A stretch of 64,000 nucleotides of DNA from Plantactinospora soyae. GTDB lineage: Bacteria > Actinomycetota > Actinomycetes > Mycobacteriales > Micromonosporaceae. Below are positions 1-64,000 of the stretch, piece after piece; position 1 is the stretch's first letter, and every line of letters begins with the position of its first letter. The position numbers and the translations under genes were made by a program. The notes under the pieces are model-generated. The model searched no databases. It saw only the letters and a list, made by a program, of their open reading frames with translations, and was not told the DNA's origin. Location of the stretch: positions 2,418,001 to 2,482,000 of the forward strand of contig NZ_JADBEB010000001.1 of the NCBI RefSeq assembly GCF_014874095.1, written 5' to 3'.

Positions 1-1254
1 CGGGACGATCGAGGTGATCGTCGGCGCGACGTAGGTGAACGGTGGTGCCGTCACCCGGCCCGCGGGGAAGACGACCTCCACCAGGGCCGGACCGGCGGGG
101 TTCGGCGGGGTCACCACGGTGATCGCCGTACCGGCCGGGTTGATGGTGAAGTCGGTGGAGGGCAGCCCGTCGAAGTCCACGGCGACCGCTCCGGTCAGGC
201 CGGTGCCGGTGATGGTGACGGTGGTGCCACCACCGGTGGGGCCGGTGGGCGGAGTCAGGCCGGTGATGTTGGCGCCGCTGCCGTCGGCCAGGTAGGTGTA
301 GTCCAGCGGCGCCGCGGATCCGGCGGGGGTGGTGACGACGACGGCGGCCGGTCCGACCGGGTTCGCCGGGGTAACGGCGGTCAGCGAGGTTCCGCCGGTC
401 GCGACGGTGACCCCGGTCGCGGGTACGCCGTCGAAGGTGACCGTGGTGCTGCCGGCCACGAAGCCGGTGCCGGTGATGGTGACGGTCTGGCCGCCCGACT
501 GTGGGCCGGAGTCCGGTGCGATCGTCGACGTCGTCGGCGGGACCGGGGCCGGCGGGCGTTCACAGCTCGCCTGCGCCACGATCACGGTGCCGACCGGGAT
601 CGTCACCAGTTGCCCGTTGACGATGCCGGTCAGGGCGAACGTGGCCAGTACGGCGGTCGCCGCGGCACCGGCGGCGGTGGTCGTCTCGGTCCGGGTCAGC
701 GAGGCGTTCAGGGTGGCGCCGATCATCCCCGCCACGGTGACGACCGCGCTGCCGGTGACGCTCGGGCCGTTCACGATCAGCGTGACGGTCGTACCGAACA
801 GCGACAGGCCGGTGATGGTGGTGTCGGCGGTCTGTGCTCCGACGAGCGGGCAGGTGGCGGTGGCGGTGATCTCGGCTCCGTCGAGTACGTCGACGCCCAG
901 CACCGCCAGGTTGAGCCCGTTGACGCTGGAGAACGCGGACGAGGCGGTTGCGCCCCGGGTGGCGGTGACCTGTTCGACCGTGCCGCTCGCGGTTACCCCG
1001 AGGGCGCCGGGCAGGGCGATGGGTATCAGGGTGGAGGTGTCGGTGCCGCCGCCGGCCGGCGCTGTCGCGCTGCCGATGGTGGCGTCGGCGCTGATCACCA
1101 TGTTGCCGAGGACCTCTGCGGACAGGTCGACCACCACGCCCCGGGCGTTGGCGCTGCCCGGTTGTGCCACGGCCGGCGTCGGCGGGCCGACCACGACGGC
1201 ACCTACGACCAGTACCGCCGCAAGGATGGACAGGCTCTTCCGAATGGATCCCAC
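1..1254 (-). CDS. Secreted TIG/IPT-domain surface protein (3' end outside the window)
   Basis: Reading leftward from a GTG at 1254, with a GGGGAA ribosome-binding site just before it, gives 418 codons without a stop, so the C-terminus is missing. Residues 1 to about 30 form a signal peptide (basic start, hydrophobic core, cleavage near AVA). Residues about 30-235 are a beta-rich Thr/Val/Ala module resembling choice-of-anchor P domains. Two TIG/IPT immunoglobulin-like repeats follow, each marked by GGGTTVTITGTG-like strands (about 238-320 and 325-410), and a third begins at the edge. It is probably an exported, wall-associated structural or adhesion protein. No catalytic motif is visible. A sortase or membrane anchor could lie beyond the window. 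The function is inferred only from domain type. Confidence 0.8.
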   Translation of the reverse strand, partial: MGSIRKSLSILAAVLVVGAVVVGPPTPAVAQPGSANARGVVVDLSAEVLGNMVISADATIGSATAPAGGGTDTSTLIPIALPGALGVTASGTVEQVTATRGATASSAFSSVNGLNLAVLGVDVLDGAEITATATCPLVGAQTADTTITGLSLFGTTVTLIVNGPSVTGSAVVTVAGMIGATLNASLTRTETTTAAGAAATAVLATFALTGIVNGQLVTIPVGTVIVAQASCERPPAPVPPTTSTIAPDSGPQSGGQTVTITGTGFVAGSTTVTFDGVPATGVTVATGGTSLTAVTPANPVGPAAVVVTTPAGSAAPLDYTYLADGSGANITGLTPPTGPTGGGTTVTITGTGLTGAVAVDFDGLPSTDFTINPAGTAITVVTPPNPAGPALVEVVFPAGRVTAPPFTYVAPTITSIVP

Positions 1255-1470
1255 GGTTCCCCCGCTTCGCACGTCAGCTGACCGGACGGGCCGGGAGTTC
1301 GCCTCCGGGACTGTCCTCCGGCTGAACGATGGAATATCGGGGCAAGTTACGCGAATCGCCACGGAAGGTACTTACAGGGTTACTTGGAGCGACGTCGGGC
1401 GCGATGGTGGTGCCGGCGGGCCGGGGCCCGGCTGGCGACGGCGCTGGAGGAGCCGGACCGGTAGGTGGGA

Positions 1471-2502
1471 CTATCCGCCGATCGGGTCGGCCGGATAGTC
1501 GATGCTGAGGATCCGGTGCCGGCTCAACAGGCCGACCGGCTCGCCGTCCTCCGTCGTCACCCGGGCGTCGTCGGAGTTGGTGGTGAGCAGCACCGCCAGC
1601 GCGTCGTAGAGCGACGAGCCGATCGGCACGGTCGGCAGCCCTGCGGGGACGTTCCCGTCGGGCGGCAGCGGTTGCAGCAGATCCGGTGTGATCGGGGTGA
1701 CCGCGAGCCGCCGGATCGCCCGGTCCGTGCCGACGAACTCCCGGACGAACGCGGAGGCCGGCTCGCCGAGCAGGGTGGCGGGGCTGGCGTACTGCTCCAG
1801 CTTGCCGCCCTGGGAGAGTACGACGATCCGGTCGCCGAGCCGGACCGCCTCGTCGAGGTCGTGGGTGACCAGCACGATCGTCTTGCGTACCTCCGCCTGC
1901 AACCGCAGGAACTCCTCCTGGAGCCGCCCACGGGCGATCGGGTCGACCGCGGAGAACGGCTCGTCCATCAGCAGTACGACCGGATCGGCCGCCAGCGCCC
2001 GGGCCACCCCGACCCGCTGCCGCTGGCCGCCGGAGAGCTCGTGCGGATAGCGCGGGCCGAAGGTGGCCGGGTCGAGACCGACCAGCTCGAGCAGTTCCGC
2101 GGCGCGGGTCTGGATCCGGGCCCGGGACCAGCCGAGCAGCCGAGGCACGGTGCCGACGTTCGCCGAGATGGTCTGGTGGGGGAAGAGGCCGACATTCTGG
2201 ATCACGTAGCCGATCCGCCGCCGGAGCTGGACCGGATCGGTCCGGGTGACGTCCTCGTCGCCGAGCAGGATCCGCCCGGAGGTCGGCTCGATCAGCCGGT
2301 TGATCATGCGAAGTACGGTCGACTTGCCGCAGCCGGACGGGCCGATCAGCACGACCAGCTCGCCGGCCTTGACCTCCAGGCTCAGGTCGCCGACCGCGAC
2401 AGTGCCGTCGGGATACTGCTTGCGTACCTGGTCGAGGGTGATCGCGGCGGCACTCACGGCACCGGCCGGCCCGGCGGAGTCGCGCTCCGGGGTAACGTCC
2501 AC
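1471..2502 (-). CDS. Compatible-solute ABC transporter ATPase (OpuCA/ProV type)
   Basis: This 343-residue protein is the ATPase that would energise glycine betaine/choline/proline-type osmoprotectant uptake. It has Walker A (GPSGCGKST), the ABC signature LSGGQRQR, Walker B (VVLLMDEPFSAVD) and the H-loop VTHD. The roughly 90 residues after the nucleotide-binding domain resemble a CBS region, as in OpuCA. The GTG start at 2502 is supported by GGAAGGA at 2509-2515. The two permease genes and the binding-protein gene lie on the opposite strand, and the first permease start is only 2 nt away. The usual opuC layout instead places the ATPase first in a single operon. The substrate cannot be told from sequence. 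Confidence 0.92.
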   Translation of the reverse strand: MDVTPERDSAGPAGAVSAAAITLDQVRKQYPDGTVAVGDLSLEVKAGELVVLIGPSGCGKSTVLRMINRLIEPTSGRILLGDEDVTRTDPVQLRRRIGYVIQNVGLFPHQTISANVGTVPRLLGWSRARIQTRAAELLELVGLDPATFGPRYPHELSGGQRQRVGVARALAADPVVLLMDEPFSAVDPIARGRLQEEFLRLQAEVRKTIVLVTHDLDEAVRLGDRIVVLSQGGKLEQYASPATLLGEPASAFVREFVGTDRAIRRLAVTPITPDLLQPLPPDGNVPAGLPTVPIGSSLYDALAVLLTTNSDDARVTTEDGEPVGLLSRHRILSIDYPADPIGG

Positions 2503-2504
2503 GT

Positions 2505-3197
2505 ATGTCCTTCCGCGTGATCGACCGGGCTGACCCGGGTAATCCGTGGTTCTCCTGGGATTATGTGCAGAGCAATTCGGAGACGATCCTCGCCGCGCTG
2601 CGGGAGCACACCTGGCTGACCGCCCAGGCCGTGCTGATCGCCGCCCTGGTCGCGATCCCGCTCGCCGTGCTGGCGTACTGGTTCCGGCCCCTCACCGGGC
2701 CGATTCTCGCACTCTCCGGCGCCCTCTACACGATCCCGTCGCTGGCACTGTTCGCCTTCGCGGCTCCGTACCTCGGCACCGGCACCGCGACCGTGCTCCT
2801 CGGTCTGGTCCTCTACGCCCTGCTGCTGATCATCAGGAACTCGCTCGCCGGGCTGAACCAGGTGCCGGCAGAGGTCCGGGACGCGGCCCAGGGGATGGGG
2901 TACGGCAGGTTCGCCCGGCTGATCCGGATCGACCTGCCGCTGGCGCTGCCCGGCATCTTCACCGGCCTGCGCCTGGCCACCGTCTCCACGGTGGCGCTGG
3001 TGACCGTCGGCGTGCTGGTCGGGCACGGCGGCCTCGGTCAGCTCATCCTCGGCGGATTCCGCAACAACTTCTTCAAGGCCGAGATCATGACCGGGACCAT
3101 TCTCTGCGTGGTGCTGGCCCTGATCCTGGACCTGATCCTGGCCGGTCTGGGGCGACTGCTCACCCCGTGGGCCCGACGTCGGGGAGCCGCCGGATGA
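2505..3197 (+). CDS. Compatible-solute ABC transporter permease (OpuCB/ProW type)
   Basis: A 230-residue integral membrane protein with the BPD_transp_1 fold and about six helices. It carries the EAA-type loop (EVRDAAQGMGYGRFARLIRIDLPLALPGI) that docks on the ATPase. The ATG at 2505 begins inside the ribosome-binding site of the divergent ATPase gene, and its own Shine-Dalgarno is poor (CGGGGT, 14 nt upstream). Starts at GTG 2517 or GTG 2562 are possible and would leave the first transmembrane helix intact. It is followed by the second permease with an ATGA overlap, so the two are translationally coupled. Confidence 0.9.
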   Translation: MSFRVIDRADPGNPWFSWDYVQSNSETILAALREHTWLTAQAVLIAALVAIPLAVLAYWFRPLTGPILALSGALYTIPSLALFAFAAPYLGTGTATVLLGLVLYALLLIIRNSLAGLNQVPAEVRDAAQGMGYGRFARLIRIDLPLALPGIFTGLRLATVSTVALVTVGVLVGHGGLGQLILGGFRNNFFKAEIMTGTILCVVLALILDLILAGLGRLLTPWARRRGAAG

Positions 3198-3928
3198 ACC
3201 CGATCGACCAGGCCGTGACCTGGATCAACGATCCGCTGAACTGGACCAACCCCGGCGGCATCCTCGACCGGCTGGTCGAGCACCTCGGCATCTCCGCGGC
3301 GGCGGTCGCGCTCGGCTGCCTGGTCGCCTGGCCGCTCGGGCTCTGGCTCGGGCACAGCGGCCGGGGCGGCGGCGCCGTCGTGCTGGTCTCGAACATCACG
3401 CTGGCCATTCCGACCATCGCCCTGCTGACCATCCTGCCGCTCACCGCGCTCGGTTTCGGCAAGCCTCCGGTGATCATCGCGTTGGCGGTCTTCGCGGTGC
3501 CACCGCTGCTCGCCAACGCGTACACGGGGATCCGGCAGGTCGATCCGGAGGTGCGGGACGCCGCGCGTGGGATGGGGCTCTCCGGCGGGCAGTTGCTGCG
3601 CCGGGTGGAACTGCCGCTCGCGGTGCCGTACCTCGCCGCCGGGTTCCGTACCGCCGCGGTGCAGGTGGTGGCCACCGCCGCGCTCGCCTCGTTCGTGAAC
3701 GGCGGCGGCCTCGGGCAGATCATCAGCGCCGGTTTCGGGTTGGGCATCTCGGTCGGCGGCGGTCAGATCCTGGCCGGCGGGCTGCTCGTCGCGCTGCTCG
3801 CCCTGGTGATCGAGCTGATCTTCGCCGGAGTGGAGCGGATCGTGACCCCCCGTCCGCTGCGCCGGACCCGGCGCCGCGTCGCCCGGCAGGCCGACCAGCG
3901 GGCCGCGGCGGCGATCACCGGCTCCTGA
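3194..3928 (+). CDS. Compatible-solute ABC transporter permease (OpuCD type)
   Basis: The second permease of the same importer has 244 residues. Its ATG overlaps the TGA of the first permease (ATGA), showing operon coupling. After a short cytosolic N-terminus it has about six helices and the EAA loop (EVRDAARGMGLSGGQLLRRVELPLAVPYL). The glycine-rich NGGGLGQIISAGF segment is typical of ProW-like permeases. The last eight codons and the TGA lie inside the first unit of a 34-bp tandem array (3905-4040), so the C-terminal residues may be repeat-derived. Confidence 0.92.
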   Translation: MNPIDQAVTWINDPLNWTNPGGILDRLVEHLGISAAAVALGCLVAWPLGLWLGHSGRGGGAVVLVSNITLAIPTIALLTILPLTALGFGKPPVIIALAVFAVPPLLANAYTGIRQVDPEVRDAARGMGLSGGQLLRRVELPLAVPYLAAGFRTAAVQVVATAALASFVNGGGLGQIISAGFGLGISVGGGQILAGGLLVALLALVIELIFAGVERIVTPRPLRRTRRRVARQADQRAAAAITGS

Positions 3929-4040
3929 CCGGTGGGGCGCGGCGGCGCCCGTCGGCTCCCGACCAGCGGGTTGCGGCGGCGCCCATCGGCTCCCGATCGG
4001 CGGGTTGCGGCGGCGCCCATCGGCTCCCGATCGGCGGGTC
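3905..4040. repeat. 34-bp tandem array, about 4 units, starting inside a coding sequence
   Basis: Units begin at 3905, 3939, 3973 and 4007 with GCGGCGGCG and contain a CGGCTCC core; the last two are nearly identical. The first, most diverged unit includes the stop codon of the upstream permease gene. There are no spacers, so this is a minisatellite-like duplication and not CRISPR. Confidence 0.85.
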
Positions 4041-4238
4041 GAGTCACCCGGAGTAGGCGGGCGTGCGCGCCTCGTACCTTTTTGCGTGACGATACGGTGA
4101 CGAAGGTCGCCTCAGATTGTCCCGCCGGGCGAGAGGATGTTTCGTGGGAGGTCGCGGGCGACCATCACGGTTCGTCGCCCGTCGGACACGCGGCCGGCCC
4201 AGCGGGGTCGCGCCGGGACACAGGAGGCGGGCGTTTTG

Positions 4239-5252
4239 ATGCGCACACGTACACGTCTGGCAATCGGCGCCACCGGCGCCCTCGTCGCGGCCGGTTTTCT
4301 GGCCGGCTGCGGCGGCGCCGGCTCGTCCGGTACCGAGGCTCCGGCGACCGGCGCCCAGGGCGCCGGCTGCGCGCCGGTGGCCGGGTCGAGGCTGGTCGTG
4401 CTCGAGGACGACAAGAAGCTCCAGAACACCGACAACATCATTCCGGCGATCAACAGCAAGGCGGCCCAGCCCCAGTTGGTCGCCGCGCTCGACAAGGTCT
4501 CGGACAGCCTCGACACCACCAAGCTGATCGGCCTGAACAAGGCCGTCGACGTGGACCGGAAGACGCCGAAGGTGGCCGCCGAGGAGTTTGCCTCGGCAAA
4601 CAACCTGACCGCCGGAATTCCCACCGGCGGCACCGGCTCGATCACCGTCGGCGCCGCGAACTTCAGCGAGAACCAGACCCTCGGCGAGCTGTACCGGATC
4701 GCCCTCACCGCGGCCGGCTACCAGGTCAAGGTCCAGCAGATCGGCAACCGTGAGCTGTACGAGCCGGCGCTGGAGAAGGGCGAGATCCAGGTCGTTCCGG
4801 AGTACGCCGCGACGATGGCGGACTTCCTGAACGACAAGGTCAACAAGTCGGGCACCGCGACCCCACCCCCGATCTCCTCCCCCGACCTCAACCAGACGGT
4901 GACCGGGCTGAAGGCCGCTGGCGAGAAGGTGGGCATCAGCTTCGGCAAGCCATCCGCCGCCCAGGACCAGAACGCGTTCGCGGTAACCAAGGAGTTCGCC
5001 GACCAGCACGCCGTGCGTACGCTCAGCGAGCTGGCCGCGAAGTGCTCCGGCACGGCGACCGTGCTCGGCGGCCCGCCGGAGTGCCCGCAGCGGCCCAAGT
5101 GCCAGGCCGGGTTGATCCAGGTCTACAACCTCAACGTGGGTCGGTTCAGCTCGCTCGACGCCGGTGGCCCGCAGACGAAATCGGCCCTGACCTCGGGCGC
5201 GATCAGTGTCGGACTGGTGTTCTCCTCGGACGGCGCGCTCGCCGCGGGCTGA
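4239..5252 (+). CDS. Compatible-solute-binding lipoprotein (OpuAC/ProX family), apparently circularly permuted
   Basis: A 337-residue extracytoplasmic solute receptor. The N-terminus is a lipoprotein signal ending LAGC, with the lipidated Cys at residue 24. The ATG at 4239 follows AGGAGG at 4222-4227; an in-frame TTG at 4236 is an alternative. Domain order is unusual. Residues about 51-123 (from RLVVLEDDKKLQ to AEEFASANNL) match the part that normally ends ProX/OpuAC proteins. Residues about 134-337 (from ITVGAANFSENQTLGELY) match the usual beginning and middle. The protein stops at VFSSDGALAAG, exactly where the VVLEDD segment would normally follow. This is what a circular permutation looks like. 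The upstream permeases and ATPase make a complete importer. Confidence 0.9.
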   Translation: MRTRTRLAIGATGALVAAGFLAGCGGAGSSGTEAPATGAQGAGCAPVAGSRLVVLEDDKKLQNTDNIIPAINSKAAQPQLVAALDKVSDSLDTTKLIGLNKAVDVDRKTPKVAAEEFASANNLTAGIPTGGTGSITVGAANFSENQTLGELYRIALTAAGYQVKVQQIGNRELYEPALEKGEIQVVPEYAATMADFLNDKVNKSGTATPPPISSPDLNQTVTGLKAAGEKVGISFGKPSAAQDQNAFAVTKEFADQHAVRTLSELAAKCSGTATVLGGPPECPQRPKCQAGLIQVYNLNVGRFSSLDAGGPQTKSALTSGAISVGLVFSSDGALAAG

Positions 5253-5407
5253 CCCCCTCCCGGTCGACCAGCGGAACCGGTCCGGTTCCGGGGGGCGGAC
5301 GATCACCGGACATCGCGGCCGGCGTCACCATGGGTGGCGCCGGCCGCGCTCGGATCGACCACGCCGGCATTTCGGTGACCGACAAACTGTGGGTAGGCTC
5401 GACTGCC

Positions 5408-7888
5408 ATGTCAGCTCGCGAGGCCCCCGAGGAGTCACGCCGCAAGCCACTGCTGACCGTGCTCTTCTGGGTCGGCGTCGGATTGGCTCCGCTGGCTGCC
5501 CTGTTACTCCTGCTGGGACAGGGGAACGGGCCGCTGCGGATCGCCGCCGTGCTCGCCGTACTGGCGGTGGTGCTCATCGGACTGTCGATCACACTGCGTG
5601 GCAATTCCGATGGCGCCGGGCTGGATCTGGAGGAGACCCTCCTCGAGGAACTCGACGATCTGCGCGGCGAACTCCGTACCGATATCGCGACGGCGGCTCG
5701 GGCCACGCACAAGGCCTTCGGCGAGAAGCTGGAGGTGGTGCAGGGCAACGTCGAGGCGCTGCGTGGCCAGCTCGATGCCGTACGGGCCAGCGTCGACGCC
5801 CCGCGCGCCGCGGCTGCCGTACCGACGGCGACCGCCGCCGGTTCGGTGGTGGCCGGCGCGGCGGTCGGCGGCGCTGCCGTTGCCGCCGTCACCCCGGCCG
5901 GCGCGGGCCAGCACGAATCCCCTGGACAGACTGGCCGGACGCCGAAGGAGGCGCCCTCGGCCGGCTGGAGTCCGGCTGGCGCGGCACCCGCCGGCCCGGT
6001 CCGGGGTGAGGCCGGGTCACGGTCACGCGACGACGGCTCCCGGGGCGACGGCTCCCGGAGCGACGGATCGCGGAGCGAGCGATCCCGGGGTGAGCGATCC
6101 CGGAGCGAGGGAGCGCGGGGCGAGGGAGCGCGGGGCGACGGACCACGGGGCGACGGACCACGGGGCGACGGATTACGGGGCGACGGATTACGGGGCGACG
6201 GATTACGGGGCGACGGATTACGGGGCGACGGATTACGGGGCGACGGATTACGGGGCGAGGCAGCACGGGGCGACGGGCCACGGCGGGCCGCCGGCCCCGG
6301 GCCGTCCCGGGGGGCCGAGCACGGCGGTCCCGGCCACTACCAGGCAGCGCCCGCTCCGGGCTACGACGACCGGGGCGGCTATCCCGACGACGACCGGGCC
6401 GGCCCTGGCCGGAGCTACGGGCGACCCGACGTCGACCCGGACGGGCCACCCGGGCAGTACGGCCGTCCCGGGGGACAGCCGTGGGGCGCGGGCGGACGTC
6501 CCCAGCACGGTGCGCCGAACATGCCATCCGGGCCGCATCTGGGCGCCGGCGTGGTCCGGCACACCGAGACCGTCCAGGTCACCACCCGCCAGACCATCGT
6601 CGGGGCGCACAGCGACGACCCACGCTCCGGCAGCGGTTACGGCACCGGCGGTTACGGCGGCGCCGGCCAGGGCGGCACCTACGGCGGCGGTAGCTACAGC
6701 GGCGGCGTCTACGGTGGCGGCGGTGGTCGGGACGGCGGCTACGGCGACGGCGGGTACCACGGCGGTGGCCGGGACGGCGACTACGGCGATGCCGGCGGCG
6801 GAGGCGGCACCTACGGCGGTGGCCGGGACGACGACACCGGCCGGGGTGCCGGCACCTACGGCGGCGGTGCCCGGACCGGTGGCACCTACGGCGGCGGCGC
6901 CGGCCCGGACGGCAACACCTACGGCGGCGGCGCCCGGACCGGTGGAACCTACGGCGGTGGCGAGCCGGACGGTGGAACCTACGGCGGCGGCGAGCGGGCC
7001 GGCGGTACGTACGGCGGCGGTGGGGGCGGCGGCGGCACGTACGGCGGCGGCGGTGGGGGCGGCGGCGGCACGTACGGCGGCGGCGGTGGGGGCGGCGGCG
7101 GTACGTACGGCAGCGGTGGCGGGCGGGATCGTGACGATGGCGCCGAGGACCGGAGCGACCGGGGCCGGCGTGCTGCCCGGGGTCGACGGTCGGACGAGCC
7201 CGTCGACGGTCCGGGAGACGACCGTCGGGGCGACGGCGGCGGCTGGCGGGGCCGGTCGGAGGACCCGGATCCGGGGGAGGTGACCGGCGACCCGGCCGAC
7301 GACTCGTACTGGGCCGAGTTGCGGGCCGGTGACCGGTGGACGTCGGTACGCAACGACGAGCGGGGCCAGGAAGTCCGGATGGGCGAGCGGCGGGCGTCGA
7401 TGCGGGCCGACGAGAGCGGTACGGAGCTCCGGGTCGAGGACCGGTGGGCGGCGATCCGCCGGGAGGAGCCGAGGCCGGACGACGACCGCCGGTCCGACCG
7501 GCGCTGGCCGGAGCCTCGCGAGGACGAGCAACGCTGGTCGGAGTCCCGGGACGACGATCGTCGACGGGGTGGTCAGCCGGAGTCGGCGGACTGGGCCGAG
7601 ACCGACGACGTCCGGCGCCCGGAGCGGCGGGGCGGGGGTCGTGGCCTCGATCCGGGGGAGAGCCAGGGCTGGGAGCGGCACAGCGGTACGCCGGCACTGC
7701 CCGTCGGCGGCGTGGACCAGGCAGCGGTGTGGGGTCCTCCCGCCCAGGAACCGGAGCCCGAGCCGGCCCGCCGGAGTCGACGGCAGCGGGAGGACGAGGA
7801 GTACGGCTACCCGCCGTTGGACGAGGTGCCCCGGGCCGGTGGCACCCGGCGGTCCGAGTACGGCTACCCCGAGGACAACTGGCGCTGA
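5408..7888 (+). CDS. Large low-complexity membrane protein with tandem peptide repeats
   Basis: An 826-residue protein of unknown function; the ATG at 5408 (MSAREAPEE) precedes the first hydrophobic stretch. Residues about 15-65 hold two transmembrane helices. Residues 70-125 form a charged coiled-coil-like segment (DLEETLLEELDDLRGELRTD). The rest is disordered: 17 pentapeptide units of R-G-D-G-x type (DNA 6031-6285), a Pro/Gly/Tyr section, then a GGTYGGG-repeat section (about 6640-7113), and finally an Arg/Asp/Glu-rich tail. The topology suggests a small membrane anchor with a long flexible cytoplasmic or wall-facing tail. Its reading frame is preferred over long antisense frames because only this one has a membrane domain with normal actinobacterial codon bias. 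Confidence 0.75.
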   Translation: MSAREAPEESRRKPLLTVLFWVGVGLAPLAALLLLLGQGNGPLRIAAVLAVLAVVLIGLSITLRGNSDGAGLDLEETLLEELDDLRGELRTDIATAARATHKAFGEKLEVVQGNVEALRGQLDAVRASVDAPRAAAAVPTATAAGSVVAGAAVGGAAVAAVTPAGAGQHESPGQTGRTPKEAPSAGWSPAGAAPAGPVRGEAGSRSRDDGSRGDGSRSDGSRSERSRGERSRSEGARGEGARGDGPRGDGPRGDGLRGDGLRGDGLRGDGLRGDGLRGDGLRGEAARGDGPRRAAGPGPSRGAEHGGPGHYQAAPAPGYDDRGGYPDDDRAGPGRSYGRPDVDPDGPPGQYGRPGGQPWGAGGRPQHGAPNMPSGPHLGAGVVRHTETVQVTTRQTIVGAHSDDPRSGSGYGTGGYGGAGQGGTYGGGSYSGGVYGGGGGRDGGYGDGGYHGGGRDGDYGDAGGGGGTYGGGRDDDTGRGAGTYGGGARTGGTYGGGAGPDGNTYGGGARTGGTYGGGEPDGGTYGGGERAGGTYGGGGGGGGTYGGGGGGGGGTYGGGGGGGGGTYGSGGGRDRDDGAEDRSDRGRRAARGRRSDEPVDGPGDDRRGDGGGWRGRSEDPDPGEVTGDPADDSYWAELRAGDRWTSVRNDERGQEVRMGERRASMRADESGTELRVEDRWAAIRREEPRPDDDRRSDRRWPEPREDEQRWSESRDDDRRRGGQPESADWAETDDVRRPERRGGGRGLDPGESQGWERHSGTPALPVGGVDQAAVWGPPAQEPEPEPARRSRRQREDEEYGYPPLDEVPRAGGTRRSEYGYPEDNWR
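6031..6285. repeat. 15-bp coding tandem repeat, 17 units
   Basis: Seventeen in-frame 15-bp units encode an R-G-D-G-x-type pentapeptide. Six consecutive units from 6166 (CGACGGATTACGGGG) are identical, and the flanking ones diverge gradually, as expected from slippage or unequal exchange. The absence of spacers excludes CRISPR. Confidence 0.95.
6640..7113. repeat. Gly/Tyr-rich coding repeat (GGTYGGG type)
   Basis: Repeated GGCACCTACGGCGGCGG-type units encode GGTYGGG with linkers of 3-12 residues. Toward 7010-7110 the linkers become pure polyglycine encoded by GGC/GGT runs. The peptide resembles aromatic-glycine 'sticker-spacer' disordered sequences. Confidence 0.9.
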
Positions 7889-7935
7889 GCCGGCCGGCAC
7901 CGTGGCCGACCGCGCCGGCCACTTGTCGATGCCGG

Positions 7936-9099
7936 TTACTTGTCGATGTCGCCGACCACGAAGAACATCGAGCCGAGGACCGCGATCAGATCCGGCACCA
8001 GGCAGCCGGGCAGGAGCGTGGCCAGCGCCTGCACGTTGGCGTACGACGCCGTGCGCAGCTTCATCCGCCACGGGGTCTTCTCGCCCCGGGACACCAGGTA
8101 GTAGCCGTTGATGCCGAGCGGGTTCTCGGTCCAGGCGTAGGTGTGCCCCTCCGGCGCCTTCACCACCTTCGGCAGCCGGACGTTCACCGGTCCACTGATC
8201 AGGTCGACCTGTTCGAGGCAGCGCTCGGCGAGGTCGAGGGAGACGTACGCCTGGTCGAGCAGGATCTCGAAGCGGGCGTGGCAGTCGCCGGCGGTACGGG
8301 TGACCACGGGAACGTCCAGCGACCCGTACGCCAGGTACGGCTCGTCACGGCGCAGGTCGAAGTCGAGCCCGGAGGCCCGGGCGACCGGTCCGGAGGCGCC
8401 GAAGGCGGCGGCCTCGGCGGCGGAGAGCACCCCGACGCCGACCGTACGGGCGAGGAAGATCTCGTTGCGCCGGATCAGGTTGTCCAGGTCCGGCAGGCGT
8501 CGCCGGACCTCGCCGATCGCCTCCCTGGCCCGCCGGGTCCAGCCGATCGGCACCTCCTCCTTGAGCCCGCCGACCCGGTTGAACATGTAGTGCATCCGGC
8601 CGCCGGAGACCTCCTCCATGACCGTCTGCAACGTCTCGCGTTCCCGGAAGGCGTAGAAGACCGGGGTGATGGCGCCGATCTCCAGCGGATAGGAGCCGAG
8701 GAACATCAGGTGATTGAGCACCCGGTTGAGTTCGGCGAGCGCGGTGCGCAGCCAGACCGCCCGCTCGGGTACCTCCATCCCCATCAGCCGTTCGACCGCG
8801 AGGACCACGCCCAGTTCGTTGGAGAAGGCGGAGAGCCAGTCGTGCCGGTTCGCCAGCACGATGATCTGCCGGTAGTCGCGTACCTCGAAGAGCTTCTCCG
8901 CGCCCCGGTGCATGTAGCCGACGATCGGCTCGCAGGAGATCACCCGCTCGCCGTCGAGGACCAGCTTGAGCCGGAGTACGCCATGGGTCGACGGGTGCTG
9001 CGGTCCGATGTTCAGCACCATGTCGGCGGTGTCGAGGCCCGCCCCGGTGCCGACGGTCAGCTCCCGCAGCGTGCCGGTGTCGGCAGTCATGACCGACAT
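7936..9099 (-). CDS. nuoD2: NADH-quinone oxidoreductase subunit D paralogue (NuoD2 type)
   Basis: A 387-residue member of the 49-kDa complex I subunit family, spanning the full family length from [17 protein letters not shown] to the C-terminal FFVVGDIDK. It is alone: no other nuo gene is nearby, whereas the true nuoD sits in the nuoA-N operon. It keeps MHRGAEKL, the loop holding the arginine that is methylated in mitochondrial NDUFS2. The tyrosine that contacts the quinone headgroup in canonical subunits (E. coli DRIEYLGG) is replaced by Trp (NRHDWLSAF). Similar isolated nuoD2 genes are known in Streptomyces. Its role in respiration is therefore uncertain. The next gene upstream on the same strand is a MidA-type methyltransferase. 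Confidence 0.9.
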
Positions 9100-9149
9100 C
9101 GTGCCACGCCGCGGCCGTCGCGGGCGCGGCGTGCGCGCTCCGTACCCGG

Positions 9150-9203
9150 TTAGGAAGGGGCCCTTCTACAACGGAAAGCGATAACAGGGGGCCCTTCCTT
9201 GCA
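9150..9203. repeat. 54-bp palindromic intergenic element, copy 1 (REP-like)
   Basis: This element runs from TTAGGAAGGGGCCCTTCT to CCCTTCCTTGCA, with inverted arms around two GGGGCCC cores that would form a hairpin. It matches the reverse complement of 23221-23274 at 47 of 54 positions. It overlaps the 3' end of the adjacent methyltransferase gene, supplying its stop codon. Confidence 0.9.
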
Positions 9204-10209
9204 GCCCGACGGGTTGGAGCAGCCACCAGTGTCCGCCGAGGCCGGCGGGGTCGGTCAGTTCGGCCGCTGTGGAGGCCCGGGCCAGCGCGCGGACGTACCC
9301 GGCGGGGTCCGTCGACGCCAGGGCCAGCGGTGGCCGGCGGCCGTCGGTCCCCAGGGCGCGCAGCGCGGTGCGCTGACTGACCAGCGTGTACGGCAGACCG
9401 CTGGCCCGCTCGCCGGCCGCCGCCACGGAGTCGATCGCCACGTGTGCGGTCAGGTCACAGCTGCCGTCGGGGATCGGGGCGACCTGCCGGCCGGACCGGA
9501 ACCCGGTGAGCGTGCCATCCGGTGGCCGGCGTTCCCGCAGGTGGCCGTAGTCGACGGCGAGGGCGAGGCCGCGCTCCAGGGCGGCGAGCGCGCTGGCCCA
9601 GGCGAGGTCCCGGGCCAGCCCAATCTCGACCCGCCCGCCCTCGACCCGCCCGACCTCGACCCGCCCGACCTCGGCTGGCTGGTCCGGCCACCAGCGGTCG
9701 AGCCAGTCCACCTCGTCCGGGTCGAGCGGCCCGCCGAGCGATTCCGTACCGGTGGCGGGGTCGACCAGCATCCGAAGCCAGCCGTCCGGTCCGGGCACCG
9801 CCACGTCCAGCGGTACGTTGTCCAGCCATTCGGTGCCGACCAGCAGCCCGACCACCCGGTCGGGCAGGTCCGGCCGCCAGGCGATCGTCCCGGGCAGTTC
9901 GTCGGGGCGCGGGGCGAGTTCGACCGCGGTCAGCCGGAGCCGGGCGGCGAGTTCGGGCGGGGCGAGCCGGGCCAGCGTGGTCAGCAGCTCACCCCGACCG
10001 GCGCCGACGTCGACGACGTCCAGCGGATCGGGCCGGTCGAGCGCGGCGTCGACCCGGTCCAGCAGCGCCAGCAGTGCGTTGCCGAGCACCGGTACGGCGT
10101 GCGCGCTGGTCCGGAAGTGCGCGGCCGGTCCGGCTCCGGCGACGAAGAACCCCGAGCTGCCGTACAGCGCGGTGGAGATCGCCGATCGCCAGGAGATGGG
10201 CACCGGCAC
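9166..10209 (-). CDS. SAM-dependent methyltransferase, MidA/NDUFAF7 family (COG1565)
   Basis: A 347-residue protein with the MidA-family order of motifs: the LYGSSGFF...HFRTS N-terminus, SAM-binding VVDVGAGRGELL, GTEWLDNVPLDV (the NE(x)DAxP-like site), and LAVDYGHLRERRPPDGTLTGF. In mitochondria this family dimethylates an arginine of the complex I subunit homologous to NuoD, and here it sits directly upstream of a nuoD paralogue on the same strand. A short Gly-Arg-Val-Glu repeat (DNA 9625-9675, 15-bp units) lies mid-protein. The last 12 codons (LQGRAPCYRFPL) and the TAG are encoded by the 54-bp hairpin element, so the natural C-terminus has probably been replaced. The GTG start at 10209 is not strongly supported. 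Confidence 0.82.
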   Translation of the reverse strand: MPVPISWRSAISTALYGSSGFFVAGAGPAAHFRTSAHAVPVLGNALLALLDRVDAALDRPDPLDVVDVGAGRGELLTTLARLAPPELAARLRLTAVELAPRPDELPGTIAWRPDLPDRVVGLLVGTEWLDNVPLDVAVPGPDGWLRMLVDPATGTESLGGPLDPDEVDWLDRWWPDQPAEVGRVEVGRVEGGRVEIGLARDLAWASALAALERGLALAVDYGHLRERRPPDGTLTGFRSGRQVAPIPDGSCDLTAHVAIDSVAAAGERASGLPYTLVSQRTALRALGTDGRRPPLALASTDPAGYVRALARASTAAELTDPAGLGGHWWLLQPVGLQGRAPCYRFPL

Positions 10210-10431
10210 AGGTTATGTGCCACCGGTCACCCGGGCCCGTCCGCCGGTCGAACCGCCGCCGGTTCCGGTGCCGGGCGGGCCTTCCCGGGCCCGTCGCCGA
10301 GCGCTTTCCGGGCACCGCCGGAAGGCGCCGGATCGGCCGTGAACGTTTTCACAACCTCTTGTTCCAGGCATGTTCCGACGGCGCATACTTGCGATCGACC
10401 GGTACCACATTTCGAGGACTGGATCATCGCT

Positions 10432-11331
10432 ATGAGCGCATCACCGCGCCAGCTCACCGTCGGCGTGATCGGCGCCGGCCGGGTGGGAGCCGTACTGGGT
10501 GCCGCCCTGGTCGCCGCGGGCCATCGGGTGGTCGCCGCCGCCGGGGTATCGGCCGCGGCCAAGGACCGGATCGACAGCCTGCTTCCGGGCACCGACGTCC
10601 GGCCGGCCCACGAGGTGGCCCGGGCCGCCACCGACCTGCTGCTGATCGCCGTACCGGACGACTCGCTCGCCGCGGTCGTGGCCGGGCTCGCCTCCACCGG
10701 TGTGCTCCGGCCGGGACAGGTGGTCGCGCACACCTCGGGGGCGCACGGGCTCGACGTACTCGCCCCGGCGGTCGCGGTGGGTGCCCGCCCGCTGGCCCTG
10801 CATCCGGCGATGACCTTCACCGGTACCGCCGACGACCTGACCCGACTACCCGGGATCTCGTACGGGGTGACCGCCCCGACGCCGCTGCGGCCGTTCGCCG
10901 TCCGGCTGGTCGCCGACCTCGGCGGCGTACCGGAGTGGGTGGCCGAACGGGACCGTCCGCTGTACCACGCCGCCCTCGCGCACGGCGCGAACCATCTCGT
11001 AACCCTGGTCAACGAGGCCGCCGACCGGCTCCGCGACGCGGGTGTGAGCCGGCCGGAGAAGGTGCTCGGGCCGCTGCTCCGGGCCGCGCTGGAGAACGCC
11101 CTGCGGCTCGGCGACGCGGCGCTGACCGGGCCGGTGTCCCGGGGCGACGCCGGTACGATCGCCCGGCACCTGGACCGGCTCGCCGCGACCGCCCCGGAGT
11201 CGGTCCCCGGCTACCTCGCGCTGGCCCGGCGGACCGCCGACCGGGCGATCGCCGCCGGCCGGCTCCGTCCGGCCGACGCCGAGTCGCTGCTGGGCGTGCT
11301 GGCTGACCGGGACCGCGAGGTCGCCGCATGA
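10432..11331 (+). CDS. Rossmann-fold DUF2520 protein, probable reductase in the pantothenate block
   Basis: A 299-residue protein with an N-terminal NAD(P)-binding Rossmann motif ([17 protein letters not shown]) and a C-terminal all-helical DUF2520 domain that resembles the 6-phosphogluconate dehydrogenase/ketopantoate reductase C-terminus ([18 protein letters not shown]). The ATG at 10432 has GAGGA upstream. It is followed after 88 nt by panC and panD on the same strand. This placement suggests, without proving, a role in ketopantoate reduction or a related NADPH step. No panE or panB is visible here. Confidence 0.8.
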
Positions 11332-11419
11332 CCGGGCGGGGGCGACGGAGGGCCATGACCGGGTGGAGCGGGAGCACCGGACAGCTCGGCCGGCGGAACG
11401 AACTGCGCGAGGAGAGAGC

Positions 11420-12283
11420 ATGACCACGGTGTTGCGGACCCGGGCGGAGCTGGCCGCCACGCTCGCGCCGTTGCCGGGTTCGCTGGCGGTGGTGATGACG
11501 ATGGGTGCTCTGCACTCCGGGCACGAGGCGCTGCTGCGGACGGCCCGGGAACAGGCCGACTTCGTACTGGCGACGATCTTCGTGAATCCGCTCCAGTTCG
11601 GTCCGAACGAGGACTTCGACCGCTATCCCCGGACCCTGGACGCCGACCTGGAGGTGTGCCGGGCCGCCGGGGTGCAGTACGTGTTCGCGCCGTCCCGCGA
11701 GGAGCTCTATCCGGACGGCGAGCCGATGGTCCGGGTCGACCCCGGCAGCCTCGGTGAGGAGTTGGAGGGGGCCAGCCGGCCCGGCTTCTTCGACGGCGTC
11801 CTGACCGTGGTGCTGAAGCTGCTCAACCTGCTCCGGCCGGACGTGGCGGTCTTCGGGGAGAAGGACTACCAGCAGCTCACGCTGATCCGCCGGATGGTCC
11901 GGGACCTGGAGCTGGACGTGGAGATCGTCGGGGTGCCCACCGTCCGGGAGCCGGACGGGCTGGCGCTGTCCAGCCGCAACCGCTACCTCTCGGCCGAGGA
12001 GCGGCTCTCGGCACTGCGCCTGTCGGCGGCGCTGCGGGCCGGCGCGACCGCCGCCGGGGCGGGCCGGGGCGCCGACGGTGCCCTCGCCGCCGCGTACCGG
12101 GCCTTCGGCGAGGGTACGACCGGCGCCAAGCTGGACTACCTGGTGCTGACCGACCCGCAGCTGGGACCCGCCCCGGTCACCGGCCCGGCCCGGATGCTGG
12201 CGGCCGCCTGGGTCGGCGGTACCCGATTGATCGACAACCTGCCGGTCGAGTTGGCTCCGGCAGCCCGCACCACGGAGGAATAG
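11420..12283 (+). CDS. panC: Pantothenate synthetase
   Basis: A 287-residue enzyme that joins pantoate and beta-alanine using ATP. Motifs are [12 protein letters not shown] (HIGH-type nucleotide site), [14 protein letters not shown] (pantoate/ATP site) and [10 protein letters not shown] (KMSKS-like). The ATG at 11420 is chosen because GGAGAGAG lies just upstream and the next residues match the family N-terminus; an earlier in-frame ATG at 11363 has no such support. panD follows 4 nt after the stop, so beta-alanine production and its use are co-transcribed. Confidence 0.95.
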
Positions 12284-12287
12284 TCAA

Positions 12288-12713
12288 ATGTTCCGCACCA
12301 TGCTCAAGTCGAAGATCCACCGGGCCACGGTGACCCAGGCGGACCTGCACTACGTCGGCTCGGTGACGGTCGACGCCGACCTGCTCGACGCCGCCGACCT
12401 GCTGCCCGGCGAGCAGGTCGCGATCGTGGACATCACCAACGGCGCCCGGTTGGAGACGTACGTCATCCCGGGCGAGCGGGGCAGCGGCGTGATCGGCATC
12501 AACGGTGCCGCCGCCCGGTTGGTGCAGACCGGCGACCTGGTCATCCTGATCTCCTACGCCCAGCTCGACGATGCCGCCGCCCGGTCGTACCAGCCCCGGA
12601 TCGTGCACGTGGACGCGGCCAACCGGATCATCGAACTGGGCGGCGATCCCGCCGAGGCGGTGCCGGGAATGGCCGGTGACCTGGTCCGGGGCGACCAGGT
12701 GCAGAACGCGTGA
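12288..12713 (+). CDS. panD: Aspartate 1-decarboxylase proenzyme
   Basis: A 141-residue pyruvoyl enzyme making beta-alanine from aspartate. The self-cleavage site Gly24-Ser25 is present in [10 protein letters not shown], where Ser25 becomes the pyruvoyl group. Lys9 and His11 (KSKIHRA) and the GINGAAARL strand are conserved. The ribosome-binding site GGAGGA sits just before the ATG, inside the end of panC. Length is normal for actinobacteria. Confidence 0.96.
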
Positions 12714-12833
12714 CGCTGCTCCAGACGCGGATGGCCGTCCCGACGCCAGGATGATCTCTACGCTCCGGATGACCGCGCCGGTTAACGTAGGGTGCAGCCA
12801 TCTGTGACTGTTGGTCGCCCTGGGGAGGACGCG

Positions 12834-13739
12834 ATGCGCCGTTGGATGACCGCCCTGGCGCTGGCCGGAGCCGTTGGCCTCGGTGCGGGTGGGTGCGCCG
12901 CGCCGGGCGGCTCGGATGGGGACCTGACCGACGACTGGGCCCGGGTCGGCGAGCCGAAGACCTTCTCCCCGAAGGCCGACGCCTGCCACGCGGCAGACTT
13001 CTCCGAGACCGTCTACCTGTCGTCGTACCTCCCGGTCGACTGTCCGACCAGTCACCGGCTGGAGACCGTACACGTGGGAGCGTTCACGGCAGCGGCGGCG
13101 AACGCTGCCGCGCCGCCGGCCAGGGGCTCGGCCGACTTCGGCAAGGCCTATGCGGAGTGTGACGGCAAGGCGCGGGAGTTCCTCGGCGCGGACTTCCGGA
13201 CCGGCCGACTCTGGCTCGGGGTGGCGACCCCCTCGCCACACGGCTGGAGCGGCGGAGCCCGGTGGTTCCGATGTGACGTGACCGAACTGTCCAACGTCGA
13301 GGACGACGGCGACACGGTCACCCGGACCGGCAGTCTCAAGGGCGCCCTGCGTACCCCCGGACCGCTGCACCTGGGCTGCTACGCGGCGACGCTGACCCGG
13401 ACCGAGAACATCGACCGGATGCCGACGGTCGACTGCGGCAAGCGGCACAACAGCGAGTTCACCGGGGTGTGGCGGGCGCCCGCCGGACTGAAGTACCCGA
13501 GCGCCGAGCGGGACTGGGCGGCGTTCTACGACGGCTGCTACCAGGTCACCGCGAGGTACGTCGAGGTGCCGCAGAACAGCATCCGGTTCCGTACCGGCAT
13601 CATGGCGCTGCCCTCCGGAGCGGAGGAGTGGCAGGCGGGCAACCGGGGGGTGCGGTGCTACCTGTGGATCTCCGACGGCAGGTTCACCAGATCGCTCAAG
13701 GGCGCCGGCACCGCTGGCCTGCCGCTGCGGACCGGATAG
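12834..13739 (+). CDS. Lipoprotein with septum-formation (Septum_form) domains
   Basis: A 301-residue secreted lipoprotein. The signal ends LGAGGC, with Cys at about residue 21. Two related Cys-containing modules follow: DACHAADF...VDCPTSHRLETVHVG near residue 50 and LGCYAATL...VDCGKRHNSEFTGVW near residue 180. These match the Cys...Cys-x2-xH-x2-E(V/F) pattern of the Septum_form family. The ATG at 12834 follows GGGGAGG. It interrupts the cofactor genes between panD and nadB, and a TAGGGT -10-like box at 12788 suggests its own promoter. Its cell-division role is inferred from the domain name only. Confidence 0.8.
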   Translation: MRRWMTALALAGAVGLGAGGCAAPGGSDGDLTDDWARVGEPKTFSPKADACHAADFSETVYLSSYLPVDCPTSHRLETVHVGAFTAAAANAAAPPARGSADFGKAYAECDGKAREFLGADFRTGRLWLGVATPSPHGWSGGARWFRCDVTELSNVEDDGDTVTRTGSLKGALRTPGPLHLGCYAATLTRTENIDRMPTVDCGKRHNSEFTGVWRAPAGLKYPSAERDWAAFYDGCYQVTARYVEVPQNSIRFRTGIMALPSGAEEWQAGNRGVRCYLWISDGRFTRSLKGAGTAGLPLRTG

Positions 13740-13801
13740 CGTCGCAGGCCACTTCCGGGGGCCCTGCCCGGACCGTCGCCACCGGTACGCGGTTGACTGG
13801 A

Positions 13802-15495
<1,694 letters not shown>

Positions 15496-15502
<7 letters not shown>

Positions 15503-16392
15503 AACTCTCGACCACGCAGGCGTTGCAGGCCGCCGGGCTCGATCCGGTGGTGGTGGAACGGATCGTACGGGGGGCGCTGGACGAGGACCTGGGGCCGGAG
15601 CGACGCGACGTGACCACTGTGGCCACGGTGCCGGACGAGCAGGTCGACACGGTTGACGTGGTGGCCCGGGCCGACGGCGTGGTGGCCGGGCTGGCCGTGG
15701 CAGCCGCCGTCTTCGACCTGGCCGCCAGCCGTACGGTGCGGGTGCTGCCGGTGGCCGTCGACGGCGACCGGGTGGCCCGGGGCGACGTACTTGCGACGGT
15801 GACCGGGCCGACCCGGTCGCTGCTCACCGCCGAGCGGACCGCCCTGAACCTGCTCAGCCGGATGTCCGGGGTGGCCACCCATACCCGGGCCTGGGTCGAG
15901 GCGCTGGCCGGTACGAAGGCGACGGTGCTGGACACCCGGAAGACCACGCCGGGCCTGCGAATGCTGGAGAAGTACGCGGTCCGGGCCGGCGGCGGCGCCA
16001 ACAAGCGCCTGGGCCTGTACGACGTCGCCATGATCAAGGACAACCACAAGCTGGCGGCCGGCGGCATCGGAGCGGCGTACCGGCGGGTCCGGGAGGCGTT
16101 TCCGGACGTGCCGGTCCAGGTGGAGGTGACCTCGGTAGCCGAGGCGGTGGAGGCGGTGGAGCTCGGCGCCGACTTCCTGCTCTGCGACAACATGACCCCG
16201 GCGCTGCTGACCGAGGTGGTCACGGCGGTGGGTGACCGGGCCGAACTCGAGGCGACCGGCGGGCTGACCCTCGACACGGCCGCCGAGTACGCCGCGACCG
16301 GCGTCGACTACCTCTCGGTTGGGGCCCTGACCCACTCCTCGCCTATCTTGGACATCGCACTTGACCTCCGACCGACGGACACCGGCCGGTAG
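15496..16392 (+). CDS. nadC: Nicotinate-nucleotide pyrophosphorylase (carboxylating)
   Basis: A 298-residue quinolinate phosphoribosyltransferase. It carries the family motifs LLTAERTALNLLSRMSGVAT, DTRKTTPGLR, KDNH and the C-terminal phosphate-binding ELEATGGLTL and GVDYLSVGALTHS. The GTG start at 15496 overlaps the nadB stop and is preceded by GGGAGG at 15486-15491, which indicates translational coupling with nadB. Confidence 0.95.
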
Positions 16393-16496
16393 GGGGACGG
16401 ACCACCCGGTCGGTCGGCTCCGGCCGGCCGGTCGGCGACAGACCTCCGGCCGCGGGCAGTGGCCGGCCGGCAACACCTCGGGCCCGGGACTGACGA

Positions 16497-17255
16497 ATGC
16501 TGCTCTGTATCGACATCGGTAACACCAACACGGTCCTGGCGACCTTCGAGGGCGAGAAGTTGATCCACTCCTGGCGGATCAAGACCGACGCCCGGTCGAC
16601 GGCCGACGAACTGGGCCTCAAGCTGCGCGGCCTGCTGGCCGGTGACGCGGTCGAGGTGACCGGCGTGGCCGCCTGCTCGACGGTGCCGGCGGCGCTGCGG
16701 TCGCTGCGGTCGATGCTGGCCAGGTACTACGCGGATCTTCCCCACGTGATCGTCGAGCCGGGGGTGAAGACCGGCGTGCAGTTGGCGATCGACAACCCGA
16801 AGGAGGTCGGCGCCGACCGGGTGGTCAACACGCTCGCGGCGTTCACCCTCTACGGCGGACCGTCGATCGTGGTCGACTTCGGCACCACCACCAACTTCGA
16901 CGTGATCAGCGGTCGGGGCGAGTTCCTCGGTGGCGCATTCGCCCCCGGCATCGAGATCTCGTTCGACGCCCTCGCCGCCCGGGCGGCCCAGCTCCGCAAG
17001 GTGGAGCCGACGGTGCCGCGTTCGGTGATCGGCAAGAACACCGTCGAGTGCCTCCAGGCGGGGATGTACTTCGGCTTCGCCGGCCAGGTGGACCGGATCG
17101 TCGAACGGATGGTCGAGGAGCTGGGCGAGGTGCGGGCGGTCATCGCCACCGGCGGGCTGGCGCCGCTGGTGATCGGCGAGTGCCGGACGATCACGCACCA
17201 CGAGCCGATGATCACCCTGATCGGGTTGCGGATGGTCTACGACCGCAACCGGTAG
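16497..17255 (+). CDS. coaX: Type III pantothenate kinase
   Basis: A 252-residue ASKHA-fold kinase catalysing the first CoA step. It shows the phosphate-binding DIGNTNTVLATF start, GADRVVNTLAAF, VDFGTTTNFDVI and GGAFAPGIEIS. Type III enzymes are CoA-insensitive, unlike CoaA. The gene closes the panC-panD-nadB-nadC-coaX order seen in several actinobacteria. It is followed by a convergent methyltransferase gene. Confidence 0.95.
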   Translation: MLLCIDIGNTNTVLATFEGEKLIHSWRIKTDARSTADELGLKLRGLLAGDAVEVTGVAACSTVPAALRSLRSMLARYYADLPHVIVEPGVKTGVQLAIDNPKEVGADRVVNTLAAFTLYGGPSIVVDFGTTTNFDVISGRGEFLGGAFAPGIEISFDALAARAAQLRKVEPTVPRSVIGKNTVECLQAGMYFGFAGQVDRIVERMVEELGEVRAVIATGGLAPLVIGECRTITHHEPMITLIGLRMVYDRNR

Positions 17256-17289
17256 GGCTCCGGCCCGGACCGAAATCCCCGGCCGGCGG

Positions 17290-18036
17290 TCAGCGGCGCC
17301 GGGCCCGGAAGACCAGGGTCCGGTACGGCAGCTCGAACGTCTCCCGCCCGGCCAGGTCCGGATGGGTCGCCGCCAGCTTCCGGATGGCCGCGTCGACCTC
17401 CCGCTGCCGCTGCGGCGTGGCAGTGATGTGGTGCGAGCGGGTGCCGATCATCCCGACCAGGGTCTCCGGGGTGTGCGTGACCTGGTGCCGGAACTCGGCC
17501 CGCTCCACCGGTCCGTAGTGCTCGTCGTGCTCGGCCATCGACGCGCCACCCTCCCGGATTCCGCGCCCGCCGAGCATGTCGACGGTGAGCGCGGTCAGCG
17601 CCGCCACCCAGGGCACGGACTCGTCCCGCTCGTTGAACACCGCGGCGTACGTCCCGCCCGGGCGCAGCAGCCGGGCCCCCTCGGCGTGCGCCACCGGATG
17701 GTCAAACCAGTGGTACGCCTGTCCGGCGACGATCGCGTCGACCGAGCCGTCCGGCAGGGGTATCTGCTCGGCCGTACCGGCCAGCGGGGTGACGCCCGGG
17801 GTGGCGAGGGCGAGTTGGGCCCGCATCCCCGGGTCCGGCTCGACGGGTACCGGGTGGTGGCCGAGGGCCAGCAGTACCCGGGTCAGGATGCCGGTACCGG
17901 CGCCGAGGTCGACGACCTGAGCAGGTGCGGGACGGTCGACGGCCCAGGTGATCGCGGGCTCGGGGTAGCTCGGCCGGTACCGGTCGTAGGCGGTCGCGGC
18001 GGCGCCGAAGGAGAGCGCGTGGATCTGATCAACCAT
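17290..18036 (-). CDS. Class I SAM-dependent methyltransferase (type 11)
   Basis: A 248-residue cytosolic protein. SAM-binding motif I is [15 protein letters not shown], the acidic motif is VEPDP, and the post-motif region contains GQAYHWFD, a hallmark of the small-molecule methyltransferase group near UbiE/TrmB-like families. The substrate cannot be told. It is convergent with coaX, and divergent from lysS 89 nt away, so it is monocistronic. Confidence 0.85.
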
Positions 18037-18125
18037 GCCTGGAGGTTATCCAGTGCCGGACCCGGTGGGCACTTGAGTACGCTCGGGGCCGAACTCAGCC
18101 GACACAATTCCCGAGGAAGCATGCC

Positions 18126-19634
18126 GTGACCCAGGAGATTCCCAGCCCTGCCGATCCCGTTGACGACGTCCCCGAGCAGATGCGGGTCCGCCGGGAGAAG
18201 CGGGAGCGCATGCTCGCCGAGGGCGTTGAGCCGTATCCGTTGGGATATCCGCGTACGGCGACCCTCGCCCAGATCCGGGCCCGCTACGCGGACCTGCCCA
18301 CCGACACCCCCAGCGGGGACGTCGCGTCGGTGACCGGCCGGGTGATCTTCGTCCGGAACACCGGCAAGCTCTGCTTCGCCACCCTCCGGGACGGCGACGG
18401 CACCGAACTGCAGGCGATGCTCTCGCTCGACCGGGTCGGCGCGGACCGCCTCGATGTCTGGAAGCGCCAGATCGATCTGGGTGATCACGTCGGAGTGACC
18501 GGCGAGGTGATTACCAGTCGGCGGGGTGAGCTTTCGGTGCTTGCCGATTCCTGGGCGTTGACCGCGAAGGCGCTCCGGCCGCTACCGGTGGCGCACAAGC
18601 CGCTTAGCGAGGAGGCGCGGGTCCGACAGCGTTATGTCGATCTGATCGTGCGCCCCCGGGCCCGGGAGATGGTACGCACGAGGGCGACGACGCTGCGTAG
18701 TCTGCGCGATTCGCTGCACGGCCGGAGTTTCATCGAAGTCGAAACCCCCATGCTGCAAGCGCTGCCCGGTGGTGCTACCGCGCGGCCATTCGTGACGCAC
18801 AGCAATGCGTTAGACACGGATCTGTATCTGCGAATCGCCCCCGAGCTTTTTCTCAAGCGGGCGGTGGTGGGCGGCATCGACCGGGTCTTCGAGATCAACC
18901 GCAACTTCCGAAATGAGGGGACCGACTCTTCGCACTCGCCCGAGTTCGCCATGCTGGAGGCGTACGAAGCGTACGGGGACTATGACACCATGGCGACCCT
19001 CACTCGTGAGTTGGTGCAGCGTGCGGCACTTGCGGCCACCGGGTCGCACGTGGTCGCGCACGCCGACGGCACCGAGTTCGACCTCGGCGGCGAGTGGACG
19101 TCGACGACCCTCTACGGGGCGCTTTCCGAGGCCCTGGGCGAGGAGGTGACGGTCCGGACCGGGATGACCGACCTCCTCGGGTACGCCGAAAAGGTGGGGC
19201 TGGCGGTCGATCCCAAGTGGGGGCCGGGCAAGCTCGCCGAGGAGCTTTTCGAGGAACTGGTGGTGCCCACGCTGCGGCAGCCCACCTTCGTGCGGGACTA
19301 TCCCGAGGAGACGAGCCCGCTGGTCCGGGAGCACCGGTCCGAGCCGGGGCTCACCGAGAAATGGGACCTGTACGTCCTCGGATTCGAGCTGGCCACGGCG
19401 TACTCCGAGCTGGTCGACCCGGTTGTGCAGCGGGAGCGTCTGGTGGTCCAGGCGCAGCGGTCGGCCAAGGGCGACGACGAGGCGATGCGGCTCGACGAGG
19501 ACTTCCTGCGGGCCATGGAGTACGGAATGCCGCCGTCCGGGGGCATGGGAATGGGAATCGACCGGCTCCTGATGGCCCTCACCGGCCTCGGAATTCGGGA
19601 AACCATCCTCTTCCCGATGGTCCGCCCCGAGTAG
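18126..19634 (+). CDS. lysS: Lysine--tRNA ligase, class II
   Basis: A 502-residue class II synthetase: an OB-fold anticodon-binding domain at residues about 60-160 ([16 protein letters not shown]), then the catalytic core with motif 2 ([21 protein letters not shown]) and motif 3 ([13 protein letters not shown]). The GTG at 18126 follows GAGGAAG. Codon 229 (18810-18812) is TTA, the rarest leucine codon in this group. Codons between about 18480 and 18960 contain many A/T-ending forms (CTT, AGT, GAT, TAT, GAA, CGA), unlike both ends of the gene and its neighbours, which hints at recombination from another source. Confidence 0.93.
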
Positions 19635-19672
19635 TAGTCGGCCCCGGCCTGTCGCATAGTTTCGCGATCCTA

Positions 19673-19703
19673 TTGACGAAGCAAGCATCTCGCGGGCTAT
19701 TGT
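19673..19703 (+). promoter_or_regulatory. Candidate promoter of lsr2
   Basis: TTGACG (19673-19678) and TATTGT (19698-19703) are separated by 19 bp, ahead of the lsr2 GTG at 19745, in an unusually AT-rich stretch. Spacing is slightly long for a housekeeping sigma promoter. Confidence 0.45.
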
Positions 19704-19744
19704 GCTCTTGTTTGCGGAGAACCTGCTCGAAAGGATAGCGACAC

Positions 19745-20095
19745 GTGGCCAAGCAGATCATTCACAAGCTGGTCGATGACCTGGACGGCGGAGACGCGGA
19801 CGAGACCGTCAAGTTCTCGCTCGACGGCGTTCAGTACGAGATCGACCTGTCGGACAAGAACGCCGGCAAATTGCGGGACCTATTCGCCCCGTACGTCGCG
19901 GCCGGCTCCAAGGTGGGTCGGGGCGGCGTCGTCGTCGGCGGTCGCGCCGCTCGCGGTCGAGGTGGCGCCACCGCCGACCGGGAGCAGAACAAGGCGATCC
20001 GGGCGTGGGCCAAGAAGGAAGGCAAGGACATCTCCGACCGCGGGCGCATCCCCCAGGAGATCGTGGATGAGTACCACGCGAAGGCGGGCCGCTAG
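19745..20095 (+). CDS. lsr2: Lsr2-family nucleoid-associated protein
   Basis: A 116-residue H-NS-like silencer. The N-terminal dimerisation domain starts MAKQIIHKLVDDLDGG and includes FSLDGVQYEIDL. The C-terminal DNA-binding domain carries the AT-hook-like loop RGRIP in DISDRGRIPQEIVDEY. A basic, Gly/Arg-rich linker joins them. The GTG at 19745 follows CGAAAGGA. Lsr2 binds AT-rich DNA and represses acquired genes. It is transcribed alone, between lysS and a terminator hairpin. Confidence 0.95.
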   Translation: MAKQIIHKLVDDLDGGDADETVKFSLDGVQYEIDLSDKNAGKLRDLFAPYVAAGSKVGRGGVVVGGRAARGRGGATADREQNKAIRAWAKKEGKDISDRGRIPQEIVDEYHAKAGR

Positions 20096-20119
20096 TCGTA
20101 GTGCTTCTCGACGCCCCGG

Positions 20120-20157
20120 GCGGGGTGGGTGGACGGCCGGCCGTTCGCCCACCCCGC
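20120..20157 (+). terminator. Hairpin terminator after lsr2
   Basis: GCGGGGTGGG (20120-20129) pairs with CCCACCCCGC (20148-20157), enclosing an inner GGCCGGCC palindrome, followed by CACGTTTCAT. The U-run is weak, as is common in actinobacteria. Confidence 0.6.
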
Positions 20158-20624
20158 ACGTTTCATCCCGATACTCTAGTTATTTGGCAAATGGGGTAAT
20201 TCGCCCTAACGGCGCATCGGCGGCGAATCTCCTCCGTGCCGGGCCTGTGTCGGAGTGTGTGGCCAGGTGGGCCCGGCAACCGGCCCGGTCCCGGGAACAA
20301 CCTGGCGGCCCAGACGTTGTCCACAACCAGTGGACGGAGTTGTCCACAGCCTGTGGACGATGCGGGTCCGCGTCGTCAGGGTAGGGGCCTGAAATTTCGC
20401 TCTGCGCGTACAGCGGGCGGTCTGGGAAGCATCGCTGAGCGTGGGCAGTTGGTAAAAACGTCGCGTACGTGGCTCATTCCAGGAACACACGACCTCAGGA
20501 GAGTCGGCTCGCGGCGATAGAGTAAGGGAGCACGGGCGTCCGCCTCGGACGTCCGGGTGGTGGCCCCGCCACGATGCTTGGCCATCAAGATCGAGTGCGC
20601 ACGGCACGTGAGGAGCACGAGGGC
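20158..20624. other. 467-bp intergenic region upstream of clpC
   Basis: No convincing gene is present. It contains an AT-rich patch around 20170-20210, the DnaA-box cluster at 20317-20360 and presumably the clpC promoter(s). The sequence GGAACACACG near 20479 is reminiscent of a stress-sigma -35 (GGAAC), but no matching GTT-type -10 was seen at the right distance. AGGAG at 20611-20615 is the likely clpC ribosome-binding site. Confidence 0.6.
20317..20360. promoter_or_regulatory. Cluster of DnaA boxes
   Basis: Two exact TTGTCCACA boxes (20317-20325 and 20340-20348), the actinobacterial DnaA consensus, lie on the + strand 23 bp apart. An inverted near-match, TGTGGACGA, is at 20352-20360 (one mismatch). 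A weaker inverted CAGTGGACG sits at 20328-20336. No dnaA, dnaN, parA/B or recF gene is nearby, so this is unlikely to be oriC. Confidence 0.7.
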
Positions 20625-23156
20625 ATGTTCGAGCGGTTCACCGACCGAGCGCGGCGGGTTGTCGTCCTGGCTCAAGAAGAAGCCCGGATGCTCAACCACA
20701 ACTACATCGGTACGGAACACATCCTGCTAGGTCTCATCCACGAGGGTGAAGGCGTCGCGGCGAAGGCCCTGGAGAGTCTGGGCATCTCGCTGGAAGGCGT
20801 CCGCCAGCAAGTCGAAGAGATCATCGGCCAGGGTCAGCAGGCGCCGAGCGGGCACATCCCGTTCACGCCGCGGGCCAAGAAGGTGCTGGAGCTGTCGCTG
20901 CGCGAAGCGTTGCAGCTCGGCCACAACTACATCGGCACGGAGCACATCCTGCTCGGGCTGATCCGCGAGGGTGAGGGCGTCGCCGCACAGGTGCTGGTGA
21001 AGCTCGGCGCCGACCTGAACCGGGTCCGCCAGCAGGTCATCCAGCTGCTCTCCGGCTACCAGGGCAAGGAGCCGGCCGCGGCCGGTACCGCCCCGGGTGA
21101 GGCCGCGCCGTCGACCAGCCTCGTGCTGGACCAGTTCGGCCGGAACCTGACCCAGGCCGCCCGGGAGGGCAAGCTCGACCCGGTCATCGGCCGGGAGAAG
21201 GAAATCGAGCGGGTGATGCAGGTGCTCTCCCGCCGTACCAAGAACAACCCGGTCCTGATCGGCGAGCCAGGGGTCGGCAAGACCGCGGTCGTCGAGGGCC
21301 TCTCCCAGCGAATCATCAAGGGTGAGGTGCCGGAGACGCTCAAGGACAAGCAGCTCTACACGCTTGACCTGGGTGCCCTGGTCGCCGGCTCGCGGTACCG
21401 CGGTGACTTCGAGGAGCGCCTCAAGAAGGTGCTCAAGGAGATCCGCACCCGCGGCGACATCATCCTGTTCATCGACGAGATTCACACCCTGGTGGGTGCG
21501 GGTGCCGCCGAGGGCGCGATCGACGCGGCGAGCATCCTCAAGCCGATGCTGGCCCGTGGCGAGCTGCAGACCATCGGCGCGACCACCCTCGACGAGTACC
21601 GCAAGCACCTGGAGAAGGACGCCGCCCTTGAGCGGCGGTTCCAGCCGATCCAGGTGGGTGAGCCGTCGCTGGCGCACACCATCGAGATCCTGAAGGGTCT
21701 GCGGGACCGTTACGAGGCACACCACCGGGTCTCCATCACCGACGCCGCCCTGGTGGCGGCGGCGACCCTGGCCGACCGGTACATCTCCGACCGCTTCCTG
21801 CCGGACAAGGCGATCGACCTGATCGACGAGGCCGGTGCCCGGATGCGGATCCGTCGGATGACCGCGCCGCCAGACCTGCGCGACTTCGACGAGCGGATCG
21901 CCCAGGTCCGTCGCGACAAGGAGTCCGCGATCGACGCGCAGGACTTCGAGCGGGCCGCGCAGCTCCGGGACAAGGAGAAGCAGCTCCTCGGCCAGAAGGC
22001 GCAGCGGGAGAAGGAGTGGAAGGCCGGCGACCTGGACGTGGTGTCCGAGGTCGACGACGAGCAGATCGCCGAGGTGCTGGCGAACTGGACGGGTATCCCG
22101 GTCTACAAGCTCACCGAGGAGGAGACCTCCCGGCTGCTCCGCATGGAGGACGAGCTGCACAAGCGGGTCGTCGGCCAGGAGGACGCGGTCAAGGCGGTCT
22201 CGAAGGCGATCCGGCGTACCCGGGCAGGCCTGAAGGACCCGAAGCGTCCGTCCGGCTCGTTCATCTTCGCCGGTCCGTCCGGTGTCGGTAAGACCGAGCT
22301 GTCCAAGGCGCTGGCGGAGTTCCTGTTCGGCAGCGAGGACTCGCTGATCCAGCTCGACATGTCCGAGTTCCACGACCGGTACACCGTGTCGCGGCTGGTC
22401 GGGGCGCCCCCCGGCTACGTCGGCTACGACGAGGGTGGCCAGCTCACCGAGAAGGTGCGGCGTCGGCCGTTCTCGGTGGTCCTCTTCGACGAGATCGAGA
22501 AGGCCCACCCGGACGTCTTCAACACCCTGCTCCAGATCCTGGAGGACGGGCGGTTGACCGACGGCCAGGGCCGGATCGTCGACTTCAAGAACACCGTCAT
22601 CATCCTGACCACCAACCTGGGCACCAGGGACGTGGCCAAGGCGGTGTCGATGGGCTTCCAGGCCTCCGAGGACTCCGAGTCGAACTACGAGCGGATGAAG
22701 CAGAAGGTCAACGACGAGCTGAAGCAGCACTTCCGGCCGGAGTTCCTCAACCGGATCGACGACACGATCGTGTTCCACCAGCTCAAGCAGGGCGAGATCC
22801 TGCACATCGTGGACATCATGATCCAGCGGATCGAGACCCAGCTCCGCAACAAGGACATGGGGCTCGAGCTGACCGACAACGCCAAGAAGTACCTGGCGAA
22901 GAAGGGCTTCGACCCGGTGCTGGGCGCCCGACCGCTGCGTCGGACGATCCAGCGCGACATCGAGGACAACCTCTCCGAGCGGATCCTCTTCAACGAGCTC
23001 ACGCCCGGTCAGATCGTCGTCGTGGACTGCGAGGGCGACCCGGAGGACATCGACAAGTCCAAGCTGGTGTTCCGCGGTGCGGAGAAGCCGGTTGAGGTGC
23101 CCGACGCGGTGCCGGCCGACCTGGGCAACACCGCCCCCGCTGGCGCGGACGAGTAA
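20625..23156 (+). CDS. clpC: ATP-dependent protease ATPase subunit ClpC
   Basis: An 843-residue Hsp100 unfoldase that feeds ClpP. Two Clp_N repeats occupy residues 1-145 (each with [12 protein letters not shown]). AAA+ domain 1 has Walker A GEPGVGKT near residue 213. A UVR-type coiled coil follows ([19 protein letters not shown], near 440). AAA+ domain 2 has GPSGVGKT near residue 550, and the C-terminal D2-small domain is present. The ATG at 20625 ([13 protein letters not shown]) is the family start and has AGGAG upstream; the in-frame ATG at 20574 is rejected. It is monocistronic and ends at a strong terminator. Confidence 0.97.
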
Positions 23157-23172
23157 GCACGCGCACTAGAAG

Positions 23173-23209
23173 GTCCGGCCCGGCGACTTCGTCGCCGGGC
23201 CGGACTTTT
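23173..23209 (+). terminator. Rho-independent terminator of clpC
   Basis: A perfect 15-bp stem, GTCCGGCCCGGCGAC (23173-23187) with its complement (23191-23205), has a TTC loop and is followed directly by TTTT. It lies 17 nt after the clpC stop. Confidence 0.95.
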
Positions 23210-23220
23210 CTATGCAGCAG

Positions 23221-23274
23221 TGCAAGGAAGGGCCCCTTCTTATCGTTTTCTGTAGAAGAAGGGCCCCCTCCTAA
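23221..23274. repeat. 54-bp palindromic intergenic element, copy 2 (REP-like)
   Basis: The inverted copy of the element at 9150-9203, matching at 47 of 54 bases. It runs from TGCAAGGAAGGGCCCCTT to GGGCCCCCTCCTAA and has hairpin arms. Here it is cleanly intergenic, between the clpC terminator and the mutY stop. Confidence 0.92.
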
Positions 23275-23283
23275 CACCTCAGC

Positions 23284-24171
23284 TCAGTCGACGGCGTGAT
23301 CGCCGGCAAGTACGCAGGTGTCGCCGACCATCTCGACCAGGCCGTCCTCGATCAGGCCGGCCAGTGCGCGGGACCGTTGCAGATCGTCGGCCCAGACCAG
23401 GTCCAGCCGGTCCCGGGGTACCGGCCCGGTGGTCTCCCGCAACACGGCCAGGAGCTTGCCCCGGACCTGCCGGTCGGTGCCGGCGTACCGCTGGGGACGC
23501 CGGGTCGGGCCGGGCGGCGCGGTTCGGCCGGACGCCCGCCAGGCACAGCGGGTGGCCAGTGGACAGTCGACGCACCGGGGGGACCGGGCCGTACAGATGA
23601 GCGCGCCCAGTTCCATGAAGGCGGCGCTGGCCCGGGCGGCCGTACCGGGATGTGCCGGCAGAAGTGCCTCGGTCGCGACCAGGTCGGCCGGTCGGGTCGC
23701 CGGACCGGCGTCCGGCTCACCGGCGACCGCCCGAGCGACGAGCCTTCGTACGTTTGTGTCCACTACCGGGTAGCGCTGGCCGTACGCGAAGGCCGCCACC
23801 GCCCGTGCCGTGTAGCTGCCGACGCCGGGCAGCGCCAGCAACTGCTCCAGGTCGGCCGGTACGGCGCCATCGTGCCGCTCCACCAGCGCCGAGGCGCACT
23901 CGTGCAGTCGCAGGGCCCGGCGTGGATAGCCGAGGCGTCCCCACATCCGGATCGCCTCGGCCGGAGTGTCGGCGGCCAGCGCTGCCGGTACGGGCCACCG
24001 GGTCAGCCACGCCCGCCAGGCCGGCAGCACCCGTACCACCGGGGTCTGCTGCAACATGACCTCGCTGACCAGGATCGGCCAGGCCCCGACACCGGGCTCT
24101 CGCCACGGCAGGTCGCGGGCGTTCTCGTCGTACCACCGGATGGCCGCGGCGGCGAGCTGTGTCTTCGACAT
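23284..24171 (-). CDS. mutY: A/G-specific adenine glycosylase
   Basis: A 295-residue repair glycosylase removing adenine opposite 8-oxoguanine. It shows the catalytic Glu in SEVMLQQTPV, the helix-hairpin-helix LPGVGSYTARAVAAFAYG, the catalytic Asp in VVDTNVRR, and the [4Fe-4S] ligands Cys-x6-Cys-x2-Cys-x5-Cys (CTARSPRCVDCPLATRC). The ATG at 24171 (MSKTQLAAAAIRWY) fits the family; an upstream in-frame start at 24219 would add 16 atypical residues. The C-terminal region is short compared with E. coli MutY, as is usual in actinobacteria. Confidence 0.94.
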   Translation of the reverse strand: MSKTQLAAAAIRWYDENARDLPWREPGVGAWPILVSEVMLQQTPVVRVLPAWRAWLTRWPVPAALAADTPAEAIRMWGRLGYPRRALRLHECASALVERHDGAVPADLEQLLALPGVGSYTARAVAAFAYGQRYPVVDTNVRRLVARAVAGEPDAGPATRPADLVATEALLPAHPGTAARASAAFMELGALICTARSPRCVDCPLATRCAWRASGRTAPPGPTRRPQRYAGTDRQVRGKLLAVLRETTGPVPRDRLDLVWADDLQRSRALAGLIEDGLVEMVGDTCVLAGDHAVD

Positions 24172-24489
24172 CGCGCCGTCGATCCTGTCACGCCCGCCGG
24201 TCCGGCCGCGTGGCGGCATCCGGCGGGCCGCGCCGGAGTGCTGCGGAGAGTGGGACCTCCGCCGTCGGGGCCTCCATTCGTCGGGGCCTCCATTCGTCGG
24301 GGCTCCATCGTCGGGCCTCCGCCGTCGGGCCTCCGTCGTCGGGCCTCCCCCGTCGGGACGGCCAGCGTCGGCACCGACGCCGACGGCAGCCGGACCCGGT
24401 CGACGGTCCGGCGCACGGTTCCGTCCCGGAGCTTGGGCCGGTCGTCGGGTCGAGCCCCGGGGCGGGCGTGGATCGGGCAGACTGCCCGG
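24172..24489. other. 318-bp intergenic region with a tandem array between divergent mutY and the ACT gene
   Basis: It must hold promoters in both directions. No gene was recognised. The middle is a short tandem repeat (24252-24358); frames open through it translate only to repetitive Pro/Arg/Gly and are rejected as coding. Confidence 0.6.
24252..24358. repeat. 14-16-bp tandem array, about 7 units
   Basis: Successive CCTCC-N-CGTCGGG units start near 24256, 24271, 24287, 24302, 24316, 24330 and 24344. Two adjacent units (CCTCCATTCGTCGGGG) are identical. Spacing of 14-16 bp drifts, and there are no spacers. Confidence 0.9.
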
Positions 24490-25002
24490 ATGAGCGAGCT
24501 GGCGATCACCGTCATCGGTCCGGACCGACCCGGCATCGTGGCTGACGTCGCGGAGGCCCTGGCCGAGGTCGGGGCGAACCTCACCGACTCGACCATGACC
24601 CGGTTACGTGGACACTTCGCGATGACGCTGATCTGCGTGGGCCCGTCCGGGCCGGAGGCGGAGGCGGCGCTGGCCCCGGTCGTCGCCGACGGACCACTGG
24701 TGGCGACGGTACGTCAGGTCGGCGCCGAGGCGTCGAGTACGCCGTTCGGCGAGCCGTACCTGATGGCCGTGCACGGGGCCGACCGGCTCGGGATCGTCTC
24801 GGCACTGACCCGGGTGCTCGCCGAGGCCGGCGGCAACGTCACGGACCTGACCACCCGGCTCACCGGGCCGCTCTACGTCCTCCTCGCCGAGGTCGAGCTG
24901 CCGCCGGGTACGGCGGAAAGCCTCGCCGACCGGCTGTCCGAGGTGGCCGTCGGGCTGGACGTGGAGGTCACCCTGCGCCGAGCCGACTCGGATCTGTTGT
25001 GA
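24490..25002 (+). CDS. Tandem ACT-domain protein (GcvR-like)
   Basis: A 170-residue cytosolic protein made of two ACT domains: residues 3-75 (ITVIGPDRPGIVADVAEAL) and 92-165 (VHGADRLGIVSALTRVL). These have the D-R-x-G-I-V glycine loops that bind amino acids. The layout matches GcvR-type glycine-cleavage repressors and actinobacterial ACT regulators. No DNA-binding domain is present, so any regulation would be through a partner. It overlaps the deformylase gene by 4 nt. Confidence 0.82.
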   Translation: MSELAITVIGPDRPGIVADVAEALAEVGANLTDSTMTRLRGHFAMTLICVGPSGPEAEAALAPVVADGPLVATVRQVGAEASSTPFGEPYLMAVHGADRLGIVSALTRVLAEAGGNVTDLTTRLTGPLYVLLAEVELPPGTAESLADRLSEVAVGLDVEVTLRRADSDLL

Positions 25003-25562
25003 CCGCCGAGCAGGACTGCGGTCTGGGCGGCTGGACGACGGCGGTGCTCGGCGATCCGGGTGAGGTGCGGTCGGTGGTCACCGCCCCGGCGGGGGTGCTG
25101 AGCCGGGCCGGCGCCGCCGTCGATCCGCTCGCCGAGGACGTGGTCCGGCTCGCCGCGGACCTGGTCGCCACCATGCGGGTGTCACCCGGCTGCGTCGGGC
25201 TGGCCGCACCGCAGGTCGGGGTCGGCGCCAGGGTCTTCGCCGTGGACGTGACCGGTCACCCCAAGACACTGACGTCGCACGGCATCTTCGTACTCTGCAA
25301 CGCGGAGGTGGTCGAGGCCAGCCGGTGGCGGCTGGGCCGGGAGGGCTGCATGTCGGTCCCGGACCTGACCGGTGACGTCAAGCGGGCCAGCCGGGTGGTG
25401 ATCCAGGCGGTGCTGCCGGGCACCGGTGCGGCGGTGCGGCTGGTCACGGACGGCTTCGAGGCGCGGGCCCTGCAACACGAGATCGATCATTGTCGGGGTC
25501 GGTTGTTCCTCGACCGGGTGGCCGGCGCGCACGCGGTCTACCAGCGCAAGGTCTACCTGTGA
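24999..25562 (+). CDS. def: Peptide deformylase
   Basis: A 187-residue metallohydrolase removing the N-formyl group from new proteins. Motif 2 (EGCMS, Cys metal ligand) and motif 3 (QHEIDH, two His ligands and the catalytic Glu) are intact. Motif 1 reads CVGLAAPQ instead of the usual GxGxAAPQ: the first Gly is Cys. The GTG at 24999 overlaps the ACT-gene stop (GTGA), so the two are translationally coupled. It may be an auxiliary deformylase; other def genes are expected elsewhere. Confidence 0.92.
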   Translation: MTAEQDCGLGGWTTAVLGDPGEVRSVVTAPAGVLSRAGAAVDPLAEDVVRLAADLVATMRVSPGCVGLAAPQVGVGARVFAVDVTGHPKTLTSHGIFVLCNAEVVEASRWRLGREGCMSVPDLTGDVKRASRVVIQAVLPGTGAAVRLVTDGFEARALQHEIDHCRGRLFLDRVAGAHAVYQRKVYL

Positions 25563-25688
25563 CCACCGGCGGAGGAGGCGCCGCCGCCGGGTCCGCGCAC
25601 CGGCACCCAGACCGATCGGGTACGCCTGCACCGGCGCCCGGCGCGTCGTGAGGGTCGGCGGCGCGGGTCCCGATACGGTGAGGACATT

Positions 25689-26429
25689 ATGCGTTTGACG
25701 GTTGGCCCCCTGCCGCCCGCCGTGTACTGGCGGCGTCGAGCCGTCGTGCTCGGTGCCGGGCTGCTTTTCCTGATCGTGCTCCTGTACTCGTGCTTCGGGC
25801 CGGGCGACAAGGACAACACCGGTAAGGGCGCCGGTAGTGGTCAGTCGACCGAACCGACTCCGTTGCTCACGCCGGAGGTCGACCCCTCGCAGTCCGGCAC
25901 GCCCGAGTCCGGTGCTCCGGTGGAGCCCGCGTCGAGCGGTGACCCGACGGGGGAGCCGGACGGTGGCGGCGACGAGGCTCCGGTCGCACCTGTCGGCGGT
26001 GGACAGGTGCCGACGGCCCCGCCTCCGGTGCAGAACGAGTGCACCGACGCGGAGATGTCGGTCATCCCGGTTCCGTCCCAGACGTCGGCGCAGCGTGGTG
26101 AGCCGGTCAGCCTGCGGATCAAGATCAAGAACCTGTCAGGGCGGACCTGCAACCGGGACGTCGGCGCCGACCTTCAGGAGCTCTACCTCAAGCTCGGCGC
26201 CCGCAAGGTCTGGTCGTCCGACGGCTGTAGCACCGTACGGGCCAACGACGTACGGCCGTTCCCGCCCAGCCACGAGAGCACGTACACGATCGACTGGAAC
26301 GGCAGAGAGAGTTCCAAGTGCGACAACGGGCTCGCCGCGGGCAACTATCCGCCGGCCGGCACCTACCAGCTCTTCGGCCGGCTGGGCGACAAGCTCAGCG
26401 AACCGGTGCGACTCACCATCACGGGCTGA
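25689..26429 (+). CDS. Membrane-anchored extracellular protein, unknown function
   Basis: A 246-residue protein. One transmembrane helix (AVVLGAGLLFLIVLLYSCF, residues 19-37) is followed by a Pro/Ser/Gly/Glu-rich spacer to about residue 115. A folded beta-rich domain with four Cys (ECTDAEM, RTCNRDV, DGCSTV, SKCDNG) comes next and ends with the FGRLGDKLSEPVRLTI strand. Even Cys spacing outside the membrane suggests two disulfides. It resembles the many actinobacterial anchored Ig-like proteins. No enzyme motif is seen. It converges on disA across a hairpin. Confidence 0.75.
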   Translation: MRLTVGPLPPAVYWRRRAVVLGAGLLFLIVLLYSCFGPGDKDNTGKGAGSGQSTEPTPLLTPEVDPSQSGTPESGAPVEPASSGDPTGEPDGGGDEAPVAPVGGGQVPTAPPPVQNECTDAEMSVIPVPSQTSAQRGEPVSLRIKIKNLSGRTCNRDVGADLQELYLKLGARKVWSSDGCSTVRANDVRPFPPSHESTYTIDWNGRESSKCDNGLAAGNYPPAGTYQLFGRLGDKLSEPVRLTITG

Positions 26430-26540
26430 GCCGGGGACGCGGCGGGCCGGGATCGGGGTCCGGCGGACGCTAGGTCGAGGACGCGGCGGCCGAGTCGGGG
26501 GCGCGGCGGGCGCCGGGTCGAGGGCACGTACCCCACCGGG

Positions 26541-26580
26541 AGTCCCTCGGGGCTCATCGGATGAGCCCGAGGGTCCCGGG
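26541..26580. terminator. Bidirectional hairpin between convergent genes
   Basis: The CTCGGGGCTCAT arm pairs, with one bulge, with ATGAGCCCGAG around a CGG loop, with further GGGA/TCCC pairing outside. It sits between the converging gene at 25689 and disA. No U-run is present on either side. Confidence 0.55.
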
Positions 26581-26585
26581 GTTGT

Positions 26586-27770
26586 TCAGACGTACCGCTC
26601 CAGGATGGACGCCTCGGCGAGCCGGGACAGCCCCTCCCGTACGCCCCGGGCCCGGGCGTCGCCGACCCCGTCGACGGCCTGGAGGTCTTCGACCGTCGCA
26701 CCGAGCAACCGTTGCAGGCTGCCGAAGTGGCCGACGAGCCGGTCCACCACGAGGCCGGGCAGCCGGGGCACCTTGGCGAGCAGCCGGAACCCGCGTGGGC
26801 TGACCGCCGCGTCGAGCGCGTCCGAGGCGCCCGGGTAGCCGATCGCCTTGGCGACCGCGACCAGGTCGATCAGCTCGGTCGCGGTGAGCAGGTCCAACTC
26901 GACCAGAGCCTCGTCAAGGGTCCGTGCCTTGCGCCCGGTCGGCAGGTAGTCCCGGATGACCAGGGTCCGGTCCGCGTCCACGCCCGCCATCAACTCGTCG
27001 AGCTGGAGCGCGAGGAGTCGGCCGTCGGTGCCCAGTTCCACCACGTAGCCGGCGATCTCGTCGGCGATCCGACGTACCATTTCCAGCCGCTGCACCACCG
27101 CCACCGCGTCGCGGACCGTGACCAGGTCCTCGATCTCCAGTGCGGACAGGGTGCCGGAGACCTCGTCCAGGCGGAGCTTGTACCGCTCCAGGGTGGCCAG
27201 CGCCTGGTTGGCCCGGGACAGGATCGCCGCCGAGTCGTCAAGTACGTGCCGCTGGCCGTTGACGTAGAGGCTGATGATCCGCATCGACTGGCTGACCGAG
27301 ATCACCGGGAACCCGGTCTGCCGGCCCACCCGCTCGGCGGTGCGGTGCCGGGTGCCGGACTCCTCGGTCGGGATCGACGGATCGGGCATCAGATGCACGG
27401 CGGCGCGGACGATCCGGGTGCCGTCACTGGAGAGCACCACGGCGCCGTCCATCTTGCACAGTTCACGGACCCGGGTCGCGGAGAACTCGACGTCGAGCGG
27501 GAAGCCGCCGGTGCACAGCGTTTCGACGACCTTGTCGTAGCCGAGCACGATCAGGGCCCCGGTACGGCCACGCAGGATGCGTTCGAGGCCGTCGCGTAGT
27601 GCCGTACCCGGCGCCATCAGCGCGAGATTGGCCCGCAACGGATCCCCGGTCAGCCCTCCGCCGGTCACGGTCATTCCGACGTTGACGGGGCGTGCCGCCG
27701 AACCGGCGGCGCTGGTGCGGACAGGGGAGGCCGCGCTGGCGGGTCGGTTCGCTTCGCGGTCGATCGGCAC
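26586..27770 (-). CDS. disA: DNA integrity scanning diadenylate cyclase
   Basis: A 394-residue enzyme making c-di-AMP while scanning DNA. The DAC domain has the catalytic [12 protein letters not shown] (DGA) and [10 protein letters not shown] (RHR) motifs. A helical linker and a C-terminal helix-hairpin-helix DNA-binding domain ([23 protein letters not shown]) follow. The GTG at 27770 gives a roughly 30-residue N-terminal extension without a ribosome-binding site; the ATG at 27674 is a reasonable alternative start. radA lies directly upstream on the same strand, matching the known DisA-RadA association. Confidence 0.95.
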
Positions 27771-28005
27771 TCGGACATTCTACGGACCGCCCTGCGTTGG
27801 GTGCTGCCGCGGTTACTGTGACGTGCCACTGTGCCTGTTTCCTCCCATCGACGCGCCGTCGGTACCCCTTCGGAACCGGCTGCGAAGTGTCCAGTTTGCA
27901 CCTTAATGGCGAGCCTTGTCGGGCATCGTGGTTCCTGTCGGCCCCGGGTAGCAACGGCCGTAAGCATGACACGGCGCGGCGTGCCGCAGCTCCGTGACCG
28001 TATGG

Positions 28006-29448
28006 TTACTCAGCCGATATCCGCGCCACGGATTGCAGCGCCGAGCGGACGTCGGTGACTTCCGTCACCCGCATGTTCTCCGGGCCCGCGCCGCTCGCCG
28101 CCGGCCCACAGCCGGTGGGCACCAGCGCGAAGCGGAAGCCGAGTCGGGCCGCCTCGGCCAGCCGTCGGGGTACGGCGGCGACCCGGCGTACCTCCCCGGT
28201 CAGGCCCACCTCCCCGATCGCCACCAGGTTCGGTGCGATGGCGAGGTTCAGGCCGCCCGAGGCGACGGCGAGCGCGACCGCGAGATCGGCGGCCGGCTCG
28301 ACCACCCGGATCCCGCCGACCGTGGCGGCGAAGACCTCCCGGTCGTGCAGGGTCAGCCGCTCGGTCCGGCGTTGCAGCACCGCGAGCACCATCGCCAGCC
28401 GGGCACTGTCCAGGCCCGAGACGGTCCGGCGGGGCGAGCCGGCGACCGTGGCGCCGATCAGTGCCTGCACCTCGGTGACCAGCGCCCGCCGGCCCTCCAT
28501 GGCGACCGTCACGCAGGTCCCGGGGACCGCTTCGGTGGACCGGGTCAGGAACAGCCCGGACGGATCGGCCAGGCTGCTGATCCCGCCCTCGTGCATCTCG
28601 AAGCAGCCGACCTCGTCGGCCGTGCCGAACCGGTTCTTGACGCCCCGGACCATCCGCAGCGAGGAGTGCTTGTCGCCCTCGAAGTGCAGCACCACGTCGA
28701 CGAGATGCTCCAGCACCCTCGGACCGGCGACCTGGCCGTCCTTGGTGACGTGCCCGACCAGCACGGTCGCGACACCCCGCTCCTTGGCGATCGAGACCAG
28801 GGCGGCGGTGACCGCCCGGACCTGGGTCACCCCGCCGGGTACCCCCTCGGTACCGGGGGTGGAGATCGTCTGCACGGAGTCCAGCACCAGCAGGCCCGGT
28901 TTGACCGCGTCCAGGTGCCCGAGGACGGCCCCGAGGTCGTTCTCGGCGGCCAGGTAGAGCTGCTCGTGCAGCGTGCCCATCCGCTCGGCCCGGAGCCGGA
29001 CCTGGCTCACCGACTCCTCGCCGCTGACCACCAGCGACGGGCTGCCGGCACCGGCAGCCCAGTGCTGCGCCACGTCGAGCAGCAGGGTCGACTTGCCGAC
29101 GCCGGGCTCGCCGGCCAGCAGGACCACCGCACCGGGCACCAGACCGCCGCCGAGCACCCGGTCCAGCTCGGGCACGCCGGTGGGGACGGCCCGGGCCGGT
29201 GCCGCGCTGATCGTGGCGATGGGGCGGGCCGGCTCGGCCGGAGCCCGGGAACTCACTACCCGGCCGGAGACGGTGGGCCCGGTGAGCGTCGACTCGACGA
29301 CGGCACCCCACTCGCCGCACTCCGGGCAGCGCCCGACCCACTTGGGCGGCTGGTGGCCGCAGGCGTCGCACTCGTAGGCGGGCCGGGGCTCGCGGGTGGC
29401 GGCCCGGGTGCGCCCGGCGGCGGGACGTGGTGTGGCTCGGCTGGTCAC
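28006..29448 (-). CDS. radA: DNA repair protein RadA
   Basis: A 480-residue RecA-like branch-migration helicase. The zinc finger uses Cys27, 30, 41 and 44 (CDACGHQPPKWVGRCPEC). The ATPase core has Walker A GEPGVGKST near residue 113 and the RadA-specific KNRFG motif. A C-terminal Lon-like domain follows (GLNLAIAPNLVAIGEVGLTGEVRRV). GTG start at 29448. It is likely co-transcribed with or adjacent to disA; the 235 bp between them show no gene. Confidence 0.96.
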   Translation of the reverse strand: MTSRATPRPAAGRTRAATREPRPAYECDACGHQPPKWVGRCPECGEWGAVVESTLTGPTVSGRVVSSRAPAEPARPIATISAAPARAVPTGVPELDRVLGGGLVPGAVVLLAGEPGVGKSTLLLDVAQHWAAGAGSPSLVVSGEESVSQVRLRAERMGTLHEQLYLAAENDLGAVLGHLDAVKPGLLVLDSVQTISTPGTEGVPGGVTQVRAVTAALVSIAKERGVATVLVGHVTKDGQVAGPRVLEHLVDVVLHFEGDKHSSLRMVRGVKNRFGTADEVGCFEMHEGGISSLADPSGLFLTRSTEAVPGTCVTVAMEGRRALVTEVQALIGATVAGSPRRTVSGLDSARLAMVLAVLQRRTERLTLHDREVFAATVGGIRVVEPAADLAVALAVASGGLNLAIAPNLVAIGEVGLTGEVRRVAAVPRRLAEAARLGFRFALVPTGCGPAASGAGPENMRVTEVTDVRSALQSVARISAE

Positions 29449-29565
29449 CTCAGCACGCTATCCAACTCGTACGACGAAACGCGTTCCGACCGCACGCCAA
29501 CCTCGCCAGTACGCCAGGAGGTGCCGGTACGCCAGGAGGTGACCGGGCCGGACGGAGGCCGGTTG

Positions 29566-30312
29566 TCAGCCGCCGTGGCCCTCTTCGCCTTCTTCGCCCT
29601 CACCGGTGACCGGCGTGCCGACCGGCGCCGGGGTCATCGGCACCGCGACGGGCGCGTCGACCTGCACCTTGCTGCCGCCGAAGTCGAACGTCAGCGGAAC
29701 CGACTCGCCCGGGGGCAGCGCCTCGGTCAGCCCGGCCAGTTGGAGCCAGCTGCCGACGGTCTTGTTCAGGATGACGAACCCGCCGGCAGGAAGCCGGATC
29801 TCGGCCGCCGACTCCTGAACCGGAGTGGGGGTCGGGGTCGGGGTGGCCGACGCGCCCCCGGTCGGCGTGGCGGAGGCCGAGCCGCCCGGCTCGGGGCTGC
29901 CGGAGGTCGTTCCGGGGGACGGGCTGCCGGAGGTGGCGGTCGCCGACGGGCTGGGCGAGACCGTACCGCCCGGGGTGGGAGCGGCCGAGGGTCCGGTGAG
30001 CACCACGGCACGGGCACCTTCGGGCATGATCTTGACCGTCACGGGCTGGCCGGAGTCGTTGTAGAGGGCGACGTTCATCGGCGCGTTGCCGCCGGCCGGG
30101 TAGCCCTCGAGACTCAGGTAGTCGATCGACAGGTTGCGGACCTTGAAGTTGTTGTCCGCCGACTGCGCGTTGGCGCCGACGCTGGTGGGCACCTTCGCGG
30201 CGGTCTCCGCGATCTGGCCCGTGCCGCACCCGGACAGCAGCAGGGTGGTGGCGGCTGCCGTACCGGTCAGCATCGCCGCGGCTCGCCGGGCCCCCCAGAT
30301 CGAGCGCGTCAC
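29566..30312 (-). CDS. Lipoprotein with Pro/Ser/Thr-rich insert, unknown function
   Basis: A 248-residue secreted lipoprotein. The signal ends LLLSGC (Cys about 29). The GTG start follows a strong AGGAGG. A beta-rich domain (residues 50-110: VRNLSIDYLS...VALYNDSGQPVTVKIMP) is interrupted by a low-complexity segment of about 60 residues of Ser/Pro/Thr/Gly. A second beta part follows (AEIRLPAGGFVILN...GESVPLTFDFGG), then a Glu/Gly tail. It resembles PCu(A)C-like or DUF461 folds in strand pattern but lacks their Met/His copper ligands. Metal binding is therefore not claimed. Confidence 0.72.
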   Translation of the reverse strand: MTRSIWGARRAAAMLTGTAAATTLLLSGCGTGQIAETAAKVPTSVGANAQSADNNFKVRNLSIDYLSLEGYPAGGNAPMNVALYNDSGQPVTVKIMPEGARAVVLTGPSAAPTPGGTVSPSPSATATSGSPSPGTTSGSPEPGGSASATPTGGASATPTPTPTPVQESAAEIRLPAGGFVILNKTVGSWLQLAGLTEALPPGESVPLTFDFGGSKVQVDAPVAVPMTPAPVGTPVTGEGEEGEEGHGG

Positions 30313-30480
30313 CTGGTCCTCCTCGTTGCGAATCCGGTCGCCCTAGCGATCTCCGGCTGGGCGGAACGGGCACGGTCGTCGTACCCGGGCCCAACGGGCT
30401 CCAGGGTAGTGGGCGGTGATCGCCTCCCGTACGCCGACCCGGTATCCCGGCCGCGTCCCGACCCCGTCCCGACCGCCCGG

Positions 30481-30612
30481 CTCAGGCCACCCGACCGCTC
30501 CGCTCAGGCCACTCGACCGCTCCGCTCAGGCCACTCGACCGCTCCGCTCAGACCACCCGAGCGCCCGGCTCAGACCACCCGAGCGCCCGGCTCAGACCAC
30601 CCGACCGCTCGC
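30481..30612. repeat. 22-bp tandem array, 6 units, overlapping the ubiA-like stop
   Basis: Units start at 30481, 30503, 30525, 30547, 30569 and 30591, each beginning CTCAG(G/A)CCAC. Copies 2 and 3 are identical, as are copies 4 and 5. The sixth unit holds the stop and last codons of the prenyltransferase gene. Confidence 0.95.
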
Positions 30613-31431
30613 GACCAGCAGCACGACGTCGATCAGCGCGACCAGCATGACGGCCCGGAAGACGGCCACGGGGCGGTCGCCCCGGGCGGCGGCGGCCCGG
30701 CTCGCGTACCAGCCGGCCGGCGGCACCACGGCAGCGACCGCGATGGCGGTCAGCCCGGCCCAGGACGGCGGGCCGGGCGGCCCGAGGACCAGCGTCGCGG
30801 TCGCCGCCAGGAGCAGCCCGGCGGCGGCCACCCGGGACCCGGTCGGACCCAGCCGGTGCGGCAGCCCACGTACCCCGGTCCGTTCGTCGTCGGCCAGGTC
30901 CGGCAGCACGTTCGCGAAGTGCGCCCCGGCGCCGAGCAGCGCCCCGGCGGCCACCAACCAGGCCGGCGGGGCCGGCGCGCCGGGCAACGCGAGTACGACG
31001 AAGGCCGGCAACGTCCCGAACGAGACCGCGTACGGCAGCACCGAGGCCGGGGTGGACTTCAGCGGCCAGTTGTAGAGGAGCGCGGAGACCAGGGCGACGG
31101 TGGCCCAGACAGCGGCGGTGGGATTGAGGGTGAGCGCGGGCAGCGGGGTCAGCACGGCGGCCACCGCGCCGGCCAGCCCGACCGCGCGTCGACTGATCAT
31201 GCCGCTCGCCACCGGCTTGTCCCGCCGGCCGACCTCGGCGTCCCGGTCGGCGTCCAGGCAGTCGTTGACCCAGCCGATGGCGAGCTGACTGGCCAGCACG
31301 GTGAGGCCCACCGCCACGATCCCGGCGGGTGGATGCCCGATGCCCCAGGCGAGCAGGGCCGACACCGTGGTCACCGCGACCGCCGGCTCCGGGTGACTCG
31401 CCCGGACCAGCCCTAACACCACATGCGACAT
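30592..31431 (-). CDS. UbiA-family membrane prenyltransferase
   Basis: A 279-residue protein with 8-9 transmembrane helices. Both Asp-rich motifs are present: NDCLDADRDAEVGRRDKP (metal/prenyl diphosphate site) and DLADDERTGVRGLPHRLG. It would attach a prenyl chain to an aromatic or polyol acceptor. The ATG at 31431 (MSHVVLGLVR) is chosen because longer starts run into the divergent gene; the ribosome-binding site is weak. Codon 6 is TTA (31414-31416), a pattern typical of bldA-controlled genes. It is divergent from a methyltransferase gene 46 bp away and is placed in the type III PKS cluster. Alternatives are an EboC-like or homogentisate-type enzyme; acceptor unknown. Confidence 0.85.
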   Translation of the reverse strand: MSHVVLGLVRASHPEPAVAVTTVSALLAWGIGHPPAGIVAVGLTVLASQLAIGWVNDCLDADRDAEVGRRDKPVASGMISRRAVGLAGAVAAVLTPLPALTLNPTAAVWATVALVSALLYNWPLKSTPASVLPYAVSFGTLPAFVVLALPGAPAPPAWLVAAGALLGAGAHFANVLPDLADDERTGVRGLPHRLGPTGSRVAAAGLLLAATATLVLGPPGPPSWAGLTAIAVAAVVPPAGWYASRAAAARGDRPVAVFRAVMLVALIDVVLLVASGRVV

Positions 31432-31477
31432 ATGGGAAGTCTGGTTGTTACCGCTCGGTCGTGCCAGGCTCGACCGC

Positions 31478-32362
31478 ATGCGGTACGAACGGGCCGGGCA
31501 GGGAACTGGGCACCCGACGCCCGGCGTCCCGGGCCGTACCCTGCCGCCCAACGATCCACGCCAGTACGACGACCTGGCCGACGAGTGGTGGGATCCGGAC
31601 GGCGCCTTCGCGATGCTGCACTGGCTGGCCGAGGCCCGGGCGGCGCTGGTGCCGCCGGCCACCGGTCCCGGGGCGACCCTGGTCGACCTCGGCTGCGGTG
31701 CCGGCCTGCTCGCCCCCCGGATCGCCGGCAAGGGCTACCGGCACGTCGGGGTCGACCTGGTCCGCTCCGCGCTCCGGCAGGCCGCCGCGCACGGGGTCCA
31801 GCCGATCAACGCGGACGTCGGTGCCGTGCCGCTGGCGGACCGGTGTGCCGACGTGGTCGCCGCCGGCGAGGTGCTCGAACACGTTCCGGACTGGCCGAGG
31901 GTGGTGGCCGAGGCGGGCCGGGTGCTCCGGCCCGGCGGCACGCTGGTGCTGGACACCCTCAACGCCACCGCGCTGAGCCGGCTGTTGGCGGTCCGGGTGG
32001 CCGAGCGGCTGCCCGGGGTGCCCCGGGGGATCCACGATCCACGGCTGTTCGTCGACTCGCGGGCGCTGGTCCAAGAGTGCGCCCGGCACGGGATCCAGCT
32101 GCGGATCCGGGGCGTACGGCCCGGGGGTTGGTCGGTGGCGCGCTGGCTGGTCGGCCGCGCTCTGCGGCGCTCCGGGCCGGGGCCGTCCGCGCGGGCACCG
32201 CAGGGCCGTTCGGATCTGCCGGGTCAGGGCGCGGTCCCCGGGCGGATGGCCACGGATCGGGAGGTGGCTTCCGCCCGGACGGCCGGGCGGAACCTGCCAC
32301 GGATCGTGCCGACCTGGTCGGCGGCGGTGCTCTACCAGGGGTGGGGGACCAAGGAGCGGTAG
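31478..32362 (+). CDS. SAM-dependent methyltransferase, UbiG-like
   Basis: A 294-residue class I methyltransferase. The N-terminal YDDLADEWWDPDGAFAMLHWL matches the UbiG-type entry. Motif I is LVDLGCGAGLLAPRIA, followed by VGVDLV, and the catalytic-face motif is GEVLEHVPDW. UbiG relatives O-methylate hydroxylated rings, which fits modification of a polyketide or quinone-type product. The ATG at 31478 follows no strong ribosome-binding site; the 46-bp gap to the divergent prenyltransferase must carry both promoters. The next gene is 46 nt downstream. Confidence 0.83.
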   Translation: MRYERAGQGTGHPTPGVPGRTLPPNDPRQYDDLADEWWDPDGAFAMLHWLAEARAALVPPATGPGATLVDLGCGAGLLAPRIAGKGYRHVGVDLVRSALRQAAAHGVQPINADVGAVPLADRCADVVAAGEVLEHVPDWPRVVAEAGRVLRPGGTLVLDTLNATALSRLLAVRVAERLPGVPRGIHDPRLFVDSRALVQECARHGIQLRIRGVRPGGWSVARWLVGRALRRSGPGPSARAPQGRSDLPGQGAVPGRMATDREVASARTAGRNLPRIVPTWSAAVLYQGWGTKER

Positions 32363-32408
32363 CGCGAGCGGCAGCGCCGGCTCTGGGCCGGTGCGGAAAG
32401 GGACACGG

Positions 32409-33578
32409 ATGACAGTGGATGCCCTCGCAGCGGCGCGTCGATTGGCGCCGCGACTGGCGGCCAGGGCGGCCGAACACGACCGGGACGGCAGCTTTCCGGT
32501 CGAGGACTTCGCCGACCTGCGGGCCGCCGGACTCTTCGGCCTGATGGTCCCGCCGGCCCTCGGTGGTCTCGGTGCCAGCTTCGCCGGGTACGCCGGGGTC
32601 GCCACCGAACTCGCCCGGGGCAACGGCGCGACCGCGCTGGTCTTCAACATGCACGCCTCGGTGACCGGGGCGCTGGGCGCGCTCACCCAGGAGCTGGCCG
32701 AGGCGCTGGGCGTACCGGACGAGGCGCTGGCCGCCCGGGACCGGCTGCTCGCCGAGGCGGCGGCCGGTGCCTGGTACGGCGTGGCGATGAGCGAGCGCGG
32801 CGCCGGGTCCCGGCTGTCCAAGCTGACCACCACGTACGAGGCGGTGGACGGCGGCTACCACATCAAGGGCGCGAAGACGTTCTGCTCCGGTGCGGGTCAC
32901 GCCGACGCCTACCTGGTGGCGGCGCGCAGTGCCGCCGACGGGTCGATCGTCTCGCAGTTCCTGGTGCCGGCCGGCCGGGACGGGCTGCACGTCGAGCCGA
33001 CCTGGGACTCGCTCGGCATGCGGGCCACCGCCTCGCACGACCTGCACCTGGACGTGACGGTGCCGGCCGACCGGCTGCTCGGCGGGGTGGAGGGACTGGC
33101 CCTGGTGGTCGCCCAGCTCATGCCGCACTGGCTGGTGGCCAGCTACGCGGCGGTGTACGTCGGGGTGGCCCGGGCGGCGGTGGACGCCGCGGTCGAGCAC
33201 CTGACCGCCCGGGGGCTGGACGGCCTGCCGGCGGTACGGGCCCGGGTGGGGCGGGCCGACGCCGCGACCGCCGCCGCCGAGTTGGCGGTGGCCGAGGCGG
33301 CACGTCGGGTCGACGAGGCGCCGGGGGACGTCGAGACGAACCGTTGGGTGTGGCGGGCCAAGCTGCTGGCCGGTACGACCGCCGCCGAGGTGGCGGCCTC
33401 GATGGTGGAGGCGGCCGGCACGTCGGCGACCCGGCGGGGGCATCCGCTGGAGCGGCTCTACCGGGATGCCCGTTGTGGATCTCTGCATCCGGCGACCTCG
33501 GACGTCTGCGCCGACTGGCTCGGCATCGCGGCGCTGGGCGGCGACCCGGACCGGGACGGTTCGGCCCCGCGATGGTGA
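32409..33578 (+). CDS. Acyl-CoA dehydrogenase family flavoprotein
   Basis: A 389-residue protein: an N-terminal helical domain (DFADLRAAGLFGLMVPPALGG), a beta-barrel FAD region (WYGVAMSERGAGSRL, KTFCSGAGHADAYLV) and a C-terminal helical domain (LAGTTAAEVAASMVEAAGTSATRRGHPLERLYRDARCGSLHPAT). The last part is closest to HpaB/DszC-like or SfnB-type members, which may be flavin monooxygenases. The ATG at 32409 follows GAAAGGGA. Its position before a type III PKS suggests tailoring or starter-unit oxidation, which is inference. Confidence 0.83.
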   Translation: MTVDALAAARRLAPRLAARAAEHDRDGSFPVEDFADLRAAGLFGLMVPPALGGLGASFAGYAGVATELARGNGATALVFNMHASVTGALGALTQELAEALGVPDEALAARDRLLAEAAAGAWYGVAMSERGAGSRLSKLTTTYEAVDGGYHIKGAKTFCSGAGHADAYLVAARSAADGSIVSQFLVPAGRDGLHVEPTWDSLGMRATASHDLHLDVTVPADRLLGGVEGLALVVAQLMPHWLVASYAAVYVGVARAAVDAAVEHLTARGLDGLPAVRARVGRADAATAAAELAVAEAARRVDEAPGDVETNRWVWRAKLLAGTTAAEVAASMVEAAGTSATRRGHPLERLYRDARCGSLHPATSDVCADWLGIAALGGDPDRDGSAPRW

Positions 33579-33682
33579 CCTGCCCGGTGCCGTTCGCGAG
33601 TCCCGGAGTCACGCTCGGGGGTTGGGCTCGGTGAGCGCGCCAAGCGCGGGCGGGTCCGCAGTCGCGATCGGAGGGCGGCAAG

Positions 33683-34807
33683 GTGAGTGGTCGTAGGGAG
33701 ATCGGATCTGGAGTGATCGTCGGTCTGGGCGTGGCGCTGCCGCCGGGCGCCAGGCAGGACGAGCTGTGGAAGGGGTACTTCGCCCAGCACTTCTCCGGTA
33801 CCACCCGGGCGCTCGCCCAGCGGATCTTCGCGAACTCCGGCGTCACCCGGCGGCACGCGGCGGTCAATCCGCTCCTGGAGGACGTCTCCGACTGGCCGAC
33901 CGAACGCCGGATGCGCCGCTACCAGATCGAGGCGCTGCCGCTGGGCAAGGAGGCGGTCGAGCGGGCCCTGACCGATGCCGGCCTGCGGGCCGGGGACATC
34001 GGCCTGTTCGTGGTCTGCTCCTGCACCGGGTACGCGACTCCGGGCCTGGACATCCTGCTGGCCCGGGACATGGGGATGGCGGCCGACACCCAGCGGATGT
34101 TCGTCGGCCACATGGGGTGTTACGCCGCGCTGCCCGGCCTGGGTGCCGCGAACGACTTCGTGGCGGCCCGTGGCCGTCCGGCGCTGCTGCTCTGCGCCGA
34201 GCTGACCAGCCTGCACATCCAGCCGTCCTCGGCCCGGGTGGACACCCAGCAGATCGTCTCGCACGCGCTCTTCTCCGACGCCGCCGTCGCCGTGGTGGTC
34301 GCGCCCGGGCACCGACCGGGGTACGCGGTCCGCGAGGTCACCGCGGTGACCGACACCTCGACGGCCGACCACATGACCTGGGAGCTGACCGACACCGGCT
34401 TCCGGATGGGGCTCTCGCCCCGGGTGCCGCAGGTGCTCGCGCTGCACGTGAGCGGTCTGGTGACCTCGCTGCTGGCCCGGCACGACCGGCAGATTTCCGA
34501 CGTGGACGGCTGGGCGGTGCATCCGGGTGGGCCCCGGATCCTGAACGTCGTGGAGGAGGAACTCGGCCTGCCACCGGAGGCTCTGGCCGCGTCCCGGGCG
34601 ACCCTCGACGAGTACGGCAACTGTTCTTCTCCCACATCCCTGCTGATTCTGGAACGACTCCGGCGTTCCGCCGCTCCACCCCGTACCGTGGTAATGCTCG
34701 CGTTCGGACCCGGGCTGACCCTCTACGCGGTACTGCTGGACCTCTCCTCCGGTGCCGCGCCGACGGGTGGCCCGTTGCCGGGCGAGGTTGGGCGGGGTGA
34801 CTACTAG
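33683..34807 (+). CDS. Type III polyketide synthase
   Basis: A 374-residue chalcone-synthase-like homodimeric enzyme. The catalytic triad is visible: Cys146 in VGHMGCYAALPGL, His280 in WAVHPGG and Asn313 in YGNCSSPTSLL. The C-terminal GFGPG loop appears as AFGPGLTLY. The length is that of bacterial type III PKSs (alkylresorcinol, pyrone and THN synthases). Starter unit and ring closure cannot be assigned from sequence. The GTG at 33683 follows GGAGGG. It forms a run with the methyltransferase and flavoprotein, with a UbiA gene divergent, so a small alkyl-aromatic or prenylated product is plausible. Confidence 0.93.
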   Translation: MSGRREIGSGVIVGLGVALPPGARQDELWKGYFAQHFSGTTRALAQRIFANSGVTRRHAAVNPLLEDVSDWPTERRMRRYQIEALPLGKEAVERALTDAGLRAGDIGLFVVCSCTGYATPGLDILLARDMGMAADTQRMFVGHMGCYAALPGLGAANDFVAARGRPALLLCAELTSLHIQPSSARVDTQQIVSHALFSDAAVAVVVAPGHRPGYAVREVTAVTDTSTADHMTWELTDTGFRMGLSPRVPQVLALHVSGLVTSLLARHDRQISDVDGWAVHPGGPRILNVVEEELGLPPEALAASRATLDEYGNCSSPTSLLILERLRRSAAPPRTVVMLAFGPGLTLYAVLLDLSSGAAPTGGPLPGEVGRGDY

Positions 34808-34842
34808 GACGTACCCGCTGGACCGGCGAGGGAGGCGGTCGA

Positions 34843-35331
34843 GTGCGCAGGTTGGCGTTGACGATGGTGGCCGTGGTAACCGTCGGAATCGGCGGCTGGT
34901 GGTGGGCGAGGTCGGCACCAGCGCCGATCGCTCCGGCGCGGGGCGTGACCGGTGCCTCGAAGGTCGCGCCCGGGGTCGGTGGTGCGAACCCACCCGTCGA
35001 ACGGGGCGCCGCGATCGCCCTGTCGGCCCTGCCGCGCTTCCCCGACACGGTGTGGCGGGAGACGGCGACCCTCAACGAGCGCAGGTTCGTCACCTGGTCG
35101 ATGGCTTCCCGGCCGGGTGGCCGCTATCTCCTCCAGTACGTCTGCCTCACCCAGGGGGAGTTGCACGTCCGGGTACGCGGCGCGATGGACAGCTGGTCGA
35201 AGTCGGTCAGTTGCCCGGGACCGTTCCGCAGCGTCCGGGTCGTCGCGTCCGGGGACTACCTGACCATCATGGCGAGGCGGTTGAACCACCGGCATGTCGA
35301 GGTCGCGTTGCAGGTGGTGGCGCTCTCCTGA
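34843..35331 (+). CDS. Small secreted or membrane-anchored protein, unknown function
   Basis: A 162-residue protein. Residues 4-23 are a signal peptide or anchor (LALTMVAVVTVGIGGWWW). The rest is one domain with two Cys (YVCLTQGELHV and KSVSCPGPFR) that could form a disulfide, ending in LQVVALS. The GTG at 34843 follows GGGAGG. It lies 35 nt after the type III PKS on the same strand but has no biosynthetic motif. It is probably an unrelated envelope protein transcribed by read-through. Confidence 0.65.
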   Translation: MRRLALTMVAVVTVGIGGWWWARSAPAPIAPARGVTGASKVAPGVGGANPPVERGAAIALSALPRFPDTVWRETATLNERRFVTWSMASRPGGRYLLQYVCLTQGELHVRVRGAMDSWSKSVSCPGPFRSVRVVASGDYLTIMARRLNHRHVEVALQVVALS

Positions 35332-35342
35332 CTTGGTCGGCG

Positions 35343-36107
35343 TCAGCGGACGGTGGTTGTCGCCAGGCGGTCCAGGTCGGCCTGGTAGTCCGCGACCGAG
35401 GTCAGTGCCGGTACGGTCCGGACGATCTCCCCGGTCCGGCTGACCAGGATGGCGGTGGCCGCTCCCGGCCGCTGTACCAGTTGGATCGTGCCCCGTATCT
35501 CCGAGGTCGGATCGGTCAGGTAGCGGGGTGTGCCACCGGTGCCGGGCGGTCGCATCGTCTGTGGGCTCGGCACGGTCCGGCGCCCGCTGACCGCCACCAC
35601 GCTGACCCCGGGCGGTACGGCCCGTACGGCGGCCTCCAGTTCGTCCGCGCAGGTGCAACCGTCGATCAGGATGACCACGGCCGGTAGCAGCCCGCGCAGC
35701 GGTACCAGTCGGCCGTCCTCACCGACCAGGTCCAGGGCGGGCAGGGTCCGGCCGGGCGGGTTGCTCGGAGTCGTACGACCGGTGGTGGCCGGACGTGGCT
35801 GGCCGGGCCAGGCGATCGCGAAGAGGCTGGTCAGGGTCGCCAGTAGGGCGATCGAGATGACGAGCAGGCAGATCCGCAGCGGCGACGGGCCGGAGGTGGC
35901 CGAGGGCAACCCGAGGCGGCGGCGCCAGTCCTCGCGGCGGGCCTGCTGCCGCAGCTCGCGGCGTACCTCTGCGGCCTCGGTGGCGAGTTCGGCGGGATCG
36001 TCGGGGATCACGATCCGGCCCCACTCGGCCGGCAGGTCGGGCACGCCATCGAGCGGGCCGTGCTCCGGGCCGTTGTCCGGCCGGCCGTCGTCCGCAGACG
36101 TGCTCAT
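35343..36107 (-). CDS. Single-pass membrane protein with a thioredoxin-like C-terminal domain
   Basis: A 254-residue protein. A cytosolic N-terminus (about 75 residues, acidic then basic) is followed by one transmembrane helix (LRICLLVISIALLATLTSLFAIAW). An extracytoplasmic domain begins LPALDLVGEDGRLVPLRGLLPAVVILIDGCTCADEL. The strand-helix order and the Cys placement after the beta-strand resemble TlpA/redoxin folds, but the active site reads C-T-C instead of C-x-x-C. A conventional thiol exchange is therefore doubtful. ATG 36107 with GGGGGTG upstream. It converges on the gene at 34843. Confidence 0.65.
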   Translation of the reverse strand: MSTSADDGRPDNGPEHGPLDGVPDLPAEWGRIVIPDDPAELATEAAEVRRELRQQARREDWRRRLGLPSATSGPSPLRICLLVISIALLATLTSLFAIAWPGQPRPATTGRTTPSNPPGRTLPALDLVGEDGRLVPLRGLLPAVVILIDGCTCADELEAAVRAVPPGVSVVAVSGRRTVPSPQTMRPPGTGGTPRYLTDPTSEIRGTIQLVQRPGAATAILVSRTGEIVRTVPALTSVADYQADLDRLATTTVR

Positions 36108-36436
36108 AACGCACCCCCTGGCCGGTCACCTGAGGTGTGAATCGGGCTCTGCTCCAGCCTCCCCCACCGAGGGTCGTATGGCCAGTGGCCGGCTCGGTTC
36201 GCGTCGAAGAGATATGCTGGTAGAACCGCAACGCCCTACATCCGATTTTTCCGATCCGCCTTGCCGGCCGGTGATCCGCACGTCACACAGCGTGGCGAAA
36301 TCTACGGATCACTGTCCTGTCAAGCCGAAGAAAGACCTCTCACAGGGCCTCTGAGCTGCGCTAACGGTCAGGACTGCGGTGGGACATCGGTGCCTGAGCG
36401 TGTTACCCTAGACACAGCGAAAGGGGTTTCGAACCT
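36108..36436. promoter_or_regulatory. 329-bp divergent intergenic region upstream of carD
   Basis: There is no gene. Candidate -10 boxes reading rightward are TATGCT near 36212 and TACCCT near 36404-36409 (GTGTTACCCTAGAC), the latter about 28 bp before the carD ATG. AAAGGGG near 36420 is the carD ribosome-binding site. The -35 elements are not clear. Confidence 0.4.
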
Positions 36437-36922
36437 ATGGTTTTCAGTGTCGGCGAGACCGTTGTTTACCCCCACCACGGGGCCGCACTCATCGAGGCAA
36501 TCGAGACTCGGGTCATCAAGGGCGAGCCCAAGCAGTACCTCGTCCTCAGGGTCGCTCAGGGTGATCTGACGGTCCGGGTGCCCGCAGAGAATGCCGAGAT
36601 CGTGGGCGTGCGCGAAGTGGTCGGCGAAGAGGGCCTGGGCAAGGTCTTCGATGTCCTCCGTGCTCCGCACACCGAGGAGCCGACCAACTGGTCGCGACGT
36701 TACAAGGCAAATCTGGAAAAGCTGGCCTCGGGTAACCCACTCAAGGTGGCGGAGGTTGTTCGCGACCTCTGGCGCCGCGAGCGGGAGCGGGGCCTGTCGG
36801 CGGGTGAAAAGCGGATGCTCGCCAAGGCCCGCGACATCCTGGTCGGTGAGGTCGCACTCGCCGAAAAGAGCACCAAGGACGAAGCGGAATCCCTGCTCGA
36901 CAAGGTGCTCACCGAGGCATAG
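36437..36922 (+). CDS. carD: CarD-family RNA polymerase-binding transcription factor
   Basis: A 161-residue global regulator that stabilises open promoter complexes. The N-terminal RNA polymerase-interacting domain (residues 1-60: [21 protein letters not shown]) binds the beta subunit. The C-terminal helical DNA-binding domain includes the conserved Trp in [16 protein letters not shown]. The length equals mycobacterial CarD. ispD and ispF follow on the same strand 60 and 806 nt downstream, a conserved actinobacterial order. Confidence 0.96.
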
Positions 36923-36982
36923 CCCCCAAGCTGGCACGTTCCGCCCGTGCCTGCGTATCGGAGAAAGTCCGAGGACCGCGAC

Positions 36983-37711
36983 GTGACCGCGCAGCTCAAT
37001 CCGCGCGGTGACGTCGCGGTCCTCGTTCCGGCTGCGGGTGCCGGCGTACGACTCGGTCCCGGCGGCCCCAAGGCACTCCGTCGGATCGGCGGCGAACCAC
37101 TGCTGGTGCACGCCGTACGGCGGATCGCGGCGGCCCGCTCGGTACACACCATCGTCGTCGCGGCGCCGCCCGGCGACGTCCGGGCGGTCCGGGAGCTACT
37201 CGCACCGGTCGCCGAGTTGATCGTGGTGCCCGGTGGCGCCACCCGGCAGGAGTCGGTCGCCGCCGCGCTGGCCGCGGTGCCACCCGGCCCCGAGATCGTC
37301 CTGGTCCACGATGCGGCCCGGGCGTTGACCCCGGCAATACTGGTCGAATCGGTGGCCGCGGCCATCCGGGGCGGCGAGGACGCCGTGATCCCGGTGCTGC
37401 CGGTCGTCGACACGATCAAGGAGGTCTCGGCCGACGGAGTCGTGCTCGGCACCGTCGACCGGTCCGCGCTGCGCGCGGTGCAGACTCCGCAGGGCTTCCG
37501 CCGCTCGGTCCTCGCGGCCGCACACGCCGCCGCCGTCGACCCGCTCACCGACGACGCCGGCCTAGTCGAGAAGCAGGGCGTCCGGGTGGCCTGCGTTCCC
37601 GGTTCCGAGTACGCCCTGAAGATCACCCGTCCGTTCGACCTGGCGCTGGCCGAGCACCTGCTGAACGCCGAGCACCTGCCGGATGTGGCGCCGGCTGCCG
37701 AGCGCGGCTGA
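36983..37711 (+). CDS. ispD: 2-C-methyl-D-erythritol 4-phosphate cytidylyltransferase
   Basis: A 242-residue MEP-pathway enzyme making CDP-methylerythritol. It has the nucleotide-binding VLVPAAGAGVRLGPGGPKAL, the VVPGGATRQESVAAAL motif, the HDAARAL metal loop and TPQGF. The GTG at 36983 is chosen because GAGGA is 7 nt upstream and the following residues fit the family; an earlier GTG at 36947 is less likely. ispF follows after 18 nt. Confidence 0.94.
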   Translation: MTAQLNPRGDVAVLVPAAGAGVRLGPGGPKALRRIGGEPLLVHAVRRIAAARSVHTIVVAAPPGDVRAVRELLAPVAELIVVPGGATRQESVAAALAAVPPGPEIVLVHDAARALTPAILVESVAAAIRGGEDAVIPVLPVVDTIKEVSADGVVLGTVDRSALRAVQTPQGFRRSVLAAAHAAAVDPLTDDAGLVEKQGVRVACVPGSEYALKITRPFDLALAEHLLNAEHLPDVAPAAERG

Positions 37712-37729
37712 TCGCCTACGCTTCCGTAC

Positions 37730-38206
37730 ATGATCCTTCCGCTGGTCGGCGTCGGCACCGACGTACACGCCTTCGAGTCCGGGCGGGCCTGCTGGGTGGC
37801 CGGCCTGCACTGGCCGGGGGTTGACGGGCTGGCGGGCCATTCCGACGGCGACGTCGCCGCGCACGCGGCCTGCGACGCGCTGCTCTCCGCCGCCGCGCTC
37901 GGGGATCTCGGCAGCAACTTCGGGGTGGCCGAGCCGGAGTGGGCCGGCGCGGCCGGGGTGACCCTGCTGGCCGAAACCGCCTGCCGGGTCCGGGCCGCCG
38001 GATTCGAGATCGGCAACGTCTCGATCCAGGTGATCGGGGTACGCCCGAAGATCGGCCCGCGCCGGGCCGAGGCGCAGCAGGCGCTCACGGCGGCGGTCGG
38101 CGCCCCCGTGACGGTCTCCGGCACCACCACCGACGGGCTCGGACTGACCGGCCGGGGCGAGGGCCTGGCCGGCATCGCCGTCGCCCTGATCCACCCGCAG
38201 CCCTGA
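37730..38206 (+). CDS. ispF: 2-C-methyl-D-erythritol 2,4-cyclodiphosphate synthase
   Basis: A 158-residue trimeric zinc enzyme in the step after IspE. The metal-binding GTDVHAF (Asp, His) and [11 protein letters not shown] (His) are present, along with LGDLGSNF and the [15 protein letters not shown]-terminal signature. With ispD it supplies IPP/DMAPP through the MEP route. Confidence 0.96.
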
Positions 38207-38388
38207 TCACACGTCTGGTGTCCCCTTGCGATAGCTGACTATCGTTCCTTCCGATGCGCAGACGGACGTTGCTGGCGCTGCCGCCCCCGACTGACCGTAC
38301 GAATTGATCGGTTGTCGCCTGCCCGGCCCGGATTGAACGACGACGGCATAGGGATCTTGGAGAGTTCTGGTTCGCTACGAACCCTTAA

Positions 38389-38658
38389 TCAACAAGAATC
38401 TTGGTGAGGTCGGTGGCGGGGTACCCAATAGACGATCCGGGCGGACAATTCGCGGGGGTCGGTGGTGGGTAGATCCTGTAGGGCGCGCTGGAGTTGGCTC
38501 GCGAGATAGATCAGGAGCCCGATCCGGTTGTTCCGGTAGATGTGCAGCAGGCCGAGTCGGGCCGGCTGGCACGGCCAGGGCGCCCCGCAGGCCCGGCACC
38601 GGAACGACGGACGCGCGGGCGTGTGTGGCCGGAACCGGCTGTGCGGACGGTACGACAC
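38389..38658 (-). CDS. Small Cys-containing protein (FRCRACGAPWPC type), unknown function
   Basis: An 89-residue protein starting at GTG 38658. The N-terminal PSFRCRACGAPWPC motif gives a compact Cys-x2-Cys-x4-Cys site, possibly zinc-binding. A helical part follows (ARLGLLHIYRNNRIGLLIYLASQLQRAL), then DLPTTDPRELSARIVYWV. Comparable small proteins are common beside XRE/DUF397 genes in Micromonosporaceae. It starts 15 nt after the stop of the gene at 38674-38985, so the two form a leftward operon divergent from the XRE gene. This frame is preferred because it keeps the CxxC and hydrophobic pattern. Confidence 0.62.
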   Translation of the reverse strand: MSYRPHSRFRPHTPARPSFRCRACGAPWPCQPARLGLLHIYRNNRIGLLIYLASQLQRALQDLPTTDPRELSARIVYWVPRHRPHQDSC

Positions 38659-38673
38659 GACACGGCCACCCGA

Positions 38674-38985
38674 CTACCGGTACTCGACCTGGCGGGCGTG
38701 GCTGTCCTGGTCGGGTGCCGGCCATCCGGCCCGGCTGTTCCCGGCGCGGGTCCGCAGGGGCGTACCCCATGAGGCACGGCTGTTGGTGTGGCGGGTGCGG
38801 GCCGGTGGCGACGGGATGGCCGGAGGCACCATGGCGAGCGCGGTCCGGGGCGCCGGACGTGGGCCGGGGCGGCGTACGGCAGCCCGGGTACGGGGACAAC
38901 GCCAGCGGCGCCCACAGGCGCAGAAGATCCATAGGAAATACCAGGCGCGGTGATGCCGGATACGGGCGCGGTGTCGTCTGGACAT
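38674..38985 (-). CDS. Small basic Cys/Trp protein, unknown function
   Basis: A 103-residue, very basic protein from ATG 38985, with GGAAAGG 8 nt upstream. The start MSRRHRARIRHHRAWYFLWIFC and the CACGRRWRCP motif resemble a family of short Micromonosporaceae proteins with a CxCGxRWxCP signature. The rest is Pro/Arg-rich and probably disordered. First gene of a two-gene leftward operon with 38389-38658. Function unknown; the CxC...C group suggests metal binding. Confidence 0.55.
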   Translation of the reverse strand: MSRRHRARIRHHRAWYFLWIFCACGRRWRCPRTRAAVRRPGPRPAPRTALAMVPPAIPSPPARTRHTNSRASWGTPLRTRAGNSRAGWPAPDQDSHARQVEYR

Positions 38986-39115
38986 CGGTCGGCCTTTCCG
39001 TCGATGGCACGGTTTCGCTCTCTCCACCCTGGACCGCCGGACGGAAGAGGAGAAAAATGGACCGACGGCAATAGCCAGAGATAACGAGTGGCGAATCCTT
39101 ACTAAGGGGGAATAG

Positions 39116-39892
39116 GTGAGTGACCTCCGGCAAATTCTCAGAAGGCTCCGGTCCGCGAAGAAGATGACCCAGGACCAGACCGGCGCGGCGATCAACGTCA
39201 GCGGATCACTGATCGCGGCGATCGAGTCCGGTCGACTGGTGCCACAGCCGGACACCGCCGAACGGCTCGACGCGTTCTTCGGCACCGGCGACGAAATCCA
39301 GCGGGCGGCCGACGCCGTACGGGAGGACGCGCAGGCACCGTGGCTGCGCCCATGGACCGAGAACGAGCGCCGAGCCGTACTGCTGCGGGCGTTCCAACCC
39401 AATCTGATTCCCGGTCTGCTCCAGACCGAGGCGTACACCAGGGCGGTGCTGAGTGGGGGCCGGCTTCCGGACGAGGCCGTCGAGCGGACCACTCAGGTTC
39501 GCAAAGAGCGGCAGGCGGCAACCGTTGATCGGCCCGAGCCACCCATGGTGACCGCAGTGCTCGGCGAGAGCGTACTGCGGTGCGGGCCGCCGGAGGTGAT
39601 GAAGGACCAGCTCGAACATCTGGTCGACATCGGCCACCGAAACCGGGTACAGGTGCTGGTGGTGCCGCGCACCGCCGGGCTACATATCGGAATGTCCGGT
39701 CCGTTCGTGTTGGCGGCGCTACCCGGTGGGGTGCGGGCTGGCTACCTGGACGACCAGTTGCGCGGCCGAGTGGTGACCGATCCGGCGGAGTTGACCGGGC
39801 TAGAGTTGGCCTGGGAGATAGTGACCGGGCTGGCTCTACCGGTCGACCAGTCGCGAGACCTGATCGTGAAGGCGGTTGAGGAGCATGGCTGA
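39116..39892 (+). CDS. XRE-family regulator with DUF5753 (WhiJ-like)
   Basis: A 258-residue protein. The N-terminal helix-turn-helix (residues 4-60: LRRLRSAKKMTQDQTGAAINVSGSLIAAIESGR) is followed by a DUF5753 domain (LRPWTENERRAVLLRAFQPNLIPGLLQTEAYTRAVL...). This is the architecture of the WhiJ-like paralogues in Streptomyces that pair with small DUF397 proteins and affect development. The GTG at 39116 follows AAGGGGGA. A DUF397 gene overlaps its stop by 8 nt. The last 52 bp of this gene are repeated ahead of the second DUF397 copy. Confidence 0.9.
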   Translation: MSDLRQILRRLRSAKKMTQDQTGAAINVSGSLIAAIESGRLVPQPDTAERLDAFFGTGDEIQRAADAVREDAQAPWLRPWTENERRAVLLRAFQPNLIPGLLQTEAYTRAVLSGGRLPDEAVERTTQVRKERQAATVDRPEPPMVTAVLGESVLRCGPPEVMKDQLEHLVDIGHRNRVQVLVVPRTAGLHIGMSGPFVLAALPGGVRAGYLDDQLRGRVVTDPAELTGLELAWEIVTGLALPVDQSRDLIVKAVEEHG

Positions 39893-40067
39893 GCAGCCGA
39901 TCTGGCGTAAGAGCAGCCGCAGCAGTGCTAACCAGGGGGACTGTGTGGAGGTTGCCGGCAACCTTCCGGGCCGGGTGTTGGTGCGGGACAGCAAGGACCG
40001 ACAGGGGCCGGTGCTGGCCTTCGGTCCGGGGGCGTGGCGGGCGTTCGTTAAAGACGCCGCCAACTGA
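39885..40067 (+). CDS. DUF397 protein, copy 1
   Basis: A 60-residue partner of the XRE/DUF5753 protein. It shows the family motifs IWRKSSRSSANQGDCVEVAGN, VLVRDSKD and AWRAFVKD. The ATG at 39885 overlaps the XRE stop; a TTG at 39876 is an alternative. DUF397 proteins act with WhiJ-type regulators, possibly as antagonists. Nearly identical to the copy at 40117. Confidence 0.9.
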   Translation: MAEQPIWRKSSRSSANQGDCVEVAGNLPGRVLVRDSKDRQGPVLAFGPGAWRAFVKDAAN

Positions 40068-40116
40068 GCGTAGGTCGACCAGTCGCGGGACCTGATCGTG
40101 AAGGCGGTTGAGGAGC

Positions 40117-40302
40117 ATGGCTGAGCAGCCCATCTGGCGTAAGAGCACCCGCAGCAGCTCGAACCAGGGCAACTGTGTGGAGGTTGCCGGCAACCTTCCG
40201 GACCGGGTGCTGGTGCGGGACAGCAAGGACCGGCAGGGGCCGGTGCTGACCTTCGACCCGGCGGGATGGTGGGCCTTCGTCCGGGCCGTTCCGGCCAACT
40301 GA
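40117..40302 (+). CDS. DUF397 protein, copy 2 (tandem duplicate)
   Basis: A 61-residue paralogue of the preceding gene, with IWRKSTRSSSNQGNCVEVAGN, VLVRDSKDRQG and WWAFVRA. Substitutions are concentrated in the loop after the first motif and near the C-terminus (FDPAGWWAFVRAVPAN versus FGPGAWRAFVKDAAN). Both copies keep open frames, so both may be expressed. It is preceded by the same putative ribosome-binding region copied from the XRE tail. Confidence 0.9.
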   Translation: MAEQPIWRKSTRSSSNQGNCVEVAGNLPDRVLVRDSKDRQGPVLTFDPAGWWAFVRAVPAN

Positions 40303-40367
40303 TCCCGGAGAAAGTCACGGGTAGCTGACCGGGGACGTCACGGGTAGCTGATCCGAATCGAGCAGAC

Positions 40368-40404
40368 CGCCCCCACGCCCGTGTGGCAGCACGGTGTGGG
40401 GGCG
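40368..40404. terminator. Hairpin, probable terminator
   Basis: CGCCCCCAC...GTGGGGGCG arms with an inner GTG/CAC pairing lie 66 nt after the second DUF397 gene. No U-run. Confidence 0.5.
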
Positions 40405-40470
40405 TAGCTCTGGGCGGGATCGGTACCGAGTCCACCGGCTGGCAGTAGCCCTGTCACCAGTGGGAATTTA

Positions 40471-40514
40471 GGGACCAAGCCTGACGCCACGGGGGGAGCG
40501 CCAGGCTTGGTCCC
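40471..40514. terminator. Long hairpin, probable terminator or attenuator
   Basis: GGGACCAAGCCTGACGC pairs with GCGCCAGGCTTGGTCCC except for one bulged base, with an 11-nt G-rich loop. Stem of about 16 bp, no U-run. It lies upstream of the TPR gene. Confidence 0.55.
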
Positions 40515-40665
40515 GTCTACGGTACCGCGCATCACCGCGCCTGGGGAGTGGGCATTCGGCGGGTCGCCGTCAACCCGCCGGAAGTCGACGGTTGTCCGGC
40601 CGGCGGGGGTGTGCACCGGGTTGGGCGTGAACATCGGACGGGACAGCGCCGGATAGGCTCGGGCC

Positions 40666-41703
40666 GTGTCCAGCGACGCCGAATCCGACCAGTCCTCGTC
40701 CGCCGAAGGGTACGTCCAGCGCGCCGAACTGCTTGCCGAACTCGGCCGGTACGACGAAGCTGCCGCCGAAGTCGGATTCGCGATCGCGCTCGAGCCCGAC
40801 AATGTGCCAGCGCTGGTGATGCTGGCGATGGTCAAGCTCGCGGCCGGCAAGTCGGAGGAGGCGTTGACCGCGGCCGACATGGCGATCGCCGCCGCGCCGG
40901 CACTGGTCCACGCACTGGTGCTCCGGGGGCACGCCCTGGCCGACCTGCGCCGCTTCAAGGAGGCGGCGGCGGTGGCCGACGAGATCCTGGCGCTCGGCCC
41001 CGACGACGCGTACGCCCAGCGCAGCGCGGCGGCGATCCTCGCCGAGTCGCGCAACGGCCAGCAGGCGATCAACGCCGCGTGGCGGGCTGTCGAGCTGGCG
41101 CCGGAGGAGCCGCAGGCGCATCTGGTGCTCGGCCTGGTGGCGGCCCGGATGCAGTTGTTCGACCTGGCCGAGCGGGCGTACCGGGAGGCGCTGCGGCTGG
41201 ACCCCGAGCTGGCCGAGGCGCAGCACAACATCGGGGTGATCCGGCTGGAGCAGCGGCGCTACTCGGAGGCGCTGGAACACCTCGCCGACGCCGCCGCGAT
41301 CGCACCGACCAGCAGCGACAGTCGTCAGACGATCGGCGACGGCCTGCGCCGCCTGGTCATGTACGGCGCCGGCTACGTCATCGTGGTGTCGGTGCTGATC
41401 GCCTGCATGGCGGCGATGAGCCCGGTGTCGTCCCGGCTCTGGGCCGGGATCGCGGCGGCGACCGGCGGGGCGCTGCTGTGGCGGTTCAGCCGCCGGGTGC
41501 CGAACCTGGCCCGGGGACAGCTGCCCGCCCTGATGCGCGCCGACCGGACCCTGGGCCTCGCCGTGTACGCGGTGGCCGCCGGGCTCTGCCTGCTCCTGCT
41601 CTACGCGCTCGTCGGCTCGCCCTGGCCGCTGGTGCTCGCGATCGTCACCACCACCGCCGCCGAACTGGCGGTGCTCTTCGGCGGGTCCCGGGATCGCGAC
41701 TGA
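40666..41703 (+). CDS. TPR-repeat membrane protein
   Basis: A 345-residue protein. The N-terminal 215 residues contain about six TPR units (for example AELLAELGRYDEAAAEVGFAIALEPDN and LAERAYREALRLDPELAEAQHNIG). The C-terminal third has three to four transmembrane helices (YGAGYVIVVSVLIACMAAM; LGLAVYAVAAGLCLLLLYALVG; LVLAIVTTTAAELAVLFGG). A cytosolic TPR scaffold tethered to the membrane is the likely architecture. Partner unknown. GTG start at 40666. Confidence 0.82.
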   Translation: MSSDAESDQSSSAEGYVQRAELLAELGRYDEAAAEVGFAIALEPDNVPALVMLAMVKLAAGKSEEALTAADMAIAAAPALVHALVLRGHALADLRRFKEAAAVADEILALGPDDAYAQRSAAAILAESRNGQQAINAAWRAVELAPEEPQAHLVLGLVAARMQLFDLAERAYREALRLDPELAEAQHNIGVIRLEQRRYSEALEHLADAAAIAPTSSDSRQTIGDGLRRLVMYGAGYVIVVSVLIACMAAMSPVSSRLWAGIAAATGGALLWRFSRRVPNLARGQLPALMRADRTLGLAVYAVAAGLCLLLLYALVGSPWPLVLAIVTTTAAELAVLFGGSRDRD

Positions 41704-41745
41704 CGTGGTGACCGACGGGCACCCGTCGTACCCAGGAGGCGGGTC

Positions 41746-42930
41746 CTACGACCGGTCGGTGCCGGACGTACGACCGGCCCAGGTCCAGGCGTACCCGGTG
41801 TCCTCACAGGAGAGCGCGGGGGCGCAGAGGTCGAGTGGGCGGAAGGTGTCGACCATGACCGCCAGCTCGTCGAAGCTTTCCGCCCCGATCGCTCGCTCCG
41901 GCGCACCGGGCTGGGGACCGTGGGTGAAGCCGGCCGGATGCAGCGAGATCGACCCCTGCTCGATTCCGGAACCGCGCCGCGCCTCGTAGTTGCCGCCCGT
42001 GTAGAAGAGCATCTCGTCGGAGTCGACGTTGTGGTGGTTGTACGGCACCGGGATGGCCAGCGGGTGGTAGTCGACCTTGCGGGGCACGAAGGAGCAGATC
42101 ACGAAGTTCGGGCCCTGGAAGGTCTGGTGCACGGGCGGTGGCTGGTGCACCCGACCGGTGATCGGCTCGAAGTCGTGGATCGAGAATGCCCACGGGTAGA
42201 GGTGGCCGTCCCAGCCGACCACGTCGAACGGGTGGTTGGCGTACACGTGACGGGTCCAGCCCCGGCGGTGCTGGACGTACACCTCGACGTCGGTCTCCTC
42301 GACCAGCAGCGGCGCCTCCGGCCCGCGTACGTCCCGTTCGCAGTACGGCGAGTGTTCGAGGAACTGGCCGCGTACCGAGAGGTAGCGCTTGGGCGGGCCG
42401 ATGTGCCCGGACGCCTCGATGGCGAGCAGTCGGAGCGGGTCCGGGGCGACCGGCACGATCCGGTACACCACCGAGGTGGGGATGATGACGTAGTCGCCGG
42501 CGGTGACCCCGAGCACGCCGAAGGCGGACTCGATCCGGGCCGCGCCGGACTCGACGTAGAGGCACTCGTCCCCGACCGCGTTGCGGTAGAGCGGGCTGGG
42601 CCGGTCGGCGACGACGTACGAGATCCGGACGTCGTCGTTGGCGAGCAGGTGCTGCCGGTCGAGAATCGGGTCGGCACCGGTGCCGTCCAGCTTGTGGGTA
42701 CGCAGGTGCCGGGGCTTGAGCGGCAGGTTCGGCACCCGGGACCAGGTCGGTGGCGTGTACTCCTCGGCGGCGACGATCGCCGTCGGCAGGTAGCGGTGGT
42801 AGAGCAGCGACGAGTCGGACGAGAAACCCTCCTGCCCCATCAGCTCCTCGGCGTACAGGCTGCCGTCGGGTTGCCGGAACTGGGTGTGGCGCTTGCGGGG
42901 TACCTCGCCGACGCTGCGGTAGTACGGCAT
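41746..42930 (-). CDS. hmgA: Homogentisate 1,2-dioxygenase
   Basis: A 394-residue non-haem iron dioxygenase opening the homogentisate ring to maleylacetoacetate. Family landmarks are EECLYVESG-like DECLYVESGAARIES, VPRKVDYHPLAIPVPYNHHNVDSDEMLFYTGG (His and Glu iron ligands) and SLHPAGFTHGPQPG (second His). The N-terminus MPYYRSVGEVPRKRHTQFR is typical of the actinobacterial group. ATG 42930. It is divergent from the gene at 43025 across a 94-bp gap that contains a perfect palindrome. With hppD and fahA it forms the homogentisate route. Confidence 0.94.
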   Translation of the reverse strand: MPYYRSVGEVPRKRHTQFRQPDGSLYAEELMGQEGFSSDSSLLYHRYLPTAIVAAEEYTPPTWSRVPNLPLKPRHLRTHKLDGTGADPILDRQHLLANDDVRISYVVADRPSPLYRNAVGDECLYVESGAARIESAFGVLGVTAGDYVIIPTSVVYRIVPVAPDPLRLLAIEASGHIGPPKRYLSVRGQFLEHSPYCERDVRGPEAPLLVEETDVEVYVQHRRGWTRHVYANHPFDVVGWDGHLYPWAFSIHDFEPITGRVHQPPPVHQTFQGPNFVICSFVPRKVDYHPLAIPVPYNHHNVDSDEMLFYTGGNYEARRGSGIEQGSISLHPAGFTHGPQPGAPERAIGAESFDELAVMVDTFRPLDLCAPALSCEDTGYAWTWAGRTSGTDRS

Positions 42931-42966
42931 GATCGCCTCCGTTTTGTCCCAGTCACCGGCCGGAAA

Positions 42967-42983
42967 CGTCCGATAATCGGACG
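42967..42983. promoter_or_regulatory. 17-bp palindrome between hmgA and the divergent operon, candidate operator
   Basis: CGTCCGATAATCGGACG is a perfect inverted repeat (8-bp arms, one central base) in the 94-bp gap that must contain both promoters. Additional GTCCG half-sites lie just to the right. No regulator gene is adjacent. Confidence 0.6.
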
Positions 42984-43024
42984 CTGTTGTCCGCTAGTCG
43001 TAGCGTCCCGTAAGTTCTCTGTTC

Positions 43025-43882
43025 GTGTCAACGCAGGTGCCCCGGCTCTTCGACGGGCTGGTCGACGATGCCGCCGTCTTCCCGCCCGGCAACGCCACGC
43101 TGCCCGACGCGCTCGCCGCGCACCGCCGGCACCGGACCGCCTGGTACGCCGACCTGGTCGGACCGTTGCTGCTGCCCGCCTCCGCCCTGGCCGACCTGCC
43201 GGCGCTGCTCGGCGCGCAGGAGCGGATCGAGGTCGGAGTGATCGGCGACGTACCGATCCCCGACCTGTACCCGCTGCGGGACCGGGTCGACCCACGAATC
43301 CGGATCCGCCAGGTCGAGGCGGCCGTGGCCAAGCGCGGCGAGGACCCGCTGCCCGGCCTGGCCGCGCTTGCCGGGCTGCCGGCCCACCTCGACGACGCCG
43401 ACGTCTACGCCGAGATCCCGCTGACCTGGGGACTGCTCGGCGCGCTCGACCGGCTGGCCGGAGAACGGGCCGCCGGCAAGCGGATCGCGGCGAAGTTCCG
43501 GACCGGCGGACTGGCCGCCGAACTCTTTCCCACTCCGGTCGAACTGGCCGCCGTCATCGGCGCCTGCCGGGACCGGAACCTGCCGTTCAAGCTCACCGCC
43601 GGGCTGCACCACGCGATCCGGCACATCGACCCGGAGACCGGCTTCACCCACCACGGCTTCGTCAACGTCCTGGCCGGCGCCGCCGTCGCGCAGACCGGTG
43701 CCGAGGTGGCCGAGGTCGCCGAGGTGCTGGCCGCCACCGACCCGTTGCCGCTGGTCGAGACGGCCCGGTCCCGTCGGGACCAGGCACGTCCACTCTGGAT
43801 CGGGTTCGGGTCGTGCAGCGTGATGGAACCGCTGATCGACCTGGTCCGGCTGGGCCTGGTGAACGGCGGCTACCAACCGTGA
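43025..43882 (+). CDS. Unknown conserved protein in the homogentisate cluster
   Basis: A 285-residue soluble protein I cannot assign to a named family. Alternating strand/helix segments (EVGVIGDVPIPDLYP, KRIAAKFRTGG, PFKLTAGLHHAIRH, PLWIGFGSCSVMEPLIDLVRLGLV) suggest a TIM-barrel-like fold, with conserved-looking Lys, His and Gly positions on strand ends. Starts at GTG 43025, divergent from hmgA; fahA follows after 64 nt. No maleylacetoacetate isomerase gene was recognised in the cluster, so this protein is a candidate for that or another supporting step. That is inference from position only. Confidence 0.7.
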   Translation: MSTQVPRLFDGLVDDAAVFPPGNATLPDALAAHRRHRTAWYADLVGPLLLPASALADLPALLGAQERIEVGVIGDVPIPDLYPLRDRVDPRIRIRQVEAAVAKRGEDPLPGLAALAGLPAHLDDADVYAEIPLTWGLLGALDRLAGERAAGKRIAAKFRTGGLAAELFPTPVELAAVIGACRDRNLPFKLTAGLHHAIRHIDPETGFTHHGFVNVLAGAAVAQTGAEVAEVAEVLAATDPLPLVETARSRRDQARPLWIGFGSCSVMEPLIDLVRLGLVNGGYQP

Positions 43883-43946
43883 GCCGCACGGGCGTGAACA
43901 AGACGAGCGTGACGAGCGCGACGGGCGAGAAGAGCGAGGAGACGGC

Positions 43947-45152
43947 GTGAGCTGGGTCGAGGGTGCGGCAGGTTCGCCGTACGGGGTGCACAACCTGCCG
44001 TACGGGGTGTTCGTACAGCCGGGCCGGGTGCCCCGGATCGGCGTACGGATCGGGGATCTCGTCCTCGACCTCGACGGCGCGGAGGCGGCCGGGCTGATCC
44101 TGGCCGGCGGCGCGCTGCGCGGTCCGACGCTGAACGCGTTCCTGGCGCTCGGCCATCCCCAGTGGACGACGGTACGGCGGCGGATCGTCGAACTGCTGAC
44201 CGACGAGGAGCATCGGCCGGCCGTGGCGCCGCTGCTGATTCCGCTAGACCGGATCGACCTCGTCCTGCCGTTCGAGGTGGCCGACTACGTCGACTTCTAC
44301 TCCTCCGAGCAGCACGCCGGCAACGTGGGGAAGATCTTCCGACCCGGTGCGGCGCCGCTGCTGCCGAACTGGCGGCACCTGCCGGTCGGCTACCACGGCC
44401 GGGCCGGCACCGTCGTGGTCTCCGGTACGCCGATCGTCCGACCGCAGGGCCAGCGGGCCACCCCGGACGGGCCGGCGTACGGTCCGTCGACCCGGCTGGA
44501 CATCGAGGCGGAGGTCGGCTTCGTGGTCGGCGTACCGTCCGCGCTCGGCGGGCGGGTCGGGGCCGAGGACTTCGCCGCGCACGTCTTCGGGGTGGTACTG
44601 GTCAACGACTGGTCGGCCCGGGACATCCAGGCGTGGGAGTACCAGCCGCTCGGGCCGTTCCTCGGCAAGTCGTTCGCCACCTCGGTCTCGCCCTGGGTGG
44701 TGCCGCTTGAGGCGCTGGCGGACGCCTGGGTGCCCGCCCCGAACCAGGAGCCCGAGGTGCTCGACTACCTCCGCGACGTACCGCACCTGGGGCTGGACCT
44801 GCGGCTGACGGTGGACTGGAACGGCGACCGGGTCAGCGAGCCGCCCTTCGAGGGGATGTACTGGACGCCGGCCCAGCAACTCGCCCACCTGACCGTGAAC
44901 GGGGCCGCACTGCGTACCGGAGACCTGTACGCCTCCGGCACCGTCTCCGGGCCCCGGCGCGACCAGGTCGGCTCGTTCCTCGAACTGACCTGGGGCGGGG
45001 CCGAGCCGGTGAAGCTCTCCGACGGGACCGAACGGACCTTCCTCCTCGACGGCGACACCGTGCGGATCGGCGCCACGGCACCGGGACCGGACGGCACCAC
45101 CGTCGGACTCGGTGAGGTCGCCGGCACCATCGCTCCCGCTCAACCGTCCTGA
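43947..45152 (+). CDS. fahA: Fumarylacetoacetase
   Basis: A 401-residue hydrolase cleaving fumarylacetoacetate to fumarate and acetoacetate. The N-terminal SH3-like domain is followed by the catalytic domain with DYVDFYSSEQHAGNVG (metal Asp and catalytic His), LPVGYHGRAGTVVVSG, RLDIEAEVGFVVG (two metal Glu) and VNDWSARDIQAWEYQPLGPFLGKSF. The GTG at 43947 follows GAGGAG. It probably shares a transcript with the gene at 43025. Confidence 0.94.
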   Translation: MSWVEGAAGSPYGVHNLPYGVFVQPGRVPRIGVRIGDLVLDLDGAEAAGLILAGGALRGPTLNAFLALGHPQWTTVRRRIVELLTDEEHRPAVAPLLIPLDRIDLVLPFEVADYVDFYSSEQHAGNVGKIFRPGAAPLLPNWRHLPVGYHGRAGTVVVSGTPIVRPQGQRATPDGPAYGPSTRLDIEAEVGFVVGVPSALGGRVGAEDFAAHVFGVVLVNDWSARDIQAWEYQPLGPFLGKSFATSVSPWVVPLEALADAWVPAPNQEPEVLDYLRDVPHLGLDLRLTVDWNGDRVSEPPFEGMYWTPAQQLAHLTVNGAALRTGDLYASGTVSGPRRDQVGSFLELTWGGAEPVKLSDGTERTFLLDGDTVRIGATAPGPDGTTVGLGEVAGTIAPAQPS

Positions 45153-45317
45153 GCCGCCGGCTTCCGGGCAAGGCGGCGGTGTTCGAGTTCTGCGTCATCG
45201 GACGGACTGTGCGATCGATGGGCCGGAGGGAGTAACAGGATCGGTTCATGACGCGTTGAGTTACCCGGGCGGGGACAAACCCGTCATCAAGTGTGTTTGA
45301 CCTTGAAAGGGTACAAA

Positions 45318-45515
45318 ATGTTCAACGCGGATGCTGCGGTGTGGCGTAAGAGCAGCCGATCCAACGACCAGGGTCTGTGCGTCGAAGTCGCCGACAACCT
45401 CCCCGGGGTCGTCGGTGTGCGCGACTCGAAGGACCCCGACCCGGTGCTGGCGTTCCCGCCGGCCAACTGGGCGGCATTCGTCGCCGCGACCAGGACCGGT
45501 CGCTTCGAGAGCTGA
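45318..45515 (+). CDS. DUF397 protein, orphan
   Basis: A 65-residue DUF397 protein with VWRKSSRSNDQGLCVEVADN, GVRDSKDPD and NWAAFVAATR. ATG 45318 after GAAAGGG. Unlike the pair at 39.9-40.3 kb, no XRE/DUF5753 gene is adjacent; the neighbours are fahA and an SRPBCC gene. It may be cognate to an unlinked regulator. Confidence 0.9.
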   Translation: MFNADAAVWRKSSRSNDQGLCVEVADNLPGVVGVRDSKDPDPVLAFPPANWAAFVAATRTGRFES

Positions 45516-45668
45516 TCGGGGCAGGGTTGCCGATGGAGCGGTTCCGGCCGGTTGCTGTGGGGGCCGGAACCGCACCTGTGTCGACTCGTCACTTTCTGGT
45601 CACTCTGCGGCGGCGCGGGCGTGACCAAGCCTGCTCCGCGTCGTACCGTGGTCCTGGGGGAGGCGCCC

Positions 45669-46202
45669 ATGTCGACGGTGGCGTTCAGCCGGCTGATCGA
45701 GGCACCCGCAGACGAGGTGTGGCGGGTCTTCACGGACCTGCCCTCCCGCCCTCGGTGGCTCTGTCCGGTCGACGAGGTCGAGGTGCTGCCCCCGAGCGTG
45801 CCGCCGAGCCCGGCCGGGGTCGACGCGGTGCCCAAGTTCGGGGTCGGAACGGTCTGGCGGGAGAGTCGTACCGGACCGGGCGGCAGCCGGATGGTCGAGG
45901 AGTTCTCGGTGGCGGAGGTGGCGCCGCCGCAGCATCTCGTCGTCATCTCGTCCGGGGACGGGGTGGACTACCGGACGACGTACACGTTCAGCGCGATCAA
46001 GGCACGACGGCCGGATCGTGGCCGAACGGTGGTGACCGTCAGCCACGAGGGCGTGCCCACCGCCCGGTACGGCCGGTTGCTGGCGGTGCTCTTCGGCGGA
46101 CTTGCCGCCAGGGCGGGTGAGGGCGCGTTGCGCCGGGATCTGGACGACCTCGCCGCCGCCACCGAACCCGGCCGCCGGATCGGTCCGGCCGCTGCCGCCT
46201 GA
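45669..46202 (+). CDS. SRPBCC-family (START-like) protein
   Basis: A 177-residue single-domain protein with the polyketide-cyclase/START-like helix-grip pattern: FSRLIEAPADEVWRVFTDLPSRPRWLCPVDEVEVL at the start, central strands GTVWRESRTG and YRTTYTFSAI, and a C-terminal helix GALRRDLDDLAAATE. Such proteins bind lipophilic ligands or act as cyclases; nothing here fixes the ligand. ATG 45669 has GGGGGAGG six nt upstream. Confidence 0.8.
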   Translation: MSTVAFSRLIEAPADEVWRVFTDLPSRPRWLCPVDEVEVLPPSVPPSPAGVDAVPKFGVGTVWRESRTGPGGSRMVEEFSVAEVAPPQHLVVISSGDGVDYRTTYTFSAIKARRPDRGRTVVTVSHEGVPTARYGRLLAVLFGGLAARAGEGALRRDLDDLAAATEPGRRIGPAAAA

Positions 46203-46312
46203 CCAGCACCCCAGCTCCCGAACCACCAGCGGACTCCCGAGGTCCGGCGCGCACACCTGCCAGCCGTCGGCCGGGCGCTGGTCGGTAGGGTGCCCGACGG
46301 AGGTGTGCGGGC

Positions 46313-47656
46313 ATGCAACGCCGAACGGGTGTGTCTGAGCGCAGCGAGGGCACCGGCTGGCGCGGTCGTGGTGGCCACGACGAGGAGCCCGGCGAGGCAG
46401 CGGCGCCGCGCTGGCTCCGGCGGGCACTCGCCGCCGCCGTGGCGGTGCTGGCCGTGGTCGCGTCCGCCGTGATCGTGCACCGGGTCCTGGCGCCCGCCGA
46501 GGTGATCACCCCGGCGCGGGCCGGATATCCGGCTCCGGTGACCGTCCAGCCCGGCGTGATCGGCACCCTGAACGCGGCACCACTGATCGTCGACGGCCGG
46601 CTCCGGGTCTACGCCACCGCCCGGCAGGTCCGGGCCGACCAGCCGCTCGACGCCCCGACCAGGCGTACCCCGTACTGGTCGTTCCGGCGCTGGCCGGCCG
46701 AGGTGACCGGGTTGGTCGCGGACGGCGGCATGGTGGTCACCCGGTGGTCGGACGGCGAACTGGTCGCCCTGGAGGCCCGCACCGGCCTGGTGCGGTGGCG
46801 GGCCGGCGGACCCCGACCGGAGCACGGATATCTCGGCCGGCGCACCGGCGGCGCCACCGTCTACACGCCCAGCGGGCTCTATCCGGCGCAGACCCGGGAC
46901 GGCACCTACGTGCTGGTGGTGATCGGCACGACCGAACGTCGCGGGTTCGACCTGGCGTCGGGCCGGGAGCTGTGGCGGGCCGACGTCGACCCGGCCTGTC
47001 GGGCCGTCGACCCGGCCGAAGGGCTCACCACCACCGCCGGTCAGTTCGTCGTGGTGGACAGCTGCGCCGGGTCGCCCGCCGTCGGCTTCTACGACGTGCG
47101 GACCGGCGCCCCGATCACCCGCTGGCAACCCGATCCCGCGACCTCGGCGGTCGAGGTCACTCCGGTCGGCTGCGCGGTGGGCCGGTTCCGGTGTCCGGCG
47201 ATCCGGACCAGCGGCGGCGGTGTCATCCGGGGCTGGCTGGTCGGCGGTCCGAGCCCGGTGCCGGCCCCGACCCTGGACGCCCCGGAATCGGTGCTCGTCG
47301 GCGAGGTCGCGGTGGCGTCGCGGGGGACCGGGCTGGTGGCCCGGTCGGTGCGTACCGGTGCGGCGCTGTGGCAGTGGTCCGGCACCGGACCGGCCCGCAT
47401 CCTCGCTGCCCAGTCGGGGCGGGTGCACCTGCGTACCGAGGCGGGGGAACTGCTCACGCTGGACTCGGAGACCGGCCGGGAGCGGTCCAGGTTCCCGTTC
47501 ACGTACGGACGGGACTCGACCACGTGGTCACCCGGCCTCGTCTACGCGGCCAACGGGTTCGTGGCGGTGGAGCGGCTCACCGAGCCGGTGGACCCGGCCG
47601 CCGCCGACAGCCGCTACTACCTGGCCGCCCAACCGGTCATCCTCGCCGCCACCTGA
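46313..47656 (+). CDS. Membrane-anchored PQQ-like beta-propeller protein
   Basis: A 447-residue protein. A basic cytosolic N-terminus is followed by one transmembrane helix near residues 40-60 (AVAVLAVVASAVIVHRVL). Repeated blades of PQQ-enzyme-like type follow (GELVALEARTGLVRWRAGG; RGFDLASGRELWRADV; TGAALWQWSGTG; LLTLDSETGRER). No PQQ-binding residues or signal cleavage site are evident, so it is probably a scaffold or envelope-assembly protein. GGAGG at 46299-46303 and a TAGGGT box at 46286 precede the ATG. It is related in architecture to the protein at 55021. Confidence 0.78.
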   Translation: MQRRTGVSERSEGTGWRGRGGHDEEPGEAAAPRWLRRALAAAVAVLAVVASAVIVHRVLAPAEVITPARAGYPAPVTVQPGVIGTLNAAPLIVDGRLRVYATARQVRADQPLDAPTRRTPYWSFRRWPAEVTGLVADGGMVVTRWSDGELVALEARTGLVRWRAGGPRPEHGYLGRRTGGATVYTPSGLYPAQTRDGTYVLVVIGTTERRGFDLASGRELWRADVDPACRAVDPAEGLTTTAGQFVVVDSCAGSPAVGFYDVRTGAPITRWQPDPATSAVEVTPVGCAVGRFRCPAIRTSGGGVIRGWLVGGPSPVPAPTLDAPESVLVGEVAVASRGTGLVARSVRTGAALWQWSGTGPARILAAQSGRVHLRTEAGELLTLDSETGRERSRFPFTYGRDSTTWSPGLVYAANGFVAVERLTEPVDPAAADSRYYLAAQPVILAAT

Positions 47657-47700
47657 CCAGGGCACCGGCTTCGCGTCGGACCACTCCACAGCCGGTCCGA

Positions 47701-48729
47701 TCAACCGACTCCGACCTTTGTCCTGCGGCGCGACCGGCGGGCGGCGATGACCAGCCCGGCGGCGATCAGTAGCCCCACCACCAGTGACGTCGCGATCAAT
47801 CCCCATGGTGTGGTCAGTCGGTCGTACAGGGTGCTGGCCTCGCCCACCTGACCCGGGTCGGGGAAGGTGACCTGACCGGTGGCGCTGTGTTTGACCATGC
47901 CGCTCTGTAGGTCCACGTCGATCCGCCATGGTCCGTTCGGCACTTCGCGGGGGAACCTGGCGGTGACCGTTCCGGTCTCGCCCGGTGCCAGGGTGGTGCC
48001 CTTCAGCACCTCGAACGGGCCGGCCCGCATCCCGGCCGGGCCCTCGGAGAGGCGCACCTGCCCGCCCATGTCCAGGGCCCGTTCCCCGGTGTTGCGGACC
48101 TTGATGGCGACCGACGGCACCCCCTGGGTGTCACGGGCCGGAACCAGGTCTCCGATGGCGAAGTCCGAGGCCGGCTCGCCGCCGGGGCCGATGTTCAGAT
48201 ACAGCCGGATGCCAGCCCGATGGGTCCTGCCGACGTTCGCGCTCGAGGTCGCCTTGGCGGTGACCGACGCCCAGACCATCCCATACCGTTCGCCGGCCGA
48301 GGCGGTTGGCGGTACCTGGACAGTGACCTTGATCGGGGCCTTCTGACCGGGATTCAGATCCACGTGGTCACGCTCGACCGATATCCATGAGGTCAGCTCG
48401 TTGGTCGCCCGGCCCTCGGCCGGCTGGAACCGCTCTTTGCCGATGCTCGCGGCAGCCGGATAGACCTCGATCCGAAGCCGCCGGTCGGTGTGGTTGGCGA
48501 GCTGCACCCGGCGCCGGATGACGGTGCCGGGCGGGAGGTGGTCCACGATGGAACGCCGGGCGCGCGGATCCTTTCGCCGCTCGGCCGGGGCCTCCATCAG
48601 CTGGACGCCGAAGCCGCCCTCGTCGAGATCCGGATCCGGCGCGCTGGCCTGGGCGGGAACGCCCAGGCCAGCGACGCAGAGGACGATGAGGGCAGCGAGA
48701 TCTGCCCATCGTCGATGAGGCTTACGCAT
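47701..48729 (-). CDS. DUF916 (WxL-partner) cell-surface protein with C-terminal anchor
   Basis: A 342-residue exported protein. The signal peptide ends near AQASA (residues 1-30). The DUF916-type peptidoglycan-interacting domain follows (FGVQLMEAP...LPPGTVIRRRVQLANHTDRRLRIEVYPAAAS, ISVERDHVDLNPGQKAPIKV). A second Ig-like domain comes next (VAIKVRNTGERALDMGGQVRLSEG), then a transmembrane helix near 305-330 and a basic tail. ATG 48729 overlaps the stop of the upstream gene by 8 nt. In Firmicutes, DUF916 proteins are co-encoded with WxL proteins and bind the wall; the same pairing occurs here. Confidence 0.8.
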   Translation of the reverse strand: MRKPHRRWADLAALIVLCVAGLGVPAQASAPDPDLDEGGFGVQLMEAPAERRKDPRARRSIVDHLPPGTVIRRRVQLANHTDRRLRIEVYPAAASIGKERFQPAEGRATNELTSWISVERDHVDLNPGQKAPIKVTVQVPPTASAGERYGMVWASVTAKATSSANVGRTHRAGIRLYLNIGPGGEPASDFAIGDLVPARDTQGVPSVAIKVRNTGERALDMGGQVRLSEGPAGMRAGPFEVLKGTTLAPGETGTVTARFPREVPNGPWRIDVDLQSGMVKHSATGQVTFPDPGQVGEASTLYDRLTTPWGLIATSLVVGLLIAAGLVIAARRSRRRTKVGVG

Positions 48730-49306
48730 CTGCCACCGAATGGGTGACCGTTCCGGTGTAGGTGCCGGCCTGGTTTGTGACGGCGGTCTGGATCTCCAGG
48801 GTCGGGTTCCAGGAGACCGAGTTGATACCCGTGCCACCGTCGTGGCTGAATGCCACCGGCGCGGTGGAGAGCGGAACCGCGTCCGTGGCGTCCGTCTGGC
48901 CTTCGGTGAAGGTCCCGTCGCCGACCGGCGGGGCAAGTTCCACCCCTGACCAGTAGAGGACGGCGCTCGCTGGCACCGTCAGGCTGGGGTCGGCCCCGCA
49001 GACTCCGATACAGAAGGCGGTGGAGCTGACGGTGGCGGTCCAGGTGGCGTCCGCGGCGCCCCGGTTGTCGGTGACCGTGACGACTCCCATCTGCCCCGCA
49101 ATGAGGCTGCCCGGTGGCTGTGAGTCGCCATCGACGTCGCCGAGAGTCACGGCCGCAGGCGCACTGATCTCCAGCAGGCCTTCCTCCAACAGGAATGTCA
49201 CGACGGTGTCCGCGGTGTCGGTCACCGCCGCCTTCGCGGGGGCCGCCATGAGCCCGACCGCTGCAATGGCGGCCACGCCGCCCACGAGGATTCTGCTGAT
49301 TCGCAC
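48722..49306 (-). CDS. Secreted WxL-like surface protein
   Basis: A 194-residue secreted protein. Signal peptide: VRISRILVGGVAAIAAVGLMAAPAKA. The mature part is beta-rich, with one Cys pair (FCIGVCGAD), and ends AGTYTGTVTHSVADA. That ending parallels the C-terminal strand of WxL domains (AGTYTATLTHS-type), although a W-x-L sequence itself is not evident. The GTG at 49306 follows GAAGGG. It is translationally coupled to the DUF916 gene (8-nt overlap). A long 5' region (49307-49489) precedes it. Confidence 0.7.
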   Translation of the reverse strand: MRISRILVGGVAAIAAVGLMAAPAKAAVTDTADTVVTFLLEEGLLEISAPAAVTLGDVDGDSQPPGSLIAGQMGVVTVTDNRGAADATWTATVSSTAFCIGVCGADPSLTVPASAVLYWSGVELAPPVGDGTFTEGQTDATDAVPLSTAPVAFSHDGGTGINSVSWNPTLEIQTAVTNQAGTYTGTVTHSVADA

Positions 49307-49489
49307 GTCGTCCGTACCCTTCTCGAAGTGATGACCCCCCGCCGCGCGCCGGTATCCCGACGCCACGGGTCACTCCGAAATATAGGGCGACTCACTCATA
49401 AGCAGGTCGAAAACGTCTAAATCCGACATCGTCCTTGTTGTGCCTGAAGCGCGGAATGGGCGCCGTCGAACTGATATCGCCTTGAAGCG

Positions 49490-50632
49490 CTACAGGACGG
49501 ACTCGGCAGCGGCCAGGAAGGCGTCGTTCTCGGCCGGCGTGCCGATGGTGACCCGTACGCCCTCGCCGGCGAACGGGCGGACGATGATCCCGCGCGCCTC
49601 GCAGGCCTGCGCGAACGACACCGACCGGTCACCCAGCGGCAGCCAGACGAAGTTGGCCTGGCTCTCCGGCACGGTCCCGCCGATCGGTCCGGCCGGCAGC
49701 CGCTTGCGCAGCGCCTCGGTCACCCGCTCCCGCTCGGCGATCACCAGCGCGCAACGTCGGCGTACCTCGTCGGCCTGGGTGAGCGCGGCCAACGCCCCGG
49801 CCTGGGCGGCCAGGCTGGTGGAGAACGGGGTGACCACCTTGCGGACCGCGGCGGCCACCTCCGGCTGCCCGACCAGGAAACCGATCCGCAGCCCGGCCAG
49901 CCCCCACGCCTTCGACAGGGTGCGCAGCACCACCACGTTGGGCCGGTCGCCGTACGCCGTCAGGCCGTCCGGCACCTCGGCGTCGGTGACGAACTCCCGG
50001 TACGCCTCGTCGAGCACCACCAGCACGTCGTCCGGTACGGCGTCGAGGAACCGGTCGAGTTCGGCGCGGCGCAGACTGGTCCCGGTCGGGTTGTTCGGGT
50101 TGCAGACCAGGATCAGCCGGGTACGGTCGGTGACCGCCGCCGCCATCGCGGACAGGTCGTGCCCGTGGTCGGCGGTGTTCGGCACCCGTACGCTGGTCGC
50201 GCCGCTGGTCGCCACGATGATCGGGTACGCCTCGAAGGAGCGCCACGAGTACACCACCTCGTCACCGGGCAGGCAGGTTGCCCGGACCAGGTGCTCGGCC
50301 AGCGCCACTGATCCGCAGCCGGTGGCGATCCGGTCCGCGTCGACCCCGTACCGCTCGGCGAGAGCGTCCCGCAGTGCCAGCACGCCCATGTCGGGGTACC
50401 GGTGTACGCCCGCGACCGCCTCGGCGACCGCCTCGACCACCCCGGGCAGCGGGCCGTACGGCACCTCGTTGCTGGCCAGCTTGATGGCCTCGGGCAGGCC
50501 CAGTTCCCGGGCCAGGTCGGCCGGACTGCGCCCGGGGACGTAGTTGGGCAGTGCGTCGAGGTCGGCGCGGGTCAGCCGGGGTCTGCGGGGGCGCCGGTCG
50601 GGGCCGGGGGTCGAACTGGTGGAGCCGGTCAT
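49490..50632 (-). CDS. hisC: Histidinol-phosphate aminotransferase family (HisC or aromatic aminotransferase Pat)
   Basis: A 380-residue fold-type I PLP enzyme. Motifs are [34 protein letters not shown] and [10 protein letters not shown]. The PLP lysine is in [15 protein letters not shown], with [14 protein letters not shown] at the end. The ATG at 50632 overlaps the stop of the RDD gene (ATGA) and follows GGAGG; a longer frame to 50869 overlaps that gene and is rejected. No other his gene is near. hppD is 2 kb away, so an aromatic amino acid transaminase supplying 4-hydroxyphenylpyruvate is a real alternative to HisC. Confidence 0.85.
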
Positions 50633-51810
50633 GACGCGGTGCCTCCGGTGCGGTCGTTCGGGGTGTCGGTCGAAGTGTCGGACGGGCCGGGCTGGTTGTC
50701 GGACGGGCCGTTCGAGGAGTCGGACGGGCCGTCCGAGGTGACGGACTGCCGGGGCATCCGCACCACGACGGTCTGGCCCCGCTTGTCGTGCAGCGCCTGC
50801 CGGAGCGGCCGGTCGAAGAACGGCAGCGCACAGTCGACCAGTTGGATCAGGAAGCCGATGCCGCAGCAACTCCAGAGGAACACCGGCAACCCGAGCATGT
50901 TCCAGCGCCGGAAGGACCGGCCGAAGCCCAACTGCTCGGTCTCGGCCAACGCCACGACCTTGATCCCCATCACCCGCTTGCCGAAGGTCTGCCCGCCGTT
51001 CGCCACCGACGGCACCTCGTACGCGAACCAGAGCGCGACCGCGATCAGCAGGATGACCACCTGGAGCCCGTCAGCCTGGGCACTCGCCTGGGGCAGCCCT
51101 TCGGTGTTGGATTCGCCGTTCAGCAGTCGCCGGGTGATCTCCCGGGAGACCGGCTCGATCTCCTGCACGAAGCGCCAGACGAACCAGCCGTTGACCAGCA
51201 CGTTCAGCAGGAACACCAGGCCGATGTCGATCAGCCGGGCGACCACCCGGGCACCGAGCGGCGCCAGTTCCAGCCCGTGTGGCCGGGGCGGTGGCGGCGG
51301 TCCCCAGTACGGCCCCGGCCAGCCCGGCGGCGGCGTTCCGTAGTGCGGTGTCCCGGGCGGCGGCATCCCGTACGGAGGCATCCCGGGGGGCGGGGCCTGT
51401 CCGGGGTACGGGGGCATTCCGGGGGGTGGCGCCTGTCCGGTACCCGGCCAGCCTGTCCCGGCCGGCCCCGGCTGCCCGTACGGAGCCGGTGGCGCGCTCG
51501 ACGGTGCTCCGCCGGCCGGTGGGCCGCTCGACGGGGGGCCACCAGTCGGCGGCGTACCCCAGGTCGGCGGCTGCCCGGTCCAGGGCGCCGGGGAGGCGCC
51601 CGGAGCTCCGGGCGGGGCGGACGAGCTGGCCGGGCTGCCGACACCGCTTGACGGCGGAGGGGCTGGCTCGGGCTCGGGCTCGATCGGCGGCGGGCCCTCT
51701 GGCGGGGTGGCGTCGACCGGCAGCGGCGCGCCGAGCCAGCCCTCACCGTCCCAGTACCGCTGGGTGGTCGGTTCGGCGGGATCGGCGTACCAGCCCGGTT
51801 GTACCGTCAC
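50629..51810 (-). CDS. RDD-family membrane protein with N-terminal DUF2510
   Basis: A 393-residue protein. Residues 5-27 are a DUF2510 motif ([21 protein letters not shown]). A Pro/Gly/Ala-rich spacer of about 150 residues with GMPPY repeats follows. The RDD domain ([20 protein letters not shown]...[15 protein letters not shown]) has three or four transmembrane helices. The tail contains degenerate S-D-G-P-S-D repeats (DNA about 50660-50745). GTG start at 51810. It belongs to a leftward group with the second RDD gene and hisC. RDD proteins are of unknown, possibly ion-transport, function. Confidence 0.83.
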
Positions 51811-51838
51811 CGGAACGACCTCGGTTGCGTCCTGACGT

Positions 51839-52642
51839 TCACGCTGGAACCTTAACCACCACGGTTTTGGCGAACTTGTCGTGGAGGCACTGCTGGTACG
51901 GCTTGTCCCAGAGTTGCCACAGGCCGTCGAGGTAGGTCAGGCCCGGTATCAGGCTGCCGCCCCACTGCACGAGGAAGCGCTTGGCGAGGAAGGCCCGGCT
52001 GATCGAGCCGGCCGGATCGAGCGGAGTGATCTTGACTTTCATGATCCGTTTGCCGATGGTCTGGCCGGTGCGCTTCGCCATCTCGACGTGGTAGACGTAC
52101 TGGAGGATCATGGCGACCAGGAGCAGGCCGGCCTCCATCAGCAGCAGCGGCACCAGGATATCGAGGAAGTCCGGTGCCGGATATGTGCCGTCCGGACCGG
52201 GGGTGGTGGTGAAGAAATCCGACCCGGCGGTGGCGAAGAAGATCACGAACGCGGGAATCGCGAGCACCATGACGGTCCCGCCGAGAATCGCCCCGTCGAT
52301 CAGGACGGCCAGCAGTCGGTCGGTGAACGAGGCGAGCGGCAGACCGGCCGGGCTGGTCGGCTGCGGCGCCGCCAGCTGGTAGCCGGGCGGCGGACCGTAC
52401 CCGGGACGGAGGTACCCGGGCGGGACCGGTGCGGCCGGCGGCGGCCCGTACCCGGGCGGGCCGTAGCCGGACGGCCTCGGCGGGCCGGCGTATCCCGGCG
52501 TCCCCTGACCGGGCTGGCCAGGCTGACCGGGCGGCACACCGTAGCCAGGCTGACGTGGCTGCGGAACGGGTCCGCCCTGGGGAGAGCCGGCGACTGGCCG
52601 ATTCTCCCCGGACGGCGGCATGGGCGGAGGCTGCTGGGTCAC
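51839..52642 (-). CDS. RDD-family membrane protein
   Basis: A 267-residue protein: a Pro/Gly/Tyr-rich cytosolic N-terminus to about residue 100, then an RDD domain (LASFTDRLLAVLIDGAILGGTVMVLAIPAFVIFF...MAKRTGQTIGKRIMKVKITPLD) with three to four helices. GTG 52642. It lies 11 nt after the hppD stop, so it may be part of the hppD transcript. Paralogous to the adjacent gene at 50629. Confidence 0.85.
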   Translation of the reverse strand: MTQQPPPMPPSGENRPVAGSPQGGPVPQPRQPGYGVPPGQPGQPGQGTPGYAGPPRPSGYGPPGYGPPPAAPVPPGYLRPGYGPPPGYQLAAPQPTSPAGLPLASFTDRLLAVLIDGAILGGTVMVLAIPAFVIFFATAGSDFFTTTPGPDGTYPAPDFLDILVPLLLMEAGLLLVAMILQYVYHVEMAKRTGQTIGKRIMKVKITPLDPAGSISRAFLAKRFLVQWGGSLIPGLTYLDGLWQLWDKPYQQCLHDKFAKTVVVKVPA

Positions 52643-52653
52643 GCAGGACAGTG

Positions 52654-53994
<1,341 letters not shown>

Positions 53995-54012
53995 CTAGTA
54001 CGGTCATCAACC

Positions 54013-54681
54013 ATGACCGCTGTACAAGTTGTCCAGCTTGATGCGCTCGACGTGAAACTGATCGACATGCTCGCCGCCGAGCCCCGGATCGGGGTCCTGG
54101 AGTGCTCGCGCCGGCTCCAGGTCGCCCGGGGCACGGTGCAGGCCCGACTGGACAAGCTGTTCGCCCGGGGAGTGATCCGGGGACTCGGGCCACAGCTCGA
54201 CCCGGCGGCCATCGGGTTCGGGGTGACGTCCTTCGTCACGCTGGAGATCAACCAGCGGCCGGGCCACGATCCGGTGACCGCACACCTGCGGGCCATCCCG
54301 GAGGTGCTGGAGGCGCACACCATCACCGGCTCCGGCGACGTGCTCTGCCGGATAGTCGCCCGGTCGAACGCCGACCTGCAACGGGTACTGGACCGGATCG
54401 TGTCGCACGAGGGCATCGCCCGCGCGTCGAGCATCATCGCGCTGGCCGAGAAGATCCCCTACCGGGTACTCCCACTGGCCCGAGCGGCCGCAGACGGATT
54501 GCCGGCCGAGGACCGGCCGGGCACCACCGCATCCGTGGACTCGTCGAGCACCACCGCGTCGCCGGCCGAGGACCGGTCGGGCACCACCGGATCGCCAGGC
54601 GGGGACCGGTCGGGTTCCGCCGGCTCGCCGGGCGGGCCGCGAACGGCGGCCAGTGCCTCGCCGAGCGAGGTGCGTTCGTAG
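54013..54681 (+). CDS. Lrp/AsnC-family regulator divergent from hppD, with a repetitive C-terminal extension
   Basis: A 222-residue protein. A winged helix-turn-helix lies at residues 10-60 (DVKLIDMLAAEPRIGVLECSRRLQVARGTVQARLDKL). A RAM/ligand-binding domain follows to about residue 155 (VTSFVTLEINQRPG...AHTITGSGDVLCRIVARSNADLQRVL). The family normally ends near LAEKIPYRVLPLA. Here about 65 more residues of A-E-D-R-x-G-T-T-type repeat follow, overlapping an antisense ArsR remnant. ATG 54013. It probably controls hppD in response to an aromatic amino acid or catabolite, as HpdR-type proteins do. Confidence 0.88.
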   Translation: MTAVQVVQLDALDVKLIDMLAAEPRIGVLECSRRLQVARGTVQARLDKLFARGVIRGLGPQLDPAAIGFGVTSFVTLEINQRPGHDPVTAHLRAIPEVLEAHTITGSGDVLCRIVARSNADLQRVLDRIVSHEGIARASSIIALAEKIPYRVLPLARAAADGLPAEDRPGTTASVDSSSTTASPAEDRSGTTGSPGGDRSGSAGSPGGPRTAASASPSEVRS

Positions 54682-54962
54682 CGGACCGATCGGCCCAGCC
54701 GGGTCCGGCTGACCAGGCCGGCGTCCCGGAGCACCGCGAGGTGTCCACCGACGTTGCCCAGACCCGTACCGAGCTGGGCGACGAGCTGACTGGTGGTGGC
54801 GGGGACGGCCAGCGCCCGCAGGATCGCCGCCCGGGACGGCCCGATCAGCCGGTCGACGGCTTCCGGGGTACGGCCGGCCGGCGGTGGGCCGAGCAGGTCG
54901 GCGACGCCCCGGGCCGGGTAGACGATCGCGTACGGCGGGACGACCCGGTGCCAAAATAATTC
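54459..54962 (-). pseudogene. 5'-truncated ArsR-type (DUF5937-like) regulator remnant
   Basis: Read leftward from about 54962, the frame encodes ELFWHRVVPPYAIVYPARGV and then a complete winged helix (SRAAILRALAVPATTSQLVAQLG; GGHLAVLRDAGLVSRTRLGRSVRY). This matches the second half of DUF5937/ArsR regulators. Upstream the frame meets a TAG near 55013 with no ATG, GTG or TTG between, so the N-terminal domain and start are missing; the PQQ-like gene begins at 55021 on the other strand. The tail (to the stop at 54459) is repeat-derived and antisense to the Lrp extension. An internal GTG at 54734 would give only part of the wing. Confidence 0.72.
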
Positions 54963-55020
54963 GCGACACGGACATAACGCCTTAGCGGCATTGCCAGATC
55001 GCGTCGTCTACGGTAGCCGA

Positions 55021-56454
55021 ATGGCGAAGGGGAGCGCCCGGGGCCTGGGCGCCAAGTCCGCCCTGGCCATCGCGCTGATCGTGGTGATCGTCCTCGCCGC
55101 GACCAACGTCTGGAACCCCTTCCCCGGAGTCTGGGACTGGGTCAACCGTGACGACCCGTTGTCCGAGCCGGACGTGGTCTGGCAACAGCGGGTCGGCGGC
55201 ACCCCGCAGAACGTGAACATCGCCGGCAACACCGTGGTGATCCGCTACCGGACCAGGGTCGAGGCGCGCAGCCTCGCCACCGGGGTACGACTCTGGGAGC
55301 GCAAGGCAGACTGGGCCGCCGTCGCGGGCGGCGAACGGGACTCCGTCGTCGCGGTCGGCAAACTGCTCAGCAAGGGCTACGAACTGCTCGACCCCGAGAC
55401 CGGGGCGGTACGCCGGAAGGACACCTCGGCGGTCGGCGTCTGGACGTACCGCAACGCGCTGCTCGACGTACGCTGCCGGGAGCCCAAGGACTGCACGCTG
55501 ACCGCACGGGATCCACGGGGCAGCGATCCGATCTGGACGGCGTACCTGCCGGGCGTGCAGACCGGCCCGCTCGCCGGCAACCCCGAGGTGCTGGGTACCC
55601 GGGAGTTGACCGCCCGACAGGTACACGAGGACGCCGCCGGTCCGGTCGAGATGCCACCGCTGATCGGGCTGCCCGTGGACGGCCGGGTGCACATCGTGGA
55701 CACCGCCACCGGCCGGGTGATGCAGGACCTGAAGCCGGGGCAGGAGGACCGGATCGTGGTGGTCGGTGGTCGGATGCTCCGGATCGAGGCCCGCAGCGCG
55801 GACGGCAACTGCTACTTCACGGTGGTGGCCCGGGACCCGGCGACCGGGCAGGAGGTGTGGCGCCGGGACGGGCTCAACCTGCGTACGGCCGACGGTGCCG
55901 GCTGCGCGCAGCGGGAGGACCCGCAGGGCGGGGAGAACGTCTTCGTCGGGGTCGCCCCGGACTCCCGGGAGACGGTCGTCGACGCGTACGACGGGCGGCT
56001 GCTCTGGGTCGGTCCCAAAGGCGAGAAGCTGCTCGCCGTCGACGACCGGTACACCCTGTCCCGATCGGCCGACAAGAAATCGATCATCGGCAGTGAACTC
56101 GCCATCGATCGCCCTCGGTGGACCCGCCCGGTCAACCCGGAGGGCGGTGGTGTCCTCACCCCCTTCGCCGCCGTGCTGATCGACCGCAGGCCCGACCGGA
56201 TCGTGGCGCTCGACCCGCGTAGCGGACGCGAACTGGCGAACGTCCGGTCCCGGGCCGAGGTCCTCGCGGTCGGCCCCGGCGGCATGGTGATCGGCGAGGG
56301 CCGCGATCTCGGGTACGTCCGGTTCAACGGCGTCGCCGCGCCGCCCGGATCGGGACCGAGCGCCGGCCCGGGCGGCCAGAACCCGGAACCCGGCGTGGAC
56401 TGCGGTGGTCCGAAGCAGCCGGAGTGCCCGGCGGCCAACGGCAAGGCCGGCTGA
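55021..56454 (+). CDS. Membrane-anchored PQQ-like beta-propeller protein
   Basis: A 477-residue protein. A transmembrane helix lies near residues 13-32 (SALAIALIVVIVLAATNVW). An extracytoplasmic propeller follows (RVEARSLATGVRLWERKADW; YELLDPETGAVRRKD; VHIVDTATGRVMQDL; VVARDPATGQEVWRRDG; RIVALDPRSGREL), then a Pro/Gly tail with two Cys. No catalytic residues were recognised. Same architecture as the protein at 46313 but not a close duplicate. ATG 55021 lacks a clear ribosome-binding site, and the region just upstream is the broken end of an ArsR gene. Confidence 0.8.
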   Translation: MAKGSARGLGAKSALAIALIVVIVLAATNVWNPFPGVWDWVNRDDPLSEPDVVWQQRVGGTPQNVNIAGNTVVIRYRTRVEARSLATGVRLWERKADWAAVAGGERDSVVAVGKLLSKGYELLDPETGAVRRKDTSAVGVWTYRNALLDVRCREPKDCTLTARDPRGSDPIWTAYLPGVQTGPLAGNPEVLGTRELTARQVHEDAAGPVEMPPLIGLPVDGRVHIVDTATGRVMQDLKPGQEDRIVVVGGRMLRIEARSADGNCYFTVVARDPATGQEVWRRDGLNLRTADGAGCAQREDPQGGENVFVGVAPDSRETVVDAYDGRLLWVGPKGEKLLAVDDRYTLSRSADKKSIIGSELAIDRPRWTRPVNPEGGGVLTPFAAVLIDRRPDRIVALDPRSGRELANVRSRAEVLAVGPGGMVIGEGRDLGYVRFNGVAAPPGSGPSAGPGGQNPEPGVDCGGPKQPECPAANGKAG

Positions 56455-56605
56455 GCACCCGCCCGGCTGACTGGCATCGGGGGCCGCAGCGGCGTCGGAG
56501 TTGATCATCGCCGGAGCGCGGCGGAGAGGGTCGGATGAGAGCGGCATCGCACGGTGTACCCGGCGGGTGGGCCGGGCACGGTCGGCTGGCCTAGGCTTGC
56601 CGGCT

Positions 56606-58285
<1,680 letters not shown>

Positions 58286-58523
58286 TCTTCCGGCGCTCGT
58301 TCCCTCGCCGATGGCGGGGACCGAGGCGGCGATCGGTCCGGCCGGACGCTGTACAGGTGTTGACATCACGTAGCGCGGTTGAATTTGCCCTGCGTGATTT
58401 AACGTCGCGGGCAGAAAACTTCAAATCTTGGGCGCCGCATGAGGGTGCACGTGAAAAGCCAGGCCTACTTTTCAAGCTTCCTGTGCGCGGCGTTGACCGG
58501 CGGGCCGTGGCGGGCGGTTCGGG
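58286..58523. other. AT-rich intergenic segment between convergent genes
   Basis: Unusually AT-rich for this genome from 58350 to 58440. Contains TTGACA near 58358 and an ATCACG...CGTGAT inverted pair with about 22 bp between the arms. Both flanking genes converge here, so promoter-like signals would have to serve an unannotated transcript. Short frames through it show no coding character. Confidence 0.4.
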
Positions 58524-58796
58524 TCAGGCGGTCCGGGGCAGTACGCCGGTGCGGGGCAGGGCGCTCGTCCGGACCAGCACCTGCCGCTCGGGGCCGGTGC
58601 TGCCGTCCCGGCGCAGTTCGACGCCGCGCAGCGACAGCCACTCCAGTTGCGGGTACCTGCCGAGGTCGGCACCGACCCCGGTGACCCGGAGGACGAGCGG
58701 ACCGATTCCGTAGCAGTAGTCCGATTCGGCGAATTGCAGTACGTCGCCGGTGCTCGGTACCGGACCTGACGGCGGGGCTGCGCTAGAGGCGTCCAT
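58524..58796 (-). CDS. Small conserved protein, unknown function
   Basis: A 90-residue protein from ATG 58796, with GAGGAG about 10 nt upstream. Central sequence: DVLQFAESDYCYGIGPLVLRVTGVGADLGRYPQLEWLSLRGVEL, then a charged turn and ERQVLVRTSAL. The all-beta pattern suggests a small barrel. Comparable short proteins occur in Micromonosporaceae beside regulators and metabolic clusters. It is divergent from the SARP gene with 245 bp between. No function can be assigned. Confidence 0.65.
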   Translation of the reverse strand: MDASSAAPPSGPVPSTGDVLQFAESDYCYGIGPLVLRVTGVGADLGRYPQLEWLSLRGVELRRDGSTGPERQVLVRTSALPRTGVLPRTA

Positions 58797-58945
58797 CTCC
58801 TGGCGTCTCCTCAGGTGTGGGAGGCGGCGAAACCGCTGCTCCGACACGGTGCGTCCGTCGCCCGGTACGGGCCGCCGGACGCACCGCCCCCGTCGATGCG
58901 TTTCACCTGCTCTGTTGCATCCGTCGGAAAGTTTGTTGCCTGCCG

Positions 58946-58974
58946 CTCTCAATCCGCTGCCACCTCACTCTCAA
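58946..58974 (+). promoter_or_regulatory. 22-bp-spaced direct repeats upstream of the SARP gene
   Basis: CTCTCAA occurs at 58946-58952 and 58968-58974, exactly 22 bp apart, each followed by a C-rich flank ending CTGCC. SARP proteins typically bind direct heptamers with 11- or 22-bp periodicity. A TACTCT -10-like box follows at 59004-59009. Confidence 0.45.
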
Positions 58975-59041
58975 CCCGTTTCTGCCGCGAGTGATTGTCG
59001 GGTTACTCTGCTGCCGGACGCGACCTCGGTCAGGAGCTGAC

Positions 59042-62035
59042 ATGCGGTTCGGGATCCTTGGGCCGCTCCAGGTGGGCGGCGGAGAATCGACGGTTACGGC
59101 CGGCCGGGACAGGGTGGTTCTGGCGGTTCTACTGCTGCATGCTCGTCGGGTGGTGCCGGTCGACGAGCTGGTCGACGCCGTCTGGGACAGCGATCCACCG
59201 GCGACGGCCCGGGGCCAGTTGCAGACCTGTGTCTCGCGGCTGCGCCGGCTGCTCGCCGCCGCCGGGGTGCCGGGCGAGACCATTGTCACCGGACCGGCCG
59301 GCTACCGCGTCGTACTCGAATCCGACGACCTCGACGTCCAGCTGTTCGAGCGGTTGGTCATCCGGGCCCGGGCCGCCGTGGCCGAGCAGAACTGGCCCGA
59401 CGCGCGAGCGGAGTACCAGGCGGCGCTCGCCCTGTGGCGTGGTCCGGCGCTCGCCGGGATCAGCGGTACGGCGGTCCGGCGGGCCGCTGCCTCCCTCGAC
59501 GAGCAGCACATGCTGGCGCTGGAGGACAGCTTCGAGGTGGAGCTGCGGCTCGGCCGGGCCGGCGACGTCGTCGCCGAACTGACCGACCTCGTCGATCGGC
59601 ATCCACTCCGGGAGCGGCTGCGCGGCCAGCTGATGCTGGCGCTGGCCGACAGCGGTCGGCGCGCCGAGGCCCTCACCGTGTTCCGGAGCGGGCGGGAGAT
59701 CCTGGCCGGAGAACTGGGGATCGAGCCCGGCGCGGCCCTGGCGGAGATCCAGCGGCGGGTGCTCGCCGGTGAGGTCGGGTCCGTTGGCGTCAACCTGTCG
59801 ATCAGGCCGCCGGTGCGCTGCCTGCCCCGGGCCATCGAGGACTTCACCGGCCGGCTCGAGACGGTCACCCGGCTGCGGAAGGAGATCGAGGATATCGGTC
59901 CGGACTTCTCCGCCGTGTACGTCATCGACGGCATGCCGGGCAGCGGCAAGACCGCACTCGCCGTACATCTGGCCACCGTGCTCGGCAACGAGTATCCGGA
60001 CGCCCACCTCTTCGTCGACCTGCACGGGCACAGCCTGCACAGCCCGCTGCCGCCGGCCACCGCCGTCGGCGCGCTGTTGCGCCAACTCGGCGTACCGGGA
60101 GAGCGGTTGCCGTCCGACCTCGCCGACCGGCTGGCACTGTGGCGTACGGAGCTGGCGGGCCGGCGTGCCCTGCTGGTACTGGACAACGCGGCCAGCGCGG
60201 CTCAGGTGGGCCCGCTGCTGCCGGCGGCTGCCGGCTGTCTGACCGTGGTGACCAGTCGGCGTCGGCTGATGGGACTCGACGGGGTCCGGGCGCAGTCGCT
60301 CACCGTGCTGGAGCCCGCCGAGGCGATCGACCTGCTGGCCCGGATCGTCGGCGTGGAGCGGGTCCGGGCCGAGCCGACGGCCGCGGCCGAGGTGGTACGT
60401 CGGTGCGGCTACCTTCCGTTGGCGATCCGGCTGGCCGGGGCCCGGCTGGCGCACCGGTCCCGCTGGCGGGTGGCGGATCTGGCGCAGCGGCTCGGCGACG
60501 CGGACCGGCCGGTTCTCGCCGAGTTCGCGGTCGAGCACCGGAACCTGGCGGACGCGTTCGCGCTGTCCCACGCGCAGTTGCCGGAACCGGTCCAGCGGAC
60601 CTTCCGGTTGCTGGGCCTGCATCCCGGCGAGGAGTTCGACGAGTACGCGGTGGCGGCGCTGACCGAGCTGCCGATGACCGTGGCGCAGGAGCATCTCGAC
60701 GAACTCGTCGACGCCCATCTCGTGGACGAGGTGGGCGCCGGACGGTTCCGGTTCCACGACCTGATCCGGGAGTACGCCGCCGAACTCGTCACCGTCGTCG
60801 GCGGCGAGCCGGAGCGGCGGCGGGCGCTACAGGCACTGCTCGACTTCTACCTGCACGCCGCCGCCTCGGTCAGCCAGGCCTTCGAACCGACCGGGAACCT
60901 GCGGGTCGCCATACCCGGTGAACCGGCCCGACCCGATCTGGTCGAGGCGGCGGCCGGGGGCGGCCGCGACTGGCTGGAGGGTGAACGGCGCAACATGGTG
61001 GCGCTGGTCCGCACGGCGGTCGAGCAGGGCCTGCACCGGTACGCCTGGCAGCTAGCCCGGGCCAACTGGCGGTCGCTCTTCGTCGGTGGACATCTGGACG
61101 AGCTGATCCAGACGCACACCGACGGGCTACGCGCCGCGGAGGCGCTCGGCGACGACTTCGGCATCGCCACCATCCAGAACTACCTGGCGTCGGCGTACTT
61201 CCGGCTCGGCGAGTTCCAGCGGTCCGCCGACGCGCTCCGCGTCGTCATCGCGCTGTGGGAGCGGCTCGGCGACCTCCCGGGACAGTCGGTGGCGACGGTG
61301 AACCTCGGCCTGCCGCTGATGATGCTCGGCCGGGTCCGCGAGGCCGTGGAGTGCCTGGAGCACGGGATGTCGCTGGCCCGCCGGATCGAGGAGTGGCACT
61401 CGATGCCGACCGTCCTGGTCAACCTGGGCACCGGCTACCTCCAGTTGGGCCGCTATCCCGAGGCGTTGCGGGTGCTGCGGAACCGGCTGTTCATGGCCCG
61501 CCAGTGGGGCAGGATCATCCTGGTCGCGGACACCATGGGCGCCCTCGGCGCGGTCTACAACCGGCTGGGCAGGTACGACCTGGCGTTGCGCCGGATGTAC
61601 CTGGCGCTGCGGCTACAGCGGCTCCGGGGCAATCCGTACGCCATCGCCGACCTGCTCAACGAGATCGGATATGCGGAGCGGGCGTGTGGCCGTCCGGACG
61701 TGGCGGTGGACCTGCACCGGCAGGCGCTCACCACGATGCGGGACGCCGGGGACCGGGGCGGGGAGTGTGCCGCCCGCAACCACCTCGGGCGGGCGCTGCT
61801 GGACCTGGGAGACACCTCGGCGGCGCTGGAACTGCACCGGCAGGCCCTGGTCGGCGCGACCCGGATCCAGCACCTGTTCGAGCAGGCCCGCGCACTGGAC
61901 GGGCTCGCCAGCTGCCTCCGGACGACCGATCCGGCCGCCTCCCGGTCGTACTGGACCCGGGCGCTGGCACTGCTGATCCAGATCGAGTCACCGGACCAGC
62001 ACGCGGTACGGCAGCGGCTGGCCGAACTCGACTGA
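59042..62035 (+). CDS. AfsR-like SARP regulator with NB-ARC and TPR domains
   Basis: A 997-residue regulator. Residues 1-90 form an OmpR-type winged helix ([30 protein letters not shown]). Residues 95-240 are the bacterial transcriptional activator domain ([21 protein letters not shown]...[26 protein letters not shown]). An NB-ARC ATPase has Walker [14 protein letters not shown] near residue 300. TPR repeats fill residues 680-990. Length and domain order match AfsR. ATG 59042 follows AGGAG. SARPs usually activate secondary metabolism; the closest candidate here is the distant type III PKS cluster, so the target is unknown. Confidence 0.92.
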
Positions 62036-62100
62036 TCGGAGCCCGGCCGGGTGACGGCGATCATCTGCGGACCGGGCCGGCTCGGGGCAGGATGGTACGC

Positions 62101-63501
62101 GTGACCAGATCAGAGGCGACCGGTTACCGGATCGAGCACGACACCATGGGCGAGGTCGAGGTGCCCGTCGACGCGCTCTGGCGGGCCCAGACGCAGCGTG
62201 CGGTGCAGAACTTCCCGATCTCCGGACGAGGGCTGGAGCCGGCACACATCCGGGCCCTGGCCCAGATCAAGGGCGCGGCGGCGATGGTCAACGCCGAGCT
62301 GGGCGTGATCGGCGCGGATGTCGGCGCGGCGATCGCCACCGCGGCCGCGCACGTCGCCGACGGCGGGTACGACGACCAGTTCCCGATCGACGTCTTCCAG
62401 ACCGGCTCCGGCACCTCGTCCAACATGAACGCGAACGAGGTCATCGCCACCCTGGCCGCCCGCGAGCTGGGTCGCGAGGTCCATCCGAACGACGACGTCA
62501 ACGCCGCCCAGTCCAGCAACGACGTCTTTCCGTCCTCAATCCACCTGGCGGCCACCCACGCGGTGGTGCACGACCTGCTGCCGGCGCTGCGGCACCTGGA
62601 GTTCGCGCTGGAGTCCAAGGTGGACGAGTTCGCCGAGGTGGTGAAGGCGGGGCGTACCCACCTGATGGACGCCACGCCGGTGACGCTGGGGCAGGAGTTC
62701 TCCGGGTACGCCACCCAGATCCAGTACGGCATCGAGCGGCTGGAGGGCTGCCTGCCCCGGCTGGCGGAGTTGCCGCTCGGCGGCACCGCCGTCGGCACCG
62801 GGATCAACACTCCGGCCGGCTTCGCGCCCGCCGTGATCGCGAAGCTGTGCGAGATGACCGGGCTGCCGCTGACCGAGGCGCGTAACCACTTCGAGGCGCA
62901 GGGCGCCCGGGACGCGCTGGTCGAGGCGTCGGGCCAGCTGCGTACCGTCGCGGTGGGGCTTTACAAGATCGCCAATGACATCCGCTGGATGGGTTCGGGG
63001 CCCCGGGCCGGCCTGCGGGAGCTGGCCATCCCGGACCTGCAACCCGGCTCGTCGATCATGCCCGGCAAGGTCAACCCGGTGGTCTGCGAGGCGGCCCGGC
63101 AGGTCTGCGCCCAGGTGATCGGCAACGACGCCACGGTGGCGTTCGCCGGCTCACAGGGCGACTTCGAGCTGAACGTGATGCTGCCGGTGATGGCCCGCAA
63201 CGTCCTGGAATCGGTCCGGCTGCTCTCCTCGGTCAGCCGGCTCTTCGCCGACCGCTGCGTGGTCGACCTGGTCGCGAACGTCGACGTCTGCCTGGCGTAC
63301 GCCGAGGGGTCGCCGTCGGTGGTCACCCCGCTGAACCGCTACCTGGGCTACGACGAGGCCGCGTCGATCGCGAAGGAGGCGCTGGCCAAGGAGTTGTCGA
63401 TTCGGGCGGTCGTGGTCGCCCGGGGGCACATCGAGGCGGGCCGGCTGACCGAGCAGCAGCTCGACGAGGCACTCGACGTCCTGCGGATGACCCACCCCTG
63501 A
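62101..63501 (+). CDS. fumC: Fumarate hydratase, class II
   Basis: A 466-residue fumarase/aspartase-superfamily tetramer. Signature motifs are [53 protein letters not shown] and the catalytic loop [16 protein letters not shown]. The GTG at 62101 is favoured; an in-frame ATG at 62092 overlaps an AGGATGGT element that reads like a -10 box or ribosome-binding site, so a leaderless start is possible. Does not require iron-sulfur, complementing the class I enzyme at 56606. Confidence 0.95.
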
Positions 63502-63569
63502 CCGGGCCGGCCCGCCCGGCACCTGCGGCGTGTTCCGGCCGTCGACCGGGGCTCGAATACCCTCGTCGG

Positions 63570-64000
63570 ATGCTGACCACCGTGGTGTTCGACGCGGACG
63601 AGACCCTGATCGACCTGCGTCCGGCGGTGGACGCCGGGCTGCGCGTGGTGCTGGCCGAGATGCGTCGGCTGACTCCGGCGGCGGACGAGGTGTCGTTCGC
63701 CGACATCGCGGGGGACTGGGACGCCGTCTACGCCGACCTGGTCGACGAGCCGGTCATGCGGATCCGCCGGGCCGCGCTGGCCCGGTCGCTGGCCAGGGTC
63801 GGGCTGACCGACGAGTTGGACCGGATGGCGGAGCTGTTCTTCGCCCGCCGGTTCGCGCTCAGCCGGCCGTTCGACGACGCGCTGCCGATGCTCGGCACAC
63901 TGCGCCGGTCGTACGTGCTCGGCTTCGCCACCAACGGCAACAGCCGGGCGGACCGGTGCGGGCTCGCCGCCGAGTTCTCCTTCGAGGTCTACGCCCACGT
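63570..64000 (+). CDS. HAD-family hydrolase (3' end outside the window)
   Basis: The first 143 residues of a HAD phosphatase. Motif I is TTVVFDADETLIDLR (nucleophile Asp then DxT). A helical cap follows (residues 15-100), then motif II in VLGFATNGNSRADRCGL. It is cut by the window end before motifs III and IV. ATG 63570 lies 68 nt after fumC. Substrate unknown; related proteins are phosphoglycolate or haloacid-type phosphatases. Confidence 0.85.
   Translation, partial: MLTTVVFDADETLIDLRPAVDAGLRVVLAEMRRLTPAADEVSFADIAGDWDAVYADLVDEPVMRIRRAALARSLARVGLTDELDRMAELFFARRFALSRPFDDALPMLGTLRRSYVLGFATNGNSRADRCGLAAEFSFEVYAH

Follow-up and report, generated by a model that had tools for sequence, protein, structure and literature searches.

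The glycine betaine site of the A. fulgidus ProX (AfProX) type is formed by a cage of four tyrosines, together with a lysine, a threonine and an arginine for the carboxylate. ProX itself (1sw1), OpuBC, OpuCC, EgtUC and OsmF share the family PF04069 with the protein described here and have all of its parts, but differ from it in that two blocks of the chain stand in exchanged order. Within the same Pfam family, B. subtilis OpuAC (2b4l) is likewise a natural circular permutant, which however is cut elsewhere, its chain starting at profile position 122 against about 187 in the protein studied here. Permutation relations among the glycine betaine-binding proteins 2b4l, 1r9l and 1sw1 appeared in print in 2008 (PMC2395249, accessible part). 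Outside the family, the lipoprotein Tp0684 (MglB-2) of T. pallidum is a binding protein whose topology is circularly permuted and which has kept its ligand binding; its authors suggested that anchoring to the membrane might have favoured such a topology (PMC4990184, accessible part). Tp0684 belongs to a different family (glucose binding, Type I/Cluster B) and, unlike the protein studied here, has a fourth hinge crossing. Permutation in glycine betaine-binding proteins is thus already known; the cut site described below, the recurrence of such events and the pair of cysteines appear to be new, as neither these nor the spread in Actinomycetes nor a third cut site was found in the literature searched, outside of which most subscription papers lie.

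Exchanged blocks in a ProX/OpuAC-family lipoprotein

The window, that is the whole stretch of 64,000 nucleotides of Plantactinospora soyae that was analysed, encodes at 4239-5252 an exported lipoprotein that adjoins genes for an ATPase and two permeases:

1471..2502, minus strand: ABC transporter ATPase, ProV-like (TIGR01186 304.7 bits, below the cut-off of 326.6)
2505..3197, plus strand: ABC transporter permease 1 (BPD_transp_1)
3194..3928, plus strand: ABC transporter permease 2 (BPD_transp_1)
4222..4227, plus strand: Shine-Dalgarno-like AGGAGG upstream of the ATG at 4239, from the sequence
4239..5252, plus strand: ProX/OpuAC-family substrate-binding lipoprotein, read as circularly permuted; 337 aa plus stop, ATG at 4239
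4239..4310, plus strand: lipoprotein signal peptide by its sequence, ending at Cys24 (LAGC lipobox)
4368..4370, plus strand: Cys44, shortly ahead of the moved block; expected to pair with Cys269 in a disulfide
4389..4607, plus strand: moved block, residues 51-123, equivalent to the family C-terminus (PF04069 about 187-255)
4608..4637, plus strand: linker, residues 124-133, between the former C- and N-termini (sequence, alignment)
4638..5249, plus strand: main block, residues 134-337, equivalent to the family N-terminus through lobe 2 (PF04069 about 2-184)
5043..5045, plus strand: Cys269, the second clade-specific cysteine
5082..5102, plus strand: Cys282 to Cys288 (CPQRPKC), a pair common to the nearest unpermuted relatives

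Cys24, which stands in an LAGC motif that we take to be the lipobox, is invariant across 28 aligned proteins. Membership of the window protein in PF04069 is clear, at 133.4 bits against the curated cut-off of 21.2. When the genome was scanned with this profile of 257 positions, the protein matched in two pieces, the main one (residues 134-335 on profile 2-184; 96.2 bits, E 8.5e-27) and one upstream of it (profile 187-255; 37.7 bits, E 8.8e-9), each of which exceeds the cut-off when scored separately. The domain is therefore complete but in exchanged order, and the claim of the sequence-only reading that nothing is missing holds, since only profile positions 185-186 fall between the two pieces. 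Solved chains give the same picture: 5teu is matched in two reversed pieces (query 126-282 on chain 14-164, and 30-122 on 207-298), and so is A. fulgidus ProX, 1sw1 (134-299 on 7-163, and 51-120 on 200-270). Profile and structures thus agree with that reading in placing the family C-terminus (residues 51-123) just after the signal and the N-terminal block from residue 134, with a Gly/Thr-rich linker at about 124-133. The homologous parts occur once each, rotated and with the old termini joined, as in a natural circular permutant. Chance is excluded by the E-values of the pieces and by the recurrence of the same order in 80 of 80 loci, the best 80 of 122 relatives.

The AlphaFold2 model of the window protein, computed from 28 rows of close sequences (69-98% identity), has a pLDDT of 84.1 and a pTM of 0.80 and is confident from about residue 41. 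Foldseek matched the model only in part, with the best E-value (1.3e-7) for 2b4l at TMq 0.36 in a sequential alignment and with TMq 0.47 over 202 columns for 7s80; such partial matches would be expected for a permutant, yet are no proof of the fold. We infer that the protein folds into an ordinary two-lobed binding protein. Taken together, the gene very probably codes for the lipoprotein that binds the substrate of an OpuC/ProX-type ABC importer, with a chain that is a natural circular permutant. Such proteins call for caution in profile matching: the single best family-profile alignment omits the moved block (here the larger piece alone is the best stretch).

In the surroundings of the gene, two bases separate the called start of permease 1 from that of the divergent ATPase gene (2502-2505), with no room for a promoter; one of these starts may be internal, or the transcripts may be leaderless. 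The next gene downstream (about 5408-7888, plus strand) codes for a protein that has hydrophobic stretches close to the N-terminus and contains long repeats rich in Gly (GDGLRGDGLRG, GGGGGTYGGG). Three more PF04069 matches lie at other places of the genome (G000:C1 7139235, 7404166 and 6152963; L002, L004 and L005), each in one piece.

Distribution and origin of the block-first clade

The closest named genome with this form is that of Plantactinospora alkalitolerans (97% identity in the best segment; records of the query genome itself were possibly excluded). The block-first order was found in all 80 named loci kept, the best 80 of 122 relatives, which by genus name all belong to Micromonosporaceae. 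Full-length block-first matches are present in at least 34 of a set of 61 genomes, in at least 31 of 37 genomes of the window's own family and in 7 of 7 of its own genus, and six genomes of the family have none among the matches listed. Within the order, at least 103 of 298 genomes carry the form, in families f1, f5, f7, f10, f13 and f16, with a piece of it at a contig end in f14; the class sample, with at least 15 of 296 genomes, adds families f23, f43 and f54. All these counts come from matches sorted by E-value and are lower bounds at the weak end. In a phylum-wide sample, 2 of 296 genomes are block-first, both from the window's own family.

Block order in the fetched loci was read with two profiles, one per block, built from 14 permuted proteins. 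In a tree of 99 reordered proteins the block-first proteins lie on one side of a single branch (support 100/96), and they again form one clade (100/98) in a tree of 90 rows, from which 15 more loci (16 rows) were removed; both trees are unrooted. The larger tree keeps 12 of the loci L006-L115 and omits the long branches L123, L128 and L175, the incomplete or differently permuted L205 and L206, the near copies L141, L142, L184, L150, L154, L181 and L172, and the one-block ORFs (L120, L186 and the second ORF of L167). The nearest unpermuted proteins, L156-L159, come from families f52, f35, f21 and f24 of the same class. Once the blocks are reordered, they share 49-52% identity with the window protein, from which they differ in having the ordinary order and no equivalents of Cys44 and Cys269.

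The operon of the block-first clade consists of an ATPase gene on the opposite strand, two permease genes and the binding protein gene, with this exact pattern in 92 loci, so that homologues of the same order do stand beside permeases, with the gene following the two permease genes and the divergent ATPase gene adjoining, as the sequence-only reading had proposed to check. Unpermuted L156, L158, L160 and L162 have the same arrangement as the window, and in L156 and L158 the operon genes are the same; L157 and L159 lie near contig ends. In other, more distant unpermuted relatives the ATPase gene is often on the permease strand (18 loci of this exact pattern), and the divergent arrangement is therefore common to the near unpermuted relatives but not to all. 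Because the block-first clade and its near unpermuted relatives have the operon in common, the simplest reading of these gene orders is that the permutation happened in place. Between close species most of the differences affect the third codon position (in the comparison with L036 there are 44 there, against 7 and 2 at the other two, and with L037 61, against 20 and 11), and judged by this pattern the gene is under constraint.

Such a permutation could arise through tandem duplication of the gene, fusion of the copies and loss of the outer parts, by which a short linker would come to connect the old C-terminus with the old N-terminus. The gene in the window shows no trace of duplication itself, and we infer this mechanism from the general model, from tandem copies in relatives and from the linker of another permutant described below. 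Tandem block-first binding protein genes, the expected intermediate stage, occur in genus g66 (L182, L183, L184 and L247). At L167, a diverged second binding protein gene (2626-3615, minus strand) follows one of ordinary order.

Several other explanations of the exchanged order were weighed. Misjoined parts of neighbouring genes, whether by assembly or by annotation, are a practically negligible possibility: draft errors do exist, as in G068 (74% complete), where the block-first gene L186 is split over two overlapping frames, probably through a sequencing or assembly error, but one open frame with the same order in every one of the 80 best relatives, its presence in genomes that consist of a single contig (G001 and G009, for example) and conservation that runs across the joint rule an artefact out from independent genomes. 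It is exceedingly improbable, too, that a truncated binding protein has acquired an unrelated N-terminal domain. The N-terminal block scores modestly by itself (37.7 bits), but it matches the family C-terminus (E 8.8e-9) starting two profile positions past the other piece, it matches PDB chains at their own C-termini, and the protein is 52% identical to L156 once reordered; the profile alignments thus rule out an added domain. That the block-first order is ancestral and the ordinary ProX proteins are the permutants would be compatible with the unrooted trees, in which change counts alone cannot separate gain from loss, but it is very improbable and was rejected, because the block-first proteins fall into a single inner clade, which was met here in no class but the window's and whose neighbours are ordinary in both trees. 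Solved 5teu, 1sw1 and 1sw2 are ordinary as well, in agreement with the earlier view that ordinary ProX proteins have the opposite order; the two findings that would have spoken against a permutation, a moved block unrelated to the family C-terminus or a block-first order usual in the family, were thus not obtained. Plasmid matches from Streptomyces and Klebsiella, which align with about 80% of the query, split into two pieces, proved to be of ordinary order on inspection (2 of 342 matched records), as did a match in G594 that spans residues 23-335 (L136).

Cysteine pair, pocket and function

Most block-first proteins carry a cysteine shortly before the moved block and a second one in the main block, Cys44 and Cys269 in the window protein. 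The pair was counted among 127 distinct proteins read as block-first, 53 unpermuted and 16 otherwise permuted ones, with proteins of identical moved blocks merged, and was scored where a cysteine lies at most 12 residues before the moved block and another near the position of Cys269. Both cysteines are present in 123 of the 127, in 0 of the 53 and in 0 of the 16, one of the last having a cysteine at the first place only; the sample is rich in relatives of the query and is no measure of frequency across the family. The four exceptions are L179-L181 of family f10 and L206, the latter in fact a permutant of another kind. In family f10, 11 of 24 genomes hold a block-first protein, and the pair is absent from all 11 (these three and eight further proteins, which have two core cysteines each). 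By comparison, 13 more block-first proteins, from other families, each have four cysteines; in the stretch of context shown, the first of the pair is seen in 13 of 13 and the second in 9 of 13.

Since f10, which in the 99-row tree is sister to the remaining block-first proteins, is without the pair, the order of branching suggests that the pair was probably gained only after the permutation. A gain at the base of the clade, with a later loss in f10, is conceivable at the cost of more steps. The other two cysteines of the core, Cys282 and Cys288, are common to the unpermuted sisters L156-L159, which leaves Cys44 and Cys269 for each other, and the two probably form a disulfide. With the pair gained after the permutation, such a bond would fasten the segment at the new N-terminus to lobe 2 and may compensate for the bond cut by the permutation.

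The pocket was mapped through AfProX, with its pocket residues Tyr63, Thr66, Asp109, Arg149, Tyr111, Tyr214 and Lys13, and through EgtUC. For EgtUC, the roles of pocket residues were taken from the accessible part of PMC9732360. Tyr63, Thr66, Asp109 and Arg149 of AfProX are retained as Tyr189, Thr192, Asp243 and Arg285, Tyr111, Tyr214 and Lys13 are replaced by Asn245, Thr64 and Ala140, and Phe328 stands at a cage-tyrosine position. The four-tyrosine cage with lysine, threonine and arginine is thus not found complete in the window protein, and the score for the OsmF equivalog NF049931 is 63.3 bits against a cut-off of 400. Because of the three replacements, binding of glycine betaine appears doubtful from the sequence: the original label "glycine-betaine-type" fits as regards the family, but less surely as regards the ligand, as the cage is only partly kept.

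At six of the eight pocket positions (189, 192, 243, 245, 285 and 328) L156-L159 are identical to the window protein, and they differ at 64 (Ala) and at 140 (Phe, the position being covered in three of the four). Since these unpermuted proteins match except at 64 and 140, the loss of the cage tyrosines and the lysine is, on this alignment, older than the permutation. Among 24 block-first rows some pocket positions vary, 328 most of all (16 Phe, 6 Leu and 2 others). The replaced tyrosines and lysine might be taken as a sign that the permuted protein has given up transport and now serves as a sensor or an enzyme, but the gene still adjoins those of its permeases and ATPase, and the unpermuted L156-L159 are without the same tyrosines and, in the three covering the position, without the lysine; we consider such a change of role very unlikely. 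With six of the eight positions the same in the four nearest unpermuted proteins, the window protein is instead likely to act in import, and family and operon indicate the binding protein of an importer of the osmolyte or quaternary-amine type. It would close on a small, perhaps zwitterionic, solute and pass it to the permeases.

Further permutants in Actinomycetota and the lipid anchor

A second kind of permutant was found at seven loci in Actinomycetes (L133 and L137-L142) and at ten outside the class (L196-L205 of families f60, f101 and f68, L205 being cut by the contig end). Its order, similar to that of OpuAC, is the second half of the main block (from the LVLGGPPE strand), the C-terminal block and the first half. 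L140 starts at profile position 114 against 122 in B. subtilis OpuAC; the window protein, which begins at about 187, does not belong to this type of chains beginning at about 114-122. Matches in G083, G307, G311, G052 and G451 that run through a stop codon were considered as tandem unpermuted genes, and these loci proved to hold the second permutant kind. In a first tree of 97 rows without out-of-class proteins, one change accounted for the OpuAC-like permutants, and three changes were required once out-of-class rows were added in the 99-row tree. Forcing the 12 OpuAC-like rows of the 90-row tree into one clade lowered the log-likelihood by 186.7 (p-AU 6e-63), and because this constraint is rejected, at least two events must be assumed.

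A third cut, between HYGFEIP and the LDTG strand, was found in L206 (G774, the same gene as L216), which had been read as block-first before its cut site was recognised, and in L217 (G875); the two come from two genera of family f67. Some match is present in 35 of 35 genomes of this family, and the ten other loci fetched from it (L218-L227) have the ordinary order and are 68-83% identical to L206 in the main block. Permuted L206 and L217 are 67-72% identical to each other, and their joint branch in the 90-row tree has support 76/97; this permutation is likely to be comparatively young and of single origin, young being meant in a relative sense because of that identity and branch support. The inner linkers of L206 and L217 (GDELSGAEITVGSKDF and GDGSLDGAEFTVGSKDF) resemble the N-terminal linker of the unpermuted L223 (GDASLEGADITVGSKDF), which reads as a trace of an old C-terminus fused to an old N-terminus that had lost its signal peptide. 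By these sequence comparisons, the ProX/OpuAC family was permuted independently at least three more times in Actinomycetota, at two other sites.

In EgtUC, domain D1 comprises residues 232-331 and 445-503 and D2 residues 341-432 (PMC9732360, accessible part). When Arg285 is matched to R379 and Thr64 to Y443, the three cuts fall at about 430, 365 and 395 of EgtUC, all within or at the edge of lobe 2 by the limits in that part of the paper, and with each of them the lipid anchor would therefore have left lobe 1 for lobe 2. In the window protein, the new termini would lie at the crossing from lobe 2 back into lobe 1, and the anchor formerly joined to lobe 1 would now be joined to lobe 2. Such a shift across four events in Actinomycetota is suggestive. 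A bolder proposal, which we hold only tentatively and consider rather unlikely as it stands, is that the Actinomycetota ProX/OpuAC family is a hot spot of permutation, with at least four events at three cut sites and the anchor on lobe 2, selected via altered presentation to the permeases, and with the largest clade seen later stabilised by a disulfide.

Within a single phylum, one importer family thus includes a permutation that is old, widely kept and apparently followed by the gain of a cysteine pair, others that arose independently with different cut sites, and one that is comparatively young and has close unpermuted relatives. Their coexistence makes the route of permutation (duplication, fusion, truncation), the order in which repair steps followed and a possible part played by the tether directly testable, and the independently cut relatives form a natural series for the study of protein rewiring. 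The permuted proteins also provide natural scaffolds in a family that, to judge by the names of PDB matches, has already yielded fluorescent sensors.
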